NCBI RefSeq assembly: GCF_964204645.1
Contig: NC_134030.1
Location: 18,171,110 to 18,235,109, forward strand
DNA: 64,000 bases
Direction: 5' to 3'
DNA from: Tubulanus polymorphus
Taxonomy: Eukaryota; Nemertea; Palaeonemertea; Tubulaniformes; Tubulanidae
Part shown: positions 1 through 64,000 of the stretch, in pieces
Layout: each line of letters begins with the position of its first letter
Numbering within the stretch: the first letter of the stretch is position 1
Program-made: the position numbers and the translations under genes
The notes under the pieces: model-generated
Database searches by the model: none
Seen by the model: only the letters and a program-made list of their open reading frames with translations
Told to the model about the DNA's origin: nothing

Positions 1-199
1 GTTGTTGATTAAGGGAGGGCTGTTGAGTTTTGATAAAAAGTGCATCTCTAATTTTGCGATCTAGATCCGAAGATCCTTTATCTAACACTTTGAAATTCTT
101 TTTACTAAACGATACCTGACAGTCACGGCAATTTGACAGATGTTGGCCAATTGCTGAAGTCTTTAGTTTATGCTCCTTATACTCTCATTCAAGCACTGA

Positions 200-950
200 C
201 TGACACTGGTAGTACTAATTTCATTTCACGCGTCTAGAAAAGCTTCCAATACTGGACTACTTTTGAACTTTAATGCAATGTGTCCGTACAGATGGAAAAT
301 TGGTCTTATAAACACGATGCTTTTTCGTGCATACAATATATGCAGCAATTGGAACATTCTTTCAGAAGAATTGGATTTGCTAAAAAAATTATTCATTAAA
401 CTTATTGGTTATCCTAGCCATGTTTTTGATCACTGTTTTAAAAGATTTCTCGACTCCAAATTCGTTACCCAGCCTAAAACCGTTGATAGGAGTTAAGTTT
501 CTCTTTTCATTTCCATACCGTTTGTGGGTTTCCCGTCTATGCTATATGCTCAAAAAGTATAAAGAAACTGTTTAAATCGAATTTCGAAATAGACCTTCAA
601 TGCTCGCTCGTAACCACTAAGATTAAGAATTTCTTTTCACTTAAATGTCCGATTCCTAAATCCTTGAAAGCTATGGTTGTCTACAAATACACTTGTTTAT
701 GTGATATAAACACTGCCTATATAGGTAAAACCAAAAGACACCTAGTAACAAGAGTTAAGGAGCACAAACTTAAGACTTCAGCCATTTCTTTATTCGAAAA
801 TCGTACGCATTTCTGTTATTTAATTCGAAAATCAAAAGAATTATTTTTGAATCGAAAAGATGGCTCCAGGACGGCAGTGTTTCATGCTTCGAAATGTATT
901 CATGAAAAACATTTTTTGACGAGATATATCTCGTCGGTAAATGGGTAAAA
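200..950 (+). mobile_element. Penelope-like retroelement relic (RT tail and GIY-YIG nuclease)
   Basis: Two open stretches in different frames (263-496 and 664-948) read like the end of a reverse transcriptase and the start of the GIY-YIG endonuclease of Penelope-like elements. The first has an RAY..CS motif followed by a GYP motif, as in the RT thumb region. The second has VYKYTC, then AYIGKT, R and EHK, which is the GIY-YIG signature (VY...YIG...R...EH). The frame changes between them and there is no upstream RT palm, so this is a truncated, inactive copy. The family call is fairly secure; the exact edges are not. Confidence 0.7.
918..935. repeat. perfect 18 bp palindrome
   Basis: GACGAGATATATCTCGTC is its own reverse complement and lies just 3' of the Penelope-like nuclease reading frame. 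A related imperfect hairpin follows at about 979-998. They may be remnants of the structured 3' end of that element. Confidence 0.5.
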
Positions 951-1828
951 ATCATTTTACTTACTAAATAGATTTTCTGACGAGTCAAATCTCATCAAAA
1001 AATACCTGAATCTTTTTTCTTAATTCATAAATCAGAAAAAACTTTTTTTCTCATGTCTTCAGTACAGTACAGCATGAACAAATTTCTAAACAAAGAAATA
1101 TTAATTGTAAATAAGGCATAGTTAGGATCCAGGAATAGAGGGGCATGTCGAGAAAGGGTTAGACAGATTTCTGAGAGGAAACGTTGCTAGAAAAGTATGT
1201 TGGGATTATTCCAGGCCCGGGAGGAAGGACATATTGCTTGAATGTTAATCGGAAAGGTTAATTGGGATTTTGTTAGGCTGACATTTAAGGAGCCTATTGA
1301 AAATTTAGGAAGGGGTATACCAGCCCGGCAAAGTAATTCTTATAGCCGTATATATTTGTTAACTGTGCTGAAATTGGAGCACTTTGTTTATAAGAAATTT
1401 GGTGCAGGAAGAAATATTTTCAAATCAAATGATGTGGTTAGACATTCATGTATTTGAATTCAGAGTAGTCTATAGAGAGTGTTTGAAAGTCGTTACATGT
1501 TTGTTCACTTGCGTCAGACTGCTCCAACGTTCCATTAGTATTTCTAGTCAACTATCAGTTGCGTTAATTATCTATAATTCGGTATCGAATGTCACTGACT
1601 GGTCGGAACTTTCACACATGGAATTTTCGAGCGACAAAAAACGAAGAGGGCGGTTCAGAATTTGAGGGTCTGTGCGGGAAAAAACTTTTCCGACCAAAAA
1701 GTCGATTAAAATTTGACCTGCTTGAATCAACTAGTTGATTTAAGAACCTATAATTATTTTTCAGTTAGCGCTAAAATAAACGCTGTTCTTAGAACGTGCC
1801 AAATCCCAAACTGATTTCTCTTTTACAG
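951..1828. other. no gene recognised
   Basis: Only short open frames without recognisable motifs. The last part (to 1828, ending in TTTTACAG) reads as an intron with a splice acceptor for the NLR exon. Confidence 0.5.
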
Positions 1829-4516
1829 ATGTCGATAAAATTCAGAAATGTCTGAAAGAAACGTATCTACAAATGATCGATGTTGAATATTACAAAGAGG
1901 TTTCGTGGAGGGAAGAAGTCACCAATTTCAACGATTTCTTCACCCAAGAACATGCGAAAATTCGACTCCGATAACAGAGAAATGAAAAAAGTGAGGAACA
2001 ATTATTGATTTAACCCGATGATTTCGAGAAGCTTTTCACTTATGACGAGCAGGGTGTGAAACCCGTGTGCCTCGTAGGTGAACCCGGTATGGGTAAAACT
2101 ACACAGATTGTCAATCAAGTGTTGTCATGGGAGCGATCACCGTTTCTAAAGAAGTTCCGTATGTTATTCTATATACCGTTAAATTAACTGCCCGCTGAAA
2201 ACGCGTGTATTTATACGTACATTTACGAACATCTTTTGAATCGAGAAATCAGAAAGGTTCTGCCGATTGATAGTTTTAAAGAATTCTTACGGGAAAATGC
2301 AGAAAATTCGATATTTTGCTAGACGGCTTCGACGAGTTGAAAAGCGATAAAGCGAAGAATGACATCGTACACGTGACCAATGAATTACCGAAAGCGTATA
2401 TCGTCATAACGACACGTGAGTTCGGGGGCAGCATGATCGTCACTGATCCAAAATTCACCGTTGTATCGATATCCGGCTTCAAACAGGAAGAAGTCATCGA
2501 TATTATGAAGAGAAAATTCCCCGAGCGCGATGCAGAAGAGCTATTCAACAAGCTTGCAGCCACAGCGCCACCTTTATTTAACAGAATCTACTACAACCCG
2601 CTGATACTACTTATGTTTTGTTTTCTGTATATGGACGAGGAAGAAATTACGATACCATCAAAACTCACCGATATCTACATCGATTTGACATGTTTTCTGA
2701 TCAGTAAACGCGAGGGCCTCGAGTTGTCGAAGGAATGTTTTTTCCGTAATATCGGAAATTCGGAAGCGCTTAATGAAATTTGTCAAGTCGCGTATGAGAC
2801 GCTCATCGCGCATCAAAACAGCTTCAGCAAAAATCATCTCAAACTCAACGAATCGAAGCGGACGGCTTTGACGTGCAAAGAGGTGTCGCCAAGACGGAAA
2901 TCAGACCGCTCCGTCCAGCTACGATTCATACACAAATCTTTGCACGAATTTATGGCGGCGGTACACTCGGTCGTGAAATTCAACAACAGTCGTGAAATAC
3001 CCTGGAATAAATGCGCGTTTGATCAACTACCGCGCGAACTTGTGAAATATGGTGAATTATACCCGAGATTCATGGCAGGGCTGCTGCATCGTTACAAGCA
3101 TAACCACGGCCTCGGTGAACTTTTCAAGACTTTGATAGATGAACATTTAAAAGCAATCACAATAGTGGATAAGTACAATTCCTTGGATTTCATTACGAGT
3201 GAAGAGGTGATGCTCATTCCCGATTACGAACGCTACATCGAACTCCGATCTGAAAGAACTGATTTATCTGATCAGTGGTCAATCTACCTGGATGAAGCCG
3301 ACTGGCCGGACGACGCCATTAGTGAAATAGTTCCCTACATGCAGAAAATGTTGTTCGTATCTGAATTTAGCAGATCGCAGATAAACATGCTCGCAAAAAT
3401 ACTCGAACACAAACAATGTCAGATCGAGTTAGTTTACATAAAGTATACTGACACACTGAGCCCGGACAAATACCGCGTATTAGAAACAGCCATAGCGAGT
3501 AACACTAGTCTTCACGGTATGATAAAAGATACACACTGGTCATCAATACGTGATCAGTACTCGAGTATGTGTAAGAAGAGCAACAGTATAAACTGGTTTG
3601 TGCGGCTACATGAAATCCGCGAGACTGGTGAATGTTACAAGAAACTCGATAATGAATGGATTAAGACAAGTCACGTGATTGAATCTGATGATGACACGCA
3701 GTTGATCAGTGGTACTAACACACACAATACACTGGAGATTCTGATTATTGATACTGAGGTTAGTGCGAAACTTTTTGACAACATTCAGAAATCCTATCCA
3801 TTCCTGAAGCATCTGTATCTCCGCGTACCTCCCAGTAAAGGTGAAAATATAAACAGAGAGCTGACAAACTTGATCCCGGGCTTGAAAAGCTTAGAACTCT
3901 ACGGAACATTCAATGAAAATTTGACAAGGGAAGAATTGATGGACTTTAATAGCGCCATAAAACGTTCAGGTATCGAAACAATTCGGCTCAAACAGTGCGG
4001 AATGCGCGAACTAACGACAGATCAACGTGGAGCAATCAGTGATAGCGTCGGTTCAATGCCGAAACTAAAACGTCTGTTCATTGGCGGATTTTATTTACAA
4101 ATAAACCGCATTCTAGATCACCTGCCGCGGCTGACTGTATTATCGATACGGTTGTGGTCAGATGATGGTGACGCACTTGTTGGGTATCTATCATCAGATG
4201 CGGTAAATCAGCTGCGAGTAGTCTGTATTGATAGCTATCTCTATAGACAGGAACAGAACAATCGCATCTTACAACAATTTAAAAACGTCTCATCAATTCG
4301 TTATTTAAAGTTTCACAGTTCAGTCGCGCCGATTAATACACAGCACGATATCGATTTATTCGTCAAATTAATCGTCGAATAATCAATAATCTTCCGCATC
4401 TTTCTGACCTGTATATCGGCTGCTACAGCACCGACCGCGATACGACGAGAGATTACATCATATCAGAACTTAAAAAACTCAATAAAAGAGTGAGAGTAGG
4501 AATACACATCATGTGA
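1829..4516 (+). pseudogene. NACHT-LRR (NLR) receptor pseudogene
   Basis: NLR proteins are cytosolic ATPase sensors of innate immunity. The exon starts after a good acceptor in phase 1. The NACHT Walker A (GEPGMGKTT) is at about 2071-2097, Walker B (LLDGFDEL) at about 2313-2340, and a TTRE sensor motif follows. A winged-helix region ends in the typical HKSLHEFMAA motif near 2930-2960, and leucine-rich-like repeats run to the end. Three in-frame TAA codons (1972, 2011, 2185) and a frameshift just before Walker B break the NACHT part. A second frameshift near 4375 separates the last repeats, which stay open to TGA at 4514-4516. The 688-codon open stretch from 2316 to 4382 is otherwise well kept, so inactivation looks recent. 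Death-fold N-terminal exons were not found. Confidence 0.85.
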
Positions 4517-4659
4517 ACCATCTAGAGATTCATCAGATTCATCGGGATATATCGGTATCCATTCATCAATAAGTAGATTCATCGATTTATAAGATTCAAA
4601 CGACTAACGCGCATTTTGTATACAACGTCGCTTCTCTAGAGACAGAACTGAAACTGAAC

Positions 4660-4905
4660 TGATATTCGGAGGAATATTGTTTCCGCAATATCGAAAGTTT
4701 GGAAGCGCTTAAAGAAATTTGTAACGTCGCGTATGAGACGCTCATCCAAGACTCATGGCAGTATAATCGCGGCCTCGGTGAACTTTTCAAGACTTTAATA
4801 GATAAACATTCAAAAGCAGTCACTATTGATGAGGAAGGTTTCGATGATTAACGATAATAAAACTTTCCAGATGGCGGCCCTTTCCGATTACGAACGCTAA
4901 ACGTT
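4660..4905 (+). pseudogene. second NLR fragment with internal deletion
   Basis: 4665-4750 closely matches 2735-2812 of the NLR above. The next part matches about 3090-3160 and then a short stretch near 3220-3235, so several hundred bases between are missing. This is a deleted second copy and supports a former tandem NLR array here. Confidence 0.7.
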
Positions 4906-5345
4906 ACAATAAACCTCACCTCGGACTTTGGGGTAATAATTTCAAATGATTTCTCCAAGCTCGGACTTTTGAGTAACTGGACCAAAAACATGGATCACTT
5001 CTCTGAATTTCTATAACCAAATTTTTCCCTTCTTAACTCGCACTCGCTCACGTCGAGCCAATGTCTAATTGTTGGAGTTAGATGAGGTATATTAAGTTTA
5101 ATGAAGATGATATTTTAGCTTAGCGGTTCTTTGTGACACTTTCGAGAAAAACAAAACTCTCTGTAATAATAATGTATATATAATTATTTGATAACCTCAG
5201 AGATGTTGACAAATACAATTTATTTGATATTTTCCTATATAATTAAGAATTATGATAACTTGGAAAAATTGGAAATATTCTGAAATAATTCGTATCTTAT
5301 ATTAGAGTTTGTATGTATTTTATATATCTCGGTGATGGTTTGATG
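4906..5345. other. no gene recognised
   Basis: AT-rich sequence without a convincing open frame, RNA gene or repeat. Confidence 0.4.
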
Positions 5346-5750
5346 TCATATCATTCCCCCTCGCAACCCTCCCTCCATCCCTACCAACCCTCTCTCCACC
5401 CCAACCACACCTCCCACCCCTACCAACCCTCTCTCAACCCCTACCACACCTCCCACAGCTCCCACCCCTACCAACCCTCTCTCCACCCCTACAACACCTC
5501 CCACAGCTCCCACCCCTCTCTTCACCCCTACCACAGCTCCCACCCCTACCAACCCTCTCTCAACCCCTACCACACCTCCCACCCCTACCAACCCTCTCTC
5601 AACCCCTTCCACACATCCCACCCCTACCAACCCTCTCTCAACCCCTACCACACCTCCCACCCCTACCAACCCTCTCTCAACCCCTACCACACCTCCCACC
5701 CCTACCAACCCTCTCTCCACCTCTACCACACCTCCCGAACTCCTACCACC
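5346..5750 (+). repeat. C-rich minisatellite
   Basis: Tandem units of about 18 and 36-39 bp built from CCCCTACCAACCCTCTCT and CCCCTACCACACCTCCCA, with about ten imperfect copies. Open frames on both strands (Ser/Pro/His/Tyr on +, Val/Gly/Glu on -) follow from the repeat length and are not evidence of coding. Confidence 0.9.
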
Positions 5751-6099
5751 CCTATTGCTGATTGATGCTGTATATTAATCTTTTTGTGCTTGAATCAAGA
5801 TTTTTTGAATCAAGAGATTTTGTACGAAAAGAAAAAGCAATTCATCGAAAGGAGATGAATGCGCTTTTAAATAAAATCATTCTTATTTTTGTTATTTAAT
5901 TGAATGTTATTTCTGCACTATCTAATTTCTATTCTATTGATAAATCAATTGATTGTTATATCATCATGTTAATGTTATAAGATATTTTCTCCTTTCATCT
6001 CTTGTCAAAAAAAGTATTGTATATTATTCGTTTTCCGCGTCTAATCTGTTTTTACGCAGTCCTTCAGTCGGCGGAGGTTCAGATTTGTTTGTATGACTT
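5751..6099. other. no gene recognised
   Basis: AT-rich, no convincing open frame or RNA. Confidence 0.4.
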
Positions 6100-8960
6100 A
6101 TATACTGATATGTGCTAAACTGACTACTGAAATATACAGTGTAACTGATTTATAGTGTAGCTGAAATACATTGTTACTGAATAATAGTGTAGATAAATTA
6201 CAGTGTAACTGAATATTAACGGGATATACTTAAACTTATCTTACAATGTATAACTGTATTTTGTTTTAAATGCAATGTAACTGGTTTACGGTTTAACTAA
6301 TAATAATGATAATAATGTTTTATTCGCGATTTAAATTACAATATAAATTAGCAGAAATTGAGGTGATTTTAGAAATTCTAAAATTCTAAAAGAATTTTTT
6401 TTAAATTCTAAAATTTAAGAAATTACTAGAAATTGCTAATAATGTAACGTGCTTATTTTATTCGCTTAAATAAAAAGAATTTATATATAGATATTTCTTG
6501 TGTCAACTGCAGCTGGAGTAGAATCGACCCCTGGTCGCGATGTAGCTAACAGCATCGGATATAAACTGATATATCTCATGCAGTATTCAATTTTTTAATC
6601 ACTTGATGGATTCAGATGTTTAGATTGAAATCTTTGTTGTAAACTTTATGCATGGCGGGGAATGGATTGATTTTAGTAGATTTATAGAGCGAAGATGCAT
6701 TATGACAGTTAGTGTAATGTAAGTTTACTGATCCCAATGAAATGCGACACTTGGTTATTTGACCATTATTGGTTTACGTGGCGCTGTACCATTCACCAAG
6801 AACCTGCGAGTGTCTGATGTTACTGCAGTTTTGATGGGATCCTAGAGCGACGCAGATCACTGTGGAGACAATCACACTGTCAGGACTGGGTGTAGATTGT
6901 ACCATAGATCTGTTTTACCACCGGTACGTATGTCTTCACATCTAGAGGTGTATGTACATATCTCCCGTAAAATCAGACAAAATATCTATACTTACCTCTT
7001 GTGAATAAGTTCAACTAAATACAAGATGTAACTTGATAAAGGTGAGTTATTGAGGTTTTAATTTCTACTGCATGTGTTAGAAATATTCTTCTCTTCTAGA
7101 AAGCGCTGCTACAAACACTCTGAAAATGTCTTATTCCAGGTAATTGTTACAGACCAGTTTTGGAAGTAAAGGCTATCTGAACATGAAAGTGGAACTCTGC
7201 ATGATCAGGATTAGAGGGCGGTGATGAAATATCCAATGTCTGCAGGGATGGACAGAGACTGCTCATCTATTGGTTAAACACATTAGAAATGAAACTACAT
7301 TGTACATTGTAGGTATTTGTAGGTATTGCACAGACTACAATGTTCATGTATCGAGTCAAATCCTGATGGTGATAGTTGCAATTTTTTCAGATGAGCTCTT
7401 CTTCCTCAGGATCTGGATGCTGCCAATACGAGCTGACGAAACCAACCTGACCGGATAGATAGGTGGTGAGTAGATGACCAGATCATAATGTGTTACGTAT
7501 CAAGTAAGATTAAAACTTCTAATAGTGATCGTTACGTTTTTATTTCAGATCCAGCTCTTCTTCCTCAGGGCCTGATTGCTGTCAATCAGTGCTGACTAAA
7601 CCAACGGATACTAAATTAGTTGTCTTCACACCTTCCTCACTTCTTCGGGACCTGATTGCTGTCACGCTGGGCGTATAAACTGCAGTTTAAATGTGCACGG
7701 TCCGATAGAAGATGACTCCCGTGGAAAAGATAATCCAGAAACTGCTCACATTAATTCGGTGAGAAGACATTTTAACTGTTTGTGGTATATAGGAAACACT
7801 TCATCAATGATACAACGCAACTATTTGACTAGGTTTAAATCACGTTTCAACCACGTTTTTCAAAACGGTTGTTTATTTGATTCCCAGAGAAGCTTCAACT
7901 GTTTTCAAACGCTTAATTTTGTAGGGAGCCGAAAGTCAGGATATCACCGACCTGAAGATGAGCAAGGTTTACTAAACACAAGCCAACGCAAATCAAGGCG
8001 TCCAGTGAGAAGTACGGATATTAGAACGGGTGGTTTTATAACGTGTTTTGTATTAAACTAGTTTGTTTATCGGTATTTTCAATAGAATTCGTGAATCTAT
8101 ATTTTATTTCTTGTGTTTAGAGGTTAAATTTCAAATTATGAGCTACCTCAGGTAATTTGAATTGATTTGGTAGAGAAAAACGAATCATATAATTCTAGCT
8201 ATCAATTCGTAGAGGTTAAAATAGTATGAAAATAATTCTGTTTGTTTTACTAATGTTCGAATTGTACAATATAAAACCACCGTCACGACCAATAATGAAA
8301 TGATATCTAACTAATTTGAAGAAGTAAAAATTTTGTGCCAGAATTTTTATTTTCCTCCAAAAATATCGCGATTTCAGTTAATGTTTGGGTAATTCTCAGT
8401 GACTGTAACTACCATTAAAACTGACAAGTTATGTAGGTCAATTCCCACCGGTTGTTGCCACGGCAACGAATTATGATGTAATCTTTGTGAAAATGAAGTT
8501 TAAAAACGAGCTATTTTTGTTGAATTCAAACAGAATGAGACGTGTTTGTCTCCACTGTTTTAGGCAGTATTTTGAGTGACGATTCCATCGATCTTTCATC
8601 AAGATCGACAATATACATAGTTTGTATCATGAGTAGGCTATACTTTCAATAAAATAAGTTAATTATGATTATAAATATTATCTATCTTACTTTTCTGTGG
8701 ATGAATTTGTTTCGAAGGATATACGAAAATAAAATGATGAATGCGAGCTGAACCAATCAGATCTAAAACTTCATCATCTTCAAAGTGCGCGGATTACAAA
8801 GATAAGTGGGGTTCGAACCTATTGTCGCCGGATCAAAGAACATATCTAGACTGGTTACCGGTCTCTATCTTCAATTCCATATTGAATGGTAGACTGGTCG
8901 CCTGTCCAATTCTGCGCCACCTGCATTCGCAGTCTAACTGAAGGTAGAGACCGGCAACCA
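6100..8960 (+). repeat. 2.9 kb block, copy 1 (direct repeat of 43970-47060)
   Basis: The whole stretch aligns co-linearly with 43970-47060 with small indels and scattered substitutions. It begins in a low-complexity zone of reiterated TACAGTGTAACTGAA-like units. It contains an open 122-codon frame at 7693-8061 that starts at GTG, not ATG. It also holds exon-like units at about 7388-7450, 7548-7612 and 7630-7665 that share CTCTTCTTCCTCAG followed by a GATTGCTGTCA-like core. A short third match lies at 33075-33135, just 3' of receptor gene A. The block therefore travels with the receptor genes. No function can be assigned. Confidence 0.85.
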
Positions 8961-9540
8961 GTCTAATTGAATGGGACAGGCAACCAGTCTAACTGCCGTG
9001 TAAAGCAGTAGTTGTAACTGATCGTATTTTATACAGACACGTTTACAATATTATATAGTTCACGGTCAGTATTATAGCAACCACTACTGACAACATGTTT
9101 TGGAAGAGTATTTTGCGGCCATAAGATTTTTCTTTTCTAAGTAGAATCTTCGACATTCTAAACTCGAATTTTCGACTTCAACTTTATCGCAAATCATACA
9201 TAAATCTTAACTGTGCATTATTTATTTCATATTCCGGCGGTAAGTCTGCGCTGTTATTTTAGTTCACAGAAATTCCGCTAACGTTATTCATAGGGGCAGC
9301 ACTGACCGGTTCGAATTTCACACAGCCTCGCTATTCTACTGTGGCATGCGAGGAATACAGATATTTTCATTATCATTACCGTTCAACACTAGCTTACTTT
9401 AAAACATAGAAGTGTCAGCTTACACTTCTTTGTTCGTTCAGAATAATCCGTAAATACAGCTTTTAAAGTGATAGAATTATCCTTACGAGTAAAATCCCAC
9501 AATAAATGAATTAAATGATAAATGTTTATTAAAAACATAT
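8961..9540. other. no gene recognised
   Basis: No recognisable coding or RNA signal. Confidence 0.4.
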
Positions 9541-9965
9541 AAGAAATATTTCGGGTGGTTACTACCACCCTTTCTTTAGTCTAAAATGACTTGCCAAATA
9601 CGGTATTAATACATGAAATATGAAATAGGATACGAATCGCTGCGCATTAACTTATGGGGACTAGAGCACTGACATAACTTGAAAGAAGTTTATTATGGGG
9701 GCTGAAACCATTATTGAGGTTGACAGAACGATCGGAATGAGTAGTAATCAAAGCAGATTCAACTATATGTCGTTTAGTGCGACTACTGTTGAGAAAAATA
9801 ATATTGGCTCCAGAAAAATCAAAATTGTGTCCGGTAACCAAAGAATGAGAAACTACCCCACTTTCTAATTTAACCCCATTGAATACATCGCGTTTATGTT
9901 CTTTAATATGTTCCTTAATATTCCTACCAGTTTCCCCAACATAACGTAATGTATTTTTTAAAGTA
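9541..9965 (-). mobile_element. Penelope-like retroelement 3' fragment (GIY-YIG nuclease)
   Basis: On the minus strand from about 9960 to 9647 one open frame reads LRYVGETGR, then EHIKEHKRD, a conserved H...GH.FDF region and an IVES motif. This is the GIY-YIG endonuclease domain of Penelope-like elements. It stops at the border of the sequence shared with 53156, and the second copy lacks it, so it sits at a duplication or insertion boundary. No reverse transcriptase is present. Downstream on its strand (9580-9543) is a hairpin flanked by a CUGAUGA-like heptamer and GAAA. Confidence 0.75.
9543..9580 (-). ncRNA. degenerate hammerhead-like motif in Penelope relic
   Basis: The minus strand reads CTAAAGA, a perfect 7 bp GGGTGGT/ACCACCC hairpin with an AGTA loop, then GAAATATTTC. 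The layout (heptamer, stem II, GAAA, short stem III) is that of hammerhead ribozymes known from Penelope-like elements. However, the heptamer differs at two core positions from CTGATGA, so it is probably dead. Confidence 0.4.
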
Positions 9966-10664
9966 TTATAGAAATTAATCTTTTTTGTGCTTTTTTCACA
10001 GTTATCAAAGAGGATAAAATGAAGAGTGAAAGTTTCGATGATTTTAATTTAAATCGAAGATATTTCTGCGATATTACAAGGCCTGCAGTTAGTTTGATTT
10101 GATGAGTAAATTATTTTCTTCCACCTAAAACAACTAACAGTTAACAGACATTTTAATTCAAAATCTCATAGATAATCGATTATTTATTAATCGAAATTTA
10201 TAATTGATAAATTATTCCAATAAAAGTAAGAAATATTTTAGAGCATGTAGTTTTAGCGAACTCAAATTTTTCTGAATTTACATTTGAAAACTTTATTATC
10301 TCTAAATCAATTGAGATGATAACTAATTCAAATCAAATAATTATTAAAACAAATTGAGTGTTTTGAATAACTTTTAATATTGTTTGAATAATAATGAAAG
10401 AATAATTAACTTAAATCAAAATAACTGCAGGCCTTATCGCGGCAAAATCATTCATGACTTCATGAAAGGAACTATCGGCTGCTACGATCAGCTCAGAAGG
10501 GTCCGACACTTTTTTCATCAAACGTTTTTAATTTTCGCTTCCTCCGTTTGCTTAAACACTCGGATATATTAAACATTATCAATCCATCATCGAAGTATTC
10601 TGTTAAACTTCCTCAACCAGAGCGATTATTGTTATATATGTGAATCAATCCATCCTATATCACG
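9966..10664 (+). promoter_or_regulatory. 5' flank shared by both receptor genes
   Basis: The 0.7 kb upstream of the signal-peptide exon of gene A aligns almost base for base with 53164-53855 upstream of gene B, with a few small indels. That the match extends well beyond the coding exon suggests the promoter and 5' UTR were duplicated together. No individual element can be called with confidence. Confidence 0.5.
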
Positions 10665-10761
10665 ATGACGAAGACGCGTTTGTTCTTAATAATCTGCACA
10701 GTTTTACTATTGGGAAACTTATACATTGCAGAAACATCTGGAGCTAATACGAATGAAATAA
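10665..10761 (+). CDS. Ig-type receptor gene A, exon 1 (signal peptide)
   Basis: ATG opens a 32-codon frame with a basic start (MTKTR), a hydrophobic core (LFLIICTVLLLG) and a small-residue end (ETSGA). This is a standard secretory signal peptide. The exon ends at a GTAAGT donor in phase 1, the phase used by all extracellular exons of this gene at 28.7-29.7 kb. A homologous exon with the same phase is at 53856-53943. The 18 kb intron that follows is filled with transposons, so the link to the downstream exons rests on phase, strand and the parallel arrangement in gene B, and is an inference. Confidence 0.75.
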
Positions 10762-11077
10762 GTAAGTTACTGCGGCCTCCGTTACTCACCTTAGTAATTA
10801 TATTTCTATCGGAATTGCGAATTCAACCGATGACGCCAGAGTCAGTGCCGTAGAGATTTGTCACAGGCCCTATTAAATGTTACTGACAAAAGATAATCAG
10901 AAGATTTACAAACTATGGCGGAGAGTCTGTCTGACTCCTACGAGCAATTATCTAATCTAAGTTAGATAATCGCTCGGAGGTCTGACTCGCTGATTTGACC
11001 GCAAACATGATTATTAACGAAATTACGGACCAAAAACGTCGCACGAAGAGCAGGTGTGACAGACAGTAGTTAACCCG
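10762..11077. other. start of intron 1 of gene A, with a palindrome
   Basis: Intron start, homologous to the sequence after 53944 for the first 200 bases. A hairpin-forming palindrome (CTCC.ACGAGC..ATTATCTAA and its complement) lies at about 10935-10985. Confidence 0.5.
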
Positions 11078-11480
11078 TTCCCAAATGTTTTGATACTTTC
11101 TCAGTTTGTATCAAAAATATTGCCGATTTTAGGTCCTGAAAGTCCTGAAAAATGATAATTTTACAGTGTAAAATCGTACAAACGTCTCATCTATACCACA
11201 AAACACTTTATTTCCTGACCAATTTATGATGTTATGTGTGGGCCATAGACCTCAATATCTGCCTGTGATCTCAACTTTCAATTAAGATTACGTAAGCTAC
11301 TCGTGCCCAAAACGCGGCAGGCGCACAATAGTTACGCGCAGGGTACTTTTATTGTCGCCGACATAGAGGACCGATATTTTGCTAATTGGATTCGGGAGGT
11401 TTAAATCTCACAAGGTCAATTTACTAAAATTGTGACCTTCAGGGAGATTCTACGAAAGGCCGATCGTAATCAATTTTGGT
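11078..11480 (+). repeat. long inverted repeat, left arm
   Basis: This stretch is the diverged reverse complement of 21137-21547. Shared blocks include CCCAAATGTTTTGATACTTT, AAAATCGTACAAACG-like, GTGGGCCATAGA-like and GGAGGTTTAAA-like segments in inverted order. The two arms bracket about 9.7 kb that includes the LINE. They may be two copies of a dispersed element in opposite orientation. Confidence 0.7.
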
Positions 11481-12370
11481 TGAACTTGATACCATCAAGA
11501 TTGATGCTCACTGGTTTTAATGTCAAACCATGTAGTCCATATTTGGTAAGTTGTAAATTACTTAAAACCGAAAGAAAAACCCATTATTGGAACGAGTTTT
11601 TCCTAATTACGCGAATTACTTGAAATATCTAATAAATGAAATGTATACACAATACCAATAAGAACAACCTGATTTAATTCTGTTCGGAATTCATTCCTAT
11701 ATCTTCGTCATAAAAATCGGAGGCAGTATTTCTCATTGATTTTTTCAATAGCGTCATTTCAGCCATGGACTGTAAAAAAACGTTACTGATTCCATGGTTA
11801 AGCTCGTTTTCGAGTCAAATATTGCATTTGATTCATTTCTCGTTGTGGTTTTGTCAAAGCTATATTTTCACAGTCCGATCAGTAATACAAATAGCTAGTC
11901 AGTTACCAACGGTATAGCCAATAATCTACAGAACCACCCGAATAGCGAAAATTAGCAAATTGTACCAGTGATACCAGTTTTTGTCATGATTTTATCGAAC
12001 ATGTCATTCAATAATCGATGTGATCGGGTAAAAACTCGCCCCGTAAAGGTCCCTTTCAGTAAAAATCCCCTAGTTAAATATACCCCAAGGTAAAGGCCCT
12101 TGGTAAAAAACCCGAATAAAGATTTTTCAGTGTCTAGTTGGATGTTCTTTTCTTGTTCCTCTACCTGTATACCTTCTCTATCAGAAAGAAATGTTGTTAA
12201 CTGCAACTATCCGTTAATCAAACTGTTGAATTGTATAATAATTCAAGATGGCGGAATAGTGCTGACACGGATTATGAGCTGTCGCTAAAAATTCTTGAAA
12301 TAACTAAGTTAATAAGTTAGTATATGCTGTATTTTCCTCTCCCTGTCACGGATAATATCGCACGTTCAAG

Positions 12371-13684
12371 ATGAGCGTTTTGGATAGAAAATGTTCCACG
12401 AAGTTCTCGCTAGACGAAGTCAACGGACGAGTGTCCCATCAAGATGTAATGGACGCGGTCCGTAAAACTATCGATGTGAGTAAAATACTGTCCATTCAAA
12501 TAACGACCAAATTTTGCATTGTGACTACATTGGACGAAGTGAGCAAAAACGTTATTAATCATTCTGGTTTAGAATTTGGTGGGATTAAAATTACACCGGT
12601 AGATGTGGATGTGAACTATATAAATGTAAAAATCGTCGATGCACCGATTGAGATGTCTGATCAGCGAATTGTGACTTTTATCAGCAATTTTGGAGAATAT
12701 GTAGATGGATCTATCAAAAAAGGTGTGATAAAGAACACGCAAATATTTACAGGGACTAGATACGTAAAGTTGAAAAAAGTCGCTAAAGTGATTCCAGTCT
12801 ATACAAATATTGCTGGATTCAATGTGAGGATATATTGTGAAGGTATAGGCTGTCAGCTTTGCCTTTCAGATGATCATCGATCAGCGGATTGCCCGTCACG
12901 TTCAAAGTGTTTTAAATGTGGCGCCTCAAATCATAAAGCGCGCGATTGTCCAGTCAACCAACCGAACGACTCGGCAGCCAGCGAAGCGGTTGATACTAGT
13001 GTGAACCTTGATTCCGATATAGGTGATTCTATTGATAAAGTCCTGGTAATCGGTGACTCGAATTTACGGGACAGCGAAATTCCTACAGGCGTTGTTCTGT
13101 GTCAACCAGGTGCAACCAGCGAAAAGATATCGTCACTCCTCGGTAAAGCCGATACCATGGTACCCGATACGTCATCCGTTAGTGACGTAATTTTACACCT
13201 GGGTACTAACGATGTAAACAAAAACAAGAATGACACCAACACAATCAAAGTCAACATGTCTCTAGCGTTAGCTAAGGCTACAGAGCATTACCCCAATGCG
13301 CGCGTTTATTTGTCCAGCATAATTCCCCTAAAAGGTGGTTCCAAAAACGGCAAGGAATTTAATACGGCTGCAAATGACATTAATAGCTACATGGAAAATC
13401 TGTGTTCAAAACAAAATATCAGTTTCATTAACAATGACGCATCGTTTAAATCAGCTTCAGGCAAGACCCAGGACCAATTTTATTCGCTTACATACAGTAG
13501 CGGACTTCATCTAAATCCCGCCGGAAAGTTACTGCTGATCAAAAATTTCTGCGACGCAATTGACGGCTCCATTGATTCTGAAGTTTTCAAAACTCCGGGT
13601 GCTAGCAATAAACGCAAAGTAAGATCTTTCACAGCAACGCCACCATCAGCCGAGAAAGCTTCAAAAAAACCAAATGTTAAGTAA
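12371..13684 (+). CDS. LINE ORF1: zinc knuckles plus SGNH esterase domain
   Basis: 437 codons, intact. Residues 1-150 look like an RNA-binding fold. Two zinc knuckles follow at about 161-195: CQLCLSDDHRSADC, and a canonical CFKCGASNHKARDC. Residues 225-400 form an SGNH/GDSL esterase-like domain: VIGDSN (nucleophile Ser), HLGTND (Asn block) and GLHLNPAG (His block). The residue three before the His, usually Asp, is Ser here, so the triad looks incomplete. ORF1 esterases are typical of CR1-type LINEs. The protein binds the element RNA; the esterase role is unsettled. Confidence 0.85.
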   Translation: MSVLDRKCSTKFSLDEVNGRVSHQDVMDAVRKTIDVSKILSIQITTKFCIVTTLDEVSKNVINHSGLEFGGIKITPVDVDVNYINVKIVDAPIEMSDQRIVTFISNFGEYVDGSIKKGVIKNTQIFTGTRYVKLKKVAKVIPVYTNIAGFNVRIYCEGIGCQLCLSDDHRSADCPSRSKCFKCGASNHKARDCPVNQPNDSAASEAVDTSVNLDSDIGDSIDKVLVIGDSNLRDSEIPTGVVLCQPGATSEKISSLLGKADTMVPDTSSVSDVILHLGTNDVNKNKNDTNTIKVNMSLALAKATEHYPNARVYLSSIIPLKGGSKNGKEFNTAANDINSYMENLCSKQNISFINNDASFKSASGKTQDQFYSLTYSSGLHLNPAGKLLLIKNFCDAIDGSIDSEVFKTPGASNKRKVRSFTATPPSAEKASKKPNVK

Positions 13685-13840
13685 TACGATTGACTTAAAT
13701 ATTTCTCCCGATCGCCAGAGAGTTCTTTATTTTTTCCTCACATTGTGAGGAGTGTGTCGATTTAATATTTTTTCAAATTTAATGAATATTGTCTATTTTC
13801 ACTTATGTAATTTAGCGTGTGTTAATCATGTGAACATTAC

Positions 13841-14665
13841 ATGGAGAACGTTTTTGATATACCCAGTGTAAACAACAATTGTTTATACGCAAAAGATGAT
13901 TTTCTCGTGGACCACGGGAAACTCTCAATAATCTCGCATAATGTTCGAAGTGTTCAAAAAAATTTCGACGCTTTCAGTGATTTTTTGTCATGTGCCAGTG
14001 GTAGTTTTTCAATCATTGGGCTAACTGAGACATGGACCAATGATATGCACGATAACTCTACCATGTATCGTCTTATCGGATATAATAGTATATTTAAATC
14101 TCGTATTAATGGACAAGGTGGTGGTGTGTCTCTTTTTATCAAGAACGATTTTAATTTTAAGCCCCGGTCTGATTTATCGTCTGATTTTGTAACTTTTGAA
14201 TCTTTATTTATAGAACTTGATCATGGAAAAAACTCGAATGTAGTCGTTGGTGTAATTTACCGGCCGCCAGGTGAAAAGTTAATAACTTTCCAAAATGAGT
14301 TTGATATTTTGTTAGAAAAAATTAGCGGAGAAAAGAAACTGTGTTATCTAATTGGCGATTTCAACATCGACCTTTTAAAATGTAGTGATCATAAACAAAC
14401 AGAAATATTCTTTAATTCGTTACTTTCTAATTCTTTTTCTCCACTGATTGATAAGCCCACCAGAGTTACAAAAAACTCTTCTTCATTGATTGATAATATA
14501 TTTTCAAATAACTTAATCCCTGTTCATAAATCGGGTATTGTATGTACTGATCTATCTGACCATTTTCCAGTATATACTGTGTGCTATGCCGATGTTCCGG
14601 TTTCGAATAAGCAACCCTTCAGGAGACGTAATTTTTGTGAGCGCAATATTTTAAAGTTTCGTTAG
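13841..14665 (+). CDS. LINE ORF2, apurinic-type endonuclease part
   Basis: 274 codons starting at ATG. Exonuclease-endonuclease-phosphatase motifs are all present: ISHNVRS near the start, the catalytic Glu in LTETW, VIYRPPG, GDFNID and the C-terminal SDHFP. This nuclease nicks the target for target-primed reverse transcription. The frame closes at 14663-14665, and the RT continues in another frame that is already open upstream of 14683, so a single-base indel near 14640-14665 has split one ORF2 in two. Confidence 0.85.
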   Translation: MENVFDIPSVNNNCLYAKDDFLVDHGKLSIISHNVRSVQKNFDAFSDFLSCASGSFSIIGLTETWTNDMHDNSTMYRLIGYNSIFKSRINGQGGGVSLFIKNDFNFKPRSDLSSDFVTFESLFIELDHGKNSNVVVGVIYRPPGEKLITFQNEFDILLEKISGEKKLCYLIGDFNIDLLKCSDHKQTEIFFNSLLSNSFSPLIDKPTRVTKNSSSLIDNIFSNNLIPVHKSGIVCTDLSDHFPVYTVCYADVPVSNKQPFRRRNFCERNILKFR

Positions 14666-14682
14666 TTAAAGTTAGGTATTTA

Positions 14683-16764
14683 TTGAGTTTTAATTGGGCA
14701 GCAATTTATAGCCATGATGATCCTGATGAATCTTACCATATCTTCATGGACAAATTTAATGTCGCTTATGAAAGTTCTTTTCCTTTTATGGACATCAATT
14801 CGAAGATTCCGGAGTTCAATAAACCGTGGATATCACCCGGTATAATTCGATCGATCAACAAAAAAAATCGTCTGTATAAAAAATCTTTGCGCTCTAATTC
14901 TGAGCTAATTTATGCTAGATATAGATCTTATAAGAATACTCTGTCTAAAGTTATACGAAGTGCCGAAACATCATATTATTCTGAAAAATTACGCGCCGCT
15001 GGTAATAGTATGAAAGATACGTGGAAATTAGTTAACCATGTATTAGGGAGGAACTCGTCCTCAAAATTACCTGACCTCTTCATTTCTAACAACCAGGCCA
15101 TTATTGGTAGCAAAAACATAGCAGATAAGTTCAATGAATATTTCATATGTATTGGTGACAATCTAGCAAGTCAAATTCCTGGCACCAGTGAGGATTATCA
15201 TCTGTATTTAACAAATCATGTAAACGATAATTTTTTCTTTTTTCCTACTACACCTAAGGAAATTAGTGATATTGTATCGGGTTTTCGCTCCAAAGTGAGC
15301 ACGGGTCTTGATGGCGTTAGCACCAACCTTGTCAAACGGGTCATTGATATTGTTAATCTCCCATTGTCCCATATATTCAACTGTAGTTTACAAACTGGTA
15401 TCGTTCCATCTGACCTCAAAATAGCTAAAGTGTGCCCTTTATTTAAAAACGGGGAAGAGTCAACTTTTAACAATTATCGCCCTATTTCGGTCCTTCCGGG
15501 TTTTTCCAAAATTCTGGAAAAGATTGTTTATTCCAAGTTGATATCCTTTTGTGACAAACACGAAATTATAGTGCCCAACCAATTTGGTTTTCGGTCTAAA
15601 CATTCTACAGCTATGGCTTTAACTAAGGTTATTGATGATTTATCAAATAATCTCGAAAATAAAAAGATAACCCTTGGTCTATTCTTGGATTTGTCAAAAG
15701 CTTTTGACACTGTCAATCATAATATTCTTATCGGTAAATTATATCATTATGGTGTTCGAGGCGTAGCCCTCAGCTGGTTTAAAAATTATCTAACTAATCG
15801 GCGCCAAATTGTTAGTATAAACAATACCTTTTCAAATCCCTTGAATATCTCTATAGGCGTTCCTCAGGGTTCGATTTTAGGCCCCCTTCTTTTTATTTTA
15901 TACATTAATGACTGTGTTAACGCTTCGAAGTTATTACACATTACACTTTTTGCCGATGACACGAACTGTTTTTTAAGCGACACCAACATAAATAGTCTAT
16001 TTCTCAAAGTCAATCATGAACTGAACAAGCTATCAAAATGGTTTCAAATCAATAAGCTCTCCCTAAACTTGAAAAAAAGTCATTACATGGTTTTTGGTAG
16101 TATCAATCCTTTAAATCTGTCTATAAAATTAAATAACGTATCCCTTCATCAAGTTCATAGTACTACTTTTTTAGGACTTCATATAGACGAAAAATTAAAG
16201 TGGGGTGTCCACATAAAACATGTTTCAAACAAAGTTGCCAGAAGTCTTGGAATTTTAAATCGATTGAAAAAGATATTTCCCTCAAAATTGTTGTCTTCAC
16301 TATACTATAGCCTTGTTTATCCATACCTTCAATATTGTAATCTCATTTGGGCTAGCAATTATGATACTATCCTTAAGCCGTTGATCATATTGCAAAAGCG
16401 CGCCATTAGAATTATCAACAAGTCCCCCTATCTTGAACATACCGAGCTTATCTTTAAAAAACTCAAAATTCTTAAATTCAAGGATATTACCAAATTTCAG
16501 TTATCCTTATTCATGCATAACTACATCAACTCAGAGTTACCTAGTTCTTTTAATTCCTATTTTCAAAAAGGTACCAATTTCCACAGTTATGCCACTCGAA
16601 ATAATAACTCATTTCGCATCGATAGATTTAAAACCAATAAAGTGAAATTCTCTGTAAAAATATCTTGTCCTACAGTTTGGAATAATCTACCTGAATATTT
16701 GAAACATATTACCAGTACCCAATCATTCAAGGTCAAATTAAAACATTATCTAATCAATCAATAA
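14683..16764 (+). CDS. LINE ORF2, reverse transcriptase part
   Basis: About 693 codons without a stop. RT blocks in order: a YRPIS block near 15476, LFLDLSKAFDTVNH near 15680 (first catalytic Asp), GVPQGSILGPLLF near 15858, LFADDTN near 15946 (catalytic Asp pair), then the thumb and a C-terminal region with a WN.LP motif near 16676-16691. The frame has no ATG where it begins, because it is the displaced second half of ORF2. Catalytic motifs are intact, so the copy is young but not autonomous as it stands. Confidence 0.9.
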   Translation: MSFNWAAIYSHDDPDESYHIFMDKFNVAYESSFPFMDINSKIPEFNKPWISPGIIRSINKKNRLYKKSLRSNSELIYARYRSYKNTLSKVIRSAETSYYSEKLRAAGNSMKDTWKLVNHVLGRNSSSKLPDLFISNNQAIIGSKNIADKFNEYFICIGDNLASQIPGTSEDYHLYLTNHVNDNFFFFPTTPKEISDIVSGFRSKVSTGLDGVSTNLVKRVIDIVNLPLSHIFNCSLQTGIVPSDLKIAKVCPLFKNGEESTFNNYRPISVLPGFSKILEKIVYSKLISFCDKHEIIVPNQFGFRSKHSTAMALTKVIDDLSNNLENKKITLGLFLDLSKAFDTVNHNILIGKLYHYGVRGVALSWFKNYLTNRRQIVSINNTFSNPLNISIGVPQGSILGPLLFILYINDCVNASKLLHITLFADDTNCFLSDTNINSLFLKVNHELNKLSKWFQINKLSLNLKKSHYMVFGSINPLNLSIKLNNVSLHQVHSTTFLGLHIDEKLKWGVHIKHVSNKVARSLGILNRLKKIFPSKLLSSLYYSLVYPYLQYCNLIWASNYDTILKPLIILQKRAIRIINKSPYLEHTELIFKKLKILKFKDITKFQLSLFMHNYINSELPSSFNSYFQKGTNFHSYATRNNNSFRIDRFKTNKVKFSVKISCPTVWNNLPEYLKHITSTQSFKVKLKHYLINQ

Positions 16765-17040
16765 CTCAGTGTCTGTAATACTTATCGTTTTTCATCATTA
16801 TGGTTTCTGTCATCTATCACTTTATTATGTGTGCGTGCGTGCGTGGGTGCGTGTGTGTGTGAGTGTGGTTCTTTGCGTGCTGGGGGACTTGTACGTTTGA
16901 CATAAGTCTTAACTGGCTTCTTCAAGTCTCCCCTGCTTAATATTAAAATATTTCATTCAACTTCATTTTTATAATGTATAATGATATATTGTAATATTTA
17001 GTGGAAATAAATATATTATTATATATTATTATATTTGATA

Positions 17041-20000
17041 ATCGGGAGTGATGAAAAGCTAGGAATGAAAATTAACGGTTTAGCTACTTATATTTAGTTG
17101 AAAATCATGTGTTCTGCTTTAACAAAAGCACTGTTTTATCTAAAAATATTATTTGACCCGAGTGCCTCAATCAGGGCTACATCAACAGTCCATCTCACTG
17201 ATTACTTCATCACAAATAATCACCAGCCATTGAAATGTTTAATCCTCATACAATACAATACAATTATCTCAAATCTAAATTTTATGAGATAAATGCTCCT
17301 AGATTTCATAGGTTTTATTCCAACTGTTGCGACAGTCATATCAAAACTGGACTATTCATATCAATAGACGTTAAACTGGACTGTTAATATATGAAAAGTA
17401 TTTAAGGCCATATCATATATCTAAAGTGCGCTATGTTTTGCCTTGCAGTAATAATTTGATTTGTCACATGATTACTCCATATCTTCATATAATTTCCAAA
17501 TAAACGAATACATTTCCATTGTTATGTTAAATGACATCAGCAAAAGCAAATAGACACAAACTACTAAACTACTGTGTTTAGGATGGTTTAAGAGATTGGA
17601 CGCCGATTGATACGAAAACTAGATTTCATGCAATCATTTTCTTTCTTTAAAATCGATGCGAATTAACGCGCGAGTGTTCGACTCTAGACGAACGGTTAAT
17701 GGAATTTTATCGGGTTAGTCTTTCTATAGCCGACTAGCTATTGAATACCAGTGATTAAGCCATAAGTAAATAAAGAAGTTACTTGGGATGTTTAATTAAT
17801 TGATGACAATGTACAAGTAAAACCAGGCCTATGAGACACCCGTAATGTAAAATGATATCATGCAAGATATTCATATAAGCGTATTTTAGTCCTGATTTGA
17901 ATGAATGTACCCACATTTTAGGCAATGAATCGAGACTTGGTTTTATCCCATAGCGTCAGCGCTAGTATATGCTTGAGATGAGATTGTTGGTTTATATTTT
18001 GAACTCTGTAAAGAAGTTTTGTACATTTAAGCGTGAATGACGCACTGTGATGAACTACTGTACGAAATAACATATTAAATTCAATGAAAGAATCTTAATG
18101 TTCCAAAAGAAATATAAGTGTAGTTAAGATTAATAGTTGTTTTTTTTTAAATGAAAACCGATGATATAAAATAATTTAGGTTATTATCCCCAAAGTAAAA
18201 ATCCCCCGGTAAAATATTCCCAATATTTGATTTAACTAACATAAAATCAACACAATTTATTATGTTAAAAAAAACTCAACTCATAGATTCTAGATTTTAT
18301 TGCACTTCTATTAACTGAAGATGATAGTAATGATGTATAGATGTATAATATGATGACCGAACGTTTGATGAGGAATAACTACTGTGGTTAGATACAATTC
18401 TCATTCTTAGGATACGAATCGGTTGATTGAATTCGGTCATTTAAACTACTGGCTAATTTATAGTGGTCACTATTGAAACGATTAATTGAAGTGCCCTTGA
18501 AATCAAGATAGATTCCTGTTGCGTAAATTAACTAATTTTCAAGCGACCACCTTCTATTGTCGGTATTCGGTTAGCCAGAAGTTTTACCATAAAGACTCAG
18601 ACTAGATGATTGAATTAAATCTTTGAATCAAAATATTGTCACTGGAGTAAATATATATTTTACCGAGGGGATTTCTACCTACCACCATCTAAAATGCCCC
18701 AGGCCCTAAATCCAGTAGGTTTATGGCGAAAGGTTAAGATTAGGAATGTATTAGCAATATAATTTTTTGAAACAGTATTTTGTCTCCCGATGATTTGATT
18801 TGCAGGTCAGACTTATTGTTGACCAAAGTTCTTAAAGTGAATTGCTTTAAAGTAATAAATATCAATGAAACTATATCATAAATTCTGAAGTGAGTTATTT
18901 TGTAATAATCCAATTTAAGTGCACTCCGATGCATGCTAAATTCTTATAAATTCATTTATAAATTTAATTTATACATTTTCCCTCCTCACGTATTCATTCT
19001 ATATTAGTTTTACTAATGAACATAACAGTGGCTTCTGCCTAATGTCAATAAGCAGCGATTGGGTGCCGCCTCTCTGTGTTAATCTATCACGAAAGATTTA
19101 ACTCGATAAGAGCCGCTGAAAACGTATTTCTTTGCAGCCTAGAGTTTATGCATACATGTTCTAAATCAAGACAATATGCTCTATATCAGAGCCTATACTA
19201 AAGTATGCACTCATAATTCGTTTAAGAGTCCGAGGCTTAATTGTGAGAGTTGTTATACAATGAGTAATTAAATGGTGGGATTACAATGGGAGAGATCATT
19301 TCATCAGCCACATCGTTGCCCCAGGGAGTTAGTTATATTCGTTATAGCCAAAATACCTTGACCATGGACTCTAAAACGTCCATGACTTGACAGAATATAG
19401 AAATTTGCCCAGAAAAAGTTATGCATATTCCAACAAAAAAAGAATCAATAAAGACTCATGTTATTAGAATTTAAATGAAGAGACGAGTAGTACTTTAAAG
19501 GTTAACTATTTATTTCGACGCACGAGCTTTCGCTTCTAATGTATAGAAGCTTCAATGAGTGAATTATTAGAATTGGTACATTTAGTAAATTCCGGAAACA
19601 AAACCTAGTCTTAAGAACTACCATTAACCAAGTTTCAAAGAATTTTGTTCCCTTATGATATTGAATGGTGTGAAATTGAAGTGTCCCTAATGATATATCT
19701 TTATGTAAGTTCAACTAACTTACCCAGTTAGTGATGATAGTTGAATAATTAACAAAATAATAGTTGGAATATCGTTTAGGACAAATTAGGATTTTACCGG
19801 GTAAGTTTTTTTCCTAATAGGCTACCTTTTTTAAGAGCATGCATCCTGAGATACGTATACAAAAATTCGTTTGACGCTAAATGCAGAGTTTTCACGGTAG
19901 AACATATTTGGACATCAATTAATCACGTGAAGGGGATGAAATGACAATTTGTCACTGCTGAGCTTATTTTCCTTCACTGAACTTTTTCTAAGTTTTTTCA

Positions 20001-21136
20001 ATATTCTCTAATCCGACAGTATATACGCTGCGTACTAACTGTACACAATTATATATTTTAGAACACGATCGATTTCACTGAATTTAGCCTCATCATGTAG
20101 GATAAAATGAACTTCTGTTGATATTGCGATTGTGCTGTCGTTAGCTGTCGCATAGCTTATTCGAATCGCTATCGAAAGTAATCAAACAATGGTCACATGT
20201 GTCAATGAACTTATCGCTTTCCGATTGCTTAATCGCCAAATTTGCATTCGAAATATTAAGCCAATCTATTCTAATTCATACCTAGTCGTGTTATAAGCAA
20301 TTCAAGCGTTTAGTTTGTACTTTAAAATAGAATGAAATAGATTGATTGATGAAATACAAAACAAGTCAAACAAACTCAACTAACTGACTACTGCTGTGTT
20401 ATTTATATTTGATGAAAGAACATCTAGTTACTGACATTGGCTCGCGCCTTGATTATTGTCTAAGTTGTACTATAACTTACATGCCAATGGATGTTTACAT
20501 GCGCCTCTCTGATTGGCTAGAATCCTTGCATTCGATAGAAACTGACGGCATCAGTGAACTGACGGGGAAATTAGAATTGTATGTTTGTCCACGGATTCTT
20601 CGTTTTTGAGTCCATGGTTTTGGCTCTGGTTTTATCGTGAGTTTGATTAACGTACATTGTAGAGAACAATGGTGGGGATTCGAATAACGTGCATCTTTTA
20701 TTCAGAAAGAGTATCATTACGTATATACATGTAGAAATTAATACAATAACTCTAATCAGAATTATCTCATCACGCAGAACCAGTGAAATAGCCGTTGTAA
20801 AGCCGCAAAGTAAATTGAATGAAATTGACATAATGTCAACGTCTTACGGTCAACAAATGAAACATATTGTACAATAATGAACGAATCAATGAGTAGTGCT
20901 CACGCATTTGTTTCCATTTCATAAGAATCAATTCCAAACAGATGGTTCAGATTCGAATTTTTGCTTCTTCGTTATGCAAAGTTTTTTTTTTATACCAGGG
21001 ACTCTTAATCGATTTAGGTTTTAGAGTCCATGGTTATATGAATATCTTATGATTTCTCAACTTTCATCAAATACTTAGGAATGCCATTGAAAGATTTTCA
21101 AACCATTAAACGTTTGGGTAAAAAGTTCTGCTAAAT
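17041..21136. other. intronic/intergenic, no gene recognised
   Basis: Four kilobases of AT-rich DNA between the LINE and the right arm of the inverted repeat. Open frames are at most about 70 codons, without motifs. A short segment at 18186-18215 (CCCCAAAGTAAAAATCCCCC) resembles 12050-12115, which hints at a shared dispersed repeat. Nothing else is supportable. Confidence 0.45.
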
Positions 21137-21547
21137 TTGATTACCATCGGCTTTTTAGATAATCTCCACGAAGGTCACAATTTTAGTGATTTGACCTTGG
21201 GAGGTTTAAACCTCCCGAATCCAATTTGCGAAATATCGGTCCTCTTTGTCGGCGGTAATGAAAGAATACATAGAGCGAAGTTTCTATTGTGCGCCGGCCG
21301 CATTTTGTTCACGAATAGCTTACGTAATAAATTGAAAGTCGAGATCACAGGCGGATATAGCGCTCTATGGCCCACGCTCAATTCATAAACTGGTCCGCAA
21401 ATAAAGTGTTTAGAAGTATAATTGACACGTTTGTACGATTTTGCGCTGTAAATTTACCATTTTTCAGGACTCAAGGACCAGAAATTGGCAATATTTTTGA
21501 TACAAACTGAGAAAGTATCAAAACATTTGGGAACGTGTTAGTTGCCT
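21137..21547 (-). repeat. long inverted repeat, right arm
   Basis: Diverged reverse complement of 11078-11480 (see that entry). Small open frames on both strands are not conserved between the arms and are not taken as genes. Confidence 0.7.
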
Positions 21548-21813
21548 ATAAGGGCATGCGAGACTAAAATCTGAATTTCAGTAATAGCAGCGGCGGCCAC
21601 ATTAAAAACAACCAACGTATATTGAATAACAACAATTTTATATGATAGTTTGACTGTGATTTAGTTGGTAAAGACAATGGTTTTACAAGCCTACGTTACG
21701 TGGTTGCAAAATTGGGCTTGAAAATGTGATATTCGTGCAGTAATGTTCACCAAGAATCTGATGGTTACACAGGATCGTAGAGCTACATTGATATACATAG
21801 AATTTATTATTTT

Positions 21814-21856
21814 GAAACCACAACGTTTCGGCTGTTGACAAACAGCCATCATCAGT
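21814..21856 (-). ncRNA. hammerhead ribozyme core motif
   Basis: On the minus strand the sequence runs CTGATGA (21855-21849), a perfect stem II of GGCTGTT/AACAGCC with a TGTC loop, then GAAAC (21829-21825), then a short GTTGTG loop and GTTTC. The invariant CUGAUGA and GAAA boxes and the intervening stem match the hammerhead consensus. The very short stem III resembles the minimal hammerheads known from Penelope-like elements. Two Penelope relics lie elsewhere in the window, but none is recognisable next to this motif. Self-cleavage is inferred, not shown. Confidence 0.65.
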
Positions 21857-21859
21857 AAT

Positions 21860-23282
21860 GACGATGGTGGTCATATTGAAAAACCGCTATATAATGTAAG
21901 GGGTGATCTCGATTTAATCTATGGATTTACTTTTTCCGTTGGCCCAAAGGGGACCATGCCAAAGGGAACCTCCAAAATTGGTGTTTATTTGACAGATTCG
22001 ATGAATGGGCTCCGTCATCAGAAGATATGGGGTAAAATCATTGTGAACGATTTTGGAATTTTCATAATTCAAGAAATATATTGATACGGTTTTAAGTAAA
22101 TACTTCCTCGATTTATCCGCTGATTATGTGTCAAGAATGCGGGCAAGCTAATGACGCAATTAGCGGAAATTACTGTATTTATTCGTGATGATTTATCTTG
22201 CACTTAGCTAGCTGTTAGAAATATCCAAAGTCTATTTTGTCATTTGAAACAAATACGGGTCCGGTGATAAACTCTGAAAAGATATCGCCATATCTCCTCC
22301 AATGACTTATAACTTTATTAAGTGCAAAAATCCTCTAGTTAAGGCAATAGATTCTTCTCTCCTCACCAATACTGCTTATCTTTTGCTATAGTTTCACTAC
22401 CTGTGGCCTCCACCGAGCACGGGACATGTTAAGTAAGCGAAAGACTGGTGTTTGAACTCCCTGAAAGACCCGAAATCCCGTCAATCACAGATTTACTACA
22501 AATTCTAAAACATAATTCTATAGGCGATTGGAGTTCAGTGGCCGGCTGGTCTAATAGTCGTATTTTCATTAACGAGTCTTACAATGCTTGGATCAGGGAA
22601 GTGTGATGAGATGGAATACGGACGCTTTTAATTGCCGGATGTAGGCTATTCAATTCAGCCCGTACATCAAAGGTTACCGCAACAGCAGTAAGCTACGCTT
22701 ATCGAGTGTGTGTTACCAGCTGAACACCAGTCAACATCAACTTTGATTCGGTCGCAGAACAACCCGCAATAGTTTTAGCCCGATAAATGTTCTGCGATCG
22801 ATACTACGCATGCGCACTGCAGTTCATTGAACAACGTGGAAGTGGCTGTGTATGCACATATTTTTCTTTAGAAAATCGGTTGAAATTCACCAATTTATCG
22901 TAAAATTTGTCCAAAAAGGTATGTATTTTTATTCTTCTATATCTCCGAAACCCGGTATCGGAACAATAAGTATTTATATTGTGATTAAAGTCTGTTTTTA
23001 TGTGTTAAACATATGTTTTTGCCAGTTCGTTCCGATTCCGGGTTTAGCGTTATTTGGGCCTTGAAGATGTCAAATATTTCGGCCCAGACTCGCGCAGCTT
23101 TCGTTTCTGACGTCATGTTGCTATGTTACGACACAAACATATACACGAAGTATGATCTTTAAAATGTGTATTTACTACATAATAACGTTTACATTAGGCC
23201 TACAAATTATTGTCCCCCATATAAACCAAGTTGCCTAAATAGCATCAGCAATCTCATTTAATTAACCTTTTCTTGTTTTTAG
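21860..23282. other. no gene recognised; probable 5' end of the P-like element
   Basis: No motif-bearing frame. The splice acceptor at 23281-23282 shows that at least one upstream noncoding or short exon of the P-like transposase lies here, possibly near 22840-22920. Terminal repeats of the element were not found. Confidence 0.4.
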
Positions 23283-23284
23283 GC

Positions 23285-26212
23285 ATGGATCTTTGTCGAT
23301 TGTGTGGAAAAAATTCGAAACCTCCGGATCGTCGTCCTATCGATAAAAATAATTTCCAAAGCCATGTGAAGGAGTTGTTCAACATTGATTTTGATGATGA
23401 TACTGAACAGTACCCGATATATATCTGCAATATGTGTCGTGTAAAATTACAAAAATGGCGTAAGAACAAAAACGTTAAAAAAACTGTCCCTGTGACTATC
23501 AAATTAAAACAATGGACATTCGATTTATGTTGTGACTCACCCCTGCGTAAACTATGTGATGCAGCAGCACAGAAGACAAATTTTAAGAACATCAGCTCTC
23601 CGAACAGCCCTGTGAATACGTACGCTTTTTCCGATAAAGGCATACTGCGGCAAGCAATTTTAGAGGCTGATCAGACGTTGCGTTTATTCATTTCAAATAT
23701 TGAGGTTACATCATGCATTAATGGTAGTGTGGATGAGAAGTTTGTGTTTTTGCTCACTGCAGGAACCTGCCCCGGTAATCCCGATTTTAAAGATGTTTGT
23801 GAGAAACGCTGCAAGGATGGAAAAACACAGTTTTATGATCAGGCCGGAGCAATTATTGCTCAAGATATTTCAAGATGTGTCCAGTGGCGTGGTGAAATGT
23901 ATGATAGGACTGTTAGTCACTTGCATTGCATTCTTGCTTCATCAGATTTAGAAATTAATCAACAGTGTGCAGCATGTAAAGATTTCCGAAAATCTTTGCT
24001 CGTGATGAGGAAACGTCACGTAACCAATAATTCAAGAACTGATGTGTCAAGTACAACTAGATTGGATTATTTGACACATAGTGAAGCTATAAAACGTTTG
24101 CGAAATACACAGAGTGATCGACAAAAAGTTCTGCGTACAAATGCTGCTCTGGAAAAGAAAATATCGAAACTTTACAGAAGAGAATCAGTCTTATTAACTG
24201 AAAAACATTCCAGTCTTTTTCATAACATCATCCAGCAAAATCAGGACAAATTCCAGTCAGATTTTCCTACGGGCTCAGTCCAAGAATTACTCTGGAAGCA
24301 GCAAGTTCAACAGTGTAAAGGACCCACAACACAAATGCGATGGCACCCATTAATAATCAAGTGGTGTATCGCCCTACAAAAGAAAAGTCGTGGGACTTAT
24401 GATTTTATCAGAAATTCCGGTTTCATCAAATTACCTCATCCATCAACTTTAGACGACTACATAAAATTCACAAAACCGAATCCCGGCATCAATTTTGACC
24501 TTATTGAACGTGGACTACAGAATATTGGATTTGATAAACTCGAAGATTTTCAGAAAAACGTTGCGCTATTGTTCGATGAAATGAAAGTTAAAAGTGATCT
24601 TGTGTATTCGAAAAGCAGTGGTGAACTTATAGGATTTTTTGACATGGGTCCCGTCAACAACATTATGGAGACCTATAAAAGATCACTTTCCAACAAGAAA
24701 GAACCAGAACTAGCTACACATGTTTGTGTATTCATGATCCGTGGCCTGTTCAGTAATTTGAAGATGCCCATTGCATATTTTCCTTGTCAAGGATTCAATT
24801 CGCACAACTTATACCCCTGCGTTTGGGAAGCAGTCGAAACATTGGAATGCATTGGATTCTACGTAAGGGCATTTGTGAGTGACGGGGCAACACCTAACAG
24901 GAAATTTTACCGTATACATGGGCAAAATAAAAATGGTGAGCTGACCTACTTTACCACTAACAAATATGACTTTTCGAGGAAAATTTTCTTTGTGTGTGAC
25001 GTGCCTCATCTGCTGAAAACGACTAGGAACAACTTGGAAAATTCTGGATATGGAAAGAAAACTCGCAATTTTGTGGTAAGTACTAACATAATGAATATGA
25101 ATAGTAATTCTACACTAAATATGTAAATTAAGTATCATGCAATATTTCTTTATATTTTTCAGTACCAGCATAAACCACTGAAATGGACGCAGGTTATGTC
25201 ACTAGTAGAGAACGAATATGGCTTAAATCGGGCTGCACCAGGTTTAAGGCGTCTGCATAAGTTAAGACATGAACATGTCCATTTAACACCAGCAACTAGA
25301 ATGCGAGTAAATCTTGCTGTACAGGTTGGTATAAAACAAATTTTTACTTTTCATTTTTTGTCCTTACATCTTTGTTTTATTTAAATTGGCTTCTCTTTAC
25401 TGACTTTTAGGTCTTGAGTAATTCTGTTGCAGTGGCTCTCGAAATGCAGAATAATCCTGAAAATGAATCACTCGTACTCTTCATTAAAAATATGAATAAA
25501 TTCTTTGACTGTTTGAACGTCACCACCATTAATGATGCAGCTCGAACAAAGAACAGAAATTTAGAGAAATACACCTCAGCATATGATACAAGGGTTGAGG
25601 TAAGAAATTGTTAATTCCATTGAATAAATGGTAATGGATTGAGAATAAAAATTCTTAATTAATATTGACATTTTTTTCATTTCAGTGGCTAACTGAGGAA
25701 TTTATTCCTTTTCTTGATGATTGGCAGGGCGAATCTGCACATTATGAAAATCTCAACAAAAAGGAAAGATCGCAGAAATGCATGAGCTGGGAAACCCTCG
25801 AAGGATTGTGAATTACCGGTAAAGGCGCATTATTTAAGTAGCCGTGCATAAAGTATGTACATCTACGAAAAGTATATACCATGACTCATGAGCTTTTAAT
25901 TTTTCAGTTTGTTCTTTCGCCGAGTTGCTGAAAGTTGTGTTTAGAATCCCAGGAGTAAAATACTTTCTCAGTGAAAAACTCTGTCAGGATCCCTTGGAAG
26001 AACATTTTTCAAAACAGCGGGGATGTGGAGGTGCTCATGACAATCCTACTGTGCATGCATATGGACACAATGAAATATCTTTGTTTGTCGCCAGCGAGTG
26101 CGCTAAAGCCTCTCCTTCAGGAAATTTTAGAGGAAAACGGCAGGAACACCAACAGATAGATGCAGTTGATGACACACCAATTCCTCGAAAAAGAAAACGG
26201 GTGGAGTTCTGA
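23285..26212 (+). pseudogene. P-element-like (THAP9-type) transposase, one nonsense codon
   Basis: Six phase-consistent exon parts: 23285-25075, 25163-25324, 25411-25599, 25686-25818 and 25908-26212, preceded by an upstream acceptor. The first 65 residues hold paired CRLCG and ICNMC motifs, a zinc domain of ZAD or RAG1-N-terminal type and not a THAP. A coiled region follows. The P-type RNase H fold then shows DEMK (near 24575), the SDGATPNRKF block near 24880, CDVPHLLK near 24998 and a late QDPLEEHF motif. In the fourth intron-bounded piece the conserved GL-Arg-IT motif reads GL-TGA-IT at 25809-25811, an apparent Arg-to-stop change. Everything after it stays in frame across the next intron, so inactivation is recent. 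Confidence 0.85.
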
Positions 26213-26344
26213 GTGATAAGTGAAAAGACGATTAATTGCAAGACGTAAATTTTTATTTATTATACACTGACATACATGTTCATGAGTATGATTGTAATAT
26301 ATCGCACACAATTTTGTATATACAATTGGTAGTGTCACCATGTT

Positions 26345-27785
26345 TTAACTGTTGGTGTTTTCATTCAGAGTTGCTAGCGCCTTTCGAAGTGCCTTTTCAC
26401 CTTTGCGTGACACTTTAGTGGATTTGTCCTGTTTTTTAATGAATATGTATGCATCTTTGAATGCATTGATGCGTATGTCGACCCAGTAGCACAAAACACG
26501 ATGCAGGAGACTTTGGCACAAATCGTCATTGTCGACTTTACGCACTAAACATTGCCACAAATAATTTACAGTTATACTTTTTTCCAACTGATCTACTAGC
26601 TTGGAACGTACGTTGGCTCCAATCAATCTATCTACCTGTTTAATTTGCAATTCTGGTCGTATAATATTCTCAACAGTTTTGAAAAATATGAACACATCAT
26701 CACGAATGGTAAACAATCCGCCACGATTAATTTTTTCCACCCAATGACTCGTATATTCAAAATAGCTTTTAGCTTCGATTTTTGAATCATGTTTTATCCG
26801 CCAGGTTTCTAGTAGACTGATGAACGATTTGGCGGTTAAATTCTTCGGGAATTTCTGATAATGTTTTACGAGTGCATATGGTATATAACCTGCAGTGTAT
26901 CGCAGCGCCTGCTCCTCCTCGATCGTTAATTTCGCGATTGTTCGGCCATTTGTTCGGTCATGGTGAAATTGGTCCTCGATCATGTACTGAAAGAGGATCT
27001 TCATAGTAAATTGCAAAAATATGTTAACGGCTCTTTCATTTACTTTGTCAATTTTACATTTACTGAATATCTCCATCGTATAATATAATAGTTCGATTTC
27101 AGTTGTCGCAACATGAAACTTTGCCCACATTTTATCCAAATCTTTCGCAGTGCTTAAGTGAATGGCGGAACATAATGTATCTTGAATTTTTGTAAACCAC
27201 TGATTAATTCCAAGTCTGGACGGCGACGTATTTGTAGACAAAATTTTATCGATCGATTTTCCATAATGTACTGCTGCCATTCCATTTGAACTGAATTTAA
27301 ATACTCGATGGTTAATCACTTCAGTCATAGCCTTTTCCAAATATATAGTGTTCCTGCGAAAATAATAATAATGATTATTATTTTAACATGTACTTATCTG
27401 GATTTTTATATTATGTTTATATATTATTTTCTGTATTCGTTTATTATTTTATAACCTAAAAGGATTGTATTGATTATAAAAATAAATGTAAAAAATACCT
27501 GTATGTGTGTTTTCTCGTGTTCAGATCGCAGTCTCTGGTCAGCTGAGCCTGAGAAGTACCTACATGAAAAAGAAAAGGAAAGAATAAAGTGCCTGCAATT
27601 AGGTGGAAACTATTCCGATATTTCATTGATTCAAAAGGAATAACACTCACTAGAATCGGCCGAATTAGTTGATCCTGATCCAGAGGATTCCCGTAATATT
27701 TCCGTATCGATCTGAACCAATTCGTCACTATCAAAGAATAGATCGTCAAAATCGTCATCATTAATAATTTGACAACCGTTGCCAT
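26345..27785 (-). CDS. accessory protein of the P-like element
   Basis: Three exons on the minus strand with matching phases: 27785-27651, 27548-27499 and 27353-26345, about 400 residues. It converges on the transposase with about 130 bp between the stops. I recognise no named domain. Landmarks are TIYLEKAM early in the last exon, RYTAGYIPYALVKHY, a GLFTIRDDVFIFF stretch and a basic C-terminus KALRKAL. Its tight tail-to-tail pairing and lack of lesions suggest it belongs to the transposon rather than the host. The first exon could also be read in an acidic frame, so its N-terminus is uncertain. Confidence 0.6.
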
Positions 27786-27950
27786 TTTAATACAGCGTAA
27801 AGAACCGATATCACGATTGATAAAACACTATATCCGTCTGAAGCGATGTAGAGAGACTCCCACAATGATAACGAAAAAGTCCAAAAATGAAATAATGAAT
27901 ACTACAGAAAATTATGAGATATATATATACAATCCAGAGACAAAGAGACT

Positions 27951-28236
27951 AATCAAAGTTAATCAGAGATGATACAAACTAAAGGAAAATTAACGTAGAA
28001 ACAGTTACACGCTAAAACAGATTAAAGAGAAGCAGTTAAGAGACAAACTAGGGGGCACTTAAATTTAAGACAATTGTGAATACAAGTTGACCGAATCAAA
28101 GTTAATCAGAGATGATACAAACTAAAGGAAAATTAACGTAGAAACAGTTACACGCTAAAACAGATTAAAGAGAAGCAGTTACAGAGACAAACTAGGGGAC
28201 ACTTAAATTTAAGACAATTGTGAATACAAGTTGATC
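27951..28236 (+). repeat. two tandem 143 bp units
   Basis: AATCAAAGTT at 27951 and again at 28094 start two nearly identical 143 bp units, differing by single bases. No coding potential. Confidence 0.85.
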
Positions 28237-28737
28237 GACTAAAATTGATGAGGGGAAATCAGGTGTTGAGTTTAACCAGTTTACAGAGGAATTTTTATAT
28301 AAGTTTATTATGGGATGAAAAACCGATATTCGGAAACAACTGAATTATTACGGAGATTCCCGATCTCGCTGGTTATCGCTTATCGGCGCGTTACGTAACA
28401 AAGCGCTCGCCGACGAACCGTTATCGGCTTTAGGGCAATTACAACGCACATTCGACAAGAGCTGCACAATAGCGTCCGTATTCCATCTCATCACACTTCC
28501 CTGTTTAAACATAAGGCGGACGTTGCATCCAATTTATTGTCTCCTTGTTTTTGTGAAACTCTTTGGAAAATTGATCTGAACAAATTTAAACACAGTCTGA
28601 TCTTTATAACCATGATACAGCTTTAACTATGAACAATTTTTTCATATAAATTTAAAGATATTTATCATCATTACTTAAGTTGAAATATAAAACCAGTAAC
28701 TGAATGATTGACATAATCAGAATATGTTTATTTACAG
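28237..28737 (+). other. intron end of gene A with an orphan coding-like stretch
   Basis: From about 28330 to 28570 one plus frame stays open without an ATG and has GC-rich, coding-like codon use (SRSRWLSLIGALRNKALADE and onward). It is not similar to the receptor exons and has no clear splice sites. It could be an exon fragment of another gene or of a transposon. The acceptor TTTACAG at 28731-28737 starts the next receptor exon. Confidence 0.35.
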
Positions 28738-29052
28738 ACGTTCGCCCAGTGATAACTGATGCAGCGGGGAATCATTTAATGAATTATGAGGTGAAATTGA
28801 ATGAAGGAGAATCAAAAACTTACACGTGTAAACACGATAAAGGGAGAATAAACTGGAAATATCTATTAGAAAATGATGATAGGTGGAAACATTATTCATC
28901 CGGGAAACGATTAATAATCCGTGGAAATATGACACTCAACAACTCACAGTTCAGATGTTTCTACAATATCGGAAATTCCGTGAAAACGTTAGCAAATTTT
29001 TTAAAAGTAACAGTTATTCCCAAACCTAAAACTACACCGGGTGACCCTACTG
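28738..29052 (+). CDS. Ig-type receptor gene A, exon 2 (Ig domain)
   Basis: A 315 bp exon, phase 1 at both ends, that encodes one immunoglobulin-like domain: Cys in TYTCKH, Trp in INWKY, and Cys in QFRCFY about 50 residues after the first. Two N-glycosylation sequons (NMT, NNS) lie in the second half. It ends in a Pro/Thr-rich linker. Symmetrical phase-1 exons are the hallmark of Ig-superfamily ectodomains and allow domain shuffling. It corresponds to the exon at 54563-54892 of gene B, but the two are strongly diverged. Confidence 0.85.
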
Positions 29053-29141
29053 GTAAGTGTAAAAGGCGGGATAGCAGTTTATAGATCCCCCTATGACGTC
29101 ATTAACACGATTAAGCATGTTTAAATGTATCATGTTTCTAG

Positions 29142-29348
29142 GCGCGGCTCGGAGCTGGAGGCGAGTAAACGACACGACTGTTTATATATACAATTACGAT
29201 GTGAAAACAACTGTCTCGTGTAAATGTGGTGACGATGACGCAATACATGCTATTAGACTAACCGGAAACACGTGGTCTATTCAGATCCCCGATAAAACCT
29301 GCACGTATAAATGCACTGATGACTTAAATATAGACATCGAAAACAAAG
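29142..29348 (+). CDS. Ig-type receptor gene A, exon 3 (small Cys module)
   Basis: A 207 bp exon, phase 1-1. It has paired cysteines SCKC and CTYKC with a Trp between them, so it may be a shortened Ig-like fold. An inverted copy with an intact donor lies at 33744-33950. Confidence 0.8.
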
Positions 29349-29424
29349 GTTTGTACATGATTATTATTCTGAATATATAGTTCTCGAATGGCCGCTAGGA
29401 GTGCTGATTTGTTTATGTTTTCAG

Positions 29425-29745
29425 ATGATACTGGTCGATATTTCAAAAACTGGCGAGTTGAAGGTCGAGTGGTGAAATGGACCGCGCAACAACCTGGAAT
29501 CATGTTCAATGTTGCCCATCGTTTTAAAGCTAACAATCGATTCCTCAGCGACGGAAATGTCGTGAGCGAAGCTGTTAACGATCAAATGAGTTTAAATTTG
29601 ACGTTTCCGACAAATATGACCGGAAAAGTGGCAGTCATTGTGAAATTCACGTGGAAACATGGCGCAACAACCCGCAGCATGGAAAGAGAATTTACCTTTA
29701 AAATCGGTAAAGATGGCAGCACTGTCGTGGAAAATAGCGAAACAG
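29425..29745 (+). CDS. Ig-type receptor gene A, exon 4 (cysteine-free domain)
   Basis: A 321 bp exon, phase 1-1, with about 107 residues and no cysteine. Beta-strand-like alternation and glycosylation sites (NLT, NMT) suggest a membrane-proximal beta-sandwich. I do not recognise the family. An inverted copy at 33667-33344 is about nine-tenths identical. Confidence 0.8.
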
Positions 29746-30838
29746 GTAGGAGTAAGAGTTAGAATGCTGGGCACTAGGGGGAACTAGTACCTATCTACTA
29801 ACAGTTAAAAGTTGCGGTAGTTGAACAACCATTAAAGCGTAAAACACAAAATTTAGCATCATTTTTCATCATCAGGTATAAAACAAGGACTGCTTTGATA
29901 TGACTATTTCTATTTCAATCACCACATGTCATAATACACTTTTTTTCAACTGGCCCGAACGTCCTAGTGATGTCACAGCCTTTACGGCTCTGTTCAGGTC
30001 CCTATAATCGAACTAATAGTGGTAGAATTGTCAACTGTTAGACGTGAGGTTCAGAGATCGAAGCCTGAATTCTTTTTCATTTTTCGTTTCAGACAAAGCA
30101 AATACTGATCCACCAAAGGTGAGTATCTAGTTGTTTTATTCTATAGATAGTCAAGTTGGATGTCAATTTATTTAGTTGTTTTTTTTTAAATTATTTTGCA
30201 TTACATGCATTTCAAGTTTATATTGTATACTGCGGCCGCATTGTATACAGACTTTCTTGTCAGTGACAATGCGATATTTACCATAAAAGCAATTTGAAAC
30301 TTAATTTCAATTCATTTGTTTTTATTTTGCATAACATGTATTACAAGTTTAGTATAGAATCTTACTTTGGGAGATATCCGTGAAATATCAAACTTCATTA
30401 TCCTATCACTTTTAAGCTTTCAAGCCTCCAATACCGACCAGAATGGCCTAAAATTGTCTTTAATTCCTACCATTTTCCGGGGTAGGTCCCCAAAACCCCT
30501 GTCAATGGCTAACGCGCTCGTGAGGCATGGATACAGTTCACCCAGCTCTGGCTAGGGTTGCCTCCACAAAAATCCCCGTCGCTCTACGATCTTAGTCTAA
30601 CATCAGACACTCGGTGAAGGATAAAGCAGCCCGTAATATTGAGTGCCCTTATGCGATTTGGAACACTCTTGATCCACGCCTAATCCTGTCGTTATTTAAA
30701 CACAGTATATAAGCTATTTGCATATAGGATACAACGTTTTAAATCATTACGGGTTGAATATTGTTGATGATCGCAGTAACAAATATGCGATTAAATGGTC
30801 GTTCGTGATAGTAATTTAATCATTGTTATATCTTTCAG
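29746..30838. other. gene A introns 4 and 5, with a 26 bp linker exon
   Basis: Noncoding except for the 26 bp exon at 30093-30118. It is bounded by TTTCAG and GTGAGT, completes the codon begun in exon 4 and ends in phase 0, encoding DKANTDPPK as a stalk. The stretch 29746-29890 is shared with the inverted copy. Confidence 0.65.
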
Positions 30839-30951
30839 ACTACATCGGACCCCAATCACTGGATTGTTATCGGCCTCATATTCTCATACATCGTTGGTGG
30901 AGCGGCTGGATACTTTTTGATCGTTGTTATCGCTGTTATTACTATTCGCAG
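30839..30951 (+). CDS. Ig-type receptor gene A, transmembrane exon
   Basis: A 113 bp exon after TTTCAG, in phase 0, ending in phase 2 at GTATGA. After TTSDPNH it encodes a long hydrophobic helix starting WIVIGLIFSYIVGGAAG, then basic residues from the next exon (R, C, RRR). This is a type I membrane anchor with a stop-transfer signal. The small-residue GGAAG patch could support helix packing. No charged residue within the helix is seen, so there is no sign of adaptor pairing. Confidence 0.85.
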
Positions 30952-31045
30952 GTATGAACTCGACATACCCTCCCTCCTCCCGGTATGAACTCGACATACC
31001 CTCCCCCCTCCCGGTATGAACTCGACATACCCCCCCCCCCGTGTT
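30951..31045 (+). repeat. 30 bp tandem repeat at the TM-exon splice donor
   Basis: Three copies of GGTATGAACTCGACATACCC plus a C-rich tail. The first copy overlaps the exon boundary, so each unit carries a copy of the GTATGA donor. Confidence 0.8.
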
Positions 31046-31549
31046 GATAGGAAAAACCCACAGTTGTTATACTTTGACGGTTTCGAAGTGTTGACTAAAC
31101 TTCAGCTAGATCTAAGTCAATCTCCTTCTTTCGCCATCGATATATATTTAACTACAACATCGAATTCGTTATAAGTTGAAGATGAAAAGTCAGTAAGTCT
31201 GGATGATGATAAAAATCAAACCGACCGGTGGGTTAATTTAAACAGTTAACGATGTTTACTTTTAAAAATAAATGCCGGGATCGCGAGATCAGGACTCGAA
31301 CCTAATGTGCACAACGAGTTTTATCGAAGAGAGTCTTGTGTCTGTGTCAAGACTTTTATGAAAATCAGAGCTTAAAAGAGAGCACTCAACGTAATACCAT
31401 TTGTCCTTAAAATGTTTGGTTGTACGTTTGGCACCAATTGTGGAATTGTGCAAAATCGGTACTAGATTTCTGTTATTTTGCAGTTCACAACCTTTTCGAA
31501 ATACGTTGAAATAAACTGTAAAAAATGCTGCATAAATTACACATTTCAG

Positions 31550-31997
31550 ATGCAGACGACGTTCGTCCGGTGAAGGTCATGTGGATACTTCAACACAACC
31601 GCAACAGCTTGAAACCGGTGAAGGTCATGTGGACACTTCAAAACAACCGCAACAGCTTGAAACAACAAATGACGAGTTGAACATCTACGAAGACCCGGAC
31701 GACGACAGAAATCTCGAGAATGTTTCAAAAAGAAAAATTTTGAGAAATACTGGATTACAACAAAGTCATAAAGCCATGAGAGCCGAGAAGGAAAACGATA
31801 CAACTCCTCACATGGCTATGGAAGCCGGGAGGGGCAAAGATACAACTCCTTATATGGATATGGGAGCTGGGATAGAAGAGGACACGTACATGAGTACTGA
31901 AGGCGCGATAGACGTGACAACTCCTAGCGCCGGTGGAGGCACAGACACAGATCAATACATGAATCCTGAAGCCTTGAAGACGACGACGTATCCTTAG
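31550..31997 (+). CDS. Ig-type receptor gene A, cytoplasmic tail exon
   Basis: Acceptor ACATTTCAG in phase 2 joins cleanly to the TM exon. The tail starts CRRRSSGEG, has two tandem 16-residue repeats (GEGHVDTS.QPQQLET), and then tyrosine motifs: IYEDP, PYMDM (YxxM, the PI3-kinase SH2 consensus), TYMST and QYMNP (YxN, a Grb2-type consensus). Related units TTPHMAM and TTPYMDM show internal repeats. The frame closes at TAG 31995-31997. This is a phosphotyrosine signalling tail of immunoreceptor type. The kinases and partners are inferred only from the motifs. Confidence 0.85.
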
Positions 31998-32123
31998 TTG
32001 GTGGAAGATACCGATGAACCTGTGGAAGATGATATTCAACTTTATTCGACGTATGCTTCTGTGCAATATACAACTCCATATATGGATATGAAAGCCGGGA
32101 AGGGAAAAGACACAAACCCTTAA
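31998..32123 (+). other. open tail segment after the TAG (ITIM-like and YMDM motifs)
   Basis: Directly after the TAG the same frame is open for 41 codons to TAA at 32121. It contains an ITIM-like STYASV (S-x-Y-x-x-V) and another TTPYMDM unit that matches the repeats before the stop. It is therefore former or conditional coding sequence: a recent nonsense truncation, stop-codon readthrough, or use through alternative splicing. Confidence 0.75.
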
Positions 32124-33196
32124 TAGATATGGAAGAATTGTATTTTAAACCGTAAATAGAAAATGTAAATCTGCACAGATTTAACCTTTTAAATTGTTAG
32201 ATTTAATTGTGCGAAGACAAATAGTAATGTGTGGGTTTTTATTCAAATAGATTTTATTTTTTGTTTTTGTTTTTTGTAAGTATAACGAGCTTTCGGGTGA
32301 AATCTCGTAATGATTATTGAGTTCATTAGGAATAGATAAGATAGGATTCTCAACTTTAGGATGGTTTGTAAATAGGTTTAATTGTATTAGGTATATATAC
32401 CTAATGCTGGGAAAACGCCCTTAACATCGCAATCGGCACTAAACTATGTATAAGGATTATTTTGAATTGATCAGATAGGATTCTTAACTTTATAGGTCTT
32501 TAACCTTTAAAATTGTTTTACTTTAATGGGTAAGCGCGAAGACAAATAGTAATATGTTGGTTAATTAGATTTTTTTGTACAAGCTTAAGTCATTTATAGC
32601 AAATAACTAGATTCTTTTTTGTAAGTACTCGTGAGATTTTTAGAGAAAAGGGAGTTATAAGGATTGTTTTGAAGAGATCAGATAGGATTCGTAATTTTAG
32701 AACAGTTTGTGAATAGATTTGTCAAAGGAATATAAACCTCTAGTGCTGGAACAACACCGTGAACATCACAATCGACACAACGACGAAGATGAAGCTGATA
32801 AATTATTGAATTATTGATTCTCAACTTGTCACAAACACGTAACACCTTTTAGAATGTTTGGACTCCAATTATATGATGTTCACAGGAGCAGCAGGGTCCG
32901 ACGTTTTAAATATAGGCGATATTTGTAAAGAGATCGGTATTTTTACTTCGCGCTCCGAGCGAAAGACTAAATAAAATAATATTCTATAACTATATTCTGC
33001 AGCTTTGTTTGTATTATTTCAGAATTATAGATTTTTTCAGCGACGTTTTATAAGTTAACATATTACAATAATTCCTTTTGGTGAATAATGGATTGATTTT
33101 TAGTACTAGAGACCCACAGTTTAAAGAGCGAAGATCGATTAATACCAGTTAGACATGATACTGTGTCCAGAGTCCGATGGTAGGCACAGGATGGTG
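32124..33196. other. 3' flank of gene A
   Basis: AT-rich. Two related segments (32190-32440 and 32500-32760) repeat phrases such as GATAGGATTC and GCGAAGACAAATAGTAAT, so a small internal duplication is present. 33075-33135 matches 6655-6720 and 44763-44820 of the 2.9 kb block. Confidence 0.5.
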
Positions 33197-34037
33197 CATC
33201 ATTTGTTTTATATCTGATGATGGAAAATGATGCTAAAATTTGTGTTTTACGCTATTATGTTTGTTCAACTACCGCAACTTTTAACTGTTAGTAGATAGGT
33301 ACTAGTTACCCCTAGTGGCCAGCATTCTTACTCTTACTCCTATCTGTTTCGCTATTTTCCACGACATGAGTGCTGACATCTTTGCCGATATTAAAGGTAA
33401 ACTCTTTTTCCATGTTGCGGGTTTCTGCGCTAAGTTTCCACGTAAATTTCACAATAACTGCCACTTCTCCCGCCATATTTGTCGGAAACGTCAAATTTAA
33501 ACTCATTTGATCGTTAACAGCTTCGCTCGCGACATTTCCGTCGCTGAGGAATCGATTGTTAGCTTTAAAACGATGGGCAACAGTGAACATGATTCCAGGT
33601 TGTTGCGCGGTCCATTTCACCACTCGACCTTCAACTCGCCAGTTTTTGAAATATCGACCAGTATCATCTGAAAACATAAACAAATCAGCACTCCTAGCGG
33701 CCATTCGAGAACTATATATTCAGAATAATAATCATGTACAAACCTTTGTTTTCGATGTCTATATTAAAGTCATCAGTGCATTTATACGTGCAAGTTTTAT
33801 CAGGGATCTGAATAGACCACGTGTTTCCGGTTAGTCTAGTAGCATGTATTGCGTCATCGTTACCACATTTACACGAGACAGTTGTTTTCACATCGTAATT
33901 GTATATATGAACTGTCGTGTCGTTTACTCGACTCCAGCTCCGAGCCGCGCCTAGAAACATGATACACTTAAACATGCATAATCGTGTTGATGACGTCATA
34001 GGGGGATCTATTAACTGCTCTCCCGCGTTTTGCACTT
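33197..34037 (-). pseudogene. inverted partial copy of receptor gene A
   Basis: Reverse complement of 29053-29890: the end of exon 2 donor, exon 3 (33950-33744), exon 4 (33667-33344) and their introns. Exon 3 splice sites are intact. At the exon 4 donor GT has become AT (33343-33342), so normal splicing is lost, and no transmembrane exon follows. The copy ends where the perfect terminal repeat of the 34-44 kb element begins. The two exon 4 copies differ at about ten residues, so the inversion is not brand new. Confidence 0.85.
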
Positions 34038-34040
34038 ACC

Positions 34041-34340
34041 AGTTATGGAACGCGATTCATGCAATAAACATGACCATTGTTACGACGTAGGATAATTGCT
34101 GCGCCGTAGTATATTTGCGTCGGTGTATATTTTCTCCGACGTAGGATAATTGCTGCACCGTAGTATATTTGCGACGTGTCTACTTTTCATCGCATCTATT
34201 TCGCTGCGACGTGGGTAGTTTGTAACGACGTAGCTTATTTACGTGAAGGTTCCATAGTTCACCGTATGGTGGCGCCACGGTATTATATATTCAATAAAGT
34301 TAGAATTTAATTGAATCATATCGCTCTTTTCGACGCAACA
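34041..34340 (+). repeat. left 300 bp terminal inverted repeat
   Basis: Begins AGTTATGGAACGCGATTCA and ends CGACGCAACA. Internally it holds two tandem copies of ACGTAGGATAATTGCTGC followed by a CCGTAGTATATTTGCG-like unit, and more CGACGT motifs. These are the kind of subterminal repeats that serve as transposase binding sites. Further in, a GGTGGCGCCACC-like palindrome is present. Confidence 0.95.
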
Positions 34341-34903
34341 TAGTACGCCACAATCCGAAACTTTACGGATGCAATTCTTTCCGAGTTGAAACTTGATGAA
34401 GTAATAGAAACATTCCGGAGGGAAAATGTAAGGATAACTATTCAATATAAGGACAATAAGCCCATCCATCCACATATATACATAGGCCTACCACTTACCA
34501 CCAGTGTCGAGTGCCGCCGCCGGCGGACGATACGTTGATGGATCTGGATGGATGGATCGTCGATATGGAGAAGATCCAGACCATATCGTCGCCCGGCACG
34601 TGCACCCACTCCCGGACGATCGTCTCCTGTTGATGGAAATGAATTGTGATATGTTAAGATCATTTTATTATTATAATGACTAATGACAGGCTAGGCAGCT
34701 TTACAAGCCTGAAGTAATGTCTTGTGACGTGTAATAAGGATGTAAACTAAGTGCTCTTCTGGCTCTGGTATTTCTCAATAACCGGGAGCAACATTTTTCC
34801 AGGCGCAGAGTCTAGGCCTACTCTCTCGAAGCGGTAACATAATTGGGCTCACAGCACAAGCGAGATAATGTGTTTTGCAGAATATTTTCATTATCTTATT
34901 CAG

Positions 34904-37900
34904 GTAACTCCAGCAGCTGTCGTAGCAATGCTCGACACTGACCTCACCTCCATGGGAGTAACAAGAATGGGCGATCGAGCACTCCTGAAAGTGAAATGTC
35001 GGCACTTTATATCATCAACTAGTGTTAATCGTCCAAGTGAGTAAATGGGAATTTACAATCATAAGTTGTAATAACGAGTACCAGTACTAAACCTATGCTT
35101 TAAATTTTTAGCTGTACCTATTCCGTCCTATGACATAGGCAAGGAGAGGAAAACTTTATTTACATCAAAAAAAAAGGATCCGAAAAACAAGTCGGCTATG
35201 ATGAAATAAACTTTCTTTTGTCTAGGCAATCCTGACTGTGTAAGTTATAGATTTTCATTCATATACCAGCAGTTCAGACATTGAAAAGTTAATAGGCCTA
35301 TTGTAAAGCTGTTTTGATTAAAAAATACCAAAGTAACTGTACATTGTATAACTCAAGTTAATAACTTGCTTTTGCAGAAGTTATCTTCGAATTATCACTA
35401 ATACGATCTGTTTCAATAATGATTTTATTTCATTGCTTCCAGATGGTTATTCCGCATGACAGGGAAAGTAGACTTAGCCTGATACAGTCAGGATTGGGCG
35501 AGAAAACATTGGAAATAGAAAAAGATTCAACATTCATAGAACTTCGAGGTAAATTGTTCGAAGTGTTTCCACAGTTGTCCACCGGTGGTGGTTTCGAGTT
35601 TCTTGCTGCCACGGCAAATAAAATGTTGGAGCTGCTTGACATTGAAAGCAGCTCCATCACACCGTATGCCTTGAAGAGCCTTGTGGCTCGAGGAAAAATC
35701 TATATTCGCCCCATACAAAGAGAGATATTGTCGCAAACTACTCCAAAGGTGAGTCAATGAACTATTTTCTGCTGTTCTTATAAATGATCTTAAGTATGAA
35801 TAAAATTTGTTTCTGGTTGTAGGCGGAATCAGTGAAAGAAAAGTGCTTGAAATGCGATCAGGAATTTCCACTCTCTTTGTTGAGGGAACACACTGAAAGC
35901 TGTGACGGGTATATATTTTTTCTTATTACAACGAACTTCACAGGACCAGAAAATCAGAACCCAGTTCCACAGTTGTGAGTTAAGATTTGACTCTGAGTTA
36001 AAACATTGAAAATGAACTAATTTTAACTCTAACTCACTACTGTGGAACCGGGTCCTGTTGGTTAAAACCAGTATAAAATAAATTTGTCTTACTTGGGTCG
36101 CAATTCTATATACATGTATGTTATCCGTATCTGATGAATTGATTTATTGTTTGTTATGATGAGGATTCCACTCTACAGATGAGAGGAATTAAATTTTTAA
36201 ATATTATTCTTAAATCGCTAGTTTGATCGATGATCTACCGAAGATTTCAAATGCTGCTGCTGCTGCTGTTGCTGCTGTTAAGAGGAGCATTTCGTCTGTA
36301 TGTATAGCTTGTAATACACACGTACATTGTAACAAGATGTTTCAGATTGCAGGCAATAACAGTTTATTATGTTTGTTGTATCTGCTGAATTAAAAAGTAC
36401 ACTCACTAAATATTTTATCAGTGATAAGTTTTCTATAATGGACCTAAGGATTATTATTATTATGGATTACAGACAAATGATGCAGAAACAAATCCTAAAC
36501 AAGTTCGGCCTAATTCAGCCTACAATTTCCACAGGTACGTTTCTTCAGCAGCTATATTCCACATTCGCTGTATATGGTGATGTTGATGTATGTTTTACAA
36601 TTCATCATCAGGTGTCAATACTACCTACCATACATGTAAATGTAAGATATTTAATGCATTATTAGTTTCATAAAAAGCCGAGATGATTGTCTTAAATGGC
36701 TTGCTTCTTCCCAGCATCCTGGACACACCCTCTGATTCTTGTACTAAATTAGCTTATATAAAATGCATAATTGGTTTTATTTTAGGCACCAGGAGTTTAT
36801 TGATCTTACTACCGATTTAGATATGATGTTTCCAGATGATGACAGTGATGCAGATTTGAATCAGGCAATTGCTAACAGCTTAGCCGAGGTGGTGGAACCA
36901 CAATTGAAAGAGGAACGGTAAGCCACGGTCGTAAACTTTTCACTGTCAACGTGAATTGTATTAAACTCAGGAAATTGAAAAACTATATTTTCTTGCATTA
37001 ACATTCATAGACAATTTCCTATCAGCTTTTCACGATGCCACATTCACACTTGTCATGGATAATCCAAATTTATTTTACAGTTACGGCATCATTATCTAAA
37101 AGAACAAAGGTAGTAGCATGGATATATTTTTGTTACCCAGTCTATATTCAGGTCTCTGCTTTTTATATGTCTATGTGTACTTTCTTAGGCTATCGGTGTG
37201 TAGATTTATTATATATGGTACATGTACATGCTTTCCTTCTCAATGGGGAACCCACAACACCAGCTATCTATGGAACGCGATTCACCCACCAGATGGCGAC
37301 AGGTCTTCCGTTCTCAAAATCAGTTCATTGAATTTCATTGAACTGAATTTTTAGACTCGCGAATCCGTATACTATGCAAATATGCAATAAATTCATTCTT
37401 TTACTTAGGTATCGGAAAGATAAGAGAAAAATTCATTCAGATTTAATTAATCGAAATGTGGAAGAAATTGAACGCGGACGACCAACTATCTACCAGCGAA
37501 CCTGGCGGATCCTCGCCTGCCATGAGTGGAATCCTCGATTGCCGCAGTAGCGGTGTGTGGGTGCCCCATACACTCTAACCCTAACCAAAAAAAGTATTTG
37601 TTAACATTCACAAAAGCGACTGTAACCAAGTTTAAATCACATCATTATGTTGCACTTCATTAAGGTCTTTTCAATTTATTTTCAAAGGTTAAATATAGAA
37701 TGAAATATTTTCACTTTAGGGATGGCCGTTCTCTTGAGGTTATCGTAAAAGACCACGCTGCCAAGGTAGTTGAACAAGATTCCGAAGAGACATTGAGTTT
37801 CACGTGTAGAAGAAAGTTTATCTTTAAAGATGCCGTTGCTAAGCTGAAGAGGACGAATTCTTCAAAACTAACCAAGCCTGTTCAAGTGACCTTCTTGGGA

Positions 37901-39531
37901 GAGGCTGGAATTGACAATGGTGGTCCTCGAAGGGAATTCCTGGAATTAGTCATTTCAGAGGCTGCTAGATCTCCGCTTCTTGTTGGGCCAGAAAATTCGA
38001 GATCACTGAGTCATGACTTGGTAGCTCTGGATAACAGATCTTTTTTTCATTTTGGCCAGTTAATAGCTTTGAACCTTATTCATGGCGGGGCTGGGGCCCG
38101 CTTTTTTAATTCATTAATTGCCAAAATTATCCTGTACGAGAAGTATGATGCCAAAACAATCGTTGTCGAAGAAGTGCCTGATGTCGATTTACGCAAAAAA
38201 CTACAACAGGTGTAGTATTCATTGATTTTTTTAGCCCATTTGTACTGAAGTCCTAGTGGGCTGTTGCATTCACTTTTTAACCCACTTGGGCTATTGCTAA
38301 TTCCTCGACCTGTAGCTTCCTAATGAGTTTCAAGCTCATTGATTTGTATATGTTTACCATGATGTTGAATATTGAATTGTCAAATTGTCAAGCATTTCAC
38401 AAAGTAGGCATGGTTTCCCTGGACTCTCAGTTCAAGAGTTTGTATTCGGGTTCATTATAAGACAGTACTAATACACTTTTGATTGTTTCAACTTTCTTTT
38501 GCAGCTAAATGAGATTTGTGACGAAGCTGAATTGGTGAAATTTGTAGATGAAAATCTAGAATGTCGCTTTGAAATGGGCTTTACAAAACCCTCTATTTTC
38601 ATAAAATTGTCCGACAAACAAAAGATAGTAGAGTATCTGGCCTTGAACTCCCTGGTTCACCGTTCAAAATCAGAGCTAAACCAACTTCTAGAAGGTTAGT
38701 ATTTTACAGTTTAGCAGTAGAATTTGCGAATGCAGCTATATTACATTTCGGTCTCAGCTTGGGTTTAAGGTTGTTTTCTGTTCACGCAGAGAGCTCGGTA
38801 CGATTCTGTTCATTAGGGCTACAATGTTTGAATTCTTGTACATCTTATGTTATGCAGGCATGTCGACTCTCGGAGTTCTGGATCTCATCCGCAAATTCCC
38901 CTCATCATTCGAAAAGGTCTTTAGTGGGGCTCCAAGTCCAATGTCCGTAGACTACATGACACAGTTATTTCATGTTGATTACTCCCCTCCTGGATCAAAT
39001 AAGAGGGTAGAAGAAGAACAAATTATCATGAATTGGACGTTCTTACTCGAAGAATCATTTGGTAGGTTTAAGCACCTCCTGGTGTTATCATTTATACATC
39101 TACAGTCAAAATCCATTTTAAGGCTGCTATTCTTTTTAATTTCACTTTTATTTTTCACAGAACAAACTTATGTAACAAAATTATTATTTCTCTCCATTCT
39201 GAACGTGATAATTGAAACAAACAATGAGTTATTTTCATTAAATTCTGTTACAGAAGGCAATATCAAGGAAAAAACAGATGTTGGCGAGATGACCCTGTCC
39301 TTGGAGGATATTCACATGATTGTCACAGGATCTTCTCAGAAACCAATAATAGGTTTCCACCACAAGCCTAGGATCGAGTTCAATCATAGTGGTGATGGAT
39401 ACTTAGTACATGCCAATACTTGTGCCATGGTAATAAGACTTCCAGTGAATAAAAAGATGCTTGAGGTTAAAAGTTTTGTCAAGGAGATAACATTTTGTAT
39501 ATACAATTCCCCGGGATTTGGATGTATATAA
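34904..39531 (+). CDS. HECT-type E3 ubiquitin ligase with SAM, Zn-finger and UIM modules
   Basis: Candidate exons: 34904-35036 (SAM-domain C-terminal half, DLTSMGVTRMGDRALL), 35443-35748, 35823-35908 (CLKC...H....C, a UBZ-like zinc finger), 36222-36297, 36473-36534, 36786-36917 (UIM: DLNQAIANSLAE), 37409-37552, 37720-38209, 38505-38694, 38858-39061 and 39254-39531. The HECT N-lobe has TFLGEAGIDNGGPRREF. The C-lobe has the catalytic Cys in ANTC before AMVIRLP, and ends PGFG. Phases agree from 35443 onward. The link from the SAM exon is out of phase, so an exon is missing from the model. Exon 37409-37552 reads TAG at 37548, just before its donor. Overall it resembles G2E3-like HECT proteins. 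It would transfer ubiquitin through the Cys; substrates are unknown. Confidence 0.75.
35950..36057. repeat. small palindromic MITE
   Basis: Arms CCAGTTCCACAGTTGTGAGTTA and its near complement ending CTGTGGAACCGGGTCCTG flank a short core. It lies inside a HECT-gene intron. Confidence 0.7.
37269..37284 (+). repeat. 16 bp copy of the element's terminal sequence inside the HECT gene
   Basis: TATGGAACGCGATTCA is identical to positions 4-19 of the 300 bp TIR and then diverges at once. It lies in a HECT-gene intron. Confidence 0.6.
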
Positions 39532-40149
39532 AATGATTTTATACATGCATTCATTTTAAATGGATATTCGAAGTAAATCAACATGAAATCCTCATGACAC
39601 ACATCCCATTTGTTTGTATGTTTTATTTACTATGTATTAAGTCGGATAATAGTCCTAGAATCTTTACCCTTTAAAGCTCAAAGCACCCTTTTTGTCAATA
39701 GCTAGTATGACGGTGGTCGGGAATTGGGCCTGATCCCTCACGAATATAAATTCCGTCCCCGCCCAGCATACTGGTTGTTGACTCTTAAAAGTGCCCCCTC
39801 TTGGAATTTATCAAAGGCAGGTGATGGGAAATGTGCCATCATACACTCACCTTTGATATATCCCTAGAGTGGGCCAGGCTTTAAAGGGTAACAGGTTCAA
39901 GGGAAAACCGGTCATTGAATTTGTCAGTCAAGGTTTCAGTTCAATCATATTGATATCGAAAGGCTTGTTGTGGATTGACAATTAACATTCCAGTTTATGA
40001 ACTTATGTTTTATTCATAAGACTACTTCGTTATTCATTTATTCAGTCCATTAAGTTTTTATATTTTTTGAACAAATAATACATAAAATTGGTGTTTCAGA
40101 TAAACGATTCAGCTGGTTTCTATCTATATACAGTCAAGTCTACAGTCGA
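39532..40149. other. spacer between the converging HECT and integrase genes
   Basis: No coding signal; two inverted phrases around 39680 and 39880 (CCTTTAAAG) suggest a further small repeat. Confidence 0.4.
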
Positions 40150-40459
40150 CAGTCAACTCCTCTTAATCCGTAGAAGTGGGACCTGGCAAAATCATACGGA
40201 TTAACTGAAAATACAGATTATTTGAAAATTCTCAGAATATTAATACCTGGCCTAGTATAGGCAGGAAATAGCTCTTAAGGGGTGTATTATTAATTTTTTC
40301 ACTTGTAAATTGATTACTTCAGCATTAATACGGATTATTTCATACGGATTAACTGAATAATTTATTAAGGATTTGAACAAGAAAAAACGGGACTTTGAAA
40401 TGACTACGGAATAATTAAAAATCCGGATTAATGGGATCCGGATTAAGAGGAGTTGACTG
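40150..40459. repeat. Tc1/pogo-type MITE, 310 bp
   Basis: The ends CAGTCAACTCCTCTTAATCCG and its reverse complement are perfect inverted repeats, and a second inverted CATACGGATTAACTGAA-like pair lies inside. Terminal CAGT and a TA at the right flank fit pogo/Tigger-derived MITEs. The left flank is GA, so a TA duplication is not clean. The right end lies 4 bp from the stop codon of the integrase gene. Confidence 0.75.
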
Positions 40460-40463
40460 TATA

Positions 40464-42132
40464 TTACAATAATAAATGCAGGAAAGCTTGTCGGATTTCA
40501 ATATAAGCATTTTTTCCTAAGTCATGTTCTGTTTCCATTGAACTTCTTGACAACTCTTGGAACACTGGTAGATCTGCTTCATCTATGGGACATGGAGTTA
40601 AGGGCACCATAACTCTCTCGTGATCATCCAAGTTAGCTGCCATTAGTTCCTAAATGAAAGAGAATATAATTGGCACACATCATTTTGAGCTCAAAACTTG
40701 TATTACCAATTTATACAGAATATGATTATAAATAAATTAACTGAAAAATTATTCTACTGAAAAAGTTGTGCATGTGTTTTTTTTTTCGCTTACCAAATGA
40801 TCACCAACAGGAGGGCTGCCTTGGTTTTCACCTCTTAACCATAATTGAAGCGGTGACTGACCCACTGTTCTGACCTTATGACATATCCAGGCATCAATAA
40901 AGCGATTAATGCTGTTTTGTAGGCGGGGTAGAAAAACCATGTGCAAAACATACAGGTCAACGTCATTGTCTGCTATCAGTAAACCTTCTTCTTCTAGTGA
41001 ATGAAATAAATTATAGAAGGTAGATGTGCAGAGAGAATACACATCGCGCCAAAGTCTTTCTATCCGTTGATTGTGGACACTGCAGCCAGTAATAAAATGC
41101 CCAGGGCCTCTGTCAGGATGTGCAATTATGTAATCAGCAATTAAGACATTTTCTCCACCGTGGTCTGATCTAACTTTCTGGGGTAGCCCATATCTTTCGA
41201 CTGCATTTTTGAAACTCCTAAAAACTGTATCTGCTCTATTGTTGTTGCTACATCTCATAAAGACAGGAATCCGAGAAAATCCATCAATTCCCCCATGAAT
41301 TACTATACGCCATCTGAAAATTCAATAAATGTTATCTTTCAATGATATTGTTCATACAATGTATTACTAATATCCATGTAACAATAATGCTTTCTTAATT
41401 ATTGTTTGAAATACACATGAACTTCTCGTCAAAGGCTAAATATCGTGAAATCATTTTGGATAGAATACTTCATTTTGATATTTTTCAAATACATCGAGGA
41501 AATATTAAGTGTAAGTGACAAAAATCTATACCTAATCAACTTATGATTGCCATCTACATGCCATATAAAATTTGGCCCTGGAACCCAATATTCTCTTCTC
41601 TTCAGTGTTTTCCGTTTCCTCTCATCGATTCCATCTGGGTCGACCCGTCTTAACGACTCCCTTATCCGGTCACGCTGAACTCTAAGGCCTAAACTTTGTA
41701 TGTGGCCAGCATGTAGCTTTTCTCCCCAATTAGGATGAATGGCTACAGCATCTGCCACGATGTCATCAAGAATATCATCTGCAAATAGAAAAATTATGCT
41801 TTATTTGCTAGTAAGAAATACAGTAGACTCCGCCTAAACCAGTACAGTTGGGACTTTAATTTTTTCCACCGAATTAGGCGTTTACCGGTTTAAAGAAATG
41901 CGAAAACCAATGTAGCTGTATTCAGATATCATAGGTGATTTACAAGACCTTACCCACCTGATAATTTATCTGACATATTAGAGACGCGAAGTCCAAATTC
42001 CATAACACGTTGAGCAATAGTTCTTTCACAAACATTGAACATAATGCCAATCTCTTTATAAGTGAATGTATGTAGAATAAGATATTCAAGACTTTGATAT
42101 GGTATCTCTCTTTTAGGTCTTCCACGAACCAT
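40464..42132 (-). CDS. DDE integrase/transposase of the 9.8 kb element
   Basis: Four exons with matching phases: 42132-41958 (phase 1), 41778-41532 (phase 2), 41313-40794 (phase 0) and 40649-40464, 375 residues, with no lesion found. The N-terminus has a helix-turn-helix look (TYKEIGIMFNVCERTIAQRV). The integrase core shows the triad Asp in WHVDGNHKL, Asp in VRSDHGGEN, and Glu in NQRIERLWRD about 45 residues later. It should cut and join the TIR ends as the element's transposase. The fold is that of retroviral-type and IS3-type integrases; similar proteins occur widely in fish and invertebrate genomes. It converges on the HECT gene. Confidence 0.85.
41815..41930. repeat. pogo-like MITE end fragment
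   Basis: TACAGTAGACTCCGCCTAAACCAG resembles pogo/Tigger termini. Only one end is clear. It lies in intron 1 of the integrase gene. Confidence 0.4.
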
Positions 42133-42195
42133 TGCTGAAATTTAATTATCTAGCATCAGATTAATAGGAAGAGAAGACATACGAGTATGACTAAA

Positions 42196-42622
42196 GGGAG
42201 CATCTCAAAATTTCGATAGTTACTTCAATTAGAATAACTGTCTAATTCTTTCTAACCCCCCACCCCACCCTTTCAAAGTTGGAACTATTGATTTTCTAAT
42301 GAGAAACCACAGACAAAGATAAAACATTCTAACGAGTGTATTTCGCAATTATCACAACTTTTAATTGAAAAATAAAATAGCAAAATTACAAGTGAAAAAC
42401 CTATTAAAGCCTAATAGACTTTTATAAACAAAATAAAATACATCTAAAATATCAACAGCATCTAAACGAGAGACGGTTCAATTCAATGTTATCTTTATTG
42501 CACCACAATAAATCGATAGTTCGGCAGTGGTGATGAATCCGCGGGAGGCCTTTACCCCCCCCCCCATCCCCTTCCGCGAGTTATTCTAATTGAAGTAACT
42601 ATCAACATTTTGAGATGCTCCC
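42196..42622. repeat. MITE with 44 bp terminal inverted repeats
   Basis: GGGAGCATCTCAAAAT continuing through TTACTTCAATTAGAATAACT at the left is mirrored at the right end (AGTTATTCTAATTGAAGTAA ... GATGCTCCC). TAA-like flanks would fit PIF/Harbinger MITEs, but the duplication is not exact. Confidence 0.75.
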
Positions 42623-43556
42623 TAACTGAATATAATCAAGCAATCTCATCTCATTATTGGCCATTGCCTCAAATTGTTGAGCAAGAAATAATTTCAATAT
42701 TATGACATACCAACTTCTCGTGGAACTGGATTTTTGCACTTGTCTATCAGTAAGACTCTGTCGCCAAGATTGTGGACTCCTAATTCCACAAGCTGTTCAT
42801 GAGAAATATGCTTTACGATATCAATATTTACCTACAACAAAATGGTTAAAAATAAAACAATACTTTTATCTAGCGGTAATATTATCATTTGAATTGGTAA
42901 TATCCCATGATCCAGGAACCCATACACTCTCTGATATTCGGACTACTACTACTACTACTACTTACATTTTCTTCTTGAAATCTTTCGATTAGATGGTGTA
43001 GATTAAGTTCTGAGAGTACGACATTCATTGTATTGGAATTTGCGCGGAATTTGCCATTTGAGCTCAGACCACTATTCCAAAATCTTCTATATCCTATAGT
43101 AAAAACAAGAAATTCAAACGTTTAGTTCACATATAAGCGCGTAAATTCAGGGGAAATCCTGCGTATGCCTCATAGGCCAGCATCTTAGCTACGCATTTAA
43201 GTGGTTTTCGCCCCATGTACCCAACCTAACTTTTGAAATAATCAAACCTTTAGAAAGGAGGGGTATCCCAGTACAGGTATGCCAGTACATCCGAGCCAAA
43301 TATCTAAGGGAATCCCCCACCGGGTTTGGTACCCTTACTCCAAGCAAAAAAAGTCCAGGGAATCCCTTATTTCATCATCAATCTGTCTCTCAGGACCAAT
43401 GGATTTCATACATATAACCGAAATTCGTTACCTATCCCATTTGCAGAATTATGGCAACATTTATGGAGGACCTCTTTTTCATTTTAGGTACCTAATTGTG
43501 GTCTGATGCCATTTGCTCAACAAGCAATGGGGAATGGACCATGGGGAATCCCTGAG
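42623..43556. other. element interior, no gene recognised
   Basis: Between the integrase promoter side and the right TIR. Contains a short ACT microsatellite near 42944 and no motif-bearing frame. Confidence 0.4.
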
Positions 43557-43856
43557 TGTTGCGTCGAAAAGAGCGATATGATTCAATTAAATTCTAACTT
43601 TATTGAATATATAATACCGTGGCGCCACCATACGGTGAACTATGGAACCTTCACGTAAATAAGCTACGTCGTTACAAACTACCCACGTCGCAGCGAAATA
43701 GATGCGATGAAAAGTAGACACGTCGCAAATATACTACGGTGCAGCAATTATCCTACGTCGGAGAAAATATACACCGACGCAAATATACTACGGCGCAGCA
43801 ATTATCCTACGTCGTAACAATGGTCATGTTTATTGCATGAATCGCGTTCCATAACT
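43557..43856 (-). repeat. right 300 bp terminal inverted repeat
   Basis: Exact reverse complement of 34041-34340 by direct reading over the full 300 bases. Confidence 0.95.
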
Positions 43857-43969
43857 TCTGTATATGGATTCTGACGGTGATGGTTCGAGGTACTATCATC
43901 ACCCCTCCCTTCCCATGATAGTAGACCGAGCTATGCCCGCCAATCTACGACCAAATTCGGTTTTTTGAA

Positions 43970-46900
43970 ATATTATACAGTGTAATTGTGTAACTGAATT
44001 TAAGCCTAGATGAAATACAGTATAACTGAATTATAGTGTAGATGAAATACAGTGTAACTGAAGCTAAGTGTATCAATTTAAATTCAATTTCAATTTCAAT
44101 TTATTTCAGAGTAAAGCGTAGCATTGTAGAGATTAAAAACAGTGAAACTGAATTGGTGTACCGTAGTTGAAATATAATTTGTAACTATATCGAGCAGAAA
44201 TACATTCAGTGGTGTACATGTAATTACTTTTTGCAAAATTATCAGTGGTATTTCTTTCATCCCTTAATCTTACATTGTATCACTGTATTTTGATTAAAAT
44301 ACAATGTAACGAGTTAACAGTTTAACTATATAACAATATATCTTAAGTTAAAAAATGTGCTTTTTATTTCATTTGAAACAGTTTTGTAAAACAAAAGATT
44401 TTTGGACTTAAGGACCACTTTGGACCACTTTCGGACTGGCCCCAAGCTGGTAAAGATGTGCTGCTAGAAATTGCTAATAATGTAACGTGATTATTTTATT
44501 CGCTTAAATAAAAAGAATTTATCTATAGAGATGTTCTTGTGTTAACTGCAGCTGGGGTAAAATGAAGTGAACAGCGTTTTCTGGTGGAGGATAAGTCACA
44601 AATTAAAAACAACCTACAATTTCTTTTAGAAATATTTTTTAGAGTTGATTCCATATTTTTCTGAGTTTAAAAAATGGATAAATATTCTAATATATAAAGC
44701 ATTAGTATTCAATTCTCAAATCAATTTGATGGATTCAAAAAATTTATAAATTTTATGCATGGTGGAGAATGGATTGATTTTAGTAGAAACCCGCAGTTTA
44801 TAGAGGGAAGATTGACATATGTAATTCACTGATCTCAGTGAAACGCGACACTTGGTTGTTCGGCCATTATTGTCTTACGTGACGCTGTACCATTCACCAC
44901 GAAGTTACCGCAGTGTTGGTTACACTAGAATCTTAGAGCGCCGCAGATCTCTCTGTGGAGACAACCTCACTGCCAGGACTGGGTGTAGATTGTACCATAG
45001 ATCTGTTTTACCACCGGTACGTATATCTTCACATCTAGAGGTGTTTGTTCATCTTCTGCAAAATCAGACAAAATATCTATACTTACCCTTTGTGAATATG
45101 TAAGATCAACTAAATACAAGATGTAACTTGATAAAGGTGAGTTATTGAGGTTTTAATTTCTACTGCATGTGTTAGAAATATCCTCTCTTCTAGAAAGCGC
45201 TGCTACAAACACTCTGAAAATGTCTTATTCCAGGTAATTGTCACAGACTAGTTTTAGAAGTAAAGGCTATCTTAACATGAAAGTGAAACTCTGCATGATC
45301 AGGATTAGAGGGCGGTGATGAAATATCAAAATATGTCTGTCACAGGGATGGACAGAGACTGCTCATCTATTGGTTAAACACATTAGAAATGAACTACATT
45401 GTACATTGTAGGTATTGTACATACTACAATGTTCTTGTATCGAGTCAAATCCTGACGGCAATTTTTTCAGATGAGCTCTTCTTTCCTCAGGATCTGGATG
45501 CTGCCAATACGAGCTGACGAAACCAACCCGACCGGATAGATAGGTGGTGAGTAGATGACCAGATCATAAAGTGTTATATGTATCGAGTAAGATTAAAAGT
45601 TCTAATGGTGATCGTTACGTTTTTATTTCAGATCCAGCTCTTCTTCCTCAGGACCTGATTGCTGTCAATCAGTGCTGACTAAACCAACGGATACTAAATT
45701 AGTTGACTTCACACCTTCCTCACTTCTTCGGGACCTGATTGCTGTCATACTGGGCGTATTAACTGCAGTTTAAATGTGCACGGTCCGATAGAAGATGACT
45801 CCCGTGGAAAAGATAATCCAGAAACTGCTCACATTAATTCGGTGAGCAGACATTTTAACTGTTTGTGGTATATAGGAAACACTTCATCAATGATACAACG
45901 CAACTATTTGACTAGGTTTAAATCACGTTTCAACCACGTTTTTCAAAACGGTTGTTTATTTGATTCCCAGAGAAGCTTCAACTGTTTTCAAACGCTTAAG
46001 TTTGTAGGGAGCCGAAAGTCAGGATATCACCTACCTGAAGATGAGCAAGGTTTACTAAACACAAGCCAACGCAAATCAAGGCGTCCAGTGAGAAGTACGG
46101 ATATTAGAACGTGTGGTTTTATAACGCGCTTTGTGTCAAACTAGTTTGTTTATCGGTATTTTCAATACAATTCAGGTGAATATATATTTTATTTCTTGTG
46201 TTTAGAGGTTACATTTCAAATTATGAGCTACCTCAAGTAATTTGAATAATAAGGTAGAAAAAAGAATTATAGAATTCAAGCTTTGAATTCCAGGAGGTTA
46301 AGATAAGAATGAAAATAATTCTGTTATACTAATATTTGAATTGTACACCATTCGACCAATAATGAAATTATATTTAACTAATATGAAGAAGTAAAAATTT
46401 TGTGCCAGAATTTTTATCGTCCTCCAAAAATATCGCAAGTACATGTAATAAATTGATAAATCTATAGTGTAATAAATCGATAATATATAAGCGATTGCAG
46501 TCAATGTAATTTATCACTGACTGCTGTAACTGCCATAAACCTGACGTTTAGTGATGTAGGTTGATTCTTACCAGTTGTTGCCACAACAACAAGTTATGAA
46601 ATAATCTTTGAGAAAGTCTTAACGAGTTATTTTTTGTTGAATTCAAACAGAATGAGACGTGTTTGTCTCCACTGTTTTAGGCAGTATTTTCAGTGACGAT
46701 TCCATTCGATCTTTCATCAAGGTCGACAATATACATAGTTTGTATCAGTATGCTATACTTTCAATAAAATCAGTTAATTATAATTATAAATGTTATCTAT
46801 CTTACTTTTCTGTGGATGAATTTGTTTCGAAGGATATACGTAAATAAAATGATGAATGCGAGCGGAATCAATCAGATCTGAACCTTGTCATCTTTAAGGT

Positions 46901-47060
46901 ACGCGGATTACAAAGATAAGTGGGGTTCGAACCTATTGTCGCCGGATCAGAGAACATATCTAGACTCGCATCTAGACTGGTTACCGGTCTCTATCTTCAA
47001 TTCCATATTGAATCGTAGACTGGTCGCCTGTCCAATTCTGCGCCACCTGCATTCGCAGTC
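43970..47060 (+). repeat. 2.9 kb block, copy 2
   Basis: Co-linear with 6100-8960. The frame matching 7693-8061 is at 45776-46144, again starting at GTG. The two differ at about six residues, with mostly replacement changes, which argues against selection on a protein. The 3' end repeats the CTGGTCGCCTGTCCAATTCT phrase twice (47011-47110), a small extra tandem copy absent from copy 1. Confidence 0.85.
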
Positions 47061-48664
47061 TAACTGAAGGTAAACTGGTCGCCTGTCCAATTCTGCGCCA
47101 CCTGCATTCGCAGTCAGAATAGGACAGGTTTAACCCGTCCGCCATCTTCCGCGGAATATACGGATCCAATCAGATTTCAGTATTTCATCACGTGAACAAT
47201 GTAAACATGGCCGCCTCCAGAGTGTCTCAATTTACGTTCCATGGACCGCTTTAAAGTCGATTTTTACACCAATGAAGAAAGAGACTCGACCAAAATTATC
47301 AGGTAACGCTTCTGCGAGCACCTGTACTACGTGTGGCTTCGAAAATATCGGTATACAATTCAAGATGTATCTGTTACAGCGCCGTCAAAATCTACCCTGC
47401 TCGAAGGAACGGTCGTCAATCGACAACAACAACGAACTTGAGATGGATGGAAAAACCAATCTCCACTGACTGACGTACTGAACTGAACCAGCCATGCAGC
47501 AGAGGCCACGACACCGGCAATTTGTCAGTTCACTTCTGATGATTGATTGATTATTCTGAATGTGACACTGGGCATTAGCAGTCAATTTCAGTGTGGGGAA
47601 AATATCATACGACAGGTAACTTCACTTACTTCACTTCAATGACAATGTCTTTTAAAACTTGTGAACAGTAAATGAATACTTATTTACAAATGTTCTGTTG
47701 ATTGTCTATTGTAGGTCATTGTGTGTGTTCTGATGAAGATTTTCTGAGATACAACTCAGAATTTCTTAAGAATTAGAAGTTATACGTATTAAATTGAATG
47801 GGCTCAACATGCACAGAATGAATTGTCGTTGTATCATGGTAAGTTTGAAAAATGGATGAGACCTGCATTGAAAAGTCAATCCAGGTTTAATTGTTGGTGA
47901 TATGTGTATTGATTCAATTTCAGAAAGTAACGTCAATCACGAATCAAAGAGATAAACGAATCCAGCACTAATCATCATGAAATTAGATTCCAAATAACGA
48001 TGAAACTCCTTGATTCTGATACAGTGATGAGGTTTCAAGAGCTGGAATTTATGAATAACTACACGAGTGAGCATGGATTTAGGCCTACTGTATGGTCAAA
48101 ACTTGGTCTTAATGATTCGAGTTAAGTTAGAGATATCAGTGTCATTCTGTTGTCACACAATTTGCAATGTCACAAAATACGTATCGTCTTGTCAGGCTGT
48201 CTGTATATTGAATTAGATTTTGTACTAGAAGTGGACAATAAATATAGAATGGCAGTAATAGAGGTTTTCTTGATGGATTTTATACTCAATTTCTAGCAAA
48301 GATCATGTTGGTCCATGAGGAGAGGAAAATATTGCGAATATCGAGATGATCTGCATTATTGGTCTTACCCAAGTCTGTCCCAACTCACTGTCTGTATCGA
48401 GAATATAATTGGGGATGCTGCGGTGGATTCAAATATCTGATCTCACAAAGCGCTGACAAGGAGTTCAACTATTCTAAACTTTATTCAGACTTTAGTGATT
48501 TTCACATCATAAACACAACAATTCACTGAATATATTCCACATACGGTTGATAAAGAAGGCATGACCCCCTTCGGCCAAGTTCCTTCAGAATGACTATCGC
48601 AGCTGAGCCCTTTTTCTTACCTACAAAATGAATAAGTATCAATTCAGTTGTCTGTTAGTGTTTG
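47061..48664. other. no gene recognised
   Basis: No motif-bearing frame, RNA gene or clear repeat between the 2.9 kb block and the ISL2EU element. Confidence 0.4.
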
Positions 48665-48832
48665 AATAGCACAGCGTTAGAGAGTTATTTTTAGCTACAT
48701 CTGTAAGCTAAAGGTCATCTGACCTCACTCATAAACCCGGAAGTCTAGCAAACAATCATGCCAGTCACTGTAGAATGAAGTAAACCTTATCGCATATACT
48801 TACAAAATAAGGTATTTTTGGTAATTTATATA

Positions 48833-50658
48833 ATGGGAAATGACAGAAATAAACTTTGTTGTTATGGATTGTGCAATAACGATGGTCGTTACCCAGACAG
48901 ACCAGCGATGCAAGGAGTTTTTTTCATAAACTTTCCGAAACCGAAAACTCAACTTGACAAATGCAAGCGATGGATACAGTGCTGTGGTCGACCTCATGAT
49001 CAGTTCAATGTGACTAAGATTTCAAAAAACACGTTCATATGCAGCAAACATTTTGTTGGGGGAGAGGGGCCAACTTCAGATCACCCTGATCCAATACCAG
49101 CAACAGCAACTACTGACCAGGTAAAGTACTCTTATTATTATGAAAATATAAGTACATAAACTGGGCCTCTATTGTTCTCATAAATGGCAAATGATAAGTA
49201 GAAATCGTTAGCAATGAATTCTTAACATTTCAAAAAAATAATAATTAACTTCTGATTATCATATTATTATTCAAGGTGGAAAAATTCTGTCGCAAACGTC
49301 GCAAGGCCCCTACACCTCGTGGATCAAGTACTCCGACGAGTAAAAGGAAACGACTAAATGATGAACGAGATGCTGCTTTAAGTCTCCTAGATTTGAGTTC
49401 TATTATAACAACCCAATCTGAAATTAATGACGCTGAAGTTTCAGCCCAAGAGTTTTTGGATTCATCGGTAAATTTCTAATATAGGGCCTATCCTATTTAC
49501 CTAAGTAACTTCATATGCATGACTGATTTTAATGGGCAAAAACTTTCTGAATTCCAGATTAAGACTGTGGGTGCGCAGACAGATCCTGTTTCATGCAGAC
49601 CTTGCGTTGAAAGGAATGAAATTGGAGTTCAGACTATTTATTCAAAATATGAACTGCAATCAAAAATTAGCACTATAGTTATGAAAAATAACCTCAATAT
49701 TTCTCAACCATCAAATTTATTTGTTGAGGATAATCAACCATCGTTGAGTCTTCAAAAACTGAAAGAAGACGACAAGAAAATGAAATATTTCACTGGGCTG
49801 ACGTATCTTCAGTTTGAGGCTCTTTTCAACTTCCTTGGACCAAGCGTCAATAATCTCAGATACTGGAATCGCTCTTACAAATGTGACAAAAGTCCGATGA
49901 CTTCGATGCGCAGGACAAAACCTATGGACGAACTATTTATAACATTAGTGCGATTACGACGAGGCTTTTACTTTCATACGATGTCATTCCTTTTCAAATT
50001 ATCCGAATTCAGCCTGCGGTCAATATTTACAACATGGTTACAATTTCTTTACTGTCATTTTAATGATATGCGTTCTGTTATGTTTCCTGACCGTACCGTT
50101 CTCCGTCGTTTTCTACCAAAATCGTTTAAGGGATTCAAGAATGTAAGATGCAGTGTCGACTGTACTGAATTCTTCTGTGAAATGCCTCGAGACTTCACTA
50201 GACAAGGAAATTTATATTCCAACTACAAGCACCATCACACATTTAAGTGTCTTATTGCTGTGGCCCCAAATGGAACAGCTGTATTTGTTTCCAAGTTATT
50301 TGAAGGCGCAGTGAGCGATCGAGAAATATTTGAAAAATGTGGGATTCTTGATTATTTAAATCCGGGTGATCTCCTCTTGGTGGATAGGGGATTCACTGTA
50401 CAGGATCTATTGCTCTCTAGACAAGTTGATATGAATATCCCACCATTTTTACAGGGTAGAGATAAACTGACACCACAGGAAGAATTGTTGACAAGAAAAA
50501 TAGCAAAATCTAGGATTCATGTTGAACGGTTCAATGAAAGAATGAAAAAATTTAGATTAATATCCGGTGTTATGCCACTTAGTATGACACCCTAAGCCAC
50601 CCAAGCTGTATTTGTTGCCTGTTGTCTTGTCAATTTCCAAGAACAGCTAGCAATATAG
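48833..50658 (+). pseudogene. THAP-domain DDE transposase (ISL2EU)
   Basis: Exons 48833-49120, 49276-49467 and 49558 onward, joined in phase 0. The THAP zinc finger spans residues 1-95 (CCYGLCNN, WIQCCGR, FICSKHF, then a P-rich end). A basic region KRRK and SKRKR follows. The DDE_Tnp_4-type catalytic core has VDCTEFF (first Asp), LLVDRGF (second Asp) and HVERFNERMKKF (Glu). TAA at 50593-50595 interrupts the frame after MPLSMTP. The next 20 codons (ATQAVFVACCLVNFQEQLAI) to TAG at 50656 look like the true C-terminus. The catalytic core is complete, so the truncated form might retain activity. Confidence 0.85.
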
Positions 50659-50829
50659 AAATTGTACAATATAAATATGTATATATCACGTAAAATTTTT
50701 ATTTCATACATTTTAATGCAATTAACAAATCTGAAATACATGTATATTCAAAATATAAATGTACAATATATGTTGAGAATATACAAAATGAAATTATTAT
50801 ATGAATACATGCATTTATGTTCATTTATT

Positions 50830-52888
50830 TCAGCTCAGGATAAATGGGATTAGATTTCTAGGCACTCTCATTTCAAATATTTCTGGAGCAATGACAACAT
50901 TCCATAATTTCAAATTTTTTTCCATGATATCATTAATCAATTGGATATCGGGATAAATCTTTTCAACTGATGGTGGTCCTTTTGATGACCAGAGAACAAA
51001 ATCACACCATTTGAATCCAGTAACACCTAACTGATACTGGATTTGATGGTAATATTGATGGGAGTGTTTTAGCATTAACTTATCATTTTGGATTTTAAAA
51101 CACGCTGACTGAAGAATCTTACTCTTGATGCTTCCATTCTCGTAATTCCTAACAAGATCTTCTACAGAAATACTTTCCAGAATCTTGAGGATCTTTATTT
51201 CGATTAACCCATAATTATTATTTTGTGAATCATAAACTAACCCGTCGGGACTACAGGCTAGTTGAGGGTAAGTGCCGGATACCCATAGCCCTGTCTTTGA
51301 GACCACGTAATGAGGATTAACGGAAGCGTAATCCAATCTGGCTTGATCTTCGAAGTCAATGCCTCTTTGCATGTAGCTAGTTGTTATCTGATCCAAATTC
51401 CAAATTTTCTTTTTGATGAAATTTGATACCCGTCGCAAGACAGCAGAAGACCAGCCACAGTGCGTGCTTGCGTCCCATATCATGACCGCTTCTTTGGCCG
51501 TCGAAGCTGTCATTCTCATATATCTATGGGAAATCCATGTTTCGGTAACTGATTGGTCCTCTGTATTGTCTATCATTATGGAATGTAAATTTTCTAATTT
51601 TCCTGAGGGGGACAGGTTGTACTTCAATTGGCACAATAACTGGTGAAGTGTGTCTCGCCTGTCATCTGTCAAAAGGTAATCATTGTACTTATGAATAAGT
51701 ACAGTTTCCCACATACATTTGACATTTTTAGCCTGATTTGCCTTTTGTAAATCGCGCAGAAATCCGTTAATTGCTTCATCCGAAACAATCCGTTGATTTA
51801 GAGGGCGTGGATCGAAGTTAATGACCGCATTTTTGCGAGTTGATTTCGTCGACTTATAAATGGCTTCATTAATACAAGATGGTCGTTTTTTTCTGCCTTT
51901 TTTCCACTGACATGGTAGGTCAGTACACGCCGGGCTGTTTTGTCCAACATAATCCGTAAGATTAAGTAGTAATGCAGCAATATGACTGCACCTACTTGAA
52001 GCTGATGCTTTACAGTGACAACTGGCATCACGGACAGCCCCACTTGCCATTGATAAGGTCACAGTAACACTATATTCAATGTCTTTCATTGATGCCTGTA
52101 TAGTGGCTTTATAATGACAAACATCGCCTGATACCTTCACTTTGATCGGACTCACATTGTCTGATGACACATACTGACGTCCCCTTCGTAGTGACTTTTC
52201 AGTCACAATCCCTGTAAGGTTGCCATCATCATCATCATCCCCATCATCGCAAACACCAGTAACAGACAATGTTGGCATGGATTCCACTAACCAGTGGTAA
52301 GTATGTCCATAATTGAATAGTGGTGGAAGTTCTAAATTAAAATCTTTCCATCCAGTAATCGGCAGAATCGTAAAATGTCGCATTGGAGTCTGTTGACTCG
52401 TTAAATCACTCAATTTTTTTCGTACCATTTTCCTTTGTCTATCTTGACATCAATTTCAACCCCCATGGCTAACGCTTCTTTGCACCTGAAAACAGAAGAT
52501 ATCAAAAACAAGTTTTAACAACCGTTTTATATTTCATTTATGAATGTGTAAAATATTTTGGAAGGAAATTTGTTCAAAATGTTTCTAATCAGTGGATGCT
52601 CTGAATGAATATTTCAGTATAGGCCTATACCTCCTATCACTCCAAACTAAGTTATAAAACCCATCACTTTCTTCAAGTGTGATGGAATAGATAATAATGA
52701 GATATATCATCAAAATATGTAAAAAGTACTTACCGCTGGATAAGGTCTGCTCTTCTACCACTCAATCTGAGGCCTCTACATTCTAACCAGCGTTTTAACT
52801 GAACATTGGTGTGTTGCTCTATCTCTGCAGATAGTTTAGCACCCGGTACGTCATCTTCAGTTAATTTGATAATTTGAATTGAAGCCAT
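50830..52888 (-). pseudogene. SAP-SWIM-YqaJ nuclease of the ISL2EU element
   Basis: Exon 1 (52888-52734) encodes a SAP DNA-binding motif (LKRWLECRGLRLSGRRADLI). Exon 2 starts at 52485. After KGKWYEK a run of seven A's (minus strand, near 52412) shifts the frame; one more A would restore it. The remaining 532-codon frame (52428-50830) has a SWIM zinc finger (CHCKASASSRCSH) near residue 140. Its C-terminal half is a YqaJ/lambda-exonuclease domain (ACSPDGLVYD, GLIEIKI, YYHQIQYQLG with the catalytic acidic and Lys residues). It is thought to process DNA ends during transposition. The frameshift could be a sequencing error in the homopolymer. Confidence 0.8.
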
Positions 52889-53155
52889 TTTTAGTAATTA
52901 AATCGATTGTTCGTATGTGTACACTATAGAAATACTATGTCTTGCAGTGAAAGTTTGCCAGACATCCGGGAACTGCAACACACGTGTGTACTTTAGCACT
53001 GGGTAGTGACGTAGCTCTAACGCTGCGCTATTGTAAAATTCCATTGAACTTAAGATGAGATATTTTAGATATTTTGCAAGATTAACTGAAAGTGTATTTC
53101 CTTGCCAAATGAAATTGAAGATGCTGAAATTCTAAAATTTCTGACTTAAACATTT

Positions 53156-53855
53156 TTAAAGTATTATAGAAATTAATCTTTTTTTTTTGTTTTTTTCACA
53201 GTTATCAAAGAGGATAAAATGAAGAGTGAAAGTATTGATGATTTTAATTTAAATCGAAGATATTTCTGCGATACTACAAGGCCTGCAGTTAGTTTGATTT
53301 AATGAGTTAATTATTTTCTTCTACCTAAAACAACTAACAGTTAACAGCCATTTTAATTCAAAATATCATAGATAATAAACTTTAATAAATTCTTATCGAA
53401 ATTTATAATTGATAAATAATTCCAATAAACTTAAAAAATATTTCAGAGCATGTAGTTTTAGCGAACTCAAATTTTTCTGAATTTAAATTTGAAAACTTTA
53501 TTATTTCTAAATCAATTGAGATGATAACTAATTCAAATCAAATAATTATTAAATCAAACTGGGGGTTTTGAACTTTTAATATTGTTTGAATAATTTAAAG
53601 AATAATTAACTTAAATCAAACTTACTGCAGGCCTTATCGCGGCAATATCGTTCATAACTTCATGAAAGGGACTATCGCCTATAGGGCTGCTACGGTCAGC
53701 TCAGAAAGGTCCGACACTTTTTTCATCAAATGTTTTTACTTTTCGCTTCCTCCGTTTGCACGCGGATATATTAAACATTATCATCTAAATAATCTGTTAA
53801 ACTTCCTCAACCAGAGCGAGTGTTTTAGATGTGAACCAATCCTTTCGATATCACG
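53156..53855 (+). promoter_or_regulatory. 5' flank of receptor gene B (copy of 9958-10664)
   Basis: Near-identical to the 5' flank of gene A. Small indels occur, such as a missing TGAATAAC near 53573. Confidence 0.5.
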
Positions 53856-53943
53856 ATGACGAGGACAAGTTTGTTCTTAATAATCTGCACGGTTTTATTT
53901 CTACTGGGGAATTTATACATTACAGAAACATCTGGAGCTATAA
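53856..53943 (+). CDS. Ig-type receptor gene B, exon 1 (signal peptide)
   Basis: A 29-codon homologue of the exon at 10665 (MTRTSLFLIICTVLFLLG start, ETSGA end), with a GTAAGT donor in phase 1. It lacks the ANTNE residues of gene A. Confidence 0.8.
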
Positions 53944-54093
53944 GTAAGTAACTGCGGCTGTCATTACTCGTCTTAGTAATTATATTTCTATCGGATTTGC
54001 GAATTCAACCGATGACGTCAGATTCAGTGCAGTAGATGATAGATTTACTACAGGCCCTTTCACATGTTATTGACAACAGATCAGGGGCTAATT

Positions 54094-54186
54094 TTATAGA
54101 CTGGTATTAAATTTAACTCGGGGTTCAATTCCAATTCATTTTCAATTAATTTAACCCAGGGGTTTAAGTTAATACCAGTCTATAAA
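54094..54186. repeat. foldback MITE 1
   Basis: TATAGACTGGTATTAAATTTAA and the inverted TTAAGTTAATACCAGTCTATA bracket about 45 bp. It lies in intron 1 of gene B. Confidence 0.75.
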
Positions 54187-54196
54187 GCAGGGCCCT

Positions 54197-54336
54197 GGGG
54201 CCAGTTGCGCAGTCATGACTTAAGTCCAAAAGTGGTCTTAAATCTTAAGACTGGTCTTTAGTTGTTAGATTAGCTATAGAACGAAGTTGGTCTTAGACTG
54301 GTCTTAAGTCTAAGCCATGACTATGCAACTGGCCCC
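54197..54336. repeat. foldback MITE 2
   Basis: GGGGCCAGTTGCGCAGTCATG and the inverted CATGACTATGCAACTGGCCCC are its ends, with further inner pairing around CTTAAGACTGGTCTT. It lies 10 bp from MITE 1. Confidence 0.8.
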
Positions 54337-54562
54337 TGGAGATTTACAAAGTATTCGAGTCTGTCTGTCATACTTTATTTCACATGAAGTATGTATATCT
54401 TGATGTCTGGTTGAATAAACACGAGTCTTCTAGCTCGAATCGATTACATTAATTGCTTTCCAGTTAATTACTTAATTACTTAATTAATTACCAGTGACTT
54501 TTCGGAAATGAATCCGAAACGGTTAAAATTTGCAATACATACATATATATGTATTTTTTCAG

Positions 54563-54892
54563 TAATTCATTCGATGCCTGTCCCTGATCCTGATGGAGGA
54601 CCCGACATAAAAAAGGAAGAGGAGCTGATTGAATATACTTGTATAACAACAAGTGTCGGAAATTCTTCTACTGTTATATTCCAACAGAAGAGAAGAGGTT
54701 CTGAACAATGGGAAACAATTCCAGACGAAAAGCTTAACAGAACTCAAGACCTAAAGAATGTTAATTCCGTTAAGCTAGAATTCAAAGCTGATTTCACACT
54801 GCACAATGGTACAACATTTAGATGTCTAATAAAGGAAAACCAAACAGATCCAGAACCTATTCAATTTGATCTAATCGTAGTTCATCGATCTG
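54563..54892 (+). CDS. Ig-type receptor gene B, exon 2 (Ig domain)
   Basis: A 330 bp phase 1-1 exon after TTTTTTCAG, in phase with the signal exon. Cys in EYTCITT and Cys in TFRCLIK about 60 residues apart give an Ig-like fold, with a Gln-Gln pair where the usual Trp would sit. Several sequons (NSS, NRT, NGT, NQT) are present. No transmembrane or tail exon follows before the GPCR, so gene B is either truncated here, secreted, or spliced to exons I cannot see. Confidence 0.75.
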
Positions 54893-54920
54893 GTAAGTAG
54901 CAGTTTGTGTAGCTTATTGA

Positions 54921-55500
54921 AATGTCTAATGTCTGGTGTTTGTAGTTCATTTTCAATTGAAAATGTCTCAGGTGAAGCACTGAACACATGTGAAGAGTGG
55001 ACGACCAGTTTTTGAAAGTGTTCTGATAAAATGTCTAATGTCTGGTGTTTGTAGTTCATTTTCAATTGAAAATGTCTCAGGTGAAGAACTGAACACATGT
55101 GAAGTGTGGACGATCAGTTTGTGAAAGTGTGCTGATAAAATGTCTAATATCTGGTGTTTGTAGTTCATTTTCAATTAAAAATGTCTCAGGTGAAGCACTG
55201 AACACATGTGAAGTGTGGACGATCAGTTTTTGAAAGTGTGCTGATAAAATGTCTAATATCAGGTGTTTGTAGTTCATTTTCAATTGAAAATGTCTCAGGT
55301 GAAGCACTGAACACATGTGAAGTGTGGACGATCAGTTTTTAAAAGTGCGCTGGTAAAATGTCTAATGTCTGGTGTTTGTAGTTCATGTCTCAGGTGAAGC
55401 ACTGAACACATGTGAAGTGTGGACGATCAGTTTTTGAAAGTGCGCTGGTAAAATGTCTAATGTCTGGTGTTTGTAGTTCATTTTCAATTAAAAATGTGAA
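54921..55500 (+). repeat. six tandem 109 bp units
   Basis: AATGTCTAAT starts units at 54921, 55030, 55139, 55248, 55357 and 55452 (one unit 14 bp short). Each holds TTCATTTTCAATTGAAAATG, a small palindrome. Minus-strand open frames across the array are products of the repeat. Confidence 0.9.
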
Positions 55501-56034
55501 GTTCTGAAGTAGTGATTTGCATATCAGTAGGTTATTTAAAAGAGGTAAACCAATTCAGATACATTTCAATGCATTCTTGAATTTATAAAAATATCCTCAA
55601 ATTGGCAGCCCTACGATTCAATGTCAAATTAATATCTCTGTTTAACGGATGATTATAGCTGGTTTAATTTGGTGTAGCTTCCTCCTTGATATGCGTATTT
55701 ATTTATCCATCTATCTATTTCATCTCGGTACAAAAAAATATCTTGTGTCAACTATTTTACAAAGATATCTAGTTTAAACAAATTGCCCTCTCCAATTCAA
55801 GGTCGTTGGTTTTTGATTCGGTATATTTGATACGCTGGTAACATTCCGGTCGATATAATGCTTCATTCATCACCAATCTCATCTTTTATTTATCTTTCTT
55901 CTATTTCTGTTGTTTATCCAAAATTATGCAATTTAAAAATCGGCTACTTTGCATGCATTCTCCATACGTTATTAGATAACCACCAATCAAGACGAAATGA
56001 ATGGAAAATTCATTTTACGTAGCAAAATGAGAAG
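55501..56034. other. no gene recognised
   Basis: AT-rich, no coding or RNA signal. Confidence 0.4.
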
Positions 56035-56250
56035 GTCTCGCGCAATGGCCGAGTGGTTTAAGCCACCAGTCGCTGGTCTCGTCAATCCAGGGTTTGAACC
56101 CTCAAACCCTGGTGGCGACAGAGTTTCTTGGTCGGAGGTTCTTCTCTGGTCCCCTCTCCCTCAATTGGGAAAAAGAAACATCGAACCCGCTAATAATGCC
56201 CTGCGTGGCGCCTAGCGGGCTGTAGGTGTAAAAAAACTGTATTTTTTACT
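56035..56250 (+). mobile_element. tRNA-derived SINE
   Basis: The head has pol III boxes: A box TGGCCGAGTGG at 56047-56057 and B box GGTTTGAACCC at 56092-56102. CCAG-TCG-CTGG lies between them as an anticodon-like hairpin, so the source is a Ser/Leu-type (class II) tRNA. A tRNA-unrelated body follows, with GGCGCC and an AGCGGGCT/AACCCGCT inverted pair, then an A-rich end. It is not a functional tRNA, because the acceptor stem does not pair well and there is no mature 3' end. Confidence 0.85.
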
Positions 56251-57205
56251 GGGTATTACAGGAAGTATTGCGATTATTTTCATTCATTGTCTCAATATTT
56301 CATTCATTCATTCAATTCTCATCGACAGTTCTGTGCGTTACTTTTCATTTTTTGTCGTTGTTGATTTCATGCAAATAGTTTTTAAACCTCCGGTTCGCAG
56401 ATCAGATATTTTGAATTTAGAATCAGGAAATTTCTTGACACATTTATCGAACAGGTGATGGAGTAATCCCGAAATCGATTTGTGTCTTGTTATGTCTAAT
56501 TTAGAAATTGCTACCGAAGATTTTACTGTAGTTTTTGTCGTATAAAAATGTTTTCCGATTGAACCAGTAAACAACACAAATTTCTTTCTAGTTCCGTGAT
56601 ATAAATTTATCTCTGAATATTCCTAAATTTTGCACTATATCTACTATCGAAAGTCCATTTCAAGAATGTTTAGCTTCCTCATTGCCCCGATTATGTTTGA
56701 GAATAGAGAATTGAAATTACTAAAAGAACATACAAATAATTGTGTTTCAGCATTTAATATTAATGATAAAATTGAAATATATAACAGAACTGTATATATA
56801 TAATTATAATATATTGATGATATATAATACAACTATTGAGTAGTATTCATGTTTATGTTATCTATTGACCTATTTGGGCACCCCATCATTTAGTAGGGTC
56901 TTCAAATAGACTCGGGGTGCACTCTCAATAAATTCAATGTGCTCAGTGTTCTATATGGTAATCATGTACGCACTTAGAAATCAAATCAATTCATTCAAAG
57001 GCAATTTGACAATTCCGCTAAAATCCGAAACAGAAGTATATATTCATATTGCATCACGAAGGTCGCCGATATACCAACGAAAGAAGAAGGCGTGGACGTT
57101 TGTGAAATATATATATATATACATATGTATATTCATATAGCTCTCAACATACAAGTAGTTTCAATAAATTGTCAACCGTAATTAGAGTTAGAGTTTGATT
57201 GGTCG
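56251..57205. other. no gene recognised; GPCR 5' flank
   Basis: A minus-strand frame of 79 codons (56577-56338) has no recognisable motif. AT dinucleotide runs occur near 56795 and 57108. The rest is presumed 5' flank of the GPCR. Confidence 0.4.
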
Positions 57206-58159
57206 ATGCTGGCTGCACCTTCAGTACCCCGCAACCGCACAAACCCCACTAATCTTTACACAGCCATCGTACTGGCTCCAACTACGATAAACGGAACTTA
57301 TCTATGGTTTTACCTCGTATTCGCCGGTCTGTGTTTTATTCTCGGACTCGTCGGTAATCTCCTCATCGTGATAGTTTTGCGGCGACGTAAATTATGGCGA
57401 CGTTCTTTTAGTCGTATGTTCGTTCAACTAGCGGTCTGCGACACTCAGGTTCTCGGCTGTTACTTCATGAAATACATCAACGTTATATCTTATACATTTC
57501 ACGGAAGGATACTGGTCAAACCGTCAACACGTATGCAATGTATACTCTTTGGTTATTTTATATCAGGTGGACTCTCGTGCAGTCCGTGGACGCTGGTCCT
57601 CGTAGCCACCGAGCGAATGTGTGTCGTTCGTTTTCCGTTTAGAGGTCCTCGTTTCTGGAGCACGGATACCGCTTCTAAACTCTGTGTCTCCGTAATATGC
57701 TTCGTAGCGCTGGGCTTTAGCTATTTACTTGTAACTATCGATGTTAGTGACAATGGTTGTGTCTATATAGATATGCCCCTGCTTACGTCCATCCTTGCCT
57801 CGATAGGTCCGTTTATGCTGTTAACCATCATGTCCGCGATAACATCTATCACGTTATTCAGAAAAAAAGGTGGCACATCGGAAACAACTCGAGCATCGAA
57901 ATACTCGAACCAGGTAACCGTGTTGGTTCTGTTACTGTGCGTCTTTTTCATGGTTACAACATTCCCGACTTTTATCATCAACCCTTTTGTCCTGAAAAAT
58001 CCAGAACTAAAAAACATCTTCGCCGTCCTCAACGATATTTTAATGATGAATTATTCGTTTAATCTCTACTTGTATCTAATGACGGGAAAAGAAATCAGAA
58101 AAGAATTGTGGAACATGATTTTCAGAAAGAAACGCAACGTATGTCAAATCTTAGTTTAA
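57206..58159 (+). CDS. class A (rhodopsin-type) GPCR, peptide-receptor-like
   Basis: Intronless, 317 residues, a seven-helix plasma-membrane receptor. TM1 has GLVGNLL (conserved Asn). TM2 has LAVCD (conserved Asp). The TM3 end has ATERMCVVRFP in place of E/DRY. TM6 has FFMVTTFPTF with the conserved Pro. TM7 has NYSFNLYLY in place of NPxxY, followed by a short basic tail. Cysteines at the TM3 start (MQC) and in the second extracellular loop (DNGC) can form the usual disulfide. The pattern suits invertebrate neuropeptide receptors such as the FMRFamide-receptor-like group, but the ligand cannot be told. A single exon with no lesion argues for a working gene. Confidence 0.85.
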   Translation: MLAAPSVPRNRTNPTNLYTAIVLAPTTINGTYLWFYLVFAGLCFILGLVGNLLIVIVLRRRKLWRRSFSRMFVQLAVCDTQVLGCYFMKYINVISYTFHGRILVKPSTRMQCILFGYFISGGLSCSPWTLVLVATERMCVVRFPFRGPRFWSTDTASKLCVSVICFVALGFSYLLVTIDVSDNGCVYIDMPLLTSILASIGPFMLLTIMSAITSITLFRKKGGTSETTRASKYSNQVTVLVLLLCVFFMVTTFPTFIINPFVLKNPELKNIFAVLNDILMMNYSFNLYLYLMTGKEIRKELWNMIFRKKRNVCQILV

Positions 58160-59629
58160 AGACACTCGAAGCACCATCGCGGAAACAATATCTATATCAG
58201 CACCGGCCATGTCTTCTATCTAATTAATTCAATTAAACAAGAAATCCGTATACGCTAAATTAGAACATTAACTCTACGTCTTTCTTTCCTCATTTCTAAT
58301 TTATCCAATTAAGTAAAAATGAATCTTATTCTAACTTTTTAATCATACGGAACATTTAATTAAAGACACACCGACAACTTCGAAAAATTTCCTCTCGTTC
58401 TCCGCCCTTGAACTATCAAACTGCTATCCGACGTACAACCGTCAGTCAGATGATGATAATATTCAAATAGAGCGTATTTGTTGAAAGTGTATTTAATTCA
58501 GTGACGAATTTACCGAGGAAAAATCTATCTTTAAGAAAATCTGTGTCGAAATTCCAGTGTTTGCGATACCTAAAGTATCAATACTTCGTAGCAAATATAC
58601 AAATCTGATCCTGAAAATTAGGATGATGCTCCCTGGTATACAGTGAACCCACGATGTACCACCCTCCCATATACCGCCAGGTTCAGTCCATGCACCCCGC
58701 TTTACCGCCATACCCTCTAAACCACCAAAATCGTTTTGCACCGATATGGGAGGTATATCTGGGGTCGATCGTATTGATAAGAATGAGCATGTCCGCAACT
58801 GTTAATGGCAAATCGTCTACAGTACCTACGAAATAGATTTTTCTGTTTACGATGTCCTCAGATTGTTTTCGTCGAGTTAGAAACCAAGTCTGGCTCTATA
58901 GCTCTGCTCAAAGCAGCCATGCACCACTCCAGTTTATATATCCTCATCGAATCGTTTACAACAACGAAATACATTAGAAAAAAAAACATTCAAATTTTTT
59001 GAAAATCTATTCGTTTGACAAGATATACATTTACACAATTCTCACATCTTCCAGAATATTTGGGGTGAAAATTGTATGTCTTTCTCCAAAAATTTTGCCT
59101 GAAATCAAGTAAGTTTGGAAGCATACGAATATTTTGAACATAAGCAAATGAAAATGTTTTGCCAATGAATGAAACTTATGAAATCGTGGTTCAAATTTTC
59201 TTAAGGTGGTCATCTGGGTGGAACTTCGTTGAGTGTTCCGATTTACCTTACACAATGCCGTACTATTTTGGACTGAGGAAATAAAGCAATTCAGTGGGAA
59301 ACTGAGTTAATCAAGACATGAACTTTCTGTCCATACATGCTATTATATACAAATGTGATTGTCACCTAAACAATGCAACGACATGTAAAATATACATATA
59401 CATACATTTATCATTACTTTCATCATGCATGCAGCATTGATTTACATTTTTCCCAGACAGACACAGGTTGACGGTAAGATTATCCGGACGTTCGGTAGAA
59501 GTAAGCCTCTTAAAACCGTATGAAAATCATTGCGCTAAACACGCCCGATTTACCCTCTGTTCATCGACATTCTTTAAAAAGCAGGAATGTATTTGACACG
59601 CGAGCTTTGAATCTTATCACTCAACAAAC
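58160..59629. other. no gene recognised; pogo-like relic
   Basis: TACAGTGAACCCACGATGTACC at 58639 with GATATGGGAGGTATATCTGG near 58744 resembles a Tigger/pogo end. Nothing else is supportable. Confidence 0.4.
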
Positions 59630-60702
59630 ATGAAGGTTTGTACCACGAATATCAACAGGAATCAGAATTATTAGAACTGTTAGTAAACTGTAGGTCTGTG
59701 TTGTATACATTGTTCGAAAATTGGTCATTTTTACAGATCTTCGTTTTGGTTGTCGCAGTCGTTTTACTCATTTCAGGAGTAGTTTCCACCGAAGGTAAGC
59801 GAATTAGATCTTATTTGGATCCTCGTGATTTAATCATAAAATGATAAAAACTAATTGTATCGAATCCGATATGTACATGTATCTCATAAATAACCAACCA
59901 AACTCTCGGTTTTCATTCCATTCTTACCGATAATTGATTATGTTGATAATAACGATAATCAAACAATTACTAGAAAATGGCATAACGTCAAGCGTGTCAT
60001 CACGATAAATTAAAAGTTAAGTTTTTCCTTTGAAGAGTGTGAGAGCTAACAAAAATCAAGATTTCCGCTTGTGGCCATGAGCGAGAAAGCTGCAGTAAAT
60101 CATGTACCTATCCATAACTCAAGCCGGGTTTAAAAGGAAATCGCAGGTCATTCGATGTGTGTAGACCGCTAACAGCTGACTGACGCGAGGACTGAGACGT
60201 GCATGATTCACTAATGAATGAATAGTAAATTGTGATTTTAGAGAAAAATATGTGGTGGTGAAATGGACTAGGTGATACTAAAACAAAGTATCATTATCGT
60301 CAATTAAATCATCGGAGGATGTCATAGGTGACTATAGCGCTCTACACACATCAAATAATGCCCATTTCATTAAACTTGGTACGGGGTACGAGGTCACTGA
60401 ATGATATGATTTGATATTGTGCCGGTGTGGTTAATATCGCTTGTTCCCGTCATTCCGCTACAGTACAACGCCCGGTTAAAAAACCGTTTTCCAAAACAAT
60501 GATCGAGTTAGCACAATTTGAAAACGATACTGTTTTTTTCTATCTTTCAGAATTATCTTCTCATAGAACCAAAAGGCGTTTTCCGTGTACGTGCGCTGAC
60601 GGTAAACGAGGTGTAAGATTCTATGAGGTCGGTTGCGGCGATGGATACCACAAATGTGGTTATAGATCGTACTATAACCCGACAACTTGTTGCTCCAAAT
60701 AA
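59630..60702 (+). CDS. secreted six-cysteine peptide, anemone-neurotoxin/defensin-like
   Basis: Three exons: ATGAAG (59630-59635), 59737-59794 and 60551-60702, with matching phases. The precursor has a signal peptide (MK then IFVLVVAVVLLISG), a short propeptide ending in a KRR cleavage site, and a mature part of about 40 residues. The cysteine pattern is C-x-C-x13-C-x6-C-x10-C-C, with a Gly before the third Cys and an aromatic-His pair before the fourth. That is the pattern of the sea-anemone type I/II sodium-channel toxin family, which shares its fold with beta-defensins. It is no proof of toxicity; an antimicrobial or signalling role is as likely. AATAAA lies near 60741. No lesion is seen. 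Confidence 0.75.
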
Positions 60703-60749
60703 GGGATCTGTTATGAGTCGATAATTCGACGATTCTAATGAATAAAGGA

Positions 60750-62395
60750 TATCATTTCAATGCAATTGATTATCGGTCTGTTTTTTCGTTGATTTTCCTG
60801 GTTGATATACGTAGTCGCTAAAATATCGAAAGTTTGCTGCTGTTCTAGAATGAACTAACCGATGTTTCGGTTGGTCTGATACAGCGGCAAACTGTGCCGA
60901 TGATTGTTTTGCCTGCAGGTGCGATGGGAAGCCGCAACGCTATTGTGGCAATCGATGATTCCTCATGTTGCAAGCAAATATCCGCCGGGTGTCGCTAGTG
61001 TAGATGATAAATCAATCTCGTATATGTACGACGTTCGGAAGCTTTCTCGGTTAATGAAGACATAAATCTGAATTGCTTATTTACAAGTATCGACATCTTT
61101 AAAATTTCTCTATTCTGCATCGGAATGCAGAGCTTAACTAGAAAATGACGTCGATAGGATGCTCTTCATTATAACTATTGTTGAATAGTTTATCGTTTCC
61201 AAATGAACGCGTTGTTTTCTGTAAGATCGTGAATTCGATTCAAAGCGCACGAGATACTGTAGAAAATGTTATTGTTGCAACCAGCGTAGTTAGGTTTATA
61301 TTTTGTAGCAGATTATACTGCTGCTGCCTGGCAGTAACATATTGAGGTCAGCTAATCATTTGGCAACGCGGAAATCTGCGTTAACTTATTGTTTTTAATA
61401 GTGCGTGGATATTTTGGTGGAAAAGTATCGACTTTCTAATCTCCAACACGTATCCAGCTAGCACAGCGACGTTGGAATGACGTCAGATGATCGTCGCCGA
61501 CTGACCCTACCGACGTCGGAATTTCAACATCAACTAGACGTCAATTCACCAGCTCATATCGACCTTTTTTTCAAAATTTATGAGCATTTTACATTTTGAA
61601 AGCACTGTTGCATTGTGTGTTAAATAAAATTGAGATTGTGTGCCAATTTGCGATTCTATAATTTTTTTCTCTATACGTCATCATTTGCGACGTTGGACAG
61701 TCGTCTGAAAATGACGCCATTCCGATGCTGGGGTCATGACATTGAATGAAGAGTCACTCTAACTTCTTTTGCAGATGTTACGTCTAATCAACTTTTAAAG
61801 ACTTCAATTTGTTTAAAAAACGAAAATAAACTTTAAATCGTTTCGGAAGTCGCGTGAATTTTATTTGTAGCGCGCGTGGGATTCGACTCTACAATGGTGA
61901 ATACTTGACGGTCTCGAACGGTTGCGAACTAGTACAAACCATTAGCGAAAGTAGAAACCGGCACGCCGTGAGAAATTCTTTTGTCGTATTGTATGGTAAA
62001 TTTTCGCATTCATAATCTTCTTCCATCCGCGCAAGCATTGAAGAGACCGACAATAATAAGGGGTAATAGCTAACAATTGTTTACGGAGAATCTTTATATC
62101 GCTAATAGTTAGAGAAAATCACAGTATTTTAAAGCAGTAGGCCTATCACCAAAATAAATCCGGGCCACGGCTCGTATTCGTAATTACCTTTTTAATAGGC
62201 CTAACCCTCTTCCCGAGTCTAAGCCACGTTTTAATCGTAAAATAACTTCTTTCAAAACTCTTGGTTAATTGGTGAACAGAAAGATTAGATCTGTTGAGAC
62301 CTCCTTATATGGGCTAGGCCTAAAAGCCTTGTTTGTTTTTCCCGTTCACGTTAAAATAATTCCATCTCATCTGGCTTTTCTTGCTTCGCTCTGCT
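60750..62395. other. mostly noncoding, with a probable MITE at 61455-61740
   Basis: AGCGACGTTGGAATGACGTCAGATGATCGTC near 61465 is mirrored in part by GTCGTCTGAAAATGACGCCATTCCGATGCTGG near 61700, giving an imperfect element of about 290 bp. The rest shows nothing recognisable. Confidence 0.45.
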
Positions 62396-62405
62396 GAAAT
62401 GTCAT

Positions 62406-64000
62406 TTGAAAGAAAAAAAAAATGACACTACTGTGTCTTCTTGGACAAAGCGCCGGCAAATATTGGCTGAGGTTAATCAAATAATGCAGTCATTTACAGA
62501 TGATGAGAGTAGACCTAACAACAATGGTTCTGTTTTAAATGAAAACCAGAGTAATGAACTCTACCTCATCACAGCCCATCACACCTGAAATGAACTCAAA
62601 TGAGATTCCTGACCAAAGTGGCTGCGATGAAATTTATTTCACGATGTTCGACAATAGTATTGATGACACTGACAATGTCAGTAGCGGTGATACACCTAAT
62701 CCAGGCCTACTGTATTCCAGTGGTGATGAATCCGATTCCCGTCGTTCTAATAAAACTGATGATCACAGTTTACAAGATAGGTTAAAGGAGTGGGCTGTCA
62801 AAAACTCTATTTCGCATGTTTCAATGTCAGAACTTCTGTCCTTATTACAGCCATATCACCCTTATTTACCTCGCGATTCTCGCACCCTTCTAAAAACGGC
62901 TCGTTCCAATTCATACGAAATATTATCTCTCTCCGGTGGGTCATATTTTCATTTTGGTCTACAGAGGTCACTTTGTCTTTTGATTGAAAATCTAGCCACC
63001 CGGTTTGTAGTATCATGTGAGCTAAAATTACTAGTTAATGTTGATGGCAACCCTCTTTTTGAAAGTAGCAAAGCATTTTGGCCTGTTTTATGAAGCTGAT
63101 TCTTCGGAACAATTTAGAAGGAACAAAAATTTTCATTGCTGGCTTATACTTTGCACGCAACAAGCCTACCGATACTAAATTCCTGGACCCATTTATTAAT
63201 GAGATGGTCGACCTTGAGCGGAATGGCTTTTTGTACGATGAAATGCGATATACAGTATCTTTATCCGCAGTGATATGTGATGCACCTGCACTTGCATTTG
63301 TCAAACATATCAAAGGCCACAATGGTTATTATGGATGCAGCGAGTGTAGCATACCAGGTACCTGGGATACTAAAATGATATTCAACAATAGCAATTATCC
63401 ATTACGTACCGATACCAATTTTAGATAAATGTCTGATCAGGACCACCATATTCAAGGGGTTTCTCCTTTTACACGCCTCCCTATAGATGTGATTACGCAT
63501 TTTCCTCTGGATTATATGCATTTGGTTTGTCTTGGAGTTGTGAAACGGCTGATTAAGTTTTGGTTGAATGGTCCTTTAAACTGCAGGATGCCATCTCACA
63601 TCATTGCGAGTATTTCTCAAAAAATTATACAGTTGTCGAAATTTGTGCCATCAGAATTCAATAGAAAAGGCCGGTCGTTCTCTGAATTAGCTTACTGGAA
63701 AGCAACAGAATAAAGATTGTTTCTTCTGTATACTGGAATTGTGGCACTAAAATCTCAGCTGCCTGAAGAGTTATATAGGAATTTTCTAATCCTTAGTGTT
63801 GCTATTTGGTGCTTATGTCACCCTACTATGTATTTGTCTCATTCTGATTATGCCAACAGCCTCCTTTACTTATTTGTGGATAGTTACTCAACAATCTATG
63901 GAAATAAGGCTATGGTTTATAATGTTCACAACCTGATTCATATTTCTGATGATGTAAAAAAACATGGAAATCTTGATGATTATTCAGCATTTCCATTTGA
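62406..64000 (+). pseudogene. CACTA/EnSpm-type (TNP2-like) transposase, broken and cut by the window end
   Basis: Recognisable blocks in order: NVDGNPLFESSKAFWPV near 63038, IFIAGLYFARNKP, VICDAPALAFVKHIKGHNGYYGC near 63272 (zinc-binding Cys and Asp), FPLDYMHLVCLGVVKRL near 63505, SELAYWKATE near 63681, and VYNVHNLIH near 63918. These are the catalytic-core blocks of the CMC (CACTA/Mirage/Chapaev) group as seen in animal EnSpm-like elements. Lesions: a frameshift near 63090, TAA at 63426 and TAA at 63711. The frame stays readable to 64000. An N-terminal part (62406-62580) is in another frame after a run of ten A's. Confidence 0.75.

Follow-up and report, generated by a model that had tools for sequence, protein, structure and literature searches.

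The window analysed here, a stretch of 64,000 nucleotides from the genome of the nemertean Tubulanus polymorphus (contig NC_134030.1), contains an element of 9,810 bp (34044-43853) with TATGG..CCATA ends. Inverted-repeat comparison within the window gave two arms of 300 nt (34041-34340 and 43557-43856) that are 100% complementary. Identical 300 bp inverted repeats had been claimed in the preliminary description; the identity stands and the length is corrected. Other copies match the window arm over 297 or 298 bases, and the comparison of ends among copies places the element at 34044-43853, so that the outermost 3 nt at either side belong to the flank, complementary by chance, and the element's own share is 297 bp. 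A chance inverted repeat is ruled out by the 297 of 297 matching bases. The inverted orientation of the terminal repeats also does not fit a retrovirus or LTR retrotransposon, for which direct long terminal repeats would be expected.

Two gene models lie inside the arms, as had been described: a HECT gene (34368-39531, + strand) and an integrase-type transposase (43028-40464, - strand), with the Pfam HECT and rva_4 matches both above cut-off. Each gene begins beside one inverted repeat and is directed inward. The features are as follows.

34044..34340, + strand: left terminal inverted repeat, 297 bp; starts TATGGAACGCGATTC
34368..34427, + strand: HECT gene, first half of SAM-like domain; start codon missing owing to a ~50-bp net deletion directly upstream
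34904..35036, + strand: HECT gene, second half of SAM-like domain; Pfam SAM_1 and SAM_2 below cut-off
35378..35748, + strand: HECT gene exon; unnamed domain, seen again in other families and evident from ~35443 onward; upstream boundary uncertain
35823..35908, + strand: HECT gene, C2HC-type zinc finger exon (Pfam zf_C2HC_14, below cut-off)
36786..36917, + strand: HECT gene exon; stretch resembling a ubiquitin-interacting motif, recognised by eye and without a Pfam match
37409..37546, + strand: doubtful HECT exon, 138 nt, overlapping a dispersed repeat; skipping it keeps the frame
37720..38209, + strand: HECT domain, N-lobe exon
38505..38694, + strand: HECT domain exon
38858..39061, + strand: HECT domain exon
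39254..39531, + strand: HECT C-lobe exon; presumed catalytic Cys (ANTCA), terminal GFGCI
40464..40649, - strand: transposase exon 6 and stop codon
40794..41313, - strand: transposase exon 5, remaining rva_4 core (RSDHGGEN, HNQRIERLWRD)
41532..41778, - strand: transposase exon 4, where the rva_4 core begins; presumed first catalytic Asp (WHVDGNHKLI)
41958..42134, - strand: transposase exon 3; similarity to relatives marks a helix-turn-helix region, though the exon itself gave no HTH match
42711..42831, - strand: transposase exon 2, second half of SAM domain
42966..43028, - strand: transposase exon 1, start codon and first half of SAM domain
43557..43853, - strand: right terminal inverted repeat, identical to the left arm

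The transposase model has six exons joined by GT-AG introns and encodes 437 aa. All six exons are open in the window copy, which bears out the earlier reading of a lesion-free integrase. The match to Pfam PF24764 (rva_4) scores 238 bits against a cut-off of 26. A search of viral contigs for relatives of the transposase found none. Eight long proteins with an rva_4 core were found by search; none of the eight carries HECT by Pfam annotation, and scanning of six of them likewise detected none.

The HECT domain scores 31.8 bits (Pfam cut-off 23.9), and sequence search from the HECT protein found the RSP5, TOM1 and E6AP chains. A protein search with the HECT model returned only two relatives among the 8,000 candidates scored, those with the most words in common, and the TC columns of the C-lobe are invariant across the window protein and two relatives. 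No Pfam family matched the unnamed-domain exon (window 35443-35748). Dispersed matches to the doubtful exon at 37409-37546 made up 26 of the 74 genome matches of the HECT exon search. The multidomain HECT ligase gene of the preliminary description is incomplete in the window copy: about 50 bp present in the four other copies is missing, start codon included.

Copies, target duplications and empty sites

Four more copies of the element were found in the genome, with long pieces 98.6-99.6% identical to the window element, and the five copies are spread over four contigs. The HECT exons are present in all five near-identical copies, which refutes the possibility, raised beforehand, that the HECT gene is absent from other copies. 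Transposase exons are present in all copies and incomplete in some. The arms also proved not to be a widespread unrelated repeat, since 10 of their 30 genome matches are the arms of the five copies and the remaining 20 come from diverged fragments (74-96% identity).

Alignment of the copies gave 6-bp target duplications at three of them, two exact (TCACTC and GTTCTT) and one with 5/6 agreement (GTAGAG/GAAGAG). Empty sites, each with a single copy of the target, were found for two copies. The window copy, flanked by ACCAGT/ACTTCT, has no target duplication, and no empty site for it was found in the genome because its two flanks resemble two different repeats. One joined-flank query gave four places where the match runs through the junction.

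A host HECT gene and a nearby integrase gene could have been segmentally duplicated together, the arms being an unrelated repeat. The missing duplication of the window copy and the loss of one end from another copy (c10b) are in keeping with such an event, which we nonetheless consider scarcely credible given the target duplications and single-target empty sites of two copies and the spread of copies over four contigs; segmental duplication of host genes is rejected on the empty sites. The five copies, the 6-bp duplications and the two empty sites uphold the original proposal of a DNA transposon carrying a DDE transposase and a multidomain HECT ligase.

The gene pair in other families of the genome

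Forty rva_4 matches in the same genome were merged to 32 loci. The HECT list used in the pairing test comprised 37 of 85, 6 of 74 and 35 of 57 matches from three genome searches, with other exons of the same place, places found again and exon repeats omitted. A HECT place lay within 12 kb of 11 of the 32 loci, ten of them tail-to-tail and one otherwise oriented; shifting the positions gave a mean of 0.73 such pairings and a maximum of 5 in 5,000. Five further pairs were added, four by direct reading (L032-L035) and one (c3) because it is an already known copy that carries an insert. In total, a HECT gene is near 16 of the 32 loci, tail-to-tail at 15, and four of the 16 are copies of the window family. 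At the transposase places of a young family (22 matches merged by hand to 16, with C4:12858186, a 94-base match at 74%, counted as a relative), HECT lies within 12 kb at 15 of 16, all 15 tail-to-tail. Two other families have the same TATGG..CCATA ends, with target duplications TGATTC/TGATTC (L029) and AATATG/AATATG (L036, read by eye). That this is a transposable element and that its transposase and HECT genes are paired is almost certain; we read it as an IS3EU/GingerRoot-like DNA transposon of autonomous type in which the two genes form a fixed pair. As other families in the genome carry the same pair with the genes facing each other, the ligase probably belongs to the way of life of these elements.

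No HECT gene was found at the other 16 rva_4 loci, 15 judged from the match lists and one (L037) by direct reading of its 10 kb, and thus not every rva_4 transposase requires the HECT ligase. Conversely, 17 of the 35 HECT places of one search, recounted by hand, had no transposase within 12 kb in the match lists. The divergence of coding exons is only slightly below that of non-coding DNA, which weighs against a role of the ligase in transposition.

The 16 rva_4 loci at which no HECT gene was found favour a neutral account, in which the HECT gene derives from a single capture of a host gene and is kept only through its position between the ends. The state of the window family also favours this account: HECT frames are broken in three of five copies and start-less in one more, leaving one other copy with a start codon and an open frame. 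However, the pair recurs, nearly always tail-to-tail, beside transposases whose core pieces are only ~40-58% identical to that of the window, and a neutral gene would be expected to decay over such distances. Moreover, the L036 family keeps a stop-free HECT frame at six places on five contigs (identity column 100). We regard neutral hitch-hiking as improbable and think it likely that the ligase has been selected for transposition.

SAM segments and the proposed role of the ligase

Both proteins of the window element have SAM segments. That of the transposase matches SAM_2 at 28.0 bits, above the cut-off of 20.5, and that of the HECT gene falls under the Pfam cut-off. The two segments have 22 of 54 residues in common, and an intron splits both at the same place and in the same phase. 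In L036 a SAM-like exon upstream of the HECT frame was matched by the HECT model (tblastn E 3.7e-4), and the transposase P0091 has a SAM match under cut-off. A SAM-exon profile detected no SAM in seven of the eight paired loci searched (L029-L035); as the profile was built from four segments including that of L036, the match to L036 is by construction and was not counted. Across 114 transposase relatives, SAM does not rank with the 25 most frequent families.

From these segments we infer a possible mechanism in which the ligase would serve transposition itself. It would dock on the transposase complex through a SAM-SAM contact and ubiquitinate the transposase, such that the strand-transfer complex is dismantled or the transposase level is set; proteins bound at the ends of the element could be the substrate instead. 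A transposon pair whose ligase serves transposition via such a SAM-docked complex is the best explanation overall, and we give it about an even chance. Docking via SAM, considered by itself, seems doubtful, an estimate lowered slightly because one SAM test was circular and two SAM matches fall under the Pfam cut-off.

Alternatively, the ligase could be an anti-silencing or anti-defence factor that targets a host protein, for example a component of small-RNA or chromatin silencing, for breakdown without itself taking part in strand transfer. By analogy this is a reasonable, if less than even, prospect: accessory genes are known in the IS3EU superfamily, with TET/JBP and alpha-kinase in rust fungi (available text of PMC12730594), the ligase has putative ubiquitin-binding modules (one read by eye, one under cut-off), and frequent pairing fits equally. 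An anti-silencing role by itself, however, leaves unexplained the alike SAM segments on the transposase and ligase of the window family.

A broader reading, which we offer as rather unlikely, is that an animal IS3EU-like branch has a two-protein mobility apparatus, a transposase plus a dedicated, SAM-docked HECT ligase controlling the life of the complex; the large and poorly explained HECT families of invertebrates and fish would then consist mainly of genes from transposons and of their domesticated descendants. For many eukaryotic DNA transposons the transposase is the main thing known. Where a ubiquitin ligase accompanies it in several families within one genome, as here, modification of proteins would seem to lie within the transposition strategy, and the two proteins form a concrete, testable pair. 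Transposon-borne HECT genes would also offer a simple account of the expanded HECT families of animals, some of which may be annotated as host genes.

Comparison with known systems

Ulp1-like or OTU-like proteases are carried by MULE, Ginger2 and Helitron-like elements. The likeness is that of a mobile element with a ubiquitin-system enzyme; those proteases strip modifiers, whereas the putative ligase of the window element would add ubiquitin.

The ends, the duplication length and the rva_4 core fit placement of the element with IS3EU/GingerRoot. IS3EU elements have TA..TA ends and target duplications usually of 6 bp (available text of PMC10045372), and those of rust fungi end in TAYGG..CCRTA (available text of PMC12730594). 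The window element shares with them an integrase-type DDE core, TA..TA ends (here TATGG..CCATA) and 6-bp target duplications; rva_4 would correspond to the IS3EU core, IS3EU being known here by description rather than by reference sequence. Its HECT ligase gene and the SAM domain of its transposase set the window element apart from IS3EU as described. The word 'ubiquitin' does not occur in the available text of PMC10045372 and PMC12730594, nor 'HECT' in that of the latter, and our literature search found no paper combining 'IS3EU' with 'HECT' and no description of such an element.

Rust-fungus IS3EU elements come with genes for TET/JBP and alpha-kinase, of which TET/JBP has been proposed to help them escape silencing (available text of PMC12730594). 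They resemble the window element in superfamily, as far as the available text describes them, and in carrying accessory enzyme genes, their transposase and alpha-kinase being oppositely oriented; they differ in the accessory enzymes and in the hosts.

Animal HECT ligases, including G2E3, share the HECT domain, the Cys and the GFG end. Marin's survey of animal HECT genes nowhere uses the string 'transpos' in its main text. In a fish repeat library, 27 of 122 unclassified candidate elements match proteins such as G2E3 (available text of PMC5638112). Unlike those animal ligases and fish candidates, the HECT gene described here is demonstrably inside a transposon.

Structure and gene content of the element

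The two identical inverted repeats first reported around the element were borne out: the arms span 300 nt and are 100% complementary, and 297 or 298 of their bases are common to the other copies. Comparison of ends among copies places the element proper at 34044-43853 (9,810 bp), starting with TATGGAACGCGATTC.

Features of the window element
34041-34340, left inverted arm
34368 to 39531, + strand, exons of the HECT ubiquitin ligase gene
37409-37546, + strand, doubtful HECT exon
43028-40464, - strand, transposase gene, six exons
43557-43856, right inverted arm

A second exact match to the 15-base terminal sequence lies inside the element at 37269, is also found in the four other copies, and is perhaps a remnant of another element's end.

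The integrase had been described as lesion-free, and the six-exon model with GT-AG introns indeed gives an open 437-aa frame with start, stop and zero lesions. It matches Pfam rva_4, the transposase core (9e-71), and SAM_2 (2.5e-6, 28.0 bits versus a cut-off of 20.5), and a Tubulanus polymorphus protein is 99% identical to the model over 79% of its length. Protein searching matched 3,574 proteins, of which the best 120 were listed. SAM was not among the 25 commonest of the 45 Pfam families found in 114 scanned relatives, and thus SAM fusion is uncommon among those relatives. In one relative, P0091, the N-terminal SAM matches fall below Pfam cut-offs, and 22 of 53 residues are common to it and the window transposase SAM segment.

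The claim of a multi-domain HECT ligase is supported, with one correction on completeness. The window copy has a 693-residue open frame with a HECT domain above the Pfam cut-off (31.8 versus 23.9 bits), but the start of the gene is missing; in the four other copies it is about 50 bases longer and includes a start codon (MDAILSEL). SAM_1 (19.1 bits) and zf_C2HC_14 (19.4 bits) each score below their own cut-offs, and a stretch resembling a ubiquitin-interacting motif was judged by eye. Two relatives retain the GFG end and the TC presumed to be catalytic. The doubtful exon belongs to a dispersed repeat, and dispersed hits to this exon make up 26 of the 74 genome matches of the HECT model; it is stop-free in the HECT frame, a multiple of three in length and skippable in frame.

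Copies, target duplications and empty sites

The 267.8-Mb assembly containing the window holds four further copies, in which pieces longer than 800 bases match the window element at 98.6-99.6%. All four contain HECT exons, whose absence from every other copy the preliminary description had named as refuting, together with transposase exons.

Further copies of the window element (C3, C5 and C10 are contigs of the assembly)
c10a, C10:5246272-5256062, both arms present, target duplication GTAGAG/GAAGAG
c3, C3:12952233-12980344, large insert inside, target duplication TCACTC/TCACTC
c5, C5:13130033-13164832, large inserts inside, target duplication GTTCTT/GTTCTT
c10b, C10 near 4.85 Mb, one arm gone

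The HECT gene of c3 has a start codon and an open frame, and those of c5, c10a and c10b have frame breaks; the transposase core is incomplete in c10a and c5, and c3 is without one SAM exon. A complete HECT frame is therefore present in one of the five copies and a complete transposase frame in one other. Divergence from the window copy is 0.37-0.59% in HECT coding sequence, 0.17-0.50% in transposase coding sequence and 0.64-0.82% in non-coding sequence, these comparisons being non-independent; the lower coding divergence is a mild sign of constraint.

The proposed check for target duplications and empty sites was answered by both. Beyond the three duplications, searches with joined flanks found unbroken counterparts carrying a single target copy for c5 (C2:17474457, 91%) and c10a (C3:12822234, 98%). 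The element, with its two genes, is mobilised as a single unit. The window copy has no target duplication (flanking bases ACCAGT/ACTTCT). Its left flank is a repeat, two examined copies of which diverge from each other after CCAGT, and its right flank is similar to a different place (flank loci L040, L041 and L042); as the flanks resemble two different repeats, they do not share a target site. The missing duplication could possibly be explained by one-sided loss or by recombination of two copies with each other.

A 1.2-kb element elsewhere (locus L025, 4068-5270) has diverged arms of the same family and CTCGAG on both sides, and is probably a non-autonomous relative. Its joined flanks (240 positions, with the junction at position 120) are matched across the empty junction at four places elsewhere, over 1-141 to 1-167 and at 85-91%.

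Recurrence of the transposase-HECT pair

Genome scans gave at least 40 rva_4 matches, merged to 32 loci, and 85 Pfam HECT matches. By Pfam scans alone, HECT lies within 5 kb of three of the 32 loci (shifted null mean 0.11, maximum 2 in 5,000) and within 10 kb of four (null mean 0.21, maximum 3). Inclusion of HECT places from protein searches raised pairing within 12 kb to 11 of 32 (null mean 0.73, maximum 5), with ten tail-to-tail, the two genes pointing inward at each other; three of the 11 are copies of the window-element family. Direct reading of four loci unpaired in the list and picked as high scorers (L032-L035) found HECT tail-to-tail in all four, and c3 was counted as paired, its HECT lying across its insert. 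Total pairing is thus 16 of 32, 15 tail-to-tail, with four of the 16 from the window-element family. No HECT gene was found in the 10 kb examined at L037, a locus of another rva_4 branch, by direct reading; the other 15 loci lack a HECT place as judged from lists only. L037 carries a single-exon 401-aa transposase at 4278-5483.

In the paired loci L029-L035, transposase core pieces are about 40-58% identical to the window transposase. L029 is a complete second family of 7,165 bp with ends TATGGAACGC and a TGATTC duplication on both sides. A separate young family, represented by L036, has a 632-aa stop-free HECT frame (HECT 36 bits); its six occurrences are spread over five contigs and show 100 in the identity column. 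A 1-kb piece of the adjoining transposase region gave 22 matches at 16 places; at 15 of these a HECT place lies no more than 12 kb away, in every case tail-to-tail. The L036 arms start TATGGTGGCTG, and an AATATG duplication was read by eye on both sides; the inverted repeats at 7410-8966 are largely 144-bp tandem repeats. Of 35 HECT places from the protein search, 15 lie by an L036-kind transposase, three by an rva_4 locus and 17 by neither, the last judged from locus lists with a 12-kb limit. The pair is present in several families.

SAM segments, possible mechanism and known systems

The SAM segments of the transposase and ligase share 22 of 54 residues, and both are intron-split after residues EN in identical phase, which argues for common descent. 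Each gene would be driven inward from its own end of the element, and the ligase may act on the transposase complex, perhaps by docking through SAM-SAM contact, an idea suggested by the shared segment; alternatively, its targets might be host silencing proteins. The window HECT model detected a SAM-like exon upstream of the L036 HECT frame (E 3.7e-4). A SAM profile had no match in L029-L035, and its hit in L036 was circular. We hold docking only tentatively, because of that circular hit and because two SAM matches are below cut-off. The same two points slightly lower our estimate, already low, that this is an animal IS3EU-like branch with a two-protein mobility apparatus of transposase and SAM-docked dedicated HECT ligase.

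Our literature search found no publication joining IS3EU and HECT; among the matches listed, no title or abstract start concerned a HECT-bearing element, and a Repbase entry with a HECT gene is possible. The HECT passages in two further matching papers concern other subjects, and an excerpt of one paper names G2E3 among protein matches of unclassified fish repeat candidates (PMC5638112). IS3EU elements are described, in the portion of the source consulted, as having TA..TA ends and target duplications usually of 6 bp (PMC10045372). According to passages of a further paper, rust IS3EU elements carry TET/JBP and alpha-kinase genes, so accessory enzymes occur in the IS3EU superfamily (PMC12730594).
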